Positions 1 through 34,765 of a stretch of DNA of 34,765 nt are shown here, piece by piece. The notes under the pieces were generated by a model, which saw only the letters and a list, made by a program, of their open reading frames with translations, had not been told where the DNA came from and ran no database searches. The first letter of the stretch is position 1. The number at the start of each line of letters is the position of its first letter. The translations under genes and the position numbers were made by a program. The DNA comes from Candidatus Daviesbacteria bacterium RIFCSPLOWO2_01_FULL_39_12 (GTDB lineage: Bacteria > Patescibacteriota > Microgenomatia > Daviesbacterales > UBA10151), in the NCBI GenBank assembly GCA_001776905.1, contig MFDM01000017.1, positions 1 through 34,765 of the forward strand. The letters run 5' to 3'.

Positions 1-494
1 TCCATCCTCAGAGTGCCCGCGGTTAAGGCAATTAAAGCACCTAAATTAGGATGCATAAATCCCAAACTGAATGTTTGAAAACCAAATTTTTCAATCCTGT
101 GTTTAGTTTCATCAATTACCTTCCCGTACCCCATTCTGTCAACCAGCTCCCGAAAGCCAAATCTGCCCAGCAAAAAATCCAGCATATATCCCACCAGAGA
201 TCCCAAGACCGCAAAAATAATTACCAGAGTCAAATCTAACTGCCCGCTTCTTGCAAAAATTGCCCCCAAACCTACTGCAGCCACCCCCGGAGTAAAAAAA
301 TTAACTAATACCAAGGCTTCCATTAAAGACCCTAAAGTCACAATTTCATATCCAAACCTGCCATAAATTGAGGCCAACTGCTCTACTAAAGCCTGACCGG
401 AGGGAAAGATACTTCTTAAAACAAAAGTAAAAACCAAATAAATGCTAATTAAAACAAACGGAATCAACACAGATCTGTGGTGAATTCTAACCAT
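1..494 (-). CDS. DedA/VTT-like membrane protein (partial, C-terminus outside window)
   Basis: Partial gene: the reading frame runs from an ATG at 494 off the left edge, giving about 164 residues. An N-terminal hydrophobic segment (residues about 9-26) is followed by a Glu-Ala..Phe-Phe-x-Pro-Gly pattern near residue 55, a small-residue-rich helix, Gly-Ser-Leu-Val-Gly and a Leu-Gly-Arg-Phe-Gly turn. This order is characteristic of the DedA/SNARE-associated (VTT) family of polytopic membrane proteins, whose members are linked to lipid scrambling and envelope homeostasis. The start is supported by an extended -10 (TGC-GATAAT, 503-511) eight bases upstream, implying a leaderless mRNA. The family call is good; substrate and exact role are not visible. 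The missing C-terminus prevents a check of overall length. Confidence 0.7.
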   Translation of the reverse strand, partial: MVRIHHRSVLIPFVLISIYLVFTFVLRSIFPSGQALVEQLASIYGRFGYEIVTLGSLMEALVLVNFFTPGVAAVGLGAIFARSGQLDLTLVIIFAVLGSLVGYMLDFLLGRFGFRELVDRMGYGKVIDETKHRIEKFGFQTFSLGFMHPNLGALIALTAGTLRM

Positions 495-533
495 TACGTT
501 CAATTATCGCACATTTCCCGCAAAAAATCTAAT

Positions 534-1148
534 TTATGAGGTTGGCGGAACTATAGTAAGAATTGGACCTGAGGCCGAAGTTTTTGCTTCTTGTATTTTC
601 TTCCAAGTCATCGCTGCCTCCACTTTAGCTTTTGGATCCAAGGTTTGTACTTTTTCTGTAATCTCTATTTGAAGTGATTGCCCAATATATTGATCATCCA
701 ACCATCCTCCTTTATCTAAAATAACTAATGCAGTATTAATATCCCTAGCCTCAAGCGCGGCATTTCCAAAACCATAAAGAAATTGCTTACCCATTCGCGC
801 ACCTATCTCTAATTCATCCTTCTTCATAAAGACCTCAGCATGTCCAAGAATCTGTTCTAAGTAACGTTCTTTATACTTTTCAGGTAATAAACCTGTTTCT
901 TTGTTTGGTTTATATATAGCAGTTGCAGATCCTAATCCCCCTGCAATACTTTTAAGATCATCCGGCAATACATCATCTGGGTGTGATAGCATAGCAAAAT
1001 ATGCACTCCCAATTCTTCTTATAGGCTTACCCCATTCTGCTTCCTGTTCTCTTGCTTGTTGTTCCTGAGCCTGTTTTACTTGAACTTGTAAAGATTCATC
1101 ATTTAAAATCCCACCGAAAACCTCATCTAGTGGGGATGGTTCTGGCAT
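534..1148 (-). CDS. Hypothetical soluble protein, 204 aa
   Basis: I do not recognise this protein. It has no signal peptide or membrane segment. The N-terminal 45 residues are rich in Glu/Gln (about residues 20-40, likely helical or coiled coil). The middle holds mixed alpha-helical sequence with a Gly-Gly-Leu-Gly turn near residue 70. The C-terminal helix (residues about 170-190) is followed by a short Ser/Pro/Thr tail. It is transcribed alone on the minus strand, directly downstream of the PaaX-like regulator gene. The start at 1148 fits a -10 (TTTAAT) six bases upstream. Its promoter contains a CT repeat in the spacer (see the separate entry), so its expression may vary. Being a real gene is supported by length, promoter and absence of a competing frame. 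Confidence 0.6.
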   Translation of the reverse strand: MPEPSPLDEVFGGILNDESLQVQVKQAQEQQAREQEAEWGKPIRRIGSAYFAMLSHPDDVLPDDLKSIAGGLGSATAIYKPNKETGLLPEKYKERYLEQILGHAEVFMKKDELEIGARMGKQFLYGFGNAALEARDINTALVILDKGGWLDDQYIGQSLQIEITEKVQTLDPKAKVEAAMTWKKIQEAKTSASGPILTIVPPTS

Positions 1149-1154
1149 AATCCA

Positions 1155-1185
1155 ATTAAACTCTCTCTCTCTCTACCTTTGTCAA
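1155..1185 (-). promoter_or_regulatory. Promoter of the 204-aa protein with CT repeat in the spacer
   Basis: On the minus strand, TTGACA (complement of 1180-1185) and TTTAAT (complement of 1155-1160) are separated by 19 bases. Fourteen of those bases are the (CT)7 tract at 1161-1174. The start codon follows six bases after the -10. A perfect -35 with a spacer two bases above the 17-base optimum, made of a dinucleotide repeat, is the arrangement known from phase-variable promoters. Confidence 0.55.
1161..1174. repeat. (CT)7 dinucleotide repeat
   Basis: Seven perfect CT units, located between the -35 and -10 boxes of the gene starting at 1148. Loss of one unit would give the optimal 17-base spacer. 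Confidence 0.9.
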
Positions 1186-1222
1186 GTTTATCAAGCCTCT
1201 ACATTCATTTATACCATTTGCT

Positions 1223-1236
1223 TATACGATCGCATC
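1223..1236. promoter_or_regulatory. CGATCG-centred operator-like site, copy 1 (weak)
   Basis: TATACGATCGCATC overlaps the stop codon of the PaaX-like gene and lies upstream of the 204-aa gene. Ten of 14 positions match the perfect palindrome found in the PaaX-like gene's own promoter. On the minus strand CGATCG is directly followed by TATAAG, the same position relative to a -10-like box as at the 1746 site. Confidence 0.4.
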
Positions 1237-1735
1237 ATGAAATGGTACGGGTTAATTTATTGGATTCAATAATTACTACCCACTTCTCTATTCCTAAATC
1301 TTTAATGTAGGAATTTAATTTATCAAAAACATTTCTTTTAGAAATCCAAACACTTTTTTGTAAATGTTTAAAGCCCCATTTTTTTAAATTTCTTCTAAAA
1401 AGATTTCTGATAATTCTCTTTTGCTCTGGAATATCAAAAATTACAATTCGCCATTTCCCGTCCCATTTACTCTCATCAAATCCATCGCTAATTAGCTCTT
1501 TCCCAGCCAGAGTTAACTTGATTATTACATCATTTTTTAGCTTTACTTGCTCAATTAAACCACCTTCTCTTAATCTTTTAAGAGCTTGCGCTAAAGAAGA
1601 TTTTTTCAGCTCAGGAGCACCATAATGGTATCTATAATGATGATAAGCAAAATCCTCTACTCTAACATATCCATCAACTGCTTTTTCCAATACTAAAAGT
1701 ATCGCTTTAGTCAAACTCTTTTTGTAAACTCTCAT
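1235..1735 (-). CDS. PaaX-like transcriptional regulator with central Cas2-like domain
   Basis: 166 residues. Residues about 1-85 read as a winged-helix unit (a Lys-Lys-Ser-Ser-Leu-Ala-Gln-Ala-Leu-Lys-Arg-Leu recognition-helix pattern followed by a two-strand wing ending in Leu-Thr-x-Ala-Gly). Residues about 92-160 carry WDGKWRIVIFDIPE and then a Lys-Ser-Val-Trp strand, the ferredoxin-like Cas2-type middle domain of PaaX repressors. The usual PaaX C-terminal domain is missing, as in many short CPR homologues. It is therefore a predicted DNA-binding regulator, not a CRISPR Cas2: there is no array or other cas gene. Its own promoter has a perfect 14-base palindrome between -35 and -10, suggesting autoregulation (inference). 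The start ATG at 1735 lies eight bases after the -10, so the transcript is probably leaderless. Confidence 0.75.
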   Translation of the reverse strand: MRVYKKSLTKAILLVLEKAVDGYVRVEDFAYHHYRYHYGAPELKKSSLAQALKRLREGGLIEQVKLKNDVIIKLTLAGKELISDGFDESKWDGKWRIVIFDIPEQKRIIRNLFRRNLKKWGFKHLQKSVWISKRNVFDKLNSYIKDLGIEKWVVIIESNKLTRTIS

Positions 1736-1743
1736 ACCAATTG

Positions 1744-1771
1744 ATTGTACGATCGTACACTAAAATGTCAA
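1744..1771 (-). promoter_or_regulatory. Promoter of the PaaX-like gene
   Basis: On the minus strand TTGACA (complement of 1766-1771), a 16-base spacer and TACAAT (complement of 1744-1749). The start codon at 1735 follows after eight bases. The palindromic operator candidate covers the 3' half of the spacer and part of the -10, a position where a bound repressor would block RNA polymerase. Confidence 0.75.
1746..1759. promoter_or_regulatory. Perfect palindrome TGTACGATCGTACA: candidate autoregulatory operator
   Basis: A perfect 14-base inverted repeat inside the promoter of the PaaX-like regulator. Related CGATCG-centred sites occur at 1223, 9722 and 24531, all between genes. I saw no CGATCG inside any coding sequence of the window. 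Confidence 0.65.
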
Positions 1772-1786
1772 TTGTCAAGAAGATTT

Positions 1787-4700
1787 TTATTTATCTAAAC
1801 TTACATACTCATCCCAACTCTTTATCTCTAAATCTTCCATTTCTTTAGAGGTTAAGGCTGAGATCAACAGTTCGGCTGATTGTAGATTAGTCATCAGGGG
1901 AATGCCTAAATCTATACAATTTCTCCTGATTAAATATCCGTCTGTCTCAACCTTAGTTAATCCACTCTCGGAAATGTTGATAGCTAGATCAATTTTACCT
2001 TCCCTCAAAAGATCAACTACTGTTGGATATTTTCTCTCAGAAATTTTGCGCACTTTGGTATTATTAATGCCGGCACTTTGTAAAAGTTTTGAGGTTCCCT
2101 CTGTAGCAAAAATCCTCAAACCCATTCCGTAAAGGTGGATGGCTGATGGTAAGAAATCCAATTTATTTTTCTCACCACCAATTGATAAAAAAACACTTTT
2201 TTCCGGTAGTTTAAATCCGGTGGCAAGTAAGGCTTTAAGATATCCTTCTTCTAAATCATCACCAAAACAGGCCACCTCACCGGTAGAGGACATTTCCACT
2301 CTCAACCTGGGATCTGCCCCTTTAATTCTATTGAAAGAAAACTGAGGTGCTTTTACTCCCACATAATCTAAATCTATAGTTTTAAAATCTCCTGATAAGT
2401 GCTCCCCTAATATGACTCTTGTAGCCATCTCTACGAAATTATATCCTGTCACTTTGGACACAAACGGAAATGATCTGGAGGCTCTCAAGTTTAACTCAAT
2501 CACCAAAATTTTATTATCTTTTGCCAAAAACTGAATATTAAATGGCCCATTTATTTTAAGCTCCTTTAAAATTTTTCTGGTAGCATCCTTAATTTTTCTG
2601 ACAGTTTCTAAATAGAGTCTTTGGGGTGGTAAAACCATGGTGGCATCCCCTGAGTGTACCCCGGCATTTTCTATATGTTCTGATATAGCATAAATTAATA
2701 AGTTCCCATTTTGCCCTACCCCATCAATTTCAATCTCTTTGGCACCTTCCACAAATTTGGAAATTACTACCGGATGTTCACTGGAAACATCAATTGCCTG
2801 TTTGAGATATTTTTTAAGCTCGTTAGTTGAGTAAGCCACATTCATGGCTGCTCCTGATAACACGTACGAAGGTCTAATTAAGGCCGGGTAACCAATCATT
2901 TTGGCAAATATGACTGCTTCATCAAAAGTTTTAAGTAAACTCCACTGGGGCTGTTCAATTCTTAACTTATCCAAAAGAGCTGAAAATTTGTTTCTGTCTT
3001 CTGCTCTATCAATATTTTGCGGGGAGGTACCTAAGATTTTATAACCTGCCTTAAAGCAACTTAGGGCCAGATTATTTGGAACCTGCCCACCAAAACCTAA
3101 AACCAGTGAGGCATTTTTTTCTATATCATAAATATCAGAGACTCTCTCATATGTTAATTCCTCAAAATATAGCTTATCTGCTATATCATAATCTGTGGAG
3201 ACTGTCTCTGGATTGCAGTTTATCACGATAGTTTCTATTGTCTTTGCTCTCAAAGTTTTTGCGCAAGTGACAGAACACCAGTCAAACTCCACAGATGACC
3301 CAATCCTATACGGCCCGGAGCCCAGGACAATTGCTTTTCCCCTCTCCCTTTTCCCTTTTCCCCTTTCCCTTTCCTCAGATTCTTCTCCGTGGTATGTCAG
3401 ATATAAGTAGTTTGTCTTGGCCGGATATTCTGCTGCCAAAGTATCAATGTGTTTAACTTTAGGGGTGATGCCATGCTCTTTTCTGAAATCTCTGACCTTT
3501 TCTTCGGTTGTTTTAAAAGCTTGAGCTAAAACCTTATCTGAAAATCCCAGTCTCTTCGCATTTAGAATATTTTCTGCATTAAGTCTTAAGTTTTCAGCTT
3601 TAAGTTTTTTTTCAAATTCCACCATCTGCTTAATCTGATATAAAAACCAGGGATCAATCCCCGTGGCCGTATATATTTCTTCCACACTCTCTCCTCTTTT
3701 AAACCTTTGGGCAATCACAAAAATTCTCTGGGTTGAAGGTAGCAGTTTTGTCTCATCTATGCTGTTTGACAAAAGTCCATCCTGTTGTGTTTCCAACATT
3801 CTGATAGCTTTTTGTAAAGCTTCTGGGAATGATCTACCAATAGCCATTACCTCGCCCACTGATTTCATCTCTGAACCAATTACTTGATGCGCTCCCACAA
3901 ACTTCTGTAGATCCCATCTGGGGATTTTAACCACAATATAATCCAGGGCCGGTTCAAAAAAAGCAGAGGTGGAAAGAGTGACAGAGTTTTTAAGCTCAGG
4001 CAGGTTATAGCCCAAACCAATTTTGGCGGCAATATATGCCAGAGGGTATCCTGTTGCTTTCGATGCCAGGGCTGAGGAACGCGACAATCTGGCGTTAACC
4101 TCAATCACCCGATAATCGTTATTTTTTGGATTTAGGGCAAACTGAATATTGCACTCTCCCACAATCCCCAAATGCTCAATCACTTTTAAAGACAGCCTTC
4201 GCAAGAAATGATACTGATAATTATTTAACGTCTGAGAAGGTGCCACCACAATACTTTCCCCTGTATGAATTCCTAAAGGATCCAAATTTTCCATATTACA
4301 AACAGTGATTTTGTTCCCAATGTTATCTCTGACCACCTCATACTCAACTTCTTTCCAATGTTTCAAATATTCCTCAATAGCAACTTGAGGTACGTGTCTT
4401 AAGGTAGTGGAGACCGTCTTAATCAGCTCATCTTGATTATTAACAACACCGGATCCCAAACCTCCTAAAGAAAATGCAGATCTAATAAGAAGTGGAAAGC
4501 CCAACTTTTTGGCAATTCTTTCTGTCTCTTTGATGCTTCTAGCAAAACCGCCTTTGGGCACATTTATTCCAATTTCAGCTAAGGTATTTGCGAAAAGTTC
4601 TCTATCCTCAGTAACTTCAATACTTTTAACAGGGGTTCCTAAAACTTTTACCCCGTATTTTTTAAATACCCCGCTTTTGCTTAATGCCAAACCACAATTT

Positions 4701-4969
4701 AGGGCTGTTTGTCCGCCGAAGCCTAAGAATATTCCATCCACTTTTTCTTTTTTTATCACCTGTTCCACAAAATATGGGGTTACTGGAAGAAAATAAATTT
4801 TTGAAGATAATTCTTTCGAGGTTTGAATTGTGGCAATATTAGGATTTATTAAAACACTCTCAATACCCTCTTCTTTCAAAGCTTTCAAGGCTTGAGATCC
4901 AGAGTAATCAAATTCCCCAGCCTCACCAATTTTTAATGCACCTGAGCCAAGAACTAAAACTTTTTTCAT
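1787..4969 (-). CDS. carB: Carbamoyl-phosphate synthase, large subunit
   Basis: 1060 residues, the usual length. Makes carbamoyl phosphate from bicarbonate, ammonia and two ATP for pyrimidine synthesis, using ammonia channelled from CarA. It shows two homologous ATP-grasp halves, each starting with a Val-Leu-Gly-Ser-Gly dinucleotide-type loop (residues about 5 and about 545: GSGALKIGEAGEFDYSG and GSGPYRIGSSVEFDW). Metal/ATP-binding segments are VIEVNARLSRSSALASKATG and VIELNLRASRSFPFVSKVTG. A C-terminal MGS-like allosteric domain follows (residues about 930-1060). A charged low-complexity insert (Glu/Arg/Gly/Lys, residues about 523-541) sits between the halves and is encoded by a purine repeat (see repeat entry). 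The start ATG overlaps the carA stop by four bases, indicating coupled translation with the glutaminase subunit. It is the last gene of the pyrB-carA-carB operon. Confidence 0.97.
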   Translation of the reverse strand: MKKVLVLGSGALKIGEAGEFDYSGSQALKALKEEGIESVLINPNIATIQTSKELSSKIYFLPVTPYFVEQVIKKEKVDGIFLGFGGQTALNCGLALSKSGVFKKYGVKVLGTPVKSIEVTEDRELFANTLAEIGINVPKGGFARSIKETERIAKKLGFPLLIRSAFSLGGLGSGVVNNQDELIKTVSTTLRHVPQVAIEEYLKHWKEVEYEVVRDNIGNKITVCNMENLDPLGIHTGESIVVAPSQTLNNYQYHFLRRLSLKVIEHLGIVGECNIQFALNPKNNDYRVIEVNARLSRSSALASKATGYPLAYIAAKIGLGYNLPELKNSVTLSTSAFFEPALDYIVVKIPRWDLQKFVGAHQVIGSEMKSVGEVMAIGRSFPEALQKAIRMLETQQDGLLSNSIDETKLLPSTQRIFVIAQRFKRGESVEEIYTATGIDPWFLYQIKQMVEFEKKLKAENLRLNAENILNAKRLGFSDKVLAQAFKTTEEKVRDFRKEHGITPKVKHIDTLAAEYPAKTNYLYLTYHGEESEERERGKGKRERGKAIVLGSGPYRIGSSVEFDWCSVTCAKTLRAKTIETIVINCNPETVSTDYDIADKLYFEELTYERVSDIYDIEKNASLVLGFGGQVPNNLALSCFKAGYKILGTSPQNIDRAEDRNKFSALLDKLRIEQPQWSLLKTFDEAVIFAKMIGYPALIRPSYVLSGAAMNVAYSTNELKKYLKQAIDVSSEHPVVISKFVEGAKEIEIDGVGQNGNLLIYAISEHIENAGVHSGDATMVLPPQRLYLETVRKIKDATRKILKELKINGPFNIQFLAKDNKILVIELNLRASRSFPFVSKVTGYNFVEMATRVILGEHLSGDFKTIDLDYVGVKAPQFSFNRIKGADPRLRVEMSSTGEVACFGDDLEEGYLKALLATGFKLPEKSVFLSIGGEKNKLDFLPSAIHLYGMGLRIFATEGTSKLLQSAGINNTKVRKISERKYPTVVDLLREGKIDLAINISESGLTKVETDGYLIRRNCIDLGIPLMTNLQSAELLISALTSKEMEDLEIKSWDEYVSLDK
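3335..3374. repeat. Pyrimidine-rich simple repeat inside carB
   Basis: The plus strand alternates runs of C and T in roughly six- to seven-base units (CCCTTTT-like). On the coding strand it encodes a Glu-Arg-Gly-Lys-rich stretch between the two ATP-grasp halves of CarB. The frame is kept open, so it is an in-frame linker expansion. Confidence 0.8.
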
Positions 4970-6018
4970 AAATAATCCAAAAATTCATCAAATAAATATC
5001 CTGCATCTACTGGTCCAGGAGAAGCTTCCGGATGAAATTGCACTGCCATAAATGGTTTGCTTTTATGTCTGATTCCTTCATTAGTTCCGTCATTTAAATT
5101 AATGAACCATTCTTTCCAGTCTGATTCCAAAGATTGCATCTCTACGGCAAAACCATGATTTTGAGCAGTGATGACACACTTTTTAATCACCGCATCTTGA
5201 ACCGGTTGATTCTGACCTCTGTGGCCAAACTTTAATTTATAGGTATTTCCTCCTGCAGCCAAAGCCAAAATTTGTGATCCCAGACAAATTCCAAAAGTGG
5301 GAATGCCTTTTTTTAAAATTTCACTGACATTTTTGATGGTTTCCTTTGCTTGTTTGGGATCTCCCGGGCCATTGGATATTAATACTCCATCAAAATCTAT
5401 ACTCTCCTTAATTGGATTAAAATTCCAAGGCACCCGAGTTACCTTAACTTTTCTTTTTATCAGGGAACGCACTATATTCTCCTTAGCCCCACAGTCAATT
5501 AGCACTATATTCTTTCTACCATTGCCATATACTTCCATCTTATCTACACTCACATAAGGCAGGATATTCTCTTTATTGGGATCATAGATGTCTTTTTCAT
5601 CTTCCATCTTCCAATTTTCAACATCCAGTTTTCCCAGCATCACCCCATGTTCTCTCAACTTTCTAATCAGCTCTCTAGTATCTATCCTACACAAAGCTGG
5701 AATTCCCTCCTCCTTTAACCACTGTCCCAGCGTTTTTTCAGACTCAAAATGAGATGGCTGATCAATGTAGTTTTGCACAATCAATCCCTTAATCTGAATT
5801 TTTTTAGATTCCCAGAAATCTTTTTTAGGCACTCCGTAATTGCCAACCAGTGGATAAGTTAAAACCAAAATCTGACCGTAATATGAAGGGTCTGTTAAAG
5901 ATTCCGGATATCCCACCATGCCGGTATTAAAAACCACCTCACCTGAGGTGGAATTTTCTGAGCCAAAGGACTCACCTATCATGGTGGTTCCGTCGGATAA
6001 AATTAGTTTACCTCTCAT
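4966..6018 (-). CDS. carA: Carbamoyl-phosphate synthase, small (glutaminase) subunit
   Basis: 350 residues, normal for the family. Hydrolyses glutamine and passes ammonia to CarB. The N-terminal CPSase small-subunit domain (residues 1-150; SGEVVFNTGMVGYPES at 25-40) is followed by a class I glutamine amidotransferase domain. Its visible triad is Cys245 (FGICLGSQ), His329 and Glu331 (QFHPEASPG). The oxyanion-turn motif SNGPGDP is at about 215-221. A Shine-Dalgarno-like AGGA lies upstream of the ATG, inside the pyrB 3' end. The gene overlaps pyrB by four bases upstream and carB by four bases downstream, so the three are almost certainly cotranscribed and translationally coupled. Confidence 0.97.
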   Translation of the reverse strand: MRGKLILSDGTTMIGESFGSENSTSGEVVFNTGMVGYPESLTDPSYYGQILVLTYPLVGNYGVPKKDFWESKKIQIKGLIVQNYIDQPSHFESEKTLGQWLKEEGIPALCRIDTRELIRKLREHGVMLGKLDVENWKMEDEKDIYDPNKENILPYVSVDKMEVYGNGRKNIVLIDCGAKENIVRSLIKRKVKVTRVPWNFNPIKESIDFDGVLISNGPGDPKQAKETIKNVSEILKKGIPTFGICLGSQILALAAGGNTYKLKFGHRGQNQPVQDAVIKKCVITAQNHGFAVEMQSLESDWKEWFINLNDGTNEGIRHKSKPFMAVQFHPEASPGPVDAGYLFDEFLDYL

Positions 6019-6956
6019 GTTATTCTTCCTAATACCAAACCCAATAATGCTTCTCTGATATACAACCCATTTCTGGCTTGTTTAAAGTAAATAGCATTGG
6101 GATGTGAATCTAAAGCAGGATCAATCTCATTCACTCTGGGTAAAGGATGCATCAATCTCACCCCTCTATCCAAATATTTTTTAAAAGAGTCATCTAAAAT
6201 AAACTTGTCTTTAATCTTTTTATATTCTTTTAAACTACTGAATCTTTCTTTTTGAACTCTGGTCTGATATAGAAAATCTGCTTTCAGGTCATCAGGTAGA
6301 CTCTCCAGCTGTTCATACACTACTCCCCTTTTATCCAGCACCTCTAAAAACTCATCCGGCATTTTTAAGCTCTTGTGAGAAATAAAAATTTGTTTGACTT
6401 TAAATAAAGACAATGCCAAAGAAAGCGCATGGACAGTCCTGCCATATTTTAAATCCCCCATAAAAGCAACTGTAATTCCACTTAACTTTCCTGCTTCTTT
6501 CATCATGGTATAAAGATCTAACATTGTTTGAGTAGGATGTTGATTTGGACCATCTCCTGCATTAATAACTGGAATATTGGCTAAGTCTGCTGCCTCTTTG
6601 GCAGAATAAGCTGCCGGATGTCTGATGATTAAAACATCAGCATAGGATTCCATAATTCTGATCGTGTCTGAAAAACTTTCACCTTTAGCAGTAGAGGTAA
6701 CAGTTAAATCATTAAACCCGATAATGCCCATGCCTATTTTTTGGGCTGCAGATTTAAAGGATTGTTCAGTTCTGGTTGAAGGTTCAAAAAATAAAAGAGC
6801 GGCAATTTTACCTTGGGCAATTGTATAATTCGATCTGTCTCTTTTAATAAATGTCGGGTCAAATTTTTTGGCTGTTTTTAGAATAAATAGCAATTCCTCT
6901 TTTGAGAAATCATTTATATCTATTATGTCTCTTCCTTTAAATTTAAGTTTATTCAT
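6015..6956 (-). CDS. pyrB: Aspartate carbamoyltransferase catalytic subunit
   Basis: 313 residues from the ATG at 6956; a TTG one codon upstream is a less likely start. Condenses carbamoyl phosphate with aspartate, the committed step of pyrimidine synthesis. The carbamoyl-phosphate loop FEPSTRT is at residues 57-63, the DGPNQHPTQ segment lies mid-protein, and the HPLPRV motif begins at about residue 270, all diagnostic of ATCase. No regulatory subunit (pyrI) follows; carA and carB follow instead. Just upstream are an AAGGA Shine-Dalgarno (seven bases before ATG) provided by the end of a palindromic repeat, a second hairpin and a terminator-like hairpin. Control of operon transcription by attenuation is therefore plausible (inference). 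First gene of the operon. Confidence 0.95.
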   Translation of the reverse strand: MNKLKFKGRDIIDINDFSKEELLFILKTAKKFDPTFIKRDRSNYTIAQGKIAALLFFEPSTRTEQSFKSAAQKIGMGIIGFNDLTVTSTAKGESFSDTIRIMESYADVLIIRHPAAYSAKEAADLANIPVINAGDGPNQHPTQTMLDLYTMMKEAGKLSGITVAFMGDLKYGRTVHALSLALSLFKVKQIFISHKSLKMPDEFLEVLDKRGVVYEQLESLPDDLKADFLYQTRVQKERFSSLKEYKKIKDKFILDDSFKKYLDRGVRLMHPLPRVNEIDPALDSHPNAIYFKQARNGLYIREALLGLVLGRIT

Positions 6957-6964
6957 CAATAGAT

Positions 6965-7012
6965 CCTTCGACTCGCTTACGCTCGCTCAGGATGACCAAG
7001 TTTGACTTGGTC
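6965..7012. repeat. Palindromic intergenic repeats in the pyrB leader
   Basis: 6965-6992 has the form CCTTCGACTCGC..GCTCGCTCAGGA, a TCGAAGGA/CTGAGCGAG type of imperfect palindrome. It resembles the insert at 7503-7529 and a fragment at 24601-24612. Next to it, 6994-7012 is a perfect hairpin with eight-base arms GACCAAGT/ACTTGGTC and a three-base loop. The first element also supplies the Shine-Dalgarno of pyrB. Confidence 0.8.
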
Positions 7013-7037
7013 AAAAAAAATCCGCCCATTGGCGGAT
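7013..7037 (-). terminator. Terminator-like hairpin in the pyrB leader (candidate attenuator)
   Basis: Read on the minus strand: a seven-base-pair stem (ATCCGCC/GGCGGAT, 7020-7037) with a four-base loop followed by eight T residues (complement of 7013-7020). It lies upstream of pyrB in its own direction of transcription. No minus-strand gene lies before it, so it cannot simply end an upstream gene. It is either a pyr attenuator or a block to antisense read-through. Confidence 0.65.
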
Positions 7038-7095
7038 CAACTAATATATTAAAAATAATCTAAAAAAGTATCTTTTGGGCATATAATCTTTGCAC

Positions 7096-7124
7096 AGTTT
7101 AACCATATTAAGTTATGATGTCAA
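7096..7124 (-). promoter_or_regulatory. Candidate promoter of the pyrB-carA-carB operon
   Basis: Minus-strand TTGACA (complement of 7119-7124), a 17-base spacer and TAAACT (complement of 7096-7101). Transcription would start near 7089 and pass a U-rich stretch (7043-7075) just before the terminator-like hairpin, giving a leader of about 130 bases. The -10 is only a 4/6 match, so this is tentative. Confidence 0.4.
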
Positions 7125-7125
7125 T

Positions 7126-7395
7126 ATGGGGACAAGATCGAAAAAAGAGCGTTCATTCCATAAGGAATTACTACAACAGTTAATCACACTTTCTACCTCT
7201 GGTTTTGGACTGGTAGCAGCTTTGGCTTGGAATGAAGCCATCCAAAGTTTTGTTAAGGAATACATTCAAAGGTTTTATCCGGGTCAAGCAGGCGTAATCT
7301 CCAAATTCCTCTACGCCATCCTTATTACAGGCTTTGCAGTTTTAATTACCTATCAACTTTCCCGTTTAGCCTCCAGATGGGGAGTAAAAAAATGA
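7126..7395 (+). CDS. DUF5654-like small membrane protein, 89 aa
   Basis: Residues about 18-36 (TLSTSGFGLVAALAWNEAIQ) and a second hydrophobic helix near residues 62-80 match the two-helix pattern I associate with DUF5654 proteins of archaea and CPR bacteria; function unknown. I chose the ATG at 7126 over a TTG at 7090. A TATGAT box (7114-7119) ends six bases before this ATG, implying a leaderless mRNA, and a TATAAT (7082-7087) overlaps the TTG. The stop codon overlaps the next gene by four bases (ATGA), so it is coupled to the KGF-anchored protein downstream. The N-terminus is basic, as expected for a cytoplasmic N-terminal tail. Confidence 0.7.
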   Translation: MGTRSKKERSFHKELLQQLITLSTSGFGLVAALAWNEAIQSFVKEYIQRFYPGQAGVISKFLYAILITGFAVLITYQLSRLASRWGVKK

Positions 7396-8303
7396 ATCAA
7401 AAAGGATTTACCCCAATTTTAATAGTAATTATTTTAGCTGCAGTTTTGGTGGGTGGATATTTGGTTTATCAAAACCAACCCAGACCTACTTCTTCTCCCC
7501 AACCCTTCGACTTCATTCAGGGCAAGCCCACCACTCAACCTTCCCCCAGTCCATCCCCAACGATATCTCTTTCTACAAATAAATCCCCTACTCCTAAACC
7601 GAAGAGTTCAGCATCATCTCCCACTCCTTCTCCCACTCCTTTTGGGGCAAATGACCCTATAACTGAGAAGGCAGCATGTGGCGAAGTTCCCCCATCTAAT
7701 TCTCCAGCTTTTGGAGGAACCCCTTTAAGGGTATCCTTTTCCCCTAGTGGTAGCGTAAATTATACATACGGCACAATGGAAGGCTATCAATGGGATTTTG
7801 ACAGTAATGGTGTTTGGGATACAGGTGTTGTTCAAAGCAACGACTCCTACTACATTTATACAAAACCGGGAACTTATACCGCCACCTATAGAGTAAGAAC
7901 AAGTCAAAACACCTGGTCAAAAAATTGTATATACCCGTATAAAATAACAATTAGTGAGTCCTCTTCCGAAGGAATTAGCGTGGATAAAAACGAGTTTGAA
8001 ATAACAGTTAAGAAATCTGATTATCCAGGTAAAAGTTTTAATACATTTGATGCTTTTAAGGTTAGCACACAAGGAAACACATTTGTGAGTATAAATGCAG
8101 TAAAACAATACTCAGGAGGATTTATATACGATCAAGCTGGAGCTAATTTAAATGCTGGTCAATCATTTCAATTTCATTTAACTGTGGAATTTAATAATCC
8201 TCCGGGTGAATATCTGAATGAGGTTAAAATAATTTATACAAAAAACGGTAATGAAACTGTTGAAGGACCAACTGTCAAATATAAAATAATTCTTAAGGAA
8301 TAA
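7392..8303 (+). CDS. KGF-anchored surface protein with PKD-like domain
   Basis: 303 residues from the ATG at 7392 (GGGGAG lies upstream). Residues 1-27 (QKGFTPILIVIILAAVLVGG) form a prepilin-like membrane anchor: Lys-Gly-Phe-Thr before a hydrophobic helix, though the Glu5 of true pilins is absent. A Pro/Ser/Thr-rich spacer (about 28-85) leads to a PKD-like beta-sandwich (about 105-190; YQWDFDSNGVWD and KPGTYTATYRV). A second beta-rich domain reaches the C-terminus. This suggests a cell-surface adhesin-like protein (inference). One of four paralogous anchors in the window. Relative to the paralog at 8991 the spacer has an in-frame insert, FDFIQGKP, encoded by a palindromic element. The last codons abut a scar of the recF 3' end. 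Confidence 0.7.
   Translation: MNQKGFTPILIVIILAAVLVGGYLVYQNQPRPTSSPQPFDFIQGKPTTQPSPSPSPTISLSTNKSPTPKPKSSASSPTPSPTPFGANDPITEKAACGEVPPSNSPAFGGTPLRVSFSPSGSVNYTYGTMEGYQWDFDSNGVWDTGVVQSNDSYYIYTKPGTYTATYRVRTSQNTWSKNCIYPYKITISESSSEGISVDKNEFEITVKKSDYPGKSFNTFDAFKVSTQGNTFVSINAVKQYSGGFIYDQAGANLNAGQSFQFHLTVEFNNPPGEYLNEVKIIYTKNGNETVEGPTVKYKIILKE
7503..7529. repeat. Palindromic element inserted in frame in the anchored-protein gene
   Basis: CCCTTCGACTTC..TCAGGG resembles the intergenic element at 6965. The paralogous gene at 8991 joins SPQP directly to MTQPSPSP, while here SPQP and TTQPSPSP are separated by FDFIQGKP, which fits a clean in-frame insertion. Confidence 0.65.
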
Positions 8304-8348
8304 CTTTCCCATCCTCTACTCTTAAAATTCTGGAGGAATCTAAAAATA
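8301..8348 (-). repeat. recF 3'-end scar 1
   Basis: About 40 of 48 bases match the genuine recF 3' end (11081-11128) by eye. On the minus strand it still reads FLDSSRILRVEDGKV, against FLDLARILKVEDGKI in RecF. It begins exactly at the stop codon of the upstream anchored protein, as the real recF tail does at 11081. Confidence 0.8.
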
Positions 8349-8765
8349 TTACTTTTTAACTGGGGTAATCTCAACTATTCCGTGATCTTTCTCGAATCTA
8401 ATTCTGAAAGCATCAAAAAAGCCATCTTGTCCGAGTATTACAGCCACTCCGGGACTGTTAACAAAACCTACCGTAACTGTAATTTCTTCATTCATTCCAA
8501 TTATCTGTAATTTTACCTTCTGTAAATTTGCTTTCAGGGATCCTCCTTCAATACCAGCAAAATTCTCATTATTTTCCTCATTTAAATCTAAACCAATATC
8601 TTTTGCTATTTTATTGTTAAACAAACAGCGGTCAGCTCCCGAATCTATCAATCCATAACCCTCCCAAAATCTTTTGGGGCCAATTATTCTGATGGGAATA
8701 TAAGGACGTGCAATCCATTTTAGATTAGGATTATATGAAGGTAATTTAGAATAGGGAAACTTCAT
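8349..8765 (-). CDS. Retropepsin-like aspartic protease, 138 aa (copy A)
   Basis: Residues 38-44 read GLIDSGA, the Asp-Ser-Gly-Ala catalytic motif of aspartic proteases. A flap-containing middle region and an ILGQDGFF segment near residue 110 correspond to the second conserved Ile-Leu-Gly motif of retropepsins. With a single catalytic Asp per chain and about 138 residues, it must dimerise to be active, as retroviral protease does (family knowledge). No signal peptide or TM, so presumably cytoplasmic. Its start overlaps the stop of the DUF5678-like gene by four bases (ATGA). A paralogous pair with the same gene order lies at 21996-22603, so the two genes form a mobile or duplicated module. Target unknown. 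Confidence 0.75.
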   Translation of the reverse strand: MKFPYSKLPSYNPNLKWIARPYIPIRIIGPKRFWEGYGLIDSGADRCLFNNKIAKDIGLDLNEENNENFAGIEGGSLKANLQKVKLQIIGMNEEITVTVGFVNSPGVAVILGQDGFFDAFRIRFEKDHGIVEITPVKK

Positions 8766-8959
8766 CTAGTAGATGGCACATATGAAACATCAAAAGGTGG
8801 CACTTTTATAAAAAGGAATCTTTTTTTAGTTTTTTCTGCCTGTTTTCTTGCCTGCTCTAAAGTATCACCTACCCCTAAAACCTTTTTATTATCCTCAGAT
8901 AAAGCCACCCACTTATCCTCATAAGGTAACAATATTTTAGATAAATCAATTGGTTTCAT
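8762..8959 (-). CDS. DUF5678-like small protein, 65 aa (copy A)
   Basis: Residues about 10-60 follow the pattern Y-x-x-K-W-V-A-L-S..V-L-G-x-G-x-T-L-E-x-A..K-V-P, which I associate with DUF5678. The fold is probably a small alpha/beta unit; function unknown. I chose the ATG at 8959, 13 codons inside the longest frame, because an extended -10 (TGG-TATAAT, 8966-8974) lies six bases upstream and overlaps the longer frame's start. Translationally coupled to the retropepsin-like protease by an ATGA overlap. The small-protein-plus-protease layout resembles a toxin-antitoxin or protease-substrate pair, but nothing in the sequence proves that. Confidence 0.65.
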   Translation of the reverse strand: MKPIDLSKILLPYEDKWVALSEDNKKVLGVGDTLEQARKQAEKTKKRFLFIKVPPFDVSYVPSTR

Positions 8960-8965
8960 GTTGTT

Positions 8966-8983
8966 ATTATACCATGCTATACT
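8966..8983. promoter_or_regulatory. Overlapping divergent leaderless promoters
   Basis: Minus strand: TGG-TATAAT (8966-8974), then six bases to the ATG at 8959. Plus strand: TGC-TATACT (8975-8983), then seven bases to the ATG at 8991. The two extended -10 elements abut back to back around CATG at 8973-8976, so polymerase can probably occupy only one at a time. Confidence 0.65.
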
Positions 8984-8990
8984 AAATTTA

Positions 8991-9674
8991 ATGTCCACTT
9001 CAAAAAGTTTCAGTGTAAACCAAAAAGGCTTTGCTCCAATATTAATAATTATTTTAATAGCTGCTTTAGCAATTGGTGGATATTTGGTTTACTCCGATAA
9101 AATCGGAGTTTACCAAAACCAACCTAAACCTATTCCTTCTCCTCAACCAATGACTCAACCTTCTCCCAGTCCAGCTACTATCTATGAATCCACAAATTCT
9201 GCAGAAACTGCCAACTGGAAAACATATACACACTATGAACTTGGTTATACTGTTAAATATCCTGAAACTTGGTTATTTGATGAACCAAACTACCAACTAA
9301 CCTATTCAGAATTTACAATTAAAACTCCGGATCTAAAACGCGAAGGTGATTCTTATTACAGTATCGTAAAAGGATCGCAAATTTCTATCTCTGTAGGTAA
9401 ATACGCAACAAAGCTTAATTCAATAGATGATTACTTTGATAAAAATAAGTTTATGCAACAGATAACGGCAAATAGAAAACATATTATAATTGATGGACAA
9501 CCAGCTATAAGATTTGATCAAGCTTATGAAGGAATAAATAGTACTAACATTATTTTTCTTTATAATGGTTTGCTTTACACTATTGGTATTCATTTCCCCA
9601 TAACTGATAACTCAAGAACTACCAATTTAGATGTATATGAAAAACTAGTAAATTCATTTAGGCTGGCTAAATGA
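8991..9674 (+). CDS. KGF-anchored surface protein, 227 aa
   Basis: Start taken as the ATG at 8991, seven bases after an extended -10 (TATACT), with the bases between identical to those before the paralog at 10409. Residues about 9-34 (NQKGFAPILIIILIAALAIG) form the prepilin-like anchor. A Pro/Ser-rich spacer follows, then a globular region beginning NWKTYTHYELGYTVKYPETW near residue 75. This W-K-T-Y..Y-x-x-K-Y-P pattern recurs in the paralogs at 10409 and 21155 and is typical of secreted CPR proteins of unknown function. No cysteine is evident. Divergent from the DUF5678/retropepsin pair and sharing its promoter region. The stop codon opens a degraded recF-tail scar. Confidence 0.7.
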   Translation: MSTSKSFSVNQKGFAPILIIILIAALAIGGYLVYSDKIGVYQNQPKPIPSPQPMTQPSPSPATIYESTNSAETANWKTYTHYELGYTVKYPETWLFDEPNYQLTYSEFTIKTPDLKREGDSYYSIVKGSQISISVGKYATKLNSIDDYFDKNKFMQQITANRKHIIIDGQPAIRFDQAYEGINSTNIIFLYNGLLYTIGIHFPITDNSRTTNLDVYEKLVNSFRLAK

Positions 9675-9712
9675 ATTTTTCATCTTCCACCTTCAAATTC
9701 CTTCCTTAATAA
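9672..9712 (-). repeat. recF 3'-end scar 2 (degraded)
   Basis: Starts at the stop codon of the preceding gene. Its minus strand still reads NLKVEDEKF, recognisable against ILKVEDGKI of RecF, but homology fades after about 30 bases. Confidence 0.55.
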
Positions 9713-9721
9713 CCAATAACT

Positions 9722-9735
9722 TGTACGATCGCACA
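9722..9735. promoter_or_regulatory. CGATCG-centred operator-like site, copy 3
   Basis: TGTACGATCGCACA differs at one position from the perfect palindrome at 1746. Its context also matches the PaaX-like gene's promoter on the minus strand: a TAGTG before the site, then CGATCG, TACAAG as a -10-like box and TTATTGG (CAATTGG at 1736-1742). No minus-strand gene follows at once, so it may be a relic. Confidence 0.5.
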
Positions 9736-9757
9736 CTATATTGTTATCTATGCACGT

Positions 9758-9770
9758 AAGGTTGAACCTT
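9758..9770. repeat. Perfect inverted repeat AAGGTT-G-AACCTT
   Basis: A 13-base palindrome 22 bases beyond the CGATCG site in the gap between two recF scars. Could be an operator half or part of an old mobile-element end; no other copy was seen. Confidence 0.45.
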
Positions 9771-9781
9771 GCGAGGCTAAA

Positions 9782-9830
9782 TGATATTTCCATCCTCCAC
9801 TTTTAAAATCCTGGATGAATCCAGAAAATT
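9782..9830 (-). repeat. recF 3'-end scar 3
   Basis: About 37 of 48 bases match the true recF end. The minus strand reads FLDSSRILKVEDGNI. Most differences from scar 1 are synonymous. The bases before it (GGCTAAATGA) also match the end of the anchored gene at 9665-9674, so part of that gene's 3' end was duplicated with the recF tail. Confidence 0.75.
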
Positions 9831-9850
9831 TTAATGGTATAATATTATTT

Positions 9851-10162
9851 ATGGATATACAAATTCCCTTAACTATAAAGTTAACAGAAGATAAACAGTC
9901 CAAATCTGCTCCTTGGGTAGCTTACACTCCGGAATTGGATGTAGCCTCCTGCGGTCCAAGCCCGGGAAAAGCCAAGAAAAATCTTATGGAAGCAGTGGAA
10001 ATTATCCTAAAAGGGGCAGCTGATGATGGTAACTTAAAAGATTTATTACTGGAGACTGGTTTTGAAATTAACGCTTCAAGGCTGACTCCTCCTAAAGTTA
10101 GTCTGGATAAATTTACTTTTAATCTTAATCCAGATCTTACCCGCCAGATATGGCCCGCATAA
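9851..10162 (+). CDS. hicB: HicB-like antitoxin
   Basis: 103 residues from the ATG at 9851, chosen because an extended -10 (TGG-TATAAT, 9835-9843) ends seven bases upstream and overlaps a longer frame. Residues about 20-55 (WVAYTPELDVASCGPSPGKA followed by an amphipathic helix) show the partly degraded RNase-H-like HicB fold: a strand, the Pro-Glu-Leu turn, a Gly-x-Ser/Thr helix start and Ala-x-x-Asn-Leu. In HicAB systems HicB binds and neutralises the HicA mRNA interferase and often represses its own promoter. The tail (about 80-103) probably contacts the toxin or DNA. The gene overlaps hicA by 13 bases, antitoxin first. Confidence 0.7.
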   Translation: MDIQIPLTIKLTEDKQSKSAPWVAYTPELDVASCGPSPGKAKKNLMEAVEIILKGAADDGNLKDLLLETGFEINASRLTPPKVSLDKFTFNLNPDLTRQIWPA

Positions 10163-10380
10163 CACCAATCCATTGGCGAAAACTTTTAAAAATTTTCCAG
10201 GCTGAAGCCTGCATATTAGTTGGCCAAACAGGAGATCATCTGGAACTTAAGAAAGCAGGCGCCAAGAGAAGAATTGTTATCCCAAAATATAGAGACATCC
10301 CAGTTTTTATCATTGAAAATAATTTGAAAACTGCCGGAATCTCCAGAAAAAGATACTTTGAACTTCAACAAAAAGTTTAA
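10150..10380 (+). CDS. hicA: HicA-like toxin (double-stranded-RNA-binding-fold mRNA interferase)
   Basis: 76 residues. The pattern W-x-K-L-L-K-I-F..C-I-L-V-G-Q-T-G-D-H..R-R-I-V-I-P-K-Y..A-G-I-S-R-K-R-Y-F fits HicA. His30 of the Gly-Asp-His segment would be the catalytic histidine (usually Gly-Ser-His). It starts inside the 3' end of the HicB-like gene, as expected for a coupled pair, though HicB-first order is the less common arrangement. The pair sits between recF scar 3 and an anchored-protein gene, part of the accessory array. Activity cannot be judged from sequence alone. Confidence 0.7.
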   Translation: MARITPIHWRKLLKIFQAEACILVGQTGDHLELKKAGAKRRIVIPKYRDIPVFIIENNLKTAGISRKRYFELQQKV

Positions 10381-10408
10381 TTCTAAATGATCTGGTATAC
10401 TAAATTTA

Positions 10409-11083
10409 ATGAACCAAAAAGGATTAATCCCAATATTAATCGTTTTAATCATTGCTGCCTTAGTTGGTGGATATTTGATTTATCAAAAACAAACTAAATC
10501 TACATCTACGCCTTCGTCTCAACAAACCATTCAAATATCTCCTAGTCCAGTTGATTCCACTGCTAATTGGAAAACATATACGAATACAAAATATAATTTC
10601 CAATTGAAATACCCTCTAGATTGGAATGTAGAATCAATTCCATCTATAAACTCACCAAATAATGAACTAGGTGAATCTGATTATTTAAGATTTTATAATG
10701 AGGCTAAAAATTTGGAAAATAAAAAATTTGTGGAAGAATGTACCAAAAATCCTACGCTCACTAAATGTGGTACAGAAAGATATGCAAATGGTATTTTTGT
10801 TAATATTCATGAAAATAAGGATAAGACAAATTTTGAAACTTATTTTCAAAAAGATCTTGCTAAAAATCTTACTATTACTGGAGATATTAATGAAATTATT
10901 AGTAAATCCAAAAAAGATCAAATTGGATCTCTTAATATTATAAAGGGGAACAAGGTTGACGTTACTGGATGGCCTTATTATTACTTTCAGAACCCTTCTG
11001 GTAATATTGCGTTTATTATAGACGGAAGTGAATCAGAAAAAACTGTATATCAAATCCTTTCCACCTTTAAATCCCTGCCGTAA
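10409..11083 (+). CDS. KGF-anchored surface protein, 224 aa
   Basis: Residues 1-25 (NQKGLIPILIVLIIAALVGG) are the prepilin-like anchor; here Phe is replaced by Leu after Lys-Gly. A Ser/Thr/Gln/Pro spacer follows, then the NWKTYTNTKYNFQLKYPLDW motif near residue 50. Two cysteines (about residues 110 and 118, CTKNPTLTKC) could form a disulfide outside the cell. The start follows an extended -10 (TGG-TATACT, 10393-10401) by seven bases, the same promoter cassette as the paralog at 8991. The gene converges with recF and overlaps its last 17 bases. This junction appears to be the ancestral version of those repeated as scars upstream. Confidence 0.7.
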   Translation: MNQKGLIPILIVLIIAALVGGYLIYQKQTKSTSTPSSQQTIQISPSPVDSTANWKTYTNTKYNFQLKYPLDWNVESIPSINSPNNELGESDYLRFYNEAKNLENKKFVEECTKNPTLTKCGTERYANGIFVNIHENKDKTNFETYFQKDLAKNLTITGDINEIISKSKKDQIGSLNIIKGNKVDVTGWPYYYFQNPSGNIAFIIDGSESEKTVYQILSTFKSLP

Positions 11084-12125
11084 TTTTTCCATCCTCTACT
11101 TTTAAAATTCTGGCCAAATCTAAAAAGGTTTTAGGAATATTTTCTAACTCTACTGTGGCAATGATGGTTTGCTGCTTGCCCACTATTTCCACCACATGAG
11201 CTCTATGATCTGCATCAAGTTCGGAGAATACATCATCCAAAAGTAATATTGGCCTTTTGCCTAAAATTTTGGCCATATATTCTAACTGGACCAATTTAAA
11301 AACCAGGGTGGCTGTTCTTTGTTCGCCCCTGGAACCATAATGTGATAGGTGTCTACCATCTAGCATCACCACATAATCATCTCTATGTGGTCCTATCAGC
11401 GTAGCAGCAGCAGCTACTTCCCGACCATTTGTTTCAGCCAGTTTTTCCACTGATATTTCAGATGGGATATATTCAAAAATAAACTCACCCAAGGGTTTTT
11501 CTAATCCATTGATGAAATTAAAAAACTCTTTTCTCTTTTCACTTATCACTTTTCCCTTGCTCACTAATTCCTCTGTCCAATACTCCAGCTCATTCACCCT
11601 GGCGTGTCCTTCTCTGATTCTTTTTAGCACCCTATTTCTGGCTGTTAAAAACTGTTCGTATTGAGTGAGTGATTTCTTGTAATCAGAATCAATCTGAGCC
11701 AGGGCCAAATCCAGATGCCATCTTCGAAGACTGGGTGGACCAGTTACCATATTAATATCCGAGGGATAAAAAATCACTGCCGGTAAATTACCAATAAAAT
11801 CTATGGTTCTTCTGGAAATCCCATTAACTAAAACTTTTTTCCTGAAAGAGACTTCATCAGAAGGCTTGTTAATAATCACCAAAAGTCCAGTTTCAGGATC
11901 ATCCAGAATGCCTTCTACTTTGGTAAAACTCTCTCCGGTCCTGATTAATTCATCTTCAGTATCTACTCTTTGGGATTTAGTGGTGGAAAGTAAATAGATG
12001 CTTTCCAAAAGATTAGATTTTCCCACCGCATTATTACCAACAAAAACTGCCGGGCGACTGTCAAAATCTAAATTGAGGACAGAATAGTTCCTAAAATTTG
12101 TCAGATTAAGTTGCTTAAGAAACAT
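11067..12125 (-). CDS. recF: DNA replication and repair protein RecF
   Basis: 352 residues, normal length. SMC-like ABC ATPase that acts with RecO and RecR to load RecA at single-strand gaps. Visible motifs: Walker A GNNAVGKS at residues 30-37, an ABC signature SRGEQRTATL in the third quarter, and Walker B PILLLDDVFSELD at about 292-304 with a D-loop Ser-Glu-Leu-Asp. The N-terminal LKQLNLTNFRNY is typical of RecF. The start lies two bases after the MFS gene's stop, with GGAAAGGTAAGG as ribosome-binding region, so recF is probably cotranscribed with the permease. Its last 48 bases are repeated, diverged, at 8301, 9672 and 9782. No dnaA, dnaN or gyrB is adjacent, unlike the usual bacterial order. 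Confidence 0.95.
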   Translation of the reverse strand: MFLKQLNLTNFRNYSVLNLDFDSRPAVFVGNNAVGKSNLLESIYLLSTTKSQRVDTEDELIRTGESFTKVEGILDDPETGLLVIINKPSDEVSFRKKVLVNGISRRTIDFIGNLPAVIFYPSDINMVTGPPSLRRWHLDLALAQIDSDYKKSLTQYEQFLTARNRVLKRIREGHARVNELEYWTEELVSKGKVISEKRKEFFNFINGLEKPLGEFIFEYIPSEISVEKLAETNGREVAAAATLIGPHRDDYVVMLDGRHLSHYGSRGEQRTATLVFKLVQLEYMAKILGKRPILLLDDVFSELDADHRAHVVEIVGKQQTIIATVELENIPKTFLDLARILKVEDGKITAGI

Positions 12126-12127
12126 CC

Positions 12128-13498
12128 TTACCTTTCCCAGTGTCCCAATCCCAAAAATTCCCTCAAAGAATACGCCAGTTCGCCTTTTTTAAAAAACAGA
12201 GCTGGTTTTAAACCAAACAATCCAATCAAGAAAATAATCACGCCCAGCCCTAAAAATATCGGATTGGTCCCGAAAATATCAGCCAGCACTCCTGCCAAAA
12301 GAACCGGTATTAAAGATAGTCCAGCCATGGCCACCCCCAATACCGCAAACACTTTCCCTCTATCCTGATTGGAAGTATTTTCCTGTAAAACTGTTTGGGA
12401 AGGAACCAATATTGATACCATAGCCAACCCTAATAAAAATGAACCGACAATCAGTACTGCTGACAAAGGCGGTTGGGTAATAAAAGATAAGGGTCTGGCA
12501 TGAGGTAAATACTTAACAGCAGGAGAGACAATAGGTGCAATCCCCACCAGAATAAACAGCAGTCCGCTAAAAACAATGGCCTTGGATACCACCACTCTTC
12601 TGATGATATTGTGGCCGAACTTACCTAAGATAAATCCACCCAAAATAATTCCCATCCCGACAGGGAAAACCATCACATATGAGGCATCAGTAGCCTGGAT
12701 GTGTAAGACTCTTTCCAAAAAAGCGGGTATCAAGACTGCCAAAACCCCCACCACCATCTGGACCCCTCCCAAAATTAATATAGAAGTCATTACTGGTAAT
12801 TTGCCTTTAATCATCCTAATGGTTTGTAAAATTTCCCATAAACCCACCTCTTTAATCTGAAGATAGTTCTTATTTAAAATGGCAAAAATCAGCTTCTTAC
12901 CTGCCCTTGTTGGTCTGGCATAAATAGTAGGGAAGAGAAAAGATAAACCAAAAGCAATAAAAAGAATAAGAGCGCCCATCAAAAAAACAAAGTTAATCCC
13001 AAAGTGATTAATTAAAAAGCCAGATAAACCAAAACCAACCAAAAATGTAGTGTAGAGAGTAGCTGAAATTATGGAATTGGCAGCAATCAGTTGTTTTCTC
13101 TTGACAATCATGGGAATAGCAGAGGCCTCAGTGGGAGCATAAAATTGGCTCAATGCATTAATCAAAAAAGCTATTACTAAAATTGCCGGATAAAATACTT
13201 TTAAAAATATCAAACTTAAAAATAGTAAACAAAGCAAAATATCAATAGTCATGATAATCTTTTTTTTGTTGATTAAATCAACCAAAACTCCGGTAAATAA
13301 ACCTAAAATAACTGCCGGCAAATAGATGAAAAAAAGCAGAGTAGCCACAGCAGTATTTGAACCTGTTAACTTAAATACCCAAATAATTAAGGCAAAATTT
13401 AGGGCATTATAGGAAAGCTGGACTAAAATTTGATTTATCCATAAATTTAAAAATCCCCGGTTTTGAATAACAGAAGTAAAAGTCACCCTCTCGGCCAT
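12128..13498 (-). CDS. Major facilitator superfamily permease
   Basis: 456 residues from the ATG at 13498, preferred to the first in-frame codon at 13534 because a full promoter (TTGCCC, 17 bases, TATAAT) places the -10 seven bases before it. About 12 hydrophobic helices are visible in two sets of six, with the MFS motif-A-like loop (GLFTGVLVDLINKKKIIM) between helices 2 and 3. The second half includes GMGIILGGFILGKFGHNIIRR and a glycine-rich helix LGVAMAGLSLIPVLLAG. The EntS/macrolide-efflux-like branch is likely, but the substrate cannot be read. It precedes recF by two bases and diverges from the cyclase-like gene at 13558 with overlapping promoter DNA. Confidence 0.85.
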   Translation of the reverse strand: MAERVTFTSVIQNRGFLNLWINQILVQLSYNALNFALIIWVFKLTGSNTAVATLLFFIYLPAVILGLFTGVLVDLINKKKIIMTIDILLCLLFLSLIFLKVFYPAILVIAFLINALSQFYAPTEASAIPMIVKRKQLIAANSIISATLYTTFLVGFGLSGFLINHFGINFVFLMGALILFIAFGLSFLFPTIYARPTRAGKKLIFAILNKNYLQIKEVGLWEILQTIRMIKGKLPVMTSILILGGVQMVVGVLAVLIPAFLERVLHIQATDASYVMVFPVGMGIILGGFILGKFGHNIIRRVVVSKAIVFSGLLFILVGIAPIVSPAVKYLPHARPLSFITQPPLSAVLIVGSFLLGLAMVSILVPSQTVLQENTSNQDRGKVFAVLGVAMAGLSLIPVLLAGVLADIFGTNPIFLGLGVIIFLIGLFGLKPALFFKKGELAYSLREFLGLGHWER

Positions 13499-13505
13499 AG
13501 ACCCA

Positions 13506-13547
13506 ATTATAAAGCCTTTTGACAATTTGGGCAAAATTGTGTATAAA
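13506..13547. promoter_or_regulatory. Interleaved divergent promoters (MFS gene and cyclase-like gene)
   Basis: Plus: TTGACA (13519-13524), a 17-base spacer, TATAAA (13542-13547), with the ATG at 13558. Minus: TTGCCC (complement of 13529-13534), a 17-base spacer, TATAAT (complement of 13506-13511), with the ATG at 13498. The -35 and spacer regions of the two promoters overlap, so they should compete for polymerase. Confidence 0.75.
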
Positions 13548-13557
13548 CTAACAGCTT

Positions 13558-14160
13558 ATGGCTGAATTTATTAATAAACCTCCTCCTGAAGAGGCTACTC
13601 ATGGGCTTACCGGAGAGGAAAAATATATATCAGTACTGATTGCCAGATTACCTGCTTTCTATTCTATGGCAGAGGGTAAGTCACCGCTGGAAAGCACTAA
13701 TTTGCTGAATGGTTGTTTTAAAAAAGTAGTACCACCTATCTTAAGTCACAAGGGCAGAGTTGACCAATATGTAGTTTCTGTAGTCCCCGCTGTTGTGGCC
13801 AGATTTGGTGCTCCAATACCAATAGTAGAACGCAGAATTGTTGAGGCTGTAGCCGCTGCGCTGGAAATCGGGCAGATCATGAAAGAGGCAAGTCTACCTG
13901 TTACTCTGACCGTGAACAGAGGTCTGGCTTATGTAGGTAATATCGGCACCGAAGACAGAATACAATATACAATTGTAGGTCCAATGGTTAATGAGGCGTT
14001 TAGTATGTCTGCCAGGCAAAAACCTGATACCATTATTGTCATGGGCCGGAAAATTGAAGAAGATACGGAAGTCTTAAGTCTGATACAAAAAAGTGCTCTT
14101 GCTATAAATTTGAGGCCGTTGTGGGATGAGCCTGGGCCTGCTTATCAATTAACTATTTAA
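13558..14160 (+). CDS. Degenerate class III nucleotidyl-cyclase-fold protein (predicted inactive)
   Basis: 200 residues. Residues about 22-160 align with the cyclase homology domain: YISVLIARLPAF (normally VLFADLVGF), LLNGCFKKVVPPILSHKGRV, VDQYVVSVVPAV (normally VDKFIGDAVMAV), FGAPIP and VGNIGTEDRIQYTIVGPMVN (normally GNIGSEDRxDYTVIGDxVN). Both metal-binding Asp positions are replaced (Arg30 and Ser74), and the Asp of the Ile-Gly-Asp turn is Pro142. Asn145 remains, but the usual downstream Arg is not evident. The fold signature is strong, so cyclic-nucleotide synthesis is unlikely and a regulatory or scaffold role is inferred. A strong promoter (13519-13547) drives it. It converges with mutM, overlapping by four bases. 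No TM segment or sensor domain is attached. Confidence 0.75.
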   Translation: MAEFINKPPPEEATHGLTGEEKYISVLIARLPAFYSMAEGKSPLESTNLLNGCFKKVVPPILSHKGRVDQYVVSVVPAVVARFGAPIPIVERRIVEAVAAALEIGQIMKEASLPVTLTVNRGLAYVGNIGTEDRIQYTIVGPMVNEAFSMSARQKPDTIIVMGRKIEEDTEVLSLIQKSALAINLRPLWDEPGPAYQLTI

Positions 14161-15011
14161 CTTTGGCATCTTGGGCAAAAATAGGTGCCGCGACCACCCA
14201 GAGTAATCTTTTTAATTTCTGTTTTGCAGACTTTACAGGGATGTTTATCTCTCCAATAAACCTTGGCATAATCTAAAAAATAACCTTTGTGGCCTTCGGG
14301 ATCTACAAAATGGGCTCTGGTAGAACCTCCATGCTTTATGCCATTTTTGATCACCTTGATCACCCCTTTATGGATGGCTTTAAATTCCCCATCTCCCAAA
14401 TCTCCCACTTTGGTTCTTGGATCCAGCTTAGCATCAAAACAGGCCTCGTTGGAGTAAATATTCCCCACTCCAGAAACCACAGACTGATCCATGATGGCTA
14501 CTTTTATTGGCATAGACTTATGTTTTAAAAGATTTTGTTTCAGAATCTGCCAGGTGAAACTTTTCTCCAAGGGTTCGGGGCCTAGTTTCTCAAATAACTT
14601 GTTACTTGTTACTTGTGCCTTGTTACTTACTCGTATCCAGCCAAACTTCCGCTGATCATTAAAATATAAATGTGACCCATCGGAAAAAGAAAAAATCACT
14701 CTGGTATGGGAATTCGGCATTTTCCCTAACATATCTTCTGTGGGATGTCCGCCTATGAAACGCCCACCATCCTCATAAATTAGCTGACCACTCATCTTTA
14801 AATGAAAAAGTAAAATTGTCTGATCTTCTGACAACTCAACTCCCAACATCTTGGCTTTTCTCCAAATATCCACCACTTTTTTACCTTCCACCTGATTAGG
14901 ATTCCCTATAAAAGATTTAGGCGAATTAACTTGCACCTTGGTAATCCTTAACCCTAAAATTTTCTTTTGTAAACCTAACTTGATAGTTTCTACCTCAGGA
15001 AGCTCAGGCAT
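14157..15011 (-). CDS. mutM: Formamidopyrimidine-DNA glycosylase
   Basis: 284 residues, normal size. Removes oxidised purines such as 8-oxoguanine and cuts the abasic site. It begins MPELPEVET, where Pro2 is the nucleophile and Glu3 catalytic. The catalytic Lys region (WRKAKML, Lys54) and the H2TH region (SGVGNIYSNEACFDAKLDP) are present. The C-terminal zinc finger is Cys259-x2-Cys262 ... Cys279-x2-Cys282 with the DNA-binding Arg274. A simple repeat (GTAACAA-type) encodes VSNKAQVTSNK at about residues 128-138 in a surface loop. The start has an extended -10 TGA-TAAAAT (15018-15026) six bases upstream. The TGA of this element is also the mltG stop codon. Confidence 0.95.
   Translation of the reverse strand: MPELPEVETIKLGLQKKILGLRITKVQVNSPKSFIGNPNQVEGKKVVDIWRKAKMLGVELSEDQTILLFHLKMSGQLIYEDGGRFIGGHPTEDMLGKMPNSHTRVIFSFSDGSHLYFNDQRKFGWIRVSNKAQVTSNKLFEKLGPEPLEKSFTWQILKQNLLKHKSMPIKVAIMDQSVVSGVGNIYSNEACFDAKLDPRTKVGDLGDGEFKAIHKGVIKVIKNGIKHGGSTRAHFVDPEGHKGYFLDYAKVYWRDKHPCKVCKTEIKKITLGGRGTYFCPRCQS
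14595..14629. repeat. GTTACTT tandem repeat inside mutM
   Basis: Several imperfect TTGTTACTTG-type units (GTAACAAG on the coding strand), in frame, encoding the Ser-Asn-Lys/Val-Thr-Ser-Asn-Lys loop of MutM. It looks like a simple-sequence expansion in a tolerant loop. Confidence 0.75.
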
Positions 15012-15023
15012 ATCAGTATTTTA

Positions 15024-15998
15024 TCATGGGCTATTGGCCACATTTTGGTTGTGTTCTTCTAGAGTTTTAGCATAATAAGAATTACCTTTTGAATCATGAT
15101 AATAATATAGATAAGGGGTAGACGGATCGGCATTTGCAACAGCTGTAATTGATGCCAAGCCCGGATTACTAATTGGGGTAGGTGGTAAACCTTTATATAG
15201 ATAAGTATTATACGGCGATACTATTTTTAAATCTTCACGAGTTAGATGTCTTTTCCACCAGGATTTTTCTGCCGCCTGATATCCCAAAGCATACTGGATA
15301 GTAGCATCGGCATTTAAACCCATATCAATTTTTAATCTTCTTAAAAGTATTGACGCCACTTCTGTTCTTGCTTTATCAGACCTGGCCTCTCTTTCCACAA
15401 TGGATGCCAAAATTATCCCCTCATCATCAGTTAAACCCTGCAGTCTAATCTTTGCCCGCAATTCTTCTGAGTATTTTAGATTGAAGGTATCTCTTAATTT
15501 CTTAACAACTTGTTCGGCTGTAACTTCTTCCGGAAAAAGATAAGTGTCAGGAAACATATAACCTTCTTTTGCTAACTGTAAAAATTCTGAATTCTGCTCG
15601 CTTCGCGAAGCGAGAATTCTGAACTGCGAATTTAATTTTTCTGCCATTTCCTCTACTCTTAATCCTTCAACTAAAGTAATCCATTGTTCAGCTGGCTTGG
15701 AGCTGAGGATATTAACAATTTCATCAGCGGTCATATCAGGGGATAGTTTAAATCTGCCTGCTGAAATTTTAGATGATAAACCTTTTATCCTGATGTACCA
15801 GGAAAAAGCAAAAGCTGAGCGGATTAATTTTTCCTCCTCTAATTGTTTTGCTATCTGGGAAACACTTTTACCCTTTTCTATTGTGACGGCTCTTGCTACT
15901 TTTTCAGAAGAAACTGATTTTAGTTGACTACCCCACCAACCGATACATATAATCGTTATAATAATTATAACTGTTATAATAGTTATACTTTTTTTCAC
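15024..15998 (-). CDS. mltG: Endolytic murein transglycosylase MltG (YceG-like)
   Basis: 324 residues, GTG start overlapping the ruvX stop (GTGA). A single N-terminal TM helix (residues about 5-23) is followed by a LysM-like region and the YceG catalytic domain. The catalytic Glu is expected at residue 202 in ILASIVEREA. The later NADATIQYALGY, SPYNTYLYKGLPPTPISNPG and the C-terminal YYHDSKGNSYYAKTLEEHN motif are all diagnostic. It cleaves nascent glycan strands and so limits their length. Residues about 127-137 (RILASRSEQN) come from an 18-base perfect palindrome plus flanks inserted in frame. It sits in an envelope-related run with sortase and the PilM/baseplate-like gene. Confidence 0.93.
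   Translation of the reverse strand: MKKSITIITVIIIITIICIGWWGSQLKSVSSEKVARAVTIEKGKSVSQIAKQLEEEKLIRSAFAFSWYIRIKGLSSKISAGRFKLSPDMTADEIVNILSSKPAEQWITLVEGLRVEEMAEKLNSQFRILASRSEQNSEFLQLAKEGYMFPDTYLFPEEVTAEQVVKKLRDTFNLKYSEELRAKIRLQGLTDDEGIILASIVEREARSDKARTEVASILLRRLKIDMGLNADATIQYALGYQAAEKSWWKRHLTREDLKIVSPYNTYLYKGLPPTPISNPGLASITAVANADPSTPYLYYYHDSKGNSYYAKTLEEHNQNVANSP
15597..15614. repeat. Perfect 18-base palindrome inserted in mltG
   Basis: CTCGCTTCGCGAAGCGAG, flanked on both sides by GAATTCTG-like sequence (15589-15596 and 15614-15621), which could be a target duplication. The frame is kept. The GC-rich GCTTCG/CGAAGC core also appears in the pnp tail elements. Confidence 0.85.
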
Positions 15999-16372
15999 CT
16001 TTGGTCCAACCAGTTTTGTAAGATTATGGCAGCTGCCATATCATCACTAATTTTTCTTTTTTGTTTGGGAATATTTAACTCGATCATCTTTTGGATGGCT
16101 TGATAGGAAGACAGTGTCTCGTCAACACCTACTACTTCAAATCCTTTCTTTCTTAAAGTATTTATAAATCCTACCACTGTTTGTCCTATTTTACCTTCCG
16201 GTAATCCCACTACCACTTTATCAAAATCCCCATCTCTGATTATTTTTTCAATCTTTTCAGAAGCATCTTTTAGGGATTGCACCTCAACCACTTTCCAGGC
16301 AGATGCCAAACTTCCTTCGGATATTGCCAGCCCCACTCTTTTTAACCCAAAATCTATCCCTAAGTATTTCAT
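15995..16372 (-). CDS. ruvX: Putative pre-16S rRNA nuclease / Holliday junction resolvase-like YqgF
   Basis: 125 residues from the ATG at 16372, which shares its A with the sortase TGA stop (TGATG); a TTG one codon upstream is less likely. RNase-H-like fold: MKYLGIDFGLKRVGLAIS carries the first catalytic Asp (residue 7). VVVGLPEG, VVGVDETLSSYQA (second acidic residue) and DDMAAAIILQNWL (third acidic cluster) complete the family pattern. YqgF homologues process the 5' end of 16S rRNA and may act in recombination or transcription. Coupled to sortase upstream and mltG downstream; the yqgF-mltG linkage is frequent in bacteria. Confidence 0.92.
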   Translation of the reverse strand: MKYLGIDFGLKRVGLAISEGSLASAWKVVEVQSLKDASEKIEKIIRDGDFDKVVVGLPEGKIGQTVVGFINTLRKKGFEVVGVDETLSSYQAIQKMIELNIPKQKRKISDDMAAAIILQNWLDQR

Positions 16373-17010
16373 CAAACCATTTTACCTAAAACCACCAATC
16401 TTTTAAAATTTAATCCGGGTGGGACACAGGTCATCAAGGATATGTATCTGCCTACTGTATCCGGAGGATTTATGACAGATAGATCTGAAGGCTTAACTAC
16501 TTTCAGCTCAATCACTTCATAGACAAATTCACTCCCGCCTGCCTCAACTAAAATCTTGTCTCCTTTTTTTAAATCCTGTAACTTGGCAAATGGAGCATCT
16601 TTGATATCTTTAAAAAAATTTATGGCAGAATGACCCGAGATAAAAACATTGCCTTTTTCTCCTGGTAGGGCTGTTCCGGGAAGATGAGCCAAGCCCCTTG
16701 TTAAATCATTACTGTCAACCAAAACTTCCTTTTTATTAAGCTTAAGTTTGGGGATTGTCAGCTTAAACTCCACATAATTGGGCGGATTTTTTCTTTGGGC
16801 AGAAGATACAAAATAGGAAAAATTATCACTATTGGTAATGGTCACTCCTAAGACATTACTGCTTCTTGAGGTGGTAGGGCTAATCAGCTGGTTTTGATAC
16901 TTAATGCCTGTTTCCCATATCTGGAAAGAGATAAAAGGCAAAATAATCTGCATCAGAAAAAATACTCCCAAGAAAAGAAAGCCTAAAGAAACAATCTTTA
17001 AGGAACTCAC
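16372..17010 (-). CDS. Sortase (class D/E-like transpeptidase)
   Basis: 212 residues, GTG start overlapping the upstream stop by four bases. A signal-anchor helix occupies residues about 5-28, then an exposed linker. The sortase barrel begins near residue 80 (YVEFKLTIPKLKL). His127 lies in FISGHS, Cys195 in SLMTCVPPG and Arg204 in FKRLVV, giving a complete His-Cys-Arg catalytic set. Sortases cleave LPxTG-type signals and attach proteins to the cell wall or to pilins. I saw no obvious LPxTG-like substrate in this window, so its clients lie elsewhere or use an unusual signal. Cotranscribed with the PilM/baseplate-like gene. Confidence 0.88.
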   Translation of the reverse strand: MSSLKIVSLGFLFLGVFFLMQIILPFISFQIWETGIKYQNQLISPTTSRSSNVLGVTITNSDNFSYFVSSAQRKNPPNYVEFKLTIPKLKLNKKEVLVDSNDLTRGLAHLPGTALPGEKGNVFISGHSAINFFKDIKDAPFAKLQDLKKGDKILVEAGGSEFVYEVIELKVVKPSDLSVINPPDTVGRYISLMTCVPPGLNFKRLVVLGKMV

Positions 17011-19196
17011 TTAAAACCGACCTCCAAGTTAATATTTTTCTCAAAAAAGGGTACTATCTGTAGAATTTGCGGCAGTGGCGGAGAAATAGTAATCTCAGCA
17101 TCTAAAATATTGTCTAGCTCTTTTAAAATCTCTACTGCTTGCCTTACTTGCCTGCCACGGATTCCCTTTTTAATTTTCTCTGTATCTAATTTAGGAATTA
17201 GTTTTGCCTTAAAACGCGCCAGAAATATTAACCTACCATCATCCTCCAGTTTCGACACATCTGATTGAGTTTCGCTGTCTTGTAAACTAAATTCATATCC
17301 CTGGGGTACTTCCGTTGTGACCAACTGGGAAACGATCTGTTTTAAATCCTTGTCATCAAAGGCAGTTCCTTTAAAATTGACAGTCAGATTTAAAGAAAAT
17401 TCAGTAGCTTGATCGTTGATATTTTTGGAAAAGCTTTTTTTGACAACTTGCTCCGATAAAGCCTCCTCCAAAACCTTTTTATCCGGTAATTTTCCCTGCA
17501 ATTTTTGCTGGGCCTGTTTTCTCAAATTTGAAACCACCTGAGCCAACAATTTTTTCTGATCAGTATCAGATACAACCGTCACTTTTTTGGATGTCCCTCC
17601 GGAAAAATTACCTTCTGATTTTGCGCTTAGCTGATCTGAAGATAAGTTGGCAAAGTTTAAGTCTGTACCAGAGGGTAAATTACCTTCAGCCCCAATATTT
17701 TGAGCCACCACCTCGGCAGTAGCTTTGCCATAGGTGCCATCTTCCGCTGAACGGGAGGCAATACTGACAGTTGTATCAAGGATAAACTTTAATCCGGAGG
17801 GTGCTGTCAGGATAGTGCCTTTTGATAATTTTTTCTCCTGGTCAGTTTTATTTCTGATGGCTACCACTCCTTTGGCCGGATCTCCTATTTCCTTTGTACC
17901 TGAAGCTGAGCCCTTATCACTACCTGATATTTCTGTCTCGACAATTTGGCCGGGGATAATCTTTTTATCCTGATCGGCAGTTTTTTGTTTAGGATCAGCC
18001 GTAATTTCAGAGTGTTTTTCTAAAATCTTTGGTTCAACAAACACTTTAATTTGTGCTTTCGGCACAAAAAGATATGCTACCACTCCCCCTAAAATGATCA
18101 GCATGACGATTGTTAAAAAGAAAATTTTCCTACCGCCTCTTGGTATAAATTTGGTTGATAATAAACTTGCCCAGATCTTAATGGGATAACGGCGTTCATC
18201 TTTCTGCGGCATTATTGCTTTCTGTTCATGACCTATATCATCTACTTCCTCATCTTCCTTCAGCTCCTCAGCCACTGTGATCTCCTTTTCTCCTGCTGAC
18301 ACATCACCTACCACAAATCCAATATTGGGGGTTTCCTCTTTCTCATGGTCAACAGTTTGGTCCTCTGCCACTTCCTCCAAAGATCTGGTCATGGTGGCTG
18401 CTTTAGGTTTGGAGGTAAAAATTACATTATTGTTTATTTCAAAACCGCCGGCAAAACAAATGCTGTTAATTTCAATATCCTCATCCAAAATCTCAATTTT
18501 TGGAAAATGTAAAAATGATAACTTGGACATCCACTGATAGGCCAGTAGTTCCCCTTTAATCTTTTCCAGCTTGCCAAAATCTATCCCTGAAGCATAAATA
18601 AGTATCTTTGAAGGAAGAGTTTCAACCTGTGTAAAGGCCAGCAATGCTTTCTCAATATCTACGCCAATATTTGAGGTACGGGCCAACATTTTTGTTCCAT
18701 CCAACTTACCTGCTCTCGTCACTGTAACTGCCAGATGATTGCTTTCAATCCCGACTAAAATTGCGGTTGTTGGTACATTTTCCTGCTTCTCTAAAAAATG
18801 GACTAAAGCATGAGAGGTAGCTACATAAGCCATTGGCTGAAGTTCCAATTCCTTAACAGCACTTCTTAACAGGTTCAAATATTCCTCTTTTAAATCATCA
18901 TCCAAAAGCCAGGATTCTGGTACACCAAAAAGTATTTTTTCAACTACCAGTTGCCTGATTCCCAAAACTTTATCTAAAAGAGCATCTGTGGCGCTTACTA
19001 AATCTTCGGACTTATACTCGGCAGAGGCTGATTCTAAAACCTGCAGTTTCGTTCCCTCAAGATCCCATAGGGCAGCAGTTAGATGATCAGTCCCTATCTT
19101 TAAGGCAAAATAATATTGAGGCAACTCTTTTTTTTTGCCGAAAGGCAAATGGTTAGTTAATTTAGACAGAAGATCCATAAAAGATGTTGGTCCCAT
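17007..19196 (-). CDS. PilM-like actin fold fused to baseplate-J-like extracytoplasmic domain
   Basis: About 729 residues from the ATG at 19196. That start has an extended -10 TGC-TAAGAT (19202-19210) five bases upstream; a GTG at 19211 and an ATG at 19178 are alternatives. Residues about 25-270 resemble a PilM/FtsA actin-like ATPase (YYFALKIGTDHLTAALWDLE, ILVGIESNHLAVTV, SNIGVDIEKAL, FAGGFEI). An acidic linker follows. One TM helix is at about 356-378. The exterior part has a baseplate-J-like region (GVVAIRNKTDQEKKLSKGTIL..GNLPSGTDLNF..SGGTSKKV) and Lys/Gln-rich C-terminal repeats. Such PilM-TM-baseplate fusions recur in CPR genomes; a role in surface-structure assembly is inference. Overlaps the sortase gene. 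Confidence 0.7.
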   Translation of the reverse strand: MGPTSFMDLLSKLTNHLPFGKKKELPQYYFALKIGTDHLTAALWDLEGTKLQVLESASAEYKSEDLVSATDALLDKVLGIRQLVVEKILFGVPESWLLDDDLKEEYLNLLRSAVKELELQPMAYVATSHALVHFLEKQENVPTTAILVGIESNHLAVTVTRAGKLDGTKMLARTSNIGVDIEKALLAFTQVETLPSKILIYASGIDFGKLEKIKGELLAYQWMSKLSFLHFPKIEILDEDIEINSICFAGGFEINNNVIFTSKPKAATMTRSLEEVAEDQTVDHEKEETPNIGFVVGDVSAGEKEITVAEELKEDEEVDDIGHEQKAIMPQKDERRYPIKIWASLLSTKFIPRGGRKIFFLTIVMLIILGGVVAYLFVPKAQIKVFVEPKILEKHSEITADPKQKTADQDKKIIPGQIVETEISGSDKGSASGTKEIGDPAKGVVAIRNKTDQEKKLSKGTILTAPSGLKFILDTTVSIASRSAEDGTYGKATAEVVAQNIGAEGNLPSGTDLNFANLSSDQLSAKSEGNFSGGTSKKVTVVSDTDQKKLLAQVVSNLRKQAQQKLQGKLPDKKVLEEALSEQVVKKSFSKNINDQATEFSLNLTVNFKGTAFDDKDLKQIVSQLVTTEVPQGYEFSLQDSETQSDVSKLEDDGRLIFLARFKAKLIPKLDTEKIKKGIRGRQVRQAVEILKELDNILDAEITISPPLPQILQIVPFFEKNINLEVGFK

Positions 19197-19222
19197 AAAA
19201 TATCTTAGCACAATAGAAGAAC

Positions 19223-21118
19223 TTAAGTAAGCTGTGCTCTGATACGTCTTACTCCAAAAGACACTGCTTCCTCTTTGGTAATTTTGATCTTACCAATCAT
19301 TCCAGTATGTTCTATATGGGGCCCGCCACAAAATTCTAATGAATAGTACCCACCTCTGTCTCTTTGATCCAAGGCTTTAGGATCCAGTTGATAATCGGGA
19401 CCTACTCCATAAATTGAAACTTTATCTGCATATTTTTCATTAAATAAACCAATTGCATTCATTGCTTTGGCTTCCTCAAGTGGAATAATCATATGGTCCA
19501 CCCTTAGGTCCTGCTTTATTCTTTCATTCACCAAATCTTCCACCGCTTTTATTTCTTCACCAGTCATTTTTCTATCAAAAGAAAAATCAAACCTTAACCT
19601 GTCTGCCGTAATGTTGGAACCTTTCTGGAAAACTTGCGGCCCTAAAACATCCCTTAAGGCCTGATGCAAAAGATGGGTTGCTGTGTGATATTTGGTTACA
19701 ACTTCAGAATGATCTACCAACCCTCCTTTAAACATTCCGGCAGATGCAGTTCTGGATAATTCCCTGTGTTTCTCCATTGCCTCCTTCATAGTTTCTTCGT
19801 CAAACTCTAAACCCCATTCTTTCATGATCTCCTGTGAAATCTCAGGAGGCAAACCATATGTTTCATAAATTTTGAATACTTCATCTCCACTTATTCTAAG
19901 TTTATTACCTTCTATTATGTTTCCCTGTAGATTATCAGGATCTATTCCACCAAAAACTTTGGTATAAATTCTTTTCAGAGCTTTTCTTCCTTCATCTATA
20001 GTTTTTCTAAACTTATCCACTTCTTGAGTAATGATTTCATTAATTTGTGGGACATTTTTATCTATATGAGGGTATTGTTTTATATAAGGGGTTACTAAAT
20101 CTGCAAAGATATTTGATAACCATTCATCTCCTATCATTCCAAGTTTTCGTGATTGAACCATTGATCTACGAATCAAACGACGCAAAACATAACCTTGTTC
20201 CTTATTAGAAGGTTTTACTCCATCTCCTACCATGAAAATAGCTGCTCTTAAATGTTCAACAATAATTCTATACGGTCGCGGGTTAGTTTTATAATCAGGC
20301 GCGCTACTTTTTCTAATTGCCTCCAAAGATTTAATTGCATCAGCAAAAAAATCTGTTTGAAAGATATCTGGGTTGTTATTAGAGACAGCAGTTAATCTCT
20401 CAAGACCCCCTCCAAAATCTACATTGTTTTCAGTCAATTCTCTTAGCAATCCATCTGTCCGTTTTAGATATTGGATAAAAACAGAGTTGCCGATTTCTAA
20501 AAACCTGCCGCATTCACAATTGGGGTGGCACTCTTTACCATATTTTTCATCATGGGGGGTGCCAAAATCATAAAAAACCTCGCAGTCAGGTCCGCCAATT
20601 TCTCCTTCCGGCATTTTATCCGGTGGTCCTGATCTGGACCACCAGTTTTTATCTACTCCATAAAAGAAAATATGGTCATCATCAACTCCTAAACTTTTCC
20701 AAATTTCATATGATTCCATATCCTTTGGAACATCTCCGTCACCTTCAAAAACAGATACATATAATTTTTCTTTTGGCAGTCTCAATTCTTTTGTTAAAAA
20801 CTCAAAAAACCAGGGGATCTGTTCTTTTTTAGAATAATCTCCAAGTGACCAATTACCTAGCATCTCAAAAAAGGTGGTGTGTCTATTATCCCCAACTTCC
20901 TCAATATCTTCTGCCCGAAAACAGGGTTGAGAATTAACCAACCTTTTTCCTTCCGGATGCTCTTGGCCTAAAAGGTATGGAACCAAAGGTTGCATACCTG
21001 AGGAGGTAAAAAGAGTTGTGGGATCATTTTCAGGGACTAACTTTGCCGGAGCAATTTCCTTATGCCCCCTACCAACAAAAAACTTAATATATTTTTCTCT
21101 AATTTGTTTAGAATCCAT
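19223..21118 (-). CDS. alaS: Alanine--tRNA ligase lacking the C-terminal domain
   Basis: 631 residues against about 870 for typical bacterial AlaRS. The class II catalytic core is complete (FTSSGMQPLVPYLLGQEHP; motif 2 CFRAEDIEEVGDNRHTTFFE; FGGGLERL-like DFGGGLERLTAVSN), followed by the tRNA-recognition helices. The editing domain has its metal ligands His478, His482 (HTATH), Cys597 and His601 (CGGPH). The protein ends just after the editing domain (VSFGVRRIRAQLT), so the oligomerisation/C-Ala (DHHA1-like) domain is missing. No frameshifted remainder lies downstream. Start chosen from a promoter, CTGACA-17-TGT TACAAT (21125-21153), six bases before ATG. Confidence 0.93.
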   Translation of the reverse strand: MDSKQIREKYIKFFVGRGHKEIAPAKLVPENDPTTLFTSSGMQPLVPYLLGQEHPEGKRLVNSQPCFRAEDIEEVGDNRHTTFFEMLGNWSLGDYSKKEQIPWFFEFLTKELRLPKEKLYVSVFEGDGDVPKDMESYEIWKSLGVDDDHIFFYGVDKNWWSRSGPPDKMPEGEIGGPDCEVFYDFGTPHDEKYGKECHPNCECGRFLEIGNSVFIQYLKRTDGLLRELTENNVDFGGGLERLTAVSNNNPDIFQTDFFADAIKSLEAIRKSSAPDYKTNPRPYRIIVEHLRAAIFMVGDGVKPSNKEQGYVLRRLIRRSMVQSRKLGMIGDEWLSNIFADLVTPYIKQYPHIDKNVPQINEIITQEVDKFRKTIDEGRKALKRIYTKVFGGIDPDNLQGNIIEGNKLRISGDEVFKIYETYGLPPEISQEIMKEWGLEFDEETMKEAMEKHRELSRTASAGMFKGGLVDHSEVVTKYHTATHLLHQALRDVLGPQVFQKGSNITADRLRFDFSFDRKMTGEEIKAVEDLVNERIKQDLRVDHMIIPLEEAKAMNAIGLFNEKYADKVSIYGVGPDYQLDPKALDQRDRGGYYSLEFCGGPHIEHTGMIGKIKITKEEAVSFGVRRIRAQLT

Positions 21119-21124
21119 GAAGCT

Positions 21125-21153
21125 ATTGTAACAGGAAAGGAGAAAGCTGTCAG
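21125..21153 (-). promoter_or_regulatory. alaS promoter
   Basis: Minus strand: CTGACA (complement of 21148-21153), a 17-base spacer, TACAAT (complement of 21125-21130) with an upstream TGT extension. The ATG of alaS follows after six bases, so a leaderless mRNA is likely. The whole promoter fits in the 36-base gap after the anchored-protein gene. Confidence 0.75.
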
Positions 21154-21154
21154 C

Positions 21155-21982
21155 CTATTTTTTGATACATTTTCCACCTGCATCTGGATAATCTCCATCT
21201 AACTTACATCTATAACCTTCTGGACATTGATTTTCTGGCAAATTAGCCCCAATCCCTCCACAAAACCTACCTTCAGGATTTGTTGTATCTAAAAATTTAA
21301 AAGTAGAAAGCATTTGGTCAGTAGTTAATTCATAATAACCTTCTAATTGATTACCCTCATCATCCATACATTTTGTATTAATTATTTCTATTAAATAACC
21401 AGAATTATTTTTAGGTATTAACAATGACTCACTATTACATTTAGAATCTCCACTTTTGTATAAATATGCTTCTACTAAACTTTCTATTTTTTGTGGAGCA
21501 AATTCACTGACTTCCTTTGTTTTATCATGAACCCACTTTTTATTAGTAGAATCATAAATAAAAATAAATCCTCCAGAATTATCTATCAATTTATATTTAT
21601 TTAACTGATAAACATTGACTGTGACTATATTTGCCTTATTAATATGGAAGCTCTCTGCTGTTAAAGGGGTTACATCACCTTTAGGAGTATTAAATGTATT
21701 TTGGACAAATACATTTGGATATTTAAACTCAAATCCATATTCTTTATTTGTATATGTTTTCCAATTTGATGTTTCATCAGAAACTTGGGGACAGGCTGCA
21801 AATTCACAGTTTGGTCCCATTCTTCCAACAACTGATCCATCAGGACAAATTTTAGCATCAGCTGTACAGGCAATTTGCTTTGGCTGATTTAAATTTATTT
21901 TTCCAGAATATACTAAATATCCTCCAATTGCTGCGGCTATTATTAGAACTATTAATATAGGAGCAAATCCTTTGTAGTTCAC
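21155..21982 (-). CDS. KGF-anchored cysteine-rich surface protein, 275 aa
   Basis: GTG start at 21982 with a TATACC box (21990-21995) seven bases upstream; the interval resembles the promoter cassette of the paralogs at 8991 and 10409. Residues about 3-23 (YKGFAPILIVLIIAAAIGGY) form the anchor. Residues about 37-66 hold a Cys-rich CPDGSVVGRMGPNCEFAACP segment (four Cys). Then comes the NWKTYTNKEYGFEFKYPNVF motif shared with the paralogs. The C-terminus has a second Cys-rich module (FCGGIGANLPENQCPEGYRC..GGKC). Paired cysteines imply extracytoplasmic disulfides. Function unknown; protease-inhibitor-like or adhesive roles are possible. It lies directly after a retropepsin/DUF5678 pair on the same strand. 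Confidence 0.7.
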   Translation of the reverse strand: MNYKGFAPILIVLIIAAAIGGYLVYSGKINLNQPKQIACTADAKICPDGSVVGRMGPNCEFAACPQVSDETSNWKTYTNKEYGFEFKYPNVFVQNTFNTPKGDVTPLTAESFHINKANIVTVNVYQLNKYKLIDNSGGFIFIYDSTNKKWVHDKTKEVSEFAPQKIESLVEAYLYKSGDSKCNSESLLIPKNNSGYLIEIINTKCMDDEGNQLEGYYELTTDQMLSTFKFLDTTNPEGRFCGGIGANLPENQCPEGYRCKLDGDYPDAGGKCIKK

Positions 21983-21995
21983 AAGTTTTGGTATA

Positions 21996-22406
21996 CTACT
22001 TTTCTAGTAATCTAATATCTAAATTCCATTTATATCTTTCAAAAGTAATCCTTGCTTTAGAAAAGAAATCTTCTTGTCCTAAAATACATGGGAAGGCTTT
22101 ACTCAACTGATTACTAAATTGGACTGGAATATTTAAGTGGTGTCCTCCTAATTCAATAGTTATCTCAGAAGGATAACATAAAAAGGGTGTACCATTTATC
22201 CCAAATGACGTATGTGGCTTAACTCCACTAAGATCAATATCCAGCAGTTTTGCAATCTCCATAGTTAGATATGAATAATCAGCTCCTGAATCAATTAAAC
22301 TAAGAATCGGAAGAGTAGATTTATCTTTATGAATAAATTTTATTGGTACTAGAGGTCTTTTTGTATCTTTAGGAACTCCAGGAAGAGTAGTATATGGAAA
22401 ATTCAT
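21996..22406 (-). CDS. Retropepsin-like aspartic protease, 136 aa (copy B)
   Basis: LSLIDSGADYSYL places the catalytic Asp at residue 39, and CILGQEDFF near residue 115 is the second conserved retropepsin segment. It shares the M-x-F-P-Y-x-x-L-P start with copy A at 8349 and nearly the same length, so the two are paralogs, though clearly diverged. The ATG shares one base with the stop of the DUF5678-like gene (TAATG), indicating coupling. No export signal. The active enzyme would be a homodimer. The natural substrate is unknown; the partner protein or the adjacent anchored protein are candidates (inference). Confidence 0.75.
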   Translation of the reverse strand: MNFPYTTLPGVPKDTKRPLVPIKFIHKDKSTLPILSLIDSGADYSYLTMEIAKLLDIDLSGVKPHTSFGINGTPFLCYPSEITIELGGHHLNIPVQFSNQLSKAFPCILGQEDFFSKARITFERYKWNLDIRLLEK

Positions 22407-22603
22407 TAAACGCTGGTAACAAAACCTCGGTAATTTTTAGAGGCAGGTATCAAGATAACATCATCTCGTTTTTGTTGCAAAACTTTCTGGGTAACCTCTT
22501 TTAACGTTTTTCCGGAAGCCACTACCTTTTTATAATCAGAGGTGATGGCTACCCATCCAGATGAGAAATTTTTCAAGATTTTAGATAAATTTATTGTCTG
22601 CAT
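22406..22603 (-). CDS. DUF5678-like small protein, 65 aa (copy B)
   Basis: Pattern S-x-G-W-V-A-I-T-x-D-x-K-K-V-V-A-S-G-K-T-L-K-E-V..I-L-I-P-A-S, the same layout as copy A at 8762 and the same length of 65 residues. First gene of module B, upstream of the protease. An extended -10 (TGA-TATAAT, 22611-22619) ends seven bases before the ATG, so a leaderless transcript is likely. The TGA in that element is the stop codon of the preceding membrane-protein gene. Function unknown. Confidence 0.65.
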   Translation of the reverse strand: MQTINLSKILKNFSSGWVAITSDYKKVVASGKTLKEVTQKVLQQKRDDVILIPASKNYRGFVTSV

Positions 22604-22616
22604 GGTAATTATTATA

Positions 22617-22871
22617 TCATAAAGTCTTTTTGTAGAAGCGGCGGGATTGGGGGCTTTGGAGTTTGGAGGTAACTATTTTTGATGCAGCTGCAATAGGTTT
22701 TTTACTATCTTTGGTAATTACTTCTCCATCTTGGATTACCTTATTAAATCTATCTAAAGCTTTCTTTAAGTCTCTCAAAATTAGAAAAACTTGAAATCCG
22801 GTGACAGTTAAAAAAACCGTCAACAGAACTATTAAAAAAAGCAGCGCTATCTGTAAAAAATCAATATTCAT
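22617..22871 (-). CDS. Small single-pass membrane protein, 84 aa
   Basis: An N-terminal helix (residues about 6-30, very rich in Leu/Val/Phe) is followed by an amphipathic Lys/Asp/Arg-rich helix (about 31-50) and a basic Ser/Lys tail ending in Arg-Arg-Phe-Tyr-Lys-Lys. This resembles DUF948-type or YtxH-like envelope proteins and is a common unnamed CPR family. It follows the RodZ-like gene after 21 bases, and a TATATT box nine bases before the ATG may serve as its -10. A division or wall-associated accessory role is only a guess from the neighbour. Confidence 0.6.
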   Translation of the reverse strand: MNIDFLQIALLFLIVLLTVFLTVTGFQVFLILRDLKKALDRFNKVIQDGEVITKDSKKPIAAASKIVTSKLQSPQSRRFYKKTL

Positions 22872-22892
22872 TTGGAATTTAATATAACATAG

Positions 22893-23531
22893 TTATTTTC
22901 TCAAATACACAGTTCTTTCTATTTTTGTTGACTTACCATTTTTGGTAGTTGCAATGACTGTAATGGTATTAACCTCATTTTTCAGATTAATTTTTTGGGA
23001 AAATTTGCCTGAAAAATCCACTCCTATCTCCTGATTGTTAATGCTAACTTTTGATTCAGGATCAGTTCTGCCTAAGACTTCAATAGACTCAATTGTGGCA
23101 TTTAACTCATCTGGTGGTTGACTTACTTCTAAAAATGGTTCTCCCACCAAAAATCTATATTCAAACCAAAGGTAGCCAAAAAAAATAGCAATTAGTATTA
23201 GTACCATCGAGGTAATTATTTTGGCAGGAGTTAATCTAAATCTTTTTCTATCCAAAGGGTTGGTAAAAGTTTCCAAAATTCTGGGAGGATTTTTCCCTTC
23301 GGAAAATTCCCTTCTGTAGATTGCCAAAAGCCTTTGGGTATCCAACCCCAAAAACTTGCCATAACTTTTAATAAATCCCCCGACAAAAGTGGGCGGCGGC
23401 AGTTTGGCATAATCGTCTTTCTCCAAGGCTTGCAGCAGTTCAATTCTTATCTTTGTTATCTTTTCTATTTCCTCAAGAGGATAAAATTTTTTCTCCCTCT
23501 CCTCTTTTAAGATCTGTCCAACAGTTCGCAT
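22893..23531 (-). CDS. RodZ-like helix-turn-helix membrane protein
   Basis: 212 residues. Residues 1-75 form the RodZ-type HTH domain (VGQILKEEREKKFYPLEEIE..TKIRIELLQALEKDDYAKLP..FVGGFIKSYGKFLGLD). A basic juxtamembrane stretch and one TM helix (about 105-123) follow. The outer domain of about 75 residues is a beta-rich Glucodextranase-like fold (VLGRTDPESKVSINNQEI..FSGKFSQKINLKNEVNTITVIATTKNGK). RodZ links MreB to the elongation machinery in rods; in CPR the exact partner is unknown. A TATAAT seven bases before the ATG overlaps the tsaC stop codon, so it can be transcribed alone. Confidence 0.8.
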   Translation of the reverse strand: MRTVGQILKEEREKKFYPLEEIEKITKIRIELLQALEKDDYAKLPPPTFVGGFIKSYGKFLGLDTQRLLAIYRREFSEGKNPPRILETFTNPLDRKRFRLTPAKIITSMVLILIAIFFGYLWFEYRFLVGEPFLEVSQPPDELNATIESIEVLGRTDPESKVSINNQEIGVDFSGKFSQKINLKNEVNTITVIATTKNGKSTKIERTVYLRK

Positions 23532-23539
23532 AGAGACAA

Positions 23540-24097
23540 TTATACTAATTTGTAGTCACCTTGTCTTAACAGCTTAAAAGACCCATCTTTTGCTAACTCT
23601 ATCAGTGTGGATGGTTTTTGTTTGATTATTCCACCATCAATATAAAATGTCACATTATCTCTAAAATATCTTTTTGCCTCATCAATTGTCTCTGATGGCT
23701 TTTCACCTTCAAAATTTGCAGATGGAGCAACTAAAGAACCTACTTGTTTTAACAAATCCAAAAGTTTTTCATCTTTAGGCATCCTAAATGCTAAAGAATT
23801 TTTCCCTCTGTGTAGATACTTAAATTTCTCATCATTGATGGGCAAAACTACAGACAAAGGATTAGGCCAGTGGTTTTGGAGAAAATCCATTTGTTGTTGT
23901 GTTAACTTAATTCCAAACTTTCCCAAATCTTTAATAGATCCAACTAAAATAATCATGGGTTTATCTAAAATTCTTTTTCTTAACTTGTAAATTTTTTCCA
24001 CTACCTCAAGATTCAATGCAGATCCCACAATTCCATAGATAGTATCTGTGGGCATTACTACTACTCCACCATTTTTTAATATACTCACTGCATCCAT
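23540..24097 (-). CDS. tsaC: L-threonylcarbamoyladenylate synthase (TsaC/Sua5/YrdC family)
   Basis: 185 residues, the single-domain TsaC size. Makes threonylcarbamoyl-AMP, the donor for the universal t6A37 tRNA modification. Family motifs: VVVMPTDTIYGIVGSA (residues about 11-26), YKLRKRILDKPMIILV (the Lys/Arg nucleotide-binding segment), HWPNPLSVVLP, SLAFRMPKDEKL and SLVAPSANFEGEKPSETIDEA. A Sua5 C-terminal domain is absent. An AGAGG Shine-Dalgarno lies about 11 bases upstream. It is downstream of a two-TM protein with an eight-base gap; tsaD, tsaB and tsaE are not in this window. Confidence 0.93.
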   Translation of the reverse strand: MDAVSILKNGGVVVMPTDTIYGIVGSALNLEVVEKIYKLRKRILDKPMIILVGSIKDLGKFGIKLTQQQMDFLQNHWPNPLSVVLPINDEKFKYLHRGKNSLAFRMPKDEKLLDLLKQVGSLVAPSANFEGEKPSETIDEAKRYFRDNVTFYIDGGIIKQKPSTLIELAKDGSFKLLRQGDYKLV

Positions 24098-24104
24098 GGA
24101 AAAA

Positions 24105-24503
24105 TTAACCTCTTGATTGTTTTCTGGCCAGAGGAAAATGAATTAAAAATAAAACAGCTCCAACCAACGTAAAAGTAATTGCATTTTTCATATCATCTAT
24201 TTTATGCTGTTTTCTATCTAACTCATCTTGTTTTATACAAGCCCGCTTTTGTTTTTCCAGCTCTTCAGCCGAAGGTGTAGCAGGTATTCCTCTTAAATCC
24301 ACAGTAGCAGCCGGGACAGGACCACCGTATTTATAAGGTACACCTTCACAATCACCTGGCATACTGTATCTGGTAGGATATTTATCATACTGGGTGGAGT
24401 TAATAATAAAATTAACAATATTAAAAATACCAATCACAATTAAAATCAAAGACCCTGCAGAAATTACATAAAAATATACGGTGGCAATTAACTTCCCTGA
24501 CAT
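24105..24503 (-). CDS. Two-TM membrane protein of unknown function, 132 aa
   Basis: TM helices at residues about 8-33 and about 108-124 flank a central loop. The loop contains CEGVPYKYGGPVPAATVDLR and a charged helix (about 78-105, Glu/Lys/Asp-rich, two Cys in total). Family not recognised with certainty; it resembles DUF5671-like CPR proteins. The start is fixed by an extended -10 TGC-TATAAT (24511-24519) seven bases upstream. A CGATCG-centred palindrome overlaps the expected -35 position, so this gene may belong to the PaaX-like regulon. First gene of a run continuing into tsaC and the RodZ-like gene. Confidence 0.6.
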   Translation of the reverse strand: MSGKLIATVYFYVISAGSLILIVIGIFNIVNFIINSTQYDKYPTRYSMPGDCEGVPYKYGGPVPAATVDLRGIPATPSAEELEKQKRACIKQDELDRKQHKIDDMKNAITFTLVGAVLFLIHFPLARKQSRG

Positions 24504-24510
24504 ATTCTAA

Positions 24511-24544
24511 ATTATAGCATAGACAAATACTGCACGATCGTGAT
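24511..24544 (-). promoter_or_regulatory. Promoter with CGATCG-centred operator-like site, copy 4
   Basis: TATAAT (complement of 24511-24516) with a TGC extension. The ten-base palindrome CACGATCGTG (24533-24542, within the 14-base site 24531-24544) covers the -35 position. A repressor bound there would block the gene starting at 24503. Confidence 0.55.
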
Positions 24545-24631
24545 ATGTCTATCTAAAATTTTGCTCTAATGATTCGTAACATGTAAAAAAATCATTATTT
24601 TCCTGAGCGAGATTATTTTGTCTCAATTATC

Positions 24632-25102
24632 TTACGCAATTAAGGAAAGTGCATACGGATTCTGCTTATATTTAAGATATAACTCTATGGATTCTCCATG
24701 GTCAAAAGCAAATTCATTAAATGGGGGAAGATCATCTATTGAAATCCATTCTATTTCAGTTGATTCTTTATCCGGTTTGTTTACTTGTTCAAGCGGTTTA
24801 ATAATAAATTCAATTGCGATGTTTTGTCTATCTTCATGAGGTCTATCTGGTTTAGTATTAATTCTGAACAGAGATACTATTTCTCCGGTCCATCCAGTCT
24901 CTTCTTTTAATTCTCTTAATACCCCCTTACCTGCAGTTTCATCTCTACCAAGAAAGCCACTGGGCAAAGACCATTTTTCACCTTCTAAAAGTTCTGGGGC
25001 TCTTTTTTCAAGAAGTAATTTACCGTCTTTTTCCACTATTGCATGAACAACAACATGTCTAAGGCTTGTTTTACTGCCATTTTCAAAGATGCAATTTATC
25101 AT
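24632..25102 (-). CDS. Nudix hydrolase
   Basis: 156 residues. The Nudix box is complete: Gly49-x5-Glu55-x7-Arg63-Glu64-x-x-Glu67-Glu68-x-Gly70, within GFLGRDETAGKGVLRELKEE. The core starts at about residue 15 (LRHVVVHAIVEKDGKLLLEKR) and ends with the EIEWISIDDLPP strand. The family hydrolyses nucleoside diphosphates linked to another group (for example oxidised dNTPs, NDP-sugars or ADP-ribose). The substrate cannot be fixed from the sequence. It lies 11 bases after ftsK on the same strand, so it probably shares that transcript; no clear promoter of its own is visible. Confidence 0.9.
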   Translation of the reverse strand: MINCIFENGSKTSLRHVVVHAIVEKDGKLLLEKRAPELLEGEKWSLPSGFLGRDETAGKGVLRELKEETGWTGEIVSLFRINTKPDRPHEDRQNIAIEFIIKPLEQVNKPDKESTEIEWISIDDLPPFNEFAFDHGESIELYLKYKQNPYALSLIA

Positions 25103-25113
25103 TCTAAAAGTTG

Positions 25114-27213
25114 TTAACTTTCAGCTACCTCAGTTGATTGGGCAAAGTATTCTTCAGCATTTCTGACTAGAACATCTCTGGGTTTTGATCCTTCACCTAC
25201 TCCTACAATTCCAGCTTCTTCCAATTCATCTAAAATCCTGGCAGCCCTGGCATAACCCACTTTCAGCCTTCTTTGTAAAAGTGATGCAGATGCCCGATCA
25301 TATTGACAAACAGTCCTGACTGCCTCCTCAAACAATTCGTCTTTCTCAGAACCGTTTCCTCCTCTGCCTCTCCATCTGCCCAAAGGCATTTCTGTCACCT
25401 CGGTTGTATACTGCGGAGCAATACCCGTTTCTTTTAAGTATTTAATCAGATTACTAATCTCCGAATCCTGCACTAAAACCCCCTGAATCCTGACCGGCTT
25501 GGAAGCATCCGGAGGCAAAAACAACATGTCTCCCCGTCCTAACAATTTCTCAGCCCCCGGCCCATCCAAAATCACCCGGGAGTCAACCATCGAAGAAACA
25601 TTAAAAGCAATTCTACAAGGAATATTAGCCTTAATAAGGCCGGTAATTACATCAACAGAGGGTCTTTGTGTGGCCACCACCAAATGAATTCCGGTAGCCC
25701 TGGCCAGCTGAGCAATTCTGGTAATGGCATCCTCAATTTCAACCGGGGCAAACATCATCAAATCTGCCAGTTCATCAATGATAATCACAATATACGGCAG
25801 GGCCTGAAATCCGGACATCTCATTATAGCCTGAGATATTCCTTACTCCCACAGACTGAAATAATTTATATCTTCTGTCCATTTCTGCCATGGCCCACTTT
25901 AGCGCTGATAAAATCTTTTCCGGCTCAGTGATAACCGGGGTTAATAGGTGAGGAATACCATTATAATTAGTCAACTCCACTCTTTTCGGATCTATTAAAA
26001 TTAACTTCAACTCATCAGGCGAGTTCCTAAATACTAAAGAACCAATAAAGGCATTTATCAACACCGATTTTCCGGAACCGGTGGTCCCGGCAATTAATAT
26101 ATGGGGCATTTTGTCCAGATCCACCACCATTGGCTTAGATGAGGTGTCTCTGCCTAAAGCCACGGCCAACTTTGATTTATGCTTGACTATCTCATCTGAT
26201 GCCAATACTTGTTTTAATCCCACAATCTCCAAAGACCGATTCGGCACTTCAATCCCCACTAAAGACTTCCCGGGGATGGGCGCCTCGATCCTGACTGTAC
26301 CTGTCGGTGTGGCCAAAGCCAAAGCTAAATCGTGTTGCAGGTTGGCAATTTTGGAAATTTTGGTGCCTGCCGCAATTTCCAAAGCATACTGAGTGACGGC
26401 CGGACCACCATTAACCTCAGCCACCCTGGCCTGAATACCAAACGAGTCTAAAGTTTTTTCTATCACTGATGCATTTCTTTTGACATCTCCTCTTTCTGCT
26501 TGAGCTCCCACTTTATCGGACAAAAGCGACAGAGGAGGATATTTCCAGACTCTTGCTTGCCCTGCCACATTTTGTACCAAAGTTTCCGCAATAACCGGTT
26601 CTTTTTGCAAAGTCAGTGATTTGGTAACTGATCGCTCTTCCACGCCTGAAACCTTGATGGGGATATTTTTGGCCTCAAAAGTTTTGGGTCGTAAAAAGAT
26701 CGATTTCCAAACTTTATTTTTCACCAACCCAAATATCCAGATAAATATTTTAAATATCTGACCCAGTGAGGTATTGAAAAAAACCACCACTCCCACCAAA
26801 AAAGTAAGCAGCAAAACAGACACTGTGCCCAAAGGTGTGATAAAAGCAGACAACTGCTCCCATAAAGTTGCGCCTATCATGCCTGCTTTTTCAAAAGAAA
26901 TGGGTGCCGTCAAACTAACCAAGGTCAGAATCATCAGCAAAGCGCCCAACAAAACATTGGCTTGGGCAAAACGCCATCTGGCCTTTGTTAGACTCAGCCC
27001 GATCAGTATAAAAATTATCGGCGCAAAGATGTTGGTCCAACCCATCAAAGAATACAAAAAGTCACGCCAAAAATTTAAAATCTCAGATTTAGTCACCAGC
27101 GAAACAGTAGACAGGATAGCCAGACCAAAAGCTATCAAAGTGGCCACCGCCGTAATAGTACGATGTCTTAGTCTAAGTTTGGGTAATTTATAAATAGATC
27201 TCCTTCGGGCCAT
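25114..27213 (-). CDS. ftsK: DNA translocase FtsK/SpoIIIE
   Basis: 699 residues, shorter than E. coli FtsK because the linker is brief. Four N-terminal TM helices (within residues about 20-147) are followed by the alpha/beta motor: Walker A AGTTGSGKS (375-383), IDPKRVELTNYNGIPHLLTPV, Walker B VIIIDELADLMM and ARATGIHLVVATQRPSVDVITG. The C-terminal gamma winged helix (about 625-690: ASASLLQRRLKVGYARAARILDELE) should read KOPS/SRS-type polarity sequences. It pumps the chromosome terminus across the division septum. A TATAAT with TGG extension lies 11 bases before the ATG. Follows the RNase J gene after 32 bases. Confidence 0.96.
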   Translation of the reverse strand: MARRRSIYKLPKLRLRHRTITAVATLIAFGLAILSTVSLVTKSEILNFWRDFLYSLMGWTNIFAPIIFILIGLSLTKARWRFAQANVLLGALLMILTLVSLTAPISFEKAGMIGATLWEQLSAFITPLGTVSVLLLTFLVGVVVFFNTSLGQIFKIFIWIFGLVKNKVWKSIFLRPKTFEAKNIPIKVSGVEERSVTKSLTLQKEPVIAETLVQNVAGQARVWKYPPLSLLSDKVGAQAERGDVKRNASVIEKTLDSFGIQARVAEVNGGPAVTQYALEIAAGTKISKIANLQHDLALALATPTGTVRIEAPIPGKSLVGIEVPNRSLEIVGLKQVLASDEIVKHKSKLAVALGRDTSSKPMVVDLDKMPHILIAGTTGSGKSVLINAFIGSLVFRNSPDELKLILIDPKRVELTNYNGIPHLLTPVITEPEKILSALKWAMAEMDRRYKLFQSVGVRNISGYNEMSGFQALPYIVIIIDELADLMMFAPVEIEDAITRIAQLARATGIHLVVATQRPSVDVITGLIKANIPCRIAFNVSSMVDSRVILDGPGAEKLLGRGDMLFLPPDASKPVRIQGVLVQDSEISNLIKYLKETGIAPQYTTEVTEMPLGRWRGRGGNGSEKDELFEEAVRTVCQYDRASASLLQRRLKVGYARAARILDELEEAGIVGVGEGSKPRDVLVRNAEEYFAQSTEVAES

Positions 27214-27245
27214 AATTTTATACCATTATACCATACTATGGGACA

Positions 27246-28922
27246 TCAAACTTCCACTACCACGGGTAGTATCAATGGTCTCCTTTCAGTAATCTGATAA
27301 AAAAACTTCTCCAAACTTTCTTCAATAATTCTCTTGATAAATCTCCAGTCAGACATCTTGTGGGAATGTTTCTGCAAAGCCTCAGCCACAATTTTTTTAG
27401 CCTCATCTAGTAACTCTGTCGCCATATCCTCAAACACAAAACCTCTGGAATAAACATCAGGCTCGCTGATTACCTGACCTGTTTGCCGATTGATGGAAAC
27501 TATCACCACCACAATTCCTTCCTCGCTTAATCTTTGTCTGTCTCTTAAAACAATACTGCCCACATCACCAATACCCAAGCCATCCACAAACACATTTTGT
27601 ACTTCTACCCTTCCAGAGAGTTTTACACTTTCAGATTTTACCTCTAAAATATCTCCATCTTCACAATCTATTATGCTTTTTTTGTCATACCCCATATCTT
27701 GGGCCATATTGGAAAAACTCCTCATGTGTTTATAAGTTCCACCGATAGGCAGCATAAATTTTGGCTTAATTAAATTAACCATCAATCTCAACTCCTCTAA
27801 AGCTGCGTGTCCAGAAACATGCAAGTCAGAAGTTATAGCAGAATAATAAACATTAACTCCCAGTCTGGTTAAGGAATCAATCAAAGCATTTTGGGCCGAT
27901 TCAGTAGAGGGGATAGGATCTGCTGAAAAAATGACACTATCCCCTTCTTTTAATTTGACCAGTTTATGCTCCTCATTTGCTGCTCTGACCAAAGAGGAAT
28001 CAGACTGGCCTTGAGCTCCGGCAATTAGAATCAGTAATTTATTTGCAGCAAAAGATGCGATGGCGTCTGAAGCAACCATCAGATGGGACGGCACATCCAG
28101 ATAACCCAAATCTCTGGCCACTTGGAAGTTTCTCTCAAAGGAGCGGCCCACCACTGCTATTTTTCTGCCTAATTTTTGAGCTACATTGATAGCCTGCTGC
28201 ATCCTAGAAACATTTGATGAAGTCATGGTGATTAATACTTTGCCGGGAGTTTCCAAACTGGCATGTTCAAAAGTATCCGCAATAGATTTTTCTGACTTGT
28301 TGAAACCGGGTTTGTCTACCCTTAAACAATCTATCAAAAGCAGTAAAACACCTGCTTGCCCAAGTTGGGCAACTGTCCCCACATCTGTCACCTGGCCGGA
28401 TACAGGCGTCCAGTCAATTTTGAAATCAGCTTGATGGATGATAGTGCCAATTGGAGTTTTTATGACTATTCCCATAGAATCAGGCACCGAATGAGACACT
28501 TGATAAAAAGATATGCCGAATGCTCCAAGCTGCAGTTTTTGATCTAAGGTAACCTCAACTATTTTATTTTTTGGTAAGTTGTGTTCGGAGAACTTTTCTT
28601 TGATAAATCCGGCTGTCAGTTTTCGGGTATAAATGGGAACCTGCAGCTGCGGCCAAATATAGGGCAGGCCGCCAATATGATCTTCGTGTCCATGGGTAAT
28701 GAGAATACCTCTGATCTGCTGCTTTTTATCCCTGAGGTAGTTTATATCCGGTATGACCAGATCTACTCCCGGAGCAGCCTCGTCAGGAAATCCCACTCCG
28801 CAATCAACAATTAAGATATCATTGCCCATCTCGTAAACATACATATTTTTGGTCACATCACCAACTCCACCAAGGGGGATTATTTTCAATGTTTGCTCAT
28901 GTTTAGATCCAAATTGTTTCAT
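27246..28922 (-). CDS. rnj: Ribonuclease J
   Basis: 558 residues, standard length. Beta-CASP metallo-beta-lactamase with 5'-3' exo- and endonuclease activity, central to mRNA decay and rRNA maturation in bacteria without RNase E. Metal-binding motif HGHEDH at residues 77-82 (ITHGHEDHIGGLPYIW), QVSHSVPDS, HQADFKID, the beta-CASP segment TMTSSNVSRMQQAI, and later SDLHVSGHA and PIGGTYKHM histidines. The C-terminal dimerisation/degradosome-type domain is present. The ATG overlaps the Lon-like ATPase stop by four bases (ATGA), with GGAGG as a strong Shine-Dalgarno nine bases upstream. Encoded with pnp, this forms a likely RNA-decay operon. Confidence 0.95.
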   Translation of the reverse strand: MKQFGSKHEQTLKIIPLGGVGDVTKNMYVYEMGNDILIVDCGVGFPDEAAPGVDLVIPDINYLRDKKQQIRGILITHGHEDHIGGLPYIWPQLQVPIYTRKLTAGFIKEKFSEHNLPKNKIVEVTLDQKLQLGAFGISFYQVSHSVPDSMGIVIKTPIGTIIHQADFKIDWTPVSGQVTDVGTVAQLGQAGVLLLLIDCLRVDKPGFNKSEKSIADTFEHASLETPGKVLITMTSSNVSRMQQAINVAQKLGRKIAVVGRSFERNFQVARDLGYLDVPSHLMVASDAIASFAANKLLILIAGAQGQSDSSLVRAANEEHKLVKLKEGDSVIFSADPIPSTESAQNALIDSLTRLGVNVYYSAITSDLHVSGHAALEELRLMVNLIKPKFMLPIGGTYKHMRSFSNMAQDMGYDKKSIIDCEDGDILEVKSESVKLSGRVEVQNVFVDGLGIGDVGSIVLRDRQRLSEEGIVVVIVSINRQTGQVISEPDVYSRGFVFEDMATELLDEAKKIVAEALQKHSHKMSDWRFIKRIIEESLEKFFYQITERRPLILPVVVEV

Positions 28923-29941
28923 CCTACATATCCTCCCACATTTTCTGTTGTGATCCTAAATGGTCCTGCACCCTTTTCCACAATCTGTCTGGCCACTTTT
29001 CTACACAGGGATTGTAAACTTCTCTGAAGCGATCTTATACCCGCATCAAAACCTAAGGGTCTGATAATTTGCGGCCAGACATTCTCATCTATCACCAGCA
29101 TATTGTTATCCACCCCGGCCTCATCCAAGGCTTTTAGTAAAAGATAGTTTCTGCCGATCACCATCTTTTCTTCATCTGAGTAGGCAGGCATTTGTATTGG
29201 TTCTATCCGATCCATCACGGCTGTGGCTATATTGGCAGTATTATTGGCCGTGGCTATAAATAAAACCTGAGATAAATTATAGGGAAAATCTAGATAATGA
29301 TCCACAAAGGATTGGTTTTGAGCCGGGTCCAAAAGCTCTACCAAAACTCCCATAATATCGATCCTGGCTTCTTGAGCCACTCTGTCTATTTCATCAAGCA
29401 GAATAACCGGGTTGGAAACTTTGGTATTTTTGACAGCTTTGATAATTAAACCAGGCTCAGCATCCACCCTGACTCGTGATTGTCCTCGTAAGGCCTCTGG
29501 ATCGCCCAATCCTCCAAAAGGAATTCTGACAATCGGTCTGCCCAAGGATTCTGCAATGGAGTAGGCAATGGAGGTTTTACCAGTTCCCACCAGACCGATA
29601 AATGCCAAAATCGGGGCATGAAATAATCCGTGAACATTTTTTGTTTTATGTAGAATTAACACTGATAAATATTCTAAAATCCTATCTTTGACCACCCCTA
29701 AACCGTAATGATTTTTATCTAAAATCTGTTTGGCCCGGTTTAAATCTAAGATATCCTCACTGAATTTATTAAAAGGAAGAGATATCGCAAATTCTATATA
29801 AGCAACTATTCTTGCTAAATCTACACCTGAGGGGGTATATGCCAAAAGAGTCAGCAGTCTCTCTCTAATCTCGTCTGGCAACTCACTCTTGTTAATTTTT
29901 TCTTTTATTGCCTCAATACCACTTAGTGGGGCAGCATCCAT
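28919..29941 (-). CDS. Lon-type AAA+ ATPase module without protease domain
   Basis: 340 residues. Residues about 20-95 match the helical region before the Lon ATPase (LPDEIRERLL..LPFNKFSEDILDLNRAKQILDKNHYGLGVVKDRILEYL). The AAA+ core has Walker A GLVGTGKTS (116-124), Walker B VILLDEID (179-186), sensor-1 ATANN (230-234), an MDRIEPIQMP arginine-finger-like segment and sensor-2 DAGIRSLQRSLQSLCRKVA. The protein ends at the ATPase/protease junction (TTENVGGYVG). The N-terminal LON substrate domain and the Ser-Lys protease domain are both absent. The pore-loop aromatic (Tyr in TYVGAMPG) is Arg158. It cannot be a protease alone. Its place between pnp and rnj suggests an RNA-decay-linked chaperone or remodeller (inference). 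TAAAAT six bases before ATG. Confidence 0.85.
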   Translation of the reverse strand: MDAAPLSGIEAIKEKINKSELPDEIRERLLTLLAYTPSGVDLARIVAYIEFAISLPFNKFSEDILDLNRAKQILDKNHYGLGVVKDRILEYLSVLILHKTKNVHGLFHAPILAFIGLVGTGKTSIAYSIAESLGRPIVRIPFGGLGDPEALRGQSRVRVDAEPGLIIKAVKNTKVSNPVILLDEIDRVAQEARIDIMGVLVELLDPAQNQSFVDHYLDFPYNLSQVLFIATANNTANIATAVMDRIEPIQMPAYSDEEKMVIGRNYLLLKALDEAGVDNNMLVIDENVWPQIIRPLGFDAGIRSLQRSLQSLCRKVARQIVEKGAGPFRITTENVGGYVG

Positions 29942-29964
29942 AACTTTATTTTACCCTAATCTGA

Positions 29965-32406
29965 TTATCTATTGAAGCCACCGCGACCACCACGGCCCCT
30001 ATCAAACCTGTCTCTTCCACCAAGGGATCCACCTCTCCCGCCATATCCACTTGAGCTTCTTCCGCCGCTATAACCTCTGCCTCCACTACCATACCTTGGT
30101 CTTCCCGCTTCGCCCGCGCCCGCTCCGCCGCGAGGCGAGAAGCGAGGCGAGGCTCCAAATGCAGGACGAGGCCTATCACTAAAGGGTCTTCTTCCTGCTT
30201 CGCCTCCGAAGCGAGGCGAGCCCGCTCCGCCTTCTCCTCTATTCCTGAACCCGCCAGCTCTTTGAGGCCTATCCGCTCCGCCTCTTGCAAAACGAGGCGA
30301 GCCTTCACTTGCTGGTTTAATATCAGATCCAAAAAGCATTGATAATCCAATCTTCCCCTCAGGAGAAACCTCAGTCACTCTCACCTTAACTTCCTGTCCT
30401 TCCGACACCACATCTTCCACTCTGTCAACATGATCAGGAGCCATCTGGGAGATATGGACCAAACCTTCTTTGCCCGGAGCAATCTCCACAAAAGCCCCAA
30501 AAGGCATCAGCTTAACCACTTTCCCCATAAATTCTTCTCCAACTTCAACAGTTCTAAACATACCCTCAATTGAGGCAATGGCTTTATCAACTCCTTCAGA
30601 AGATACCCCTGAAACCATCACTGTACCATCATCCTCGATATCAATTTGAGCTCCTGTTTTGGAAATAATTGAGTTAATGGTTTTCCCGCCTGTTCCAATC
30701 AAAAGTCCAATCTCTTCCGGTTTAATATGCAAAATCTCCACCCTGGGGGCATGAGGAGACAGGGGACCGACAGTAGGTATTACTTTACTCATTTGTGCTA
30801 AGATATCAATTCTTCCCTTTTTACCCATTTCCAAAGCTTGTTCTATAATCTCAAAAGTTAACCCTTCAAGCTTTGTATCCATCTGAATTGCAGTAATTCC
30901 ATTTTTTGTTCCGGAAATCTTAAAATCCATTTCTCCGTAAAAATCTTCAACTGCCCTCATGTCTGTGACTACCTGAAATTTCTTATCATTAGAAAAAAGT
31001 CCTAAAGCAATACCGGCAACAGGTTCTAAAAGAGGCACGCCAGCATTAAGTAAAGCCAAAGTTGTTGCGCAAACTGAAGCTTTTGAAGTTGAAGCGTTGG
31101 CTGCTAACACCTCTGATACAACCCTTATCGCATAGGGAAATTGATCTTCAGATGGGATAACCGGAATAAGTGCTTTCTCAACCAAAGCCCCATGCCCTAC
31201 ATCACGCCTGTTCGGAGCACCAATTCTTTTAACCTCACCAACCGAGAAAGGATTAATACTCATATTGTAATGATGCATAAATCTCTTTTGCCTTTCCCCT
31301 TCCATTCCATCTAAAGTTTGTTTCAAAGAGGGAGCTCCTAAAGTTACAACAGATAAAACTTGTGTATCTCCTCTTTGGAATAAAGCACTTCCATGAGTTC
31401 TTGGTAAAACTCCAACTTCCATATTTAAAGGCCTGATCTCATCCATAGCTCTTCCATCAACTCTTTTGCTTTTTTCTAAAACTTCTCTCTTAACAATCTC
31501 TTTTGCAACTTTATCAAAAATTCCTGAAATTACTTGTGGAGTTAATGTTTCAGAATATTTGACAGCTAACTCTTTTTTAATTAAATCCCCTGTTGCCTCA
31601 TGCCAAGGATGAACTGTATCAAAAAGTGCTGCTTCAATTCTTTCTTTGGTAATCTTAGTAACTTCTTTAAGTAAAGCTTGTTCTATTTCTTCTTCCAAAT
31701 GTGAAAAGGTTTGTTTCTCTTTTCCAGCCTCTTTTGCAAACTCTTCAATTAGCTGAATTATGGGCAGTGATTGTTTTTGAGCTTCTTTAATCCCGTTAAT
31801 AACTACTTTTTCCTCAATTTGTTTCGCGCCTGTTTCTATCATTACAACTTTATCTTTACCCACTGCAACCATTAGATCCATATTAAGGTGCTCTATCTGA
31901 TCCATGGTTGGATTTATAATTAGTGATCCTTCCCTCTCTCCAACTCTTACTCCAGCCAAAGGTCCATTCCAAGGAACAGATGAGATAGATAAAGCAGCTG
32001 ATGCACCTATAAGACCAACAATGTCTGGATCGTTCATCTGATCAATTGATAGAACAGTTAACATTACTTGAACTTCATGACCTTTAAAGTCTTTAGGAAA
32101 AAGTGGTCTTATTGATCGATCAATTAGTCTGCCGGTTAAAACAGCCTCATCGGTTGGCCTGGTTTCTCTTTTGATAAATCTGGAAGAGGAAATTCTCCCT
32201 CCGGCATAATGCTTTTCCACATACTCAACAGATAAGGGGAAATAGCCAATATCCTCAGTTAGTGGTTGAGTAGCAACAGTTGCCAAAATAACTGTCTCTC
32301 CCCAGGAAACCACCACTGAAGCATCAGCCTGCAGGGCTAATTTACCTGTTTCTAATTTAAGTTTTCGACCATTTAAGTCAATTTCTTTTGTGATTACTTT
32401 ATTCAT
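29965..32406 (-). CDS. pnp: Polyribonucleotide nucleotidyltransferase with RGG-rich tail
   Basis: 813 residues, about 100 more than usual. Phosphorolytic 3'-5' exoribonuclease. Two RNase-PH cores (about 1-210 and 300-520; VGLIGASAALSISSVPWNGPLAG, ALFQRGDTQVLSVVTLG), a KH domain (about 545-600; IGLLIGTGGKTINSI) and an S1 domain (about 615-690; GKVVKLMPFGAFVEIAPGKEGLVHISQM). The extra tail (694-813) is rich in Gly/Arg, with three SPRF units and several RGG/GGRG motifs. It is encoded by GC-rich palindromic elements, unlike the AT-rich rest. RGG tails bind RNA and can drive condensates (general knowledge). It follows rpsO by 28 bases, the conserved rpsO-pnp order. Confidence 0.95.
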   Translation of the reverse strand: MNKVITKEIDLNGRKLKLETGKLALQADASVVVSWGETVILATVATQPLTEDIGYFPLSVEYVEKHYAGGRISSSRFIKRETRPTDEAVLTGRLIDRSIRPLFPKDFKGHEVQVMLTVLSIDQMNDPDIVGLIGASAALSISSVPWNGPLAGVRVGEREGSLIINPTMDQIEHLNMDLMVAVGKDKVVMIETGAKQIEEKVVINGIKEAQKQSLPIIQLIEEFAKEAGKEKQTFSHLEEEIEQALLKEVTKITKERIEAALFDTVHPWHEATGDLIKKELAVKYSETLTPQVISGIFDKVAKEIVKREVLEKSKRVDGRAMDEIRPLNMEVGVLPRTHGSALFQRGDTQVLSVVTLGAPSLKQTLDGMEGERQKRFMHHYNMSINPFSVGEVKRIGAPNRRDVGHGALVEKALIPVIPSEDQFPYAIRVVSEVLAANASTSKASVCATTLALLNAGVPLLEPVAGIALGLFSNDKKFQVVTDMRAVEDFYGEMDFKISGTKNGITAIQMDTKLEGLTFEIIEQALEMGKKGRIDILAQMSKVIPTVGPLSPHAPRVEILHIKPEEIGLLIGTGGKTINSIISKTGAQIDIEDDGTVMVSGVSSEGVDKAIASIEGMFRTVEVGEEFMGKVVKLMPFGAFVEIAPGKEGLVHISQMAPDHVDRVEDVVSEGQEVKVRVTEVSPEGKIGLSMLFGSDIKPASEGSPRFARGGADRPQRAGGFRNRGEGGAGSPRFGGEAGRRPFSDRPRPAFGASPRFSPRGGAGAGEAGRPRYGSGGRGYSGGRSSSGYGGRGGSLGGRDRFDRGRGGRGGFNR
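30105..30303. repeat. Three palindromic GC-rich elements in the pnp tail
   Basis: Copies at about 30105-30155, 30195-30232 and 30271-30303. Each pairs CGCTCCGCC-like and GCGAGGCGAG-like arms (for example CGCCTC/GAGGCG with a six-base loop at 30201-30218 and a nine-base loop at 30280-30300). Each encodes Ser-Pro-Arg-Phe followed by Gly/Arg-rich residues. The core resembles the mltG palindrome. Confidence 0.75.
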
Positions 32407-32434
32407 AATTAAGATTGCGGATGGTAGAGGATAG

Positions 32435-32704
32435 TTATTTTGCTAATCCTAACTTTTCAATTACCATTGTATATCTTTCAGTGTCCTTTTTAAATAGATA
32501 TTGCAAAAGCCTTCTCCTTTTATTCACCATTGATAACAACCCTCTTCTGGAATGAATATCGTGGGGATGTTCCTTAAGATGAGCGGTTAAGTGTTTAATC
32601 TGTTCTGTTAAAAGAGCAACTTGTACTTCCGGAGATCCTGTATCCCCGCTCTTTTGAGCAAACTCTTTAATTATCTTCTGCTTTATTTTCGGATCAAGTG
32701 GCAT
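32435..32704 (-). CDS. rpsO: 30S ribosomal protein S15
   Basis: 89 residues, the canonical size. Early-binding small-subunit protein that contacts 16S rRNA helices 20-22 and bridge B4. The conserved core is present: [51 protein letters not shown] and the C-terminal [16 protein letters not shown] eight bases before the ATG is a clear Shine-Dalgarno. The leader can fold so that this site and the start region are paired (see the leader entry), which fits the known habit of S15 to repress its own mRNA. Located between the DHH-like gene and pnp, as in most bacteria. Confidence 0.97.
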
Positions 32705-32764
32705 CTAAAAATTCCTTTCATAGGAAGCAACTTTGATGCCAAAGTCGTCCTAATTCAGTTGTTT
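32705..32764 (-). promoter_or_regulatory. rpsO leader, possible S15 autoregulatory structure
   Basis: In the mRNA, TTCCT..AGGAA (within 32708-32724) can form a small hairpin that hides the Shine-Dalgarno. GGCATC (32735-32740) can pair with GATGCC covering the start codon, enclosing the first hairpin. Both pairings are visible; regulation by S15 is inferred from other bacteria. Confidence 0.4.
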
Positions 32765-32769
32765 GGGGT

Positions 32770-32798
32770 ATTCTAACAGAAACTTTTAAAATATGCAA
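32770..32798 (-). promoter_or_regulatory. rpsO-pnp promoter
   Basis: Minus strand: TTGCAT (complement of 32793-32798), a 17-base spacer, TAGAAT (complement of 32770-32775) with a TGT extension. It gives a leader of about 60 bases, one of the few non-leaderless cases here. Confidence 0.6.
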
Positions 32799-32801
32799 CA
32801 G

Positions 32802-33791
32802 CTATCCTAAAGATGTGCCTTTAAAGATTTTGGGGGTTAACCAGTCCGGTTCCGGGGTTTCACCCACTACCCCTTCTCCTGCCGGTTTTTCCTCAGGAGA
32901 AGGTATATTAGCAGCAGGAGGAGCGGCTAATTCATTAATGATTGGGGGGGCTGGTTGAGGTGGCTGGGAAATAGCCTCCTGTTTAGGAATCAGGAAACTG
33001 AGATCCTGTTGAGGAGTAGTTTGTACCTTTAAAGCTTCTGGCTTTTTACCACCGACCCGCAGCAAATTGGCAATTACCATAAAGGTATCAGCAGTTGCTT
33101 TATTGTTACTTAAGATATTGGTGGCATCAAAAATTCCGGCCAGTAAATTGCTGGCGCAATCTTGATCTAAAGACAGACCTAAATCTGATAGCAAATTAAC
33201 CATTATTTCTGAAACTGATGAACTATTGGTATCTAAAACATTAGTTTGACCAAACCCTAAATTGCCAGAGGAGATGTCTATGTTGACTATATGAGTGCCG
33301 GAAAATGCCTGTTGGTTTAGCTGATACAGATTACCCAGCGTATTCAAATTGTCAGCTCCAATTGTAAAGATCAGATCAAAACCAGCACCTGAGTATCTGG
33401 GGACAATCTTGACAGGTTGAAAAATTTGACCAGGCAGAACATGGAAAACTAAATTTAAATTATTATTTTGGGCATACCAGTCTAAGTTTTTTAAAGCAGG
33501 TACAGTATTATCTGAGGCGGCTACTCCTTCCAGAGTTAAAGTTAAATTTCCTCCCTCAGTAGAAGGAATGTTTTTTTGGATGTGATCTACTCCAAAAAGA
33601 TGAGATTGTCCCACAGTGATAGTATCATCAGAAACAATAGTTACTTCTTTACCTTGGCCTTGAAGAATTAAAAATAAGGCCAATCCTGAAGCCAGCTTAT
33701 CAATATCAGCACCCACTGGCAGGGCAATCAAGATATTTTTGGCAGTAGGCAGAAGGTTTTTTAGTTCAACAATTTGTGAATCGTATTTCAT
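32802..33791 (-). CDS. DHH-family-like protein (degenerate NrnA-like), 329 aa
   Basis: Position between infB and rpsO is that of nrnA-type DHH phosphoesterases. The N-terminal part has the Rossmann-like outline (KNILIALPVGADIDKLASGLALFLILQGQGKEVTIVSDD), where active enzymes have H-x-N-P-D-x-D-A. Here the His/Asp metal ligands are not conserved apart from an Asp-Ile-Asp. Later strands (GFDLIFTIGADNLNTLG, GTHIVNIDISSGN, LDQDCASNLLAGIFDATNIL) keep the order but no Asp-His-His. It is therefore predicted to have lost nuclease activity. The C-terminal 70 residues are Pro/Ala/Glu-rich and disordered. Start at ATG 33791 from the promoter TTGACT-17-TGA TAGAAT; an upstream GTG overlaps the -10. Confidence 0.6.
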   Translation of the reverse strand: MKYDSQIVELKNLLPTAKNILIALPVGADIDKLASGLALFLILQGQGKEVTIVSDDTITVGQSHLFGVDHIQKNIPSTEGGNLTLTLEGVAASDNTVPALKNLDWYAQNNNLNLVFHVLPGQIFQPVKIVPRYSGAGFDLIFTIGADNLNTLGNLYQLNQQAFSGTHIVNIDISSGNLGFGQTNVLDTNSSSVSEIMVNLLSDLGLSLDQDCASNLLAGIFDATNILSNNKATADTFMVIANLLRVGGKKPEALKVQTTPQQDLSFLIPKQEAISQPPQPAPPIINELAAPPAANIPSPEEKPAGEGVVGETPEPDWLTPKIFKGTSLG

Positions 33792-33799
33792 GTGCCTGG

Positions 33800-33828
33800 A
33801 TTCTATCACTCTATAGGATTGAAGTCAA
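33800..33828 (-). promoter_or_regulatory. Promoter of the DHH-like gene at the infB 3' end
   Basis: Minus strand: TTGACT (complement of 33823-33828), a 17-base spacer, TAGAAT (complement of 33800-33805) with a TGA extension. The -35 overlaps the infB stop codon region, and the ATG follows the -10 by eight bases. Confidence 0.7.
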
Positions 33829-34765
33829 ATTACCCTAAATGATTCCACTATATCTCCTATTTGGAAATCAACTGGGGGGTCAAATAACATGCCGCAATCA
33901 TTGCCTTTTTCCGCCTTTTGTACCTCCTCTTTAACTTTTCTTAAGGATTTTACTTTAGTTTCACCTATAGCCTGTCCATCACGCACCACTCTGATCCTTT
34001 GCCCTTTGGCAATCACTCCCTCCTCCATCCTGCAGCCTGCTACTCTCTCGTTTTTCCCATAGGGAAACTCGGCAATAATTTCCGCTTTTCCCAAAACCTC
34101 CTCCAGCTGTCCAACCTCAAGCAAAGTCTTGACCACTTCCTCTACATCCTCCAGCAGCTCGTATATAATATTGTAAGTTCTTATTAAGACATGTTCATTT
34201 TCAGCCATTTTTTGGGCAGTGGTAGCCGCTTTGACATTAAATCCAATAATGATTGCTCCCACAGATGAGGCTAACTTAACATTTTCCTCGCCAATATCAC
34301 CTGTACCAGTAAATATAAAATCCACCACTTTAGATTCTTCATTGAATTTCTCAAGCGAAGCTTGAATTGCCTCTAAAGATCCTTGCTTATCAGCTTTAAT
34401 AATTACTTTTAAAGTTTTAGTTTCACCAGCTCTTAATTTATCTATTAGACTGGCAGCCGCTTCTTTGATGGACTGCTCACCAATTTCCTGACCCAAGGTT
34501 GCTCCTACTGCTGGCACAGTTTCCAAGCCCAATATCTCAACAGGAGTTGAGGGACCAGCTTCATCCGCACTCTTTCCATCGAAGTCAAACATCCCTCTCA
34601 CCTTCCCTTTTACTCCACCAAGTAAGATCTGGTCTCCTTTTCTTAATGTGCCATTTCTAACAAGCAGTGTGGCCACTGCTCCTTTAAACTTATCCAAGTT
34701 GGCTTCAATCACTACCCCGACTGGAGCTGCTGTTGGGTCACCTTTCAGCTCATGCAGTTCTGCCA
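33825..34765 (-). CDS. infB: Translation initiation factor IF-2 (partial, N-terminus outside window)
   Basis: C-terminal 313 residues; the frame is open through the right edge, reading AELHELKGDPTAAPVGVVIE upstream of an internal GTG. The domain-2 beta barrel (EANLDKFKGAVATLLVRNGTLRKGDQILLGG) is followed by domain 3 (KTLKVIIKADKQGSLEAIQASLEKF..GTGDIGEENVKLASSVGAIIIGFNVKA) and the initiator-tRNA-binding C2 barrel (AGCRMEEGVIAKGQRIRVVRDGQ..VKSLRKVKEEVQKAEKGNDCGMLFD). IF-2 positions fMet-tRNA on the 30S subunit and promotes subunit joining. The GTPase domain lies outside the window. It heads the conserved infB-rpsO-pnp block. Confidence 0.96.
   Translation of the reverse strand, partial: AELHELKGDPTAAPVGVVIEANLDKFKGAVATLLVRNGTLRKGDQILLGGVKGKVRGMFDFDGKSADEAGPSTPVEILGLETVPAVGATLGQEIGEQSIKEAAASLIDKLRAGETKTLKVIIKADKQGSLEAIQASLEKFNEESKVVDFIFTGTGDIGEENVKLASSVGAIIIGFNVKAATTAQKMAENEHVLIRTYNIIYELLEDVEEVVKTLLEVGQLEEVLGKAEIIAEFPYGKNERVAGCRMEEGVIAKGQRIRVVRDGQAIGETKVKSLRKVKEEVQKAEKGNDCGMLFDPPVDFQIGDIVESFRVI

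Follow-up and report, generated by a model that had tools for sequence, protein, structure and literature searches.

PaaX, the phenylacetate repressor for which a structure from E. coli W is available (8a39), recognizes in E. coli an operator of the form TGATTC-N27-GAATCA, in which 27 bp separate two inverted hexamers, and acts as a repressor of its own Px promoter; when the cited review was written, no PaaX-operator complex had a known structure (PMC9493321). In RAYT-REP/REPIN systems, a gene with a Y1 (HUH) transposase domain is tied to its own family of small palindromes, dispersed in hundreds of copies and also flanking the gene (PMC3116915). In Rickettsia, palindromic elements of ~150 bp lie in frame within unrelated coding genes (PMC10969869). 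No paper joining PaaX with Cas2 or with palindromes was found in the literature library searched.

The locus described here lies in a window of 34,765 nucleotides, the whole stretch of DNA analysed, from a Candidatus Daviesbacteria genome (contig MFDM01000017.1). It comprises a gene for a small regulator of 166 amino acids (1235..1735, minus strand), located next to carB and, in relatives, to a fic-like gene, together with a 36-bp palindrome on each side of it. The simplest account is that of a PaaX-type autorepressor with twin operators: with a probability of roughly 0.7, the gene and its palindromes would form an autonomous cassette whose product binds both flanking sites, represses its own expression and reads the dyad through its Cas2-like domain.

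The regulator resembles PaaX in combining a winged helix-turn-helix (wHTH) domain with a Cas2-like fold and in the widely spaced inverted arms of its operator; autorepression, published for PaaX, would be a further point in common. Unlike PaaX, it lacks the C-terminal effector-binding domain, its operator is centred on a conserved CGATCG or CGGCCG, a second matched site follows the gene, the family counts many paralogs in one genome, every one of them with a site of its own, and the gene adjoins carB and not phenylacetate genes. With Cas2 (PF09827, TIGR01573) it shares a ferredoxin-like domain with FDIPE and LQKSVW motifs, but here this domain is fused to a wHTH, is tied to palindromic promoter sites next to carB and appears to read a specific base pair.

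The regulator gene and the palindromes of the window

The protein is made up of a winged HTH (residues ~1-85) and a Cas2-like domain (~89-160). The latter corresponds to the central PaaX_M domain (Pfam PF20803, 4.9e-23; 81.5 bits, cut-off 24), which is found in 43/43 aligned homologs. CRISPR_Cas2 is matched at 7.2e-6, and the Cas2 profiles pass narrowly (TIGR01573, 26.9 bits, cut-off 24.5; PF09827, 26.5 bits, cut-off 23.8), PF09827 being matched by 33 of the 43 homologs at E 0.01. Over residues 1-87, the secondary structure of the AlphaFold model and structural alignment match wHTH regulators, and the best Foldseek match of the protein is E. coli PaaX (8a39). The effector-binding domain is absent in that the chain ends at residue 166, just past the Cas2-like domain, with no other Pfam domain; the threshold of the NCBIfam equivalog PaaX_trns_reg is not reached (28.8 bits, cut-off 264.55).

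The promoter of the gene, on the minus strand, consists of a -35 box TTGACA (1766..1771), a 16-bp spacer and a -10 box TACAAT (1744..1749). The ATG (1735-1733) begins 8 nt past the -10 box, and given this distance the mRNA is probably leaderless. The predicted upstream operator (1735..1770; 13 of 18 pairs palindromic, dyad between 1752 and 1753) covers this core promoter and has at its centre the perfect 14-bp palindrome TGTACGATCGTACA (1746..1759). The first-pass annotation had placed this palindrome in the promoter of a PaaX-like regulator, and the 36-bp palindrome indeed extends over both boxes. A one-mismatch copy of TGTACGATCGTACA occurs at 9722-9735, with 0.37 matches of up to three mismatches expected in the window. 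The hexamer CGATCG occurs four times (1227, 1750, 9726 and 24535), where 0.85 would be expected and four were reached in 1 of 100 shuffles. None of the four copies falls within an ORF, as the annotation had claimed, although ~93% of the window is coding. Each forms the middle of an imperfect palindrome of 36 bp, with pairing at 12-14 of 18 positions.

The predicted downstream operator (1212..1247; CGATCG at 1227-1232, 14/18 pairs) is identical to the upstream site at 26/36 positions and overlaps the last codons and the stop codon of the regulator. Its CGATCG core is only 2 bp from that stop codon, so that the site at 1223, formerly assigned to the promoter of gene 1148, is not mainly a promoter site of that gene but flanks the regulator gene as its downstream twin. 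It matches R1, a 38-bp profile trained on window-type sites, with E=1.1e-7, a match by construction as the site belongs to the training set. The same holds for the predicted solo operator in an intergenic gap at 9711..9746 (R1 E=2.8e-9, training site included), described earlier as a related site with one mismatch and here found to share the specificity of the regulator's pair. This solo site is flanked by a 38-bp imperfect direct repeat (GGCTAAATGA...) at 9665-9702 and 9775-9812, 31/38 identical.

The fourth palindrome (24520..24555), which overlaps the promoter region of gene 24105-24503, is operator-like but of another specificity. It is matched neither by R1 nor by R2, a second profile trained only on flanking pairs of a PBP2-linked paralog; these profiles derive from the two family members found in the genome of the window (G000). 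Its best matches are the sites of L146, L159, L049 and L026, homologs from other genomes whose counterparts were not found in G000. The site may be the relic of a lost family member or belong to an undetected one, and the proposed link between the regulator and gene 24503 is not borne out.

Twin sites and residue 127 across the homologs

Twin matched flanking sites are a trait of the regulator family. Among 115 distinct homologs, 63% carry a matched pair, defined as upstream and downstream sites identical at 23/36 positions or more, against 4% in a control where upstream sites were paired with the downstream sites of other genes; the same detector finds no matched pair in 37%, mainly distant homologs. 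In the flank listing, a palindrome with a common core stands on both sides of nearly all close homologs. Upstream sites are centred ~20 bp before the start codon and downstream sites ~15 bp after the stop codon; direct orientation of the pair is favoured (56:14), and identity within a pair reaches 34/36. In 50 of 73 cases, the own downstream site of a gene is the top-ranked of 73 for its upstream site, and site distance tracks protein distance (Mantel r 0.47 and 0.44, p=0.001). The -35 and -10 boxes keep a fixed register inside upstream sites, the -35 register being that of the window in 44 of the 73 paired elements. A promoter function of the downstream site was considered and rejected, the signal being barely above background.

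Genomes of the same family contain up to 11 homologs with a patchy distribution, and paralogs within one genome each have a private site. Named records with homologs are mostly Candidatus Daviesbacteria, with other Patescibacteria. Carriage by viruses was discarded, no relative of the regulator being present among viral contigs. A distinct site for each gene and many paralogous cassettes in genomes of ~1 Mb would set this unit of Patescibacteria, whether regulatory or selfish, apart as unusual.

The two central base pairs of the sites are either AT or GC (CGATCG versus CGGCCG), and this choice tracks a single alignment column, residue 127, located in the motif LQ[K/Q]SVW of the Cas2-like domain; in the regulator of the window it is K127, within LQKSVW. 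In upstream sites, A:T and G:C cores number 48:0 with K127 and 1:15 with Q127, the one exception being a Q protein with an AT core; in downstream sites the counts are 45:0 and 0:15. After APC correction, the coupling between residue 127 and the core (z 11.6) is the strongest of all site-by-residue pairs, the next reaching 6.3. On a gene tree built without the residue-127 column, residue 127 changes ~11 times and the core ~10 times, and the best tree contains 10 independent pairs differing at this residue. Three of these pairs lie on well-supported branches and all three are concordant, a sign test on them alone giving p=0.25. As GC cores are absent among K proteins and an AT upstream core occurs with a single Q protein, the other pairs can be discordant in at most one or two cases. 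The code is illustrated by L160 and L165, whose proteins are 84% identical and differ both in K/Q and, at both flanking sites, in A:T/G:C; their upstream sites are identical save for the core.

In the AlphaFold model, residue 127 is at the tip of a beta-hairpin. Weaker couplings connect outer-arm positions of the site with wHTH residues 46, 47, 63, 77 and 81, and together the two sets of couplings support a geometry that places the winged HTHs over the arms and the Cas2-like domains over the dyad. A single residue of the Cas2-like domain, K or Q at 127, thus appears to set which centre of the site is read. This correspondence offers a one-residue test of the Cas2-like domain as a sequence reader, for which L160 and L165 are a natural pair ready for use.

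The co-variation between upstream and downstream sites and between residue and base rules out, for practical purposes, that the palindromes arose by chance. Nothing favours such an origin except the shortness of the 14-mer, and it is further opposed by the excess of the 14-mer and of CGATCG in the window, by the frequency of matched pairs relative to the control and by the dependence of the sites on the presence of the gene. The palindrome is very probably a binding site of the adjoining small repressor.

From the architecture, pairing, co-variation, gene dependence and residue-base code, all seen in the sequences, we infer binding, a dimer geometry, repression and roles for the downstream and solo sites. 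The protein, a PaaX-type repressor devoid of an effector domain, would bind the palindrome as a dimer, its two winged HTHs touching the outer arms and its Cas2-like domains lying over the dyad, where Lys127 would read A:T and Gln127 G:C. Binding to the upstream site would cover the -35 box, the spacer and the -10 box and thereby repress the gene's own, probably leaderless promoter. The downstream site would be a second cognate site that probably acts in concert with the first, either by looping the DNA or by shielding the unit from its surroundings as a roadblock. Solo sites, few in number, would be extra cognate sites, retained only as long as the gene is present.

Solo sites and their distribution

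The strict 14-mer is present in 4-5 copies in each of the genomes G000, G006, G015 and G029, all of which have close orthologs of the regulator. In nine relatives without a family member it is absent; the reversed control gave no match. R1 gives the same pattern with a few extra sites and essentially none in the nine relatives; because it was trained on its own sites, this near-absence elsewhere is its informative part. Sites matching R2 again follow the presence of the cognate PBP2-linked paralog, and as R2 was trained on flanking pairs alone, its strong solo matches do not depend on the training. The survey of solo sites covered families of the K type. The operator is conserved at orthologous promoters, the outcome that footprinting beside orthologs had been proposed to reveal, and its sites occur only in genomes with the cognate gene. 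In G025, which yielded no gene of this type, the rsmI site has a core decayed to CGACCG.

Solo copies are few per genome and most of their positions are lineage-specific, not common to different genera. Exceptions are the prmC site, which G000 and G029 have in common, and the sites in rsmI and in the HD-hydrolase gene, each found in two genera. Sites within coding sequences affect prmC, murD, recO, murB, argS, rsmI and genes for an HD hydrolase, a GatD-like and an FtsJ-like protein, names that reflect a reading of the sequences and not a family search. One of the five 14-mer sites of G000 lies inside prmC (a full one-mismatch 14-mer, C6:8190), and the avoidance of genes perceived in the window does not extend to the genome. 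Matches in alaS (G006, G015 and G029) have the appearance of normal conservation of a coding sequence and were kept out of the firm sites.

Several intergenic G000 sites are located ~20-115 bp ahead of a start codon, a position expected of a classical regulator controlling a small regulon that includes genes 1148 and 24503. This explanation is quite unlikely in view of the twin nature of site 1223, the other specificity of 24531, targets mostly not conserved between genera and the intragenic sites. The regulon claim of the first-pass annotation thus stands for the self-operator of a PaaX/Cas2-like regulator and falls for a conserved small regulon of genes 1148 and 24503. Dispersed sites, some of them in genes, and a wHTH that resembles the centromere-binding proteins AspA and TubR, among many others, could also evoke a chromosome-organising or centromere-like (parS-like) site; the occurrence of several paralogs with private sites in one genome and the promoter register of the sites make this very improbable.

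Under the autorepressor reading, the intragenic solo sites and the mostly direct orientation of the pairs are unexplained by simple repression. Several genes with an intragenic site encode an identical short peptide there, but recurrence of the peptide frame was set aside as uninformative, since the site apparently leaves open only some of its frames. The rsmI, recO and prmC sites fall in variable loops, while in alignments those of murD and the HD hydrolase involve hardly any change of length, and precise insertion of the palindrome into genes was rejected as a general rule. Like Rickettsia palindromic elements, the repeats occur in frame within unrelated coding genes; they differ in their size of 36 bp, in their predicted tie to a cognate DNA-binding protein and in the little or no insertion seen in two cases. 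In the HD-hydrolase gene of G002 (L322), an in-frame insertion encoding RPDRGSSLDSRLRGNDN, which looks like another interspersed repeat, occupies the loop that bears the operator in G003 and G032. In G003, two sites of PBP2-linked specificity lie 188 bp apart near an EF-G-like gene (L297, ~2934-3155; G003:C1:275934-276150), with no repressor gene between them.

Presence, absence and possible transfer of the cassettes

The carB-fic junction carries the cassette in four genera and in further records and lacks it in six others; at the PBP2-dprA junction, about ten genomes have it and others do not. Cassettes are therefore gained or lost whole. Empty carB-fic junctions contain no palindrome, and a search for empty sites bearing a solo palindrome of the same kind as a scar was negative at carB-fic and at tight PBP2-dprA junctions. 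The orthologous groups are syntenic with mostly ordinary divergence. Recent mobility of the window element was rejected: it is syntenic after carB in four genera, and its protein identity of 82-84% is near the 79% of CarB.

These data bear on a selfish system of the RAYT/REP type, in which the protein would disperse or convert its own palindrome and the gene between direct copies would be a mobile cassette. Flanking repeats in the same orientation and up to near-identity, scattered copies that differ in position between lineages and in part lie within unrelated coding genes with identical short peptides, the multi-copy and patchy family and the whole-cassette polymorphism at both junctions all point in this direction. 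As in RAYT-REP/REPIN, the gene is tied to its own small dispersed palindromes, which also flank it. However, the regulator matches no transposase family and, in Pfam and NCBIfam, no Y1 domain, its copies are few where REP sequences number hundreds, its sites also occur inside genes and one sits on a promoter. Synteny and ordinary divergence of the main gene groups, empty junctions free of palindromes and the unchanged length of the murD and HD-hydrolase genes argue in the same sense, and among selfish hallmarks neither a transposase domain, nor a high copy number, nor an insertion signature was found. Such a system is accordingly judged unlikely, and about the same odds, if anything slightly lower ones, are given to a Cas2-fold protein that would maintain and spread its own 36-bp sites, both beside its gene and within housekeeping genes, as a selfish element with no known transposase.

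At the PBP2-dprA junction of G033 (L277), a repressor of a distant subfamily (~40% identity) is accompanied by a different palindrome, and this junction thus seems to have taken different cassettes. At the same junction in G022 (L274), a solo TGTGCGATCGTACA palindrome at position 3770, before dprA, is almost identical to the upstream site of L114; no close ortholog of the L114 gene is present among the G022 family members seen. Finally, comparison of L048 (G000:C3) with L045 (G006:C17) gives 90% identity for the repressor and 94% for the following region with an EamA-like transporter gene, against 62-73% for flanking genes, which suggests that the repressor and the EamA-like region were transferred together.

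Follow-up and report, generated by a model that had tools for sequence, protein, structure and literature searches.

Displaced recF 3′ ends beside small toxin-antitoxin and anchored-protein cassettes suggest repeated one-sided import in a Daviesbacteria-like genome

Results

In the window (the whole 34,765-nt stretch of DNA analysed here), we found that the 3′ end of recF recurs as displaced tails between cassettes of small genes. The tails are real, their orientation and geometry are fixed, the cargo at this locus turns over among relatives and the scars lie in ancestral context; in addition, pooled scars diverge from intact gene ends as alleles do, and scars of this type are found at other genes. 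The best explanation is probably repeated one-sided import, by homology-facilitated illegitimate recombination, of DNA made up of a gene end and a cassette.

The intact recF (11067..12125, minus strand; SMC_N, PF02463, E=1.5e-15) is the one full-length copy in the genome, and its current 3′ end encodes FLDLARILKVEDGKITAGI followed by a stop codon. The predicted repeats of this end, in the same orientation, at 8301-8348 and 9782-9829 were borne out: the segment at 8301-8348 (tail 1, 8293..8348) is identical to the current recF end at 40 of 48 positions and that at 9782-9829 (tail 3, 9777..9829) at 37 of 48, both on the strand of recF (minus). As a control, 300 dinucleotide-model shuffles of the 11-kb flank reached 32/48 at best, with a mean of 27. 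Using a weight matrix for the recF end built from 26 relatives, tail 1 scored 49 bits and tail 3 scored 53 bits, compared to a shuffle maximum of 10. Tail 1 translates as FLDSSRILRVEDGKVIP and tail 3 as FLDSSRILKVEDGNII, each up to a stop codon. A whole-genome search returned no further copies of the recF end beyond these two, and a degenerate tail pattern run against 45 family genomes matched recF ends and the known tails, with nothing else.

A degraded recF tail had also been proposed at 9672-9712 (minus strand), which we did not uphold. This segment matches the recF end at 28 of 48 positions, within the shuffle range, and tail 3 at 35 of 48, and the remaining half corresponds to the 3′ end of the KGF-type gene beside recF in the relative G028 (L070; STFKFLP, the stop codon and the flank); it is therefore read as a chimera of a KGF-type 3′ end with a possible recF terminus, or as a KGF remnant. 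Similarly, the "operator-like palindrome" of the adjoining gap proved to be two palindromic motifs (9720..9779) that pattern searches found dispersed family-wide. One, around TGTACGATCGTACA, lies at 9720-9736 and again at 1744-1760 of the window, has 5 sites in this genome, is present in 13 of the 45 family genomes searched, and is a candidate regulator site or repeat. The second, CGCAAGGT-N3-ACCTTACG (9755-9779), is found directly 3′ of the recF stop codon in the relatives G028 and G014. The flank of tail 3 resembles that of the resident recF in these two genomes, a match that is weaker than first thought since the gap motifs are dispersed. Elsewhere in the window, 6968-6995 and 7505-7530 carry a similar CCTTCGACT...CTCAGG, one of them within the coding region of KGF-anchored protein 1, and may represent a small dispersed repeat.

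The genes around the tails were assigned by family matches, and the toxin-antitoxin labels are putative to that extent. The DUF5654 gene (7126..7395, plus strand; PF18898, E=3e-21), ancestrally the convergent neighbour of recF, has an ATGA overlap with KGF-anchored protein 1 (7392..8303, plus; weak PKD match, from Pfam and the ORF list). Beyond tail 1 lie a retropepsin/gag-asp-protease-like protein (8349..8765, minus; PF13975, E=2.5e-4, below the curated cut-off), whose stop codon abuts the tail, a DUF5678 protein that is likely its partner (8762..8998, minus; PF18929, E=7e-8) and KGF-anchored protein 2 (8958..9674, plus; PsbP_2-like, PF18933, E=5e-7). PADLOC gave weak matches only, to the protease-like protein. 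Between tail 3 and recF lie a HicB-like antitoxin (9851..10162, plus), whose ORF can be extended to 9815, into tail 3, a HicA toxin (10150..10380, plus; PF07927, E=2e-8) and KGF-anchored protein 3 (10409..11083, plus; PsbP_2-like, PF18933, E=8e-5, below the curated cut-off), which overlaps the recF 3′ end. Of the predicted cargo, Pfam thus recovered DUF5678, the aspartyl-protease-like protein, the PsbP_2- and PKD-type anchored proteins and HicA, while "HicB" has no Pfam match and is putative from its position beside HicA. The stop codon of a KGF gene, expected where each scar begins, is present at tail 1, at the 9672 segment and at recF, but no KGF gene ends at tail 3. The absence of an integrase held for the window ORFs examined: at 6-12 kb, no cargo protein matched a recombinase domain in Pfam. 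Two tyrosine recombinases are encoded in the genome, both on other contigs.

The KGF genes have N-terminal sequence in common, as they might if a unit of recF end plus KGF gene had been duplicated in tandem within the locus, with later divergence and insertion of cargo. We regard this as very unlikely, since the KGF bodies differ (PKD versus PsbP_2), the tails differ as alleles do, KGF genes are missing at most of the other scarred genes, and scars with unrelated cargo occur in relatives.

We compared the recF locus with those of relatives, which, where named, are metagenome assemblies; the closest named ones are Candidatus Daviesbacteria assemblies. No other genome of the same genus was found, and an order-level search gave same-family genomes only. 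In many relatives a convergent DUF5654 gene lies directly after recF, overlapping its end by ~10 nt, and is usually followed by pyrC, pyrB, carA and carB. The cargo between recF and DUF5654/pyr varies among genomes, which shows that the locus turns over. As proposed in the original prediction, the recF 3′ flanks of relatives were inspected, and other cargo bounded by a recF tail was found in three other lineages, with constant order and orientation (first the intact recF, then the cargo and the displaced recF tail, and last the old neighbour). This cargo consists of nitrilase-like and CoaBC-like genes in G042, of KGF and DUF433/DUF5615 genes in G028, and of BrnT with a BrnA-like partner in G014:C5. 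This last locus is the second for recF in G014; it lies on a short contig and may have entered the assembly by contamination. The displaced tail of G028 still overlaps the last DUF5654 codons (antisense ELSRLASKFNSH and a stop codon, compare QLSRLASRWG of relatives), and the remainder of DUF5654 is lost. The locus L057 has the order recF-KGF-DUF5654 without scars, an arrangement that is the base state for tail 1 in the window. Since tail 1 sits in this ancestral recF/KGF1/DUF5654 junction and the newest cargo adjoins recF, the array has a direction, with tail 1 the oldest and HicBA-KGF3 the newest part.

We next consider how the copies diverged. Between 13 scars and their intact ends, differences fall 21, 14 and 79 times at first, second and third codon positions, and of the changed codons 71 are synonymous and 29 are not. 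Finding scars through protein similarity could skew such counts, but a DNA-only scan gave essentially the same scar set. The mainly third-position pattern indicates that the scar copies are mostly functional alleles and not decayed duplicates, and that in the pooled set both gene ends diverged mostly while functional. At recF, mostly synonymous differences had been expected. These were seen between tails 1 and 3 (5 of 7 changed codons in a shared 14-codon core), but the two tails differ from the resident recF end by 5 synonymous and 7 other codons, with no synonymous dominance. The origin of scars from functional alleles is accordingly supported by the pooled scars and not by the comparison of the window tails with the resident recF alone. 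Tails 1 and 3 keep the family-typical FLDS(A/S)RIL, from which the resident end (FLDLARIL) deviates.

In three of the scarred loci (L065, L079 and L180), scar and intact end agree almost completely over the first ~28-50 nt and differ in the final codons. Near-identical stretches of this kind, and toxin-antitoxin cargo between long variable duplications, would fit the insertion of an addiction module that duplicates a long stretch of its target around itself, as described for Helicobacter restriction-modification genes. This is an unlikely origin for the scars: a duplicate of what the recipient already had would be identical at first and then accumulate changes at every codon position, whereas most pairs differ mainly at third positions, and beyond the identical part the ends are still homologous gene ends. 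Under one-sided import, an identical start followed by differing codons is expected if the crossover fell inside the tail, leaving host sequence and then the donor end. For recF, there was no clear mosaic breakpoint, and the mosaic test was uninformative. Template and variable repeats of a diversity-generating retroelement are an extremely improbable source of the tails. One apparent tail scar of this genome, at L183, does resemble such a pair, but the recF tails differ at all bases and not specifically at adenines, and the alignments refute this origin for recF. At L183 (G000:C16), 13411-14166 and a repeat ~430 nt downstream differ at adenines and are likely a variable/template pair; this match was set aside by eye on that ground.

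Gene-end scars are, judged from sequence, not confined to recF. The scan covered 1335 ORFs in 1.76 Mb, of which 403 kb belong to this genome; the sample of relatives around recF is biased to recF by design, and genuine scars were sorted from paralogues by eye. In this genome, scars lie 3′ of recF (two), GAPDH, pheT, ychF, a MacB-type permease gene and a 3D-domain protein gene, and in relatives same-strand downstream scars follow pyrC, lig (twice), yjbQ (twice) and a citrate-lyase-like gene. The cargo is a Phd/YefM antitoxin with a RelE-like toxin at GAPDH, a DUF2283 pair at the permease gene, AbiEii at the 3D-domain gene, nucleotidyltransferase-HepT at pyrC and a PIN-domain toxin at one of the two lig scars. 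In raw counts, toxin-antitoxin pairs often precede scars, and toxin-antitoxin-type matches between repeats comprise HicA, BrnT, nucleotidyltransferase/HepT, Phd/YefM, AbiEii, DUF433/DUF5615 and PIN. The pyrC scar at L065 retains a native-looking pyrC-pyrB spacer; L059 and L062 share its pyrC-nucleotidyltransferase(-HepT) order, and the pyrC ending of L062 is similar. No true copy was found upstream of a gene end or on the opposite strand in the 1335-ORF scan, and gene-start scars (at most three) are far rarer than gene-end scars. Outside the window, this genome has 5 scars in 368 kb, compared to one (kdpE/ybfI) in 400 kb of E. coli K-12 and 0 or 1 in 986 kb of relatives' stretches chosen without recF.

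Several further matches were noted during the scan. In E. coli K-12 (L194), kdpE lies at 21057-21734 and the ybfI pseudogene at 16722-16871; a displaced kdpE end behind speF-potE appears to be this pseudogene and a scar of the same type. At L180 (G000:C13), a second, shorter remnant of the permease end may lie ~35 nt past the intact gene (stop at 10916). Matches at L052 and of KGF, pilin and PsbP_2 genes were set aside by eye as paralogues, and that at L184 as gene fragments.

The scars had originally been likened to those of an attachment site, with a cassette whose site mimics and restores the 3′ end of a gene and a recombinase that would act in trans. In E. coli, prophage e14 does this at icd, where the incoming element replaces the gene 3′ end and the old end is displaced as the icdC pseudogene; both icdC and e14 are annotated in the E. 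coli record. Here, too, the gene end is restored and the old end displaced, and two tyrosine recombinases lie elsewhere in the genome. An end carried by the element also fits the synonymous divergence; because integration of the e14 type at icd would leave this signature too, divergence alone is not decisive. However, no crossover is fixed, as the 5′ boundaries of the tails vary: upstream of the FLDS codons, between ~45 nt and no sequence at all is retained. There is also no single target, many unrelated genes being affected, and the cargo is one or two small operons without a recombinase. As a prophage, e14 carries an integrase and has a single target gene, in contrast to the many genes, variable boundaries and lack of a linked integrase seen here. 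These three features decide against an integrase system, and we disfavour the attachment-site model as improbable, though less so than the tandem duplication. Compared with an integron cassette array, which has attC sites and an integron integrase, the repeats at recF are coding ends of that gene.

Discussion

Taken together, these results fit well with the other possibility raised in the original prediction, repeated homologous import of recF-linked cassettes, given the cargo turnover, the pooled synonymous divergence and the displaced tails in ancestral flanks. Each tail would be an earlier recF 3′ end, displaced downstream when a recF 3′ end with a cassette arrived from another lineage. One end would recombine by homology inside recF, so that the gene receives the donor's last codons and stays intact; the allele-like 3′ end on the intact gene and the pooled third-position divergence argue for this anchoring. 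At the far end, joining would take place close to the old 3′ end with no real homology, and the old end would persist as a scar in its original setting. Cassettes would have accumulated between recF and the ancestral DUF5654/pyr genes in at least two, and probably three, events: the first bringing KGF2 with the DUF5678/protease-like pair, the second now reduced to a remnant at 9675-9779, and the third bringing HicBA and KGF3. One-sided import of this kind explains why the geometry is fixed, why the copies diverge as alleles do, why the tails start at different points and why their flanks are ancestral. Since no donor allele and no strain pair with and without a cassette were found, we infer the crossover and the far junction. 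Anchoring may be of the RecA type with illegitimate joining of the far end, uptake may occur by transformation (the genome has a ComEC-family gene, by one family match), and toxin-antitoxin addiction may aid cassette retention.

Several observations go against one-sided import. No clear mosaic breakpoint is seen in recF, and the two window tails taken by themselves lack synonymous dominance against the resident end. The tails are short (11-36 codons) without long remnants, which a random far junction does not predict; only a few bases often separate the end of the cargo from the scar, a fit that looks more precise than random joining; and gene-start scars are scarce compared to gene-end scars. 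The last three observations are consistent with a dedicated, unrecognised mechanism of this lineage that inserts small toxin-antitoxin cassettes just 3′ of core genes, reconstructing the gene end at every insertion, to which we assign a slim chance.

If one-sided import is correct, toxin-antitoxin modules may enter a streamlined genome with no help from transposons or linked integrases and leave ordered scars behind. Displaced gene ends would then be a simple sequence mark by which such imports can be tallied in any genome and acquisition events placed in order. A literature search joining Patescibacteria, toxin-antitoxin and illegitimate recombination found no report.

Homology-facilitated illegitimate recombination has been proposed for the type VI effector-immunity arrays of Vibrio cholerae (PMC5361080), and Rhs/CDI C-terminal ends are displaced likewise, according to the passage that cites them there. 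Like the recF array, the V. cholerae arrays show stepwise displacement of 3′ parts by incoming modules, the newest beside the intact gene (PMC5361080); unlike them, the anchor here is a housekeeping gene of unchanged function, and the cargo consists of toxin-antitoxin and anchored-protein cassettes. In cargo, the nearest match is the insertion of Helicobacter pylori restriction-modification genes with long target duplication (Nobusato 2000, as cited in PMC1643837 and PMC3031569). As those citing articles describe them, these insertions share addiction-module cargo, long variable flanking duplications and the lack of a transposase, but here most copies are divergent alleles, and they are found at the 3′ ends of genes. 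Recombination with one homologous and one illegitimate end occurs in competent bacteria and in E. coli conjugation (PMC3240628). It is known from laboratory constructs and a few loci, whereas here recurrent natural scars in a Daviesbacteria-like genome point to it.

Follow-up and report, generated by a model that had tools for sequence, protein, structure and literature searches.

A two-gene cassette that joins a DUF5678-like gene to a gene for a retropepsin-like aspartic protease occurs in two diverged copies in the window (the whole 34,765-nucleotide stretch analysed, bases 1-34765 of the 43,741-base contig C17 in a 1.0-Mb genome of 34 contigs), and its recurrence in other genomes and phyla supports a conserved functional link between DUF5678 and proteases of the retropepsin fold. 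Gene order, mobility, location in a toxin-antitoxin hotspot and asymmetric gene loss fit best with a toxin-antitoxin-like or protease-inhibitor reading. In its specific form, DUF5678 would be the inhibitor or antitoxin and the retropepsin a dimeric enzyme of the cytosol, together forming a mobile and self-contained two-gene toxin-antitoxin-like cassette, a reading that we hold tentatively and credit with slightly less than an even chance. For the unannotated Pfam family DUF5678, this analysis identifies a specific partner and suggests a function that can be tested.

Two diverged copies of the cassette

Coordinates and translations of copies A and B (Table 1) agree with the preliminary description, in that each consists of a 65-residue gene followed by a DSGAD protease of 138 or 136 residues, the genes are joined by the ATGA and TAATG overlaps that it named, and both proteases begin with M-x-F-P-Y-x-x-L-P (MKFPYSKLP in A, MNFPYTTLP in B). 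In alignments, the two copies are 33% identical for the DUF5678 genes and 33% for the proteases. The DUF5678 profile PF18929 matches copy A with E 4.5e-8 and 33.2 bits, above its cut-off of 23.2, and copy B with E 2.2e-4 and 21.4 bits, below that cut-off, with the same core aligned and the gene in the same slot as in copy A. The genome harbors no further relative of the protease at E <= 10, and the only additional DUF5678 match is weak (E 0.05) and lies inside a 384-residue frame. Another small protein of the window matches a PADLOC cyclase model (Table 1).

Table 1. Features of the window discussed in the text
Feature	Position	Strand	Remarks
DUF5678-like gene, copy A	8762-8959	-	65 aa; first of pair; PF18929 match
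Retropepsin-like aspartic protease, copy A	8349-8765	-	138 aa; 4-base ATGA overlap with DUF5678 gene
DSG catalytic motif, copy A, Asp41-Gly43	8637-8645	-	invariant columns in 20-row alignment
TATAAT box, copy A	8966-8971	-	6 nt ahead of DUF5678 start codon; putative near-leaderless promoter
DUF5678-like gene, copy B	22406-22603	-	65 aa; PF18929 just under cut-off
Retropepsin-like aspartic protease, copy B	21996-22406	-	136 aa; one-base TAATG overlap with DUF5678 gene
DSG catalytic motif, copy B, Asp39-Gly41	22284-22292	-	from translation and alignment
TATAAT box, copy B	22611-22616	-	7 nt ahead of DUF5678 start codon
KGF-type gene, beside copy A	7377-8303	+	N-terminal KGF/KGL-x-PIL(I/V) membrane segment
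KGF-type gene, beside copy A	8958-9674	+	same segment
KGF-type gene	10409-11083	+	same segment
KGF-type gene, beside copy B	21155-21982	-	same segment
HicA-like toxin gene	9848-10380	+	PF07927, 2.2e-8; between copy A and recF; small HicB-like gene in front has no Pfam match
Small protein	13558-14160	+	PADLOC PycC (Pycsar cyclase) match, 3.3e-8

A diverged protease family with a predicted retropepsin fold

Residues D41, S42 and G43 are invariant in a 20-row protease alignment, which places the catalytic D[ST]G motif of clan AA in the family. DSG[AS] is present in 66 of the 67 intact proteases of the protease-seeded set (see below), and in the 67th the regular expression hit ESEA, judged to be a chance match upstream of the true motif. 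The window proteases match gag-asp_proteas and Asp_protease_2 with E 2.5e-4 to 7.5e-4, below the Pfam cut-offs, and score 18.2-22 bits against PF13975, PF13650 and PF00077 (cut-offs 20.7-28.2) without reaching the gathering score; these sub-cut-off matches include PF13975 for copy A (E 2.5e-4) and PF13650 for copy B (E 5.2e-4). These low scores indicate that, as judged from sequence, the window proteases are a diverged family. Among PDB sequences, the family profile matches Ddi1 and the FIV protease.

For the fold, the window proteases are represented by L145, a homologue modelled with the window rows in its alignment, in which DUF5678 and protease are joined in frame as one chain. Its AlphaFold2 model has pLDDT 91.2 and pTM 0.81, with a low-confidence segment joining the DUF5678 core to the protease, and the protease part has 69 structural matches in the PDB at E <= 1e-3. 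The top structural match of the protease domain is Rickettsia APRc (Z 11.7, 120 aligned residues, 2.9 A), and HIV and SIV proteases reach Z values of about 10. The retropepsin fold that the preliminary description had assumed is thus confirmed for the family by the predicted structure of a homologue. By eye, the window proteases show neither a signal peptide nor a transmembrane segment, and the retropepsin of the pair, presumably cytosolic, would be a homodimer, as is typical of the family.

Conservation of the pair in Patescibacteria and other phyla

A search of 379 Patescibacteria genomes yielded 49 DUF5678 matches in 38 genomes, and in 38 of the 49 the next ORF downstream encodes an intact D[ST]G protease. 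Five others are followed by a broken or remnant protease (L019, L032, L033, L036, L037), which in L019 and L037 consists of the first protease codons only, identified by eye, and six by none (L023, L027, L034, L044, L046, L052). The reverse search of the same genomes, using a profile from 20 DUF5678-linked proteases and a cut-off of E <= 1e-10, returned 53 protease matches, 50 of them with a DUF5678-like ORF directly upstream, a count biased towards finding pairs because the profile was drawn from DUF5678-linked proteases. The upstream partners comprise 36 Pfam DUF5678 matches and 14 diverged DUF5678-like ORFs, of which 12 are found at E <= 1e-4 by our own DUF5678 profile (three of these 12 being rows of the profile); the weakest two of the 50 are L094 (0.017) and L096 (assigned because it resembles L050). 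Across 473 ORFs, this profile gave nothing below 0.09 outside the upstream slot. The three proteases without DUF5678 (L088, L090, L095) all carry an N-terminal hydrophobic segment, probably a transmembrane segment. Given these neighbour counts, the pairing is not due to chance, and the coupling proposed from the window alone is conserved, the two families being neighbours elsewhere as well.

Among named genomes, a protease search recovered 74 loci spanning Patescibacteria, Chloroflexota, WOR-3, Cloacimonadota, Omnitrophota, Actinomycetota, Micrarchaeota, Nitrospira, and Acidobacteriaceae; together with one viral-collection contig these form the protease-seeded set of 75 loci, and a DUF5678-like ORF lies directly upstream in 74 of them, L170 being the exception. 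About ten of the 74 loci coincide with loci of the 49-match Patescibacteria set, so the two sets are not independent. Searches seeded with DUF5678 found a protease at 16 of 22 newly read loci in Micrarchaeota, at 19 of 26 in Omnitrophota (two more loci end at contig ends), and in Chloroflexota at 9 of 15 non-fused loci and then at one of seven further loci, the reading frame being doubtful in L336 and L338; the Chloroflexota counts cover part of 40 DUF5678 matches, from which the remaining long-ORF matches were left out. In 17 genomes that had been picked up via their proteases, a D[ST]G ORF lies downstream at 27 of 28 DUF5678 loci, four of these ORFs being fragments (L186, L189, L203, L204). 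Start codons were assigned by script and are in part uncertain. The pairing also recurs with other protease lineages, of DTG types, in other phyla, and partners in such different lineages suggest that DUF5678 tracks the protease class, not one clade. Distances among the DUF5678 proteins correlate with those among the proteases (r 0.69, 61 pairs), a value that none of 2000 permutations equalled, with 16 of the 75 loci excluded as broken, outside the length limits or of uncertain start.

Mobility and genomic context

The copy B site is empty in three relatives, where tm84 abuts alaS (L273, L275, L280), and a relative of copy A in genome G178, 60-62% identical, sits elsewhere, between ftsK and sua5 (L273). 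Copy A occupies the interval between recF and pyrB, which in the window also holds a HicA-like toxin gene and in relatives holds BrnT/CopG (G178), PBECR3 and DUF2283 (G649) or HicA/HicB (G657); a toxin-antitoxin-like pair is present in four of six such intervals (G178, G649, G652, G218, G657, and the window). In the protease tree, several named phyla (Levybacteria, Kerfeldbacteria) are scattered, and WOR-3 and Actinomycetota rows fall among Patescibacteria, with weak support in places. An exact TATAAT stands 4-8 nt before the DUF5678 start at 16 of 72 loci, including both window copies, against a mean of 0.89 in shuffles, and this excess suggests that many pairs are transcribed from a near-leaderless promoter of their own.

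No third gene recurs among the 119 nearest flanking ORFs of the protease-seeded loci (117 Pfam families, each present at most three times). A KGF-type gene does adjoin each window copy, as had been noted before, and the window has four such genes, three of whose proteins have PsbP_2-like matches of varying strength. The proposal built on this adjacency, that the protease processes the neighbouring KGF-anchored surface protein, is rejected as highly improbable because the neighbour is not conserved: a KGF motif scan of the flanks of the other loci examined found none that is credible (two motif matches were spurious by eye), and KGF-like genes hold the copy B site in the relatives L278 and L283, where the pair is absent. 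The lack of a visible signal peptide or transmembrane segment in the window proteases also speaks against it.

Searches of the plasmid collection with the DUF5678 gene, and of the phage collection and viral_contigs with protease A, returned no match. One pair (L177) lies at the end of a viral-collection contig, where its neighbours are a weak match to a phage tail protein and a gene resembling sigma factors, and is 95% identical to a Chloroflexota copy. Both window proteases weakly match the PADLOC model PDC-M52B (9.7e-5 and 2.5e-4), which itself represents a candidate system of unproven role. This match and the L177 copy with its tail-protein neighbour would suit an anti-phage abortive-infection module in which infection would dislodge DUF5678 and thereby unleash the protease. 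However, defence genes are neither clearly enriched nor recurrent in the flanks of the protease-seeded loci, PDC-M52A is absent from the ten other window proteins scanned, and the DUF5678 genes match no PADLOC model, which leaves such a module improbable.

The DUF5678 protein and its C-terminal tail

The AlphaFold2 model of copy A DUF5678 (58-row alignment, pLDDT 85.4) has an alpha-beta-beta-alpha-beta fold. Its sequence has no relative in the PDB that was judged credible, Foldseek returned nothing at E <= 1e-3, and second-look structural matches, mainly deaminases, have Z of 4 at most; these sequence and structure searches linked DUF5678 to no known inhibitor or antitoxin. The protein ends in a tail with the consensus [VAI]P-x(4)-[YF][VI][GL], in which the Y/F is kept in 51 of 58 rows and the following V/I in 52 of 57. 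The tail is conserved yet of low confidence in the structure models, suggesting that it binds something.

The same hydrophobic, low-confidence tail might instead mark DUF5678 as a substrate, whose [YF]-[VI] tail the protease would cut to free a product that signals or becomes active; aromatic and beta-branched residues, as found in the tail, suit the P1/P1' sites of retropepsins. However, tail length is variable and several groups stop right behind [YF]-[VI] (e.g. ...YIL), so that cleavage would release almost no product, and pseudo-substrate inhibition predicts identical tail conservation. We therefore consider it rather improbable that DUF5678 is a substrate.

In Chloroflexota, DUF5678 also forms the N-terminal domain of proteins of ~550 residues (L209, L210, L212, L214, L218, L219, six of the 21 loci displayed) that were named tRNA nucleotidyltransferase-like by eye from sequence. 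These fusions indicate that DUF5678 is a reusable domain, not solely a protease inhibitor, and advise caution against a purely inhibitory role. They suggest a binding or recruiting domain and, together with the highly regular coupling and the first position of the DUF5678 gene, are consistent with an adaptor or activator through which the protease receives its substrates, which might be ribosomal or bound to RNA; the pair would then be a conditional regulatory protease and not a toxin. Regulatory roles are also documented for RimB and RloA, two retropepsins of bacteria (PMC11957791, PMC12239564).

Asymmetric loss of the two genes

Within the 379 Patescibacteria genomes, DUF5678 lacks an intact protease in 11 of 49 cases, whereas the protease lacks DUF5678 in 3 of 53 (Fisher p 0.02); dropping L088, L090, and L095, an exclusion chosen after seeing them, changes the latter to 0/50 (p 0.0002). 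Beside an open DUF5678 frame, the protease has been lost through an in-frame TAG (L033/L121) or an insertion (L036/L129), is truncated (L032, L301, L303) or is interrupted by a transposase-like ORF (L337), and in two full-length proteases the active site is altered from DSG to DSE (L101) or DSC (L325); some frameshifts are possibly assembly errors of metagenome bins. Single-gene losses in the protease-seeded set number eight for the protease and two for DUF5678, a difference that is not significant after length correction (p 0.30).

Frequent retention of DUF5678 beside a lost or active-site-altered protease is odd for a mere helper, and the patchy, mobile distribution in a toxin-antitoxin hotspot is unlike that of a housekeeping regulator; an adaptor role is accordingly unlikely, though it retains a real share of the probability. 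Anatomy and population pattern fit better with an inhibitor or antitoxin than with an adaptor or a substrate.

Proposed function

As an inhibitor, DUF5678 would be made ahead of the protease, in many cases under a near-leaderless promoter of its own, with the gene overlap coupling it to the protease, which it would keep in check, perhaps via its conserved C-terminal tail. Loss, titration or degradation of DUF5678 would release the protease to cleave cellular or phage proteins, with an outcome like that of toxin-antitoxin or abortive-infection modules. The cassette may therefore represent a new, protease-based kind of toxin-antitoxin. A more detailed version proposes a new class, disseminated through transfer among Patescibacteria, Chloroflexota, Omnitrophota, and archaea, with a cytosolic retropepsin toxin and a DUF5678 antitoxin that inserts its [YF][VI][GL] tail into the cleft or dimer interface; in all these particulars it is possible but doubtful.

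Retroviruses and a small number of bacterial regulators are the main known sources of retropepsins. If the inhibitor or antitoxin reading is true, these enzymes would also serve uncultured bacteria and archaea as a mobile class of effectors, and DUF5678 would be a naturally occurring protein that inhibits an HIV-protease-like fold. To our knowledge, few natural protein inhibitors of the retropepsin fold have been described, so its mode of inhibition would be structurally interesting.

Comparison with known systems

A search of the open-access literature found no description of a DUF5678-retropepsin pair, one paper, with an unrelated title, that contains the term DUF5678, and none that joins a retropepsin or aspartyl protease to a toxin-antitoxin (subscription journals and preprints lay outside this scope). 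APRc of Rickettsia conorii (PDB 5c9f) shares the retropepsin fold, with 18% identity to the protease domain, and has been linked to modulation of rickettsial surface proteins and immune evasion; unlike for the window proteases, no DUF5678 partner is mentioned in the abstracts of these reports (PMC4140852, PMC8649778). RimB and RloA of Pseudomonas are likewise retropepsin-like and operon-encoded, but are described with an ATP-grasp protein, a cyclic-di-GMP phosphodiesterase or an inactive transglutaminase as partner in place of DUF5678, and RloA is secreted, unlike the proposed cytosolic window proteases (PMC11957791, PMC12239564). Short clan AA aspartic peptidases of ~120 residues (COG3577, COG5550) occur in bacteria and archaea, and the portion of that report available describes no partner gene for them (PMC2642776). 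Copy A scores only 16 bits against TIGR02281, whose cut-off is 58.

Pfam and NCBIfam contain no toxin or antitoxin family that matches the genes of the pair, and a known toxin-antitoxin or defence family for either gene was sought in Pfam, NCBIfam, and PADLOC without a convincing match. A parallel in organization is offered by type II toxin-antitoxin systems such as HicAB and BrnT/CopG, which, like the cassette, consist of two small overlapping genes, are accessory and mobile, and occupy the same hotspot; unlike in those systems, the putative toxin of the cassette is a protease.
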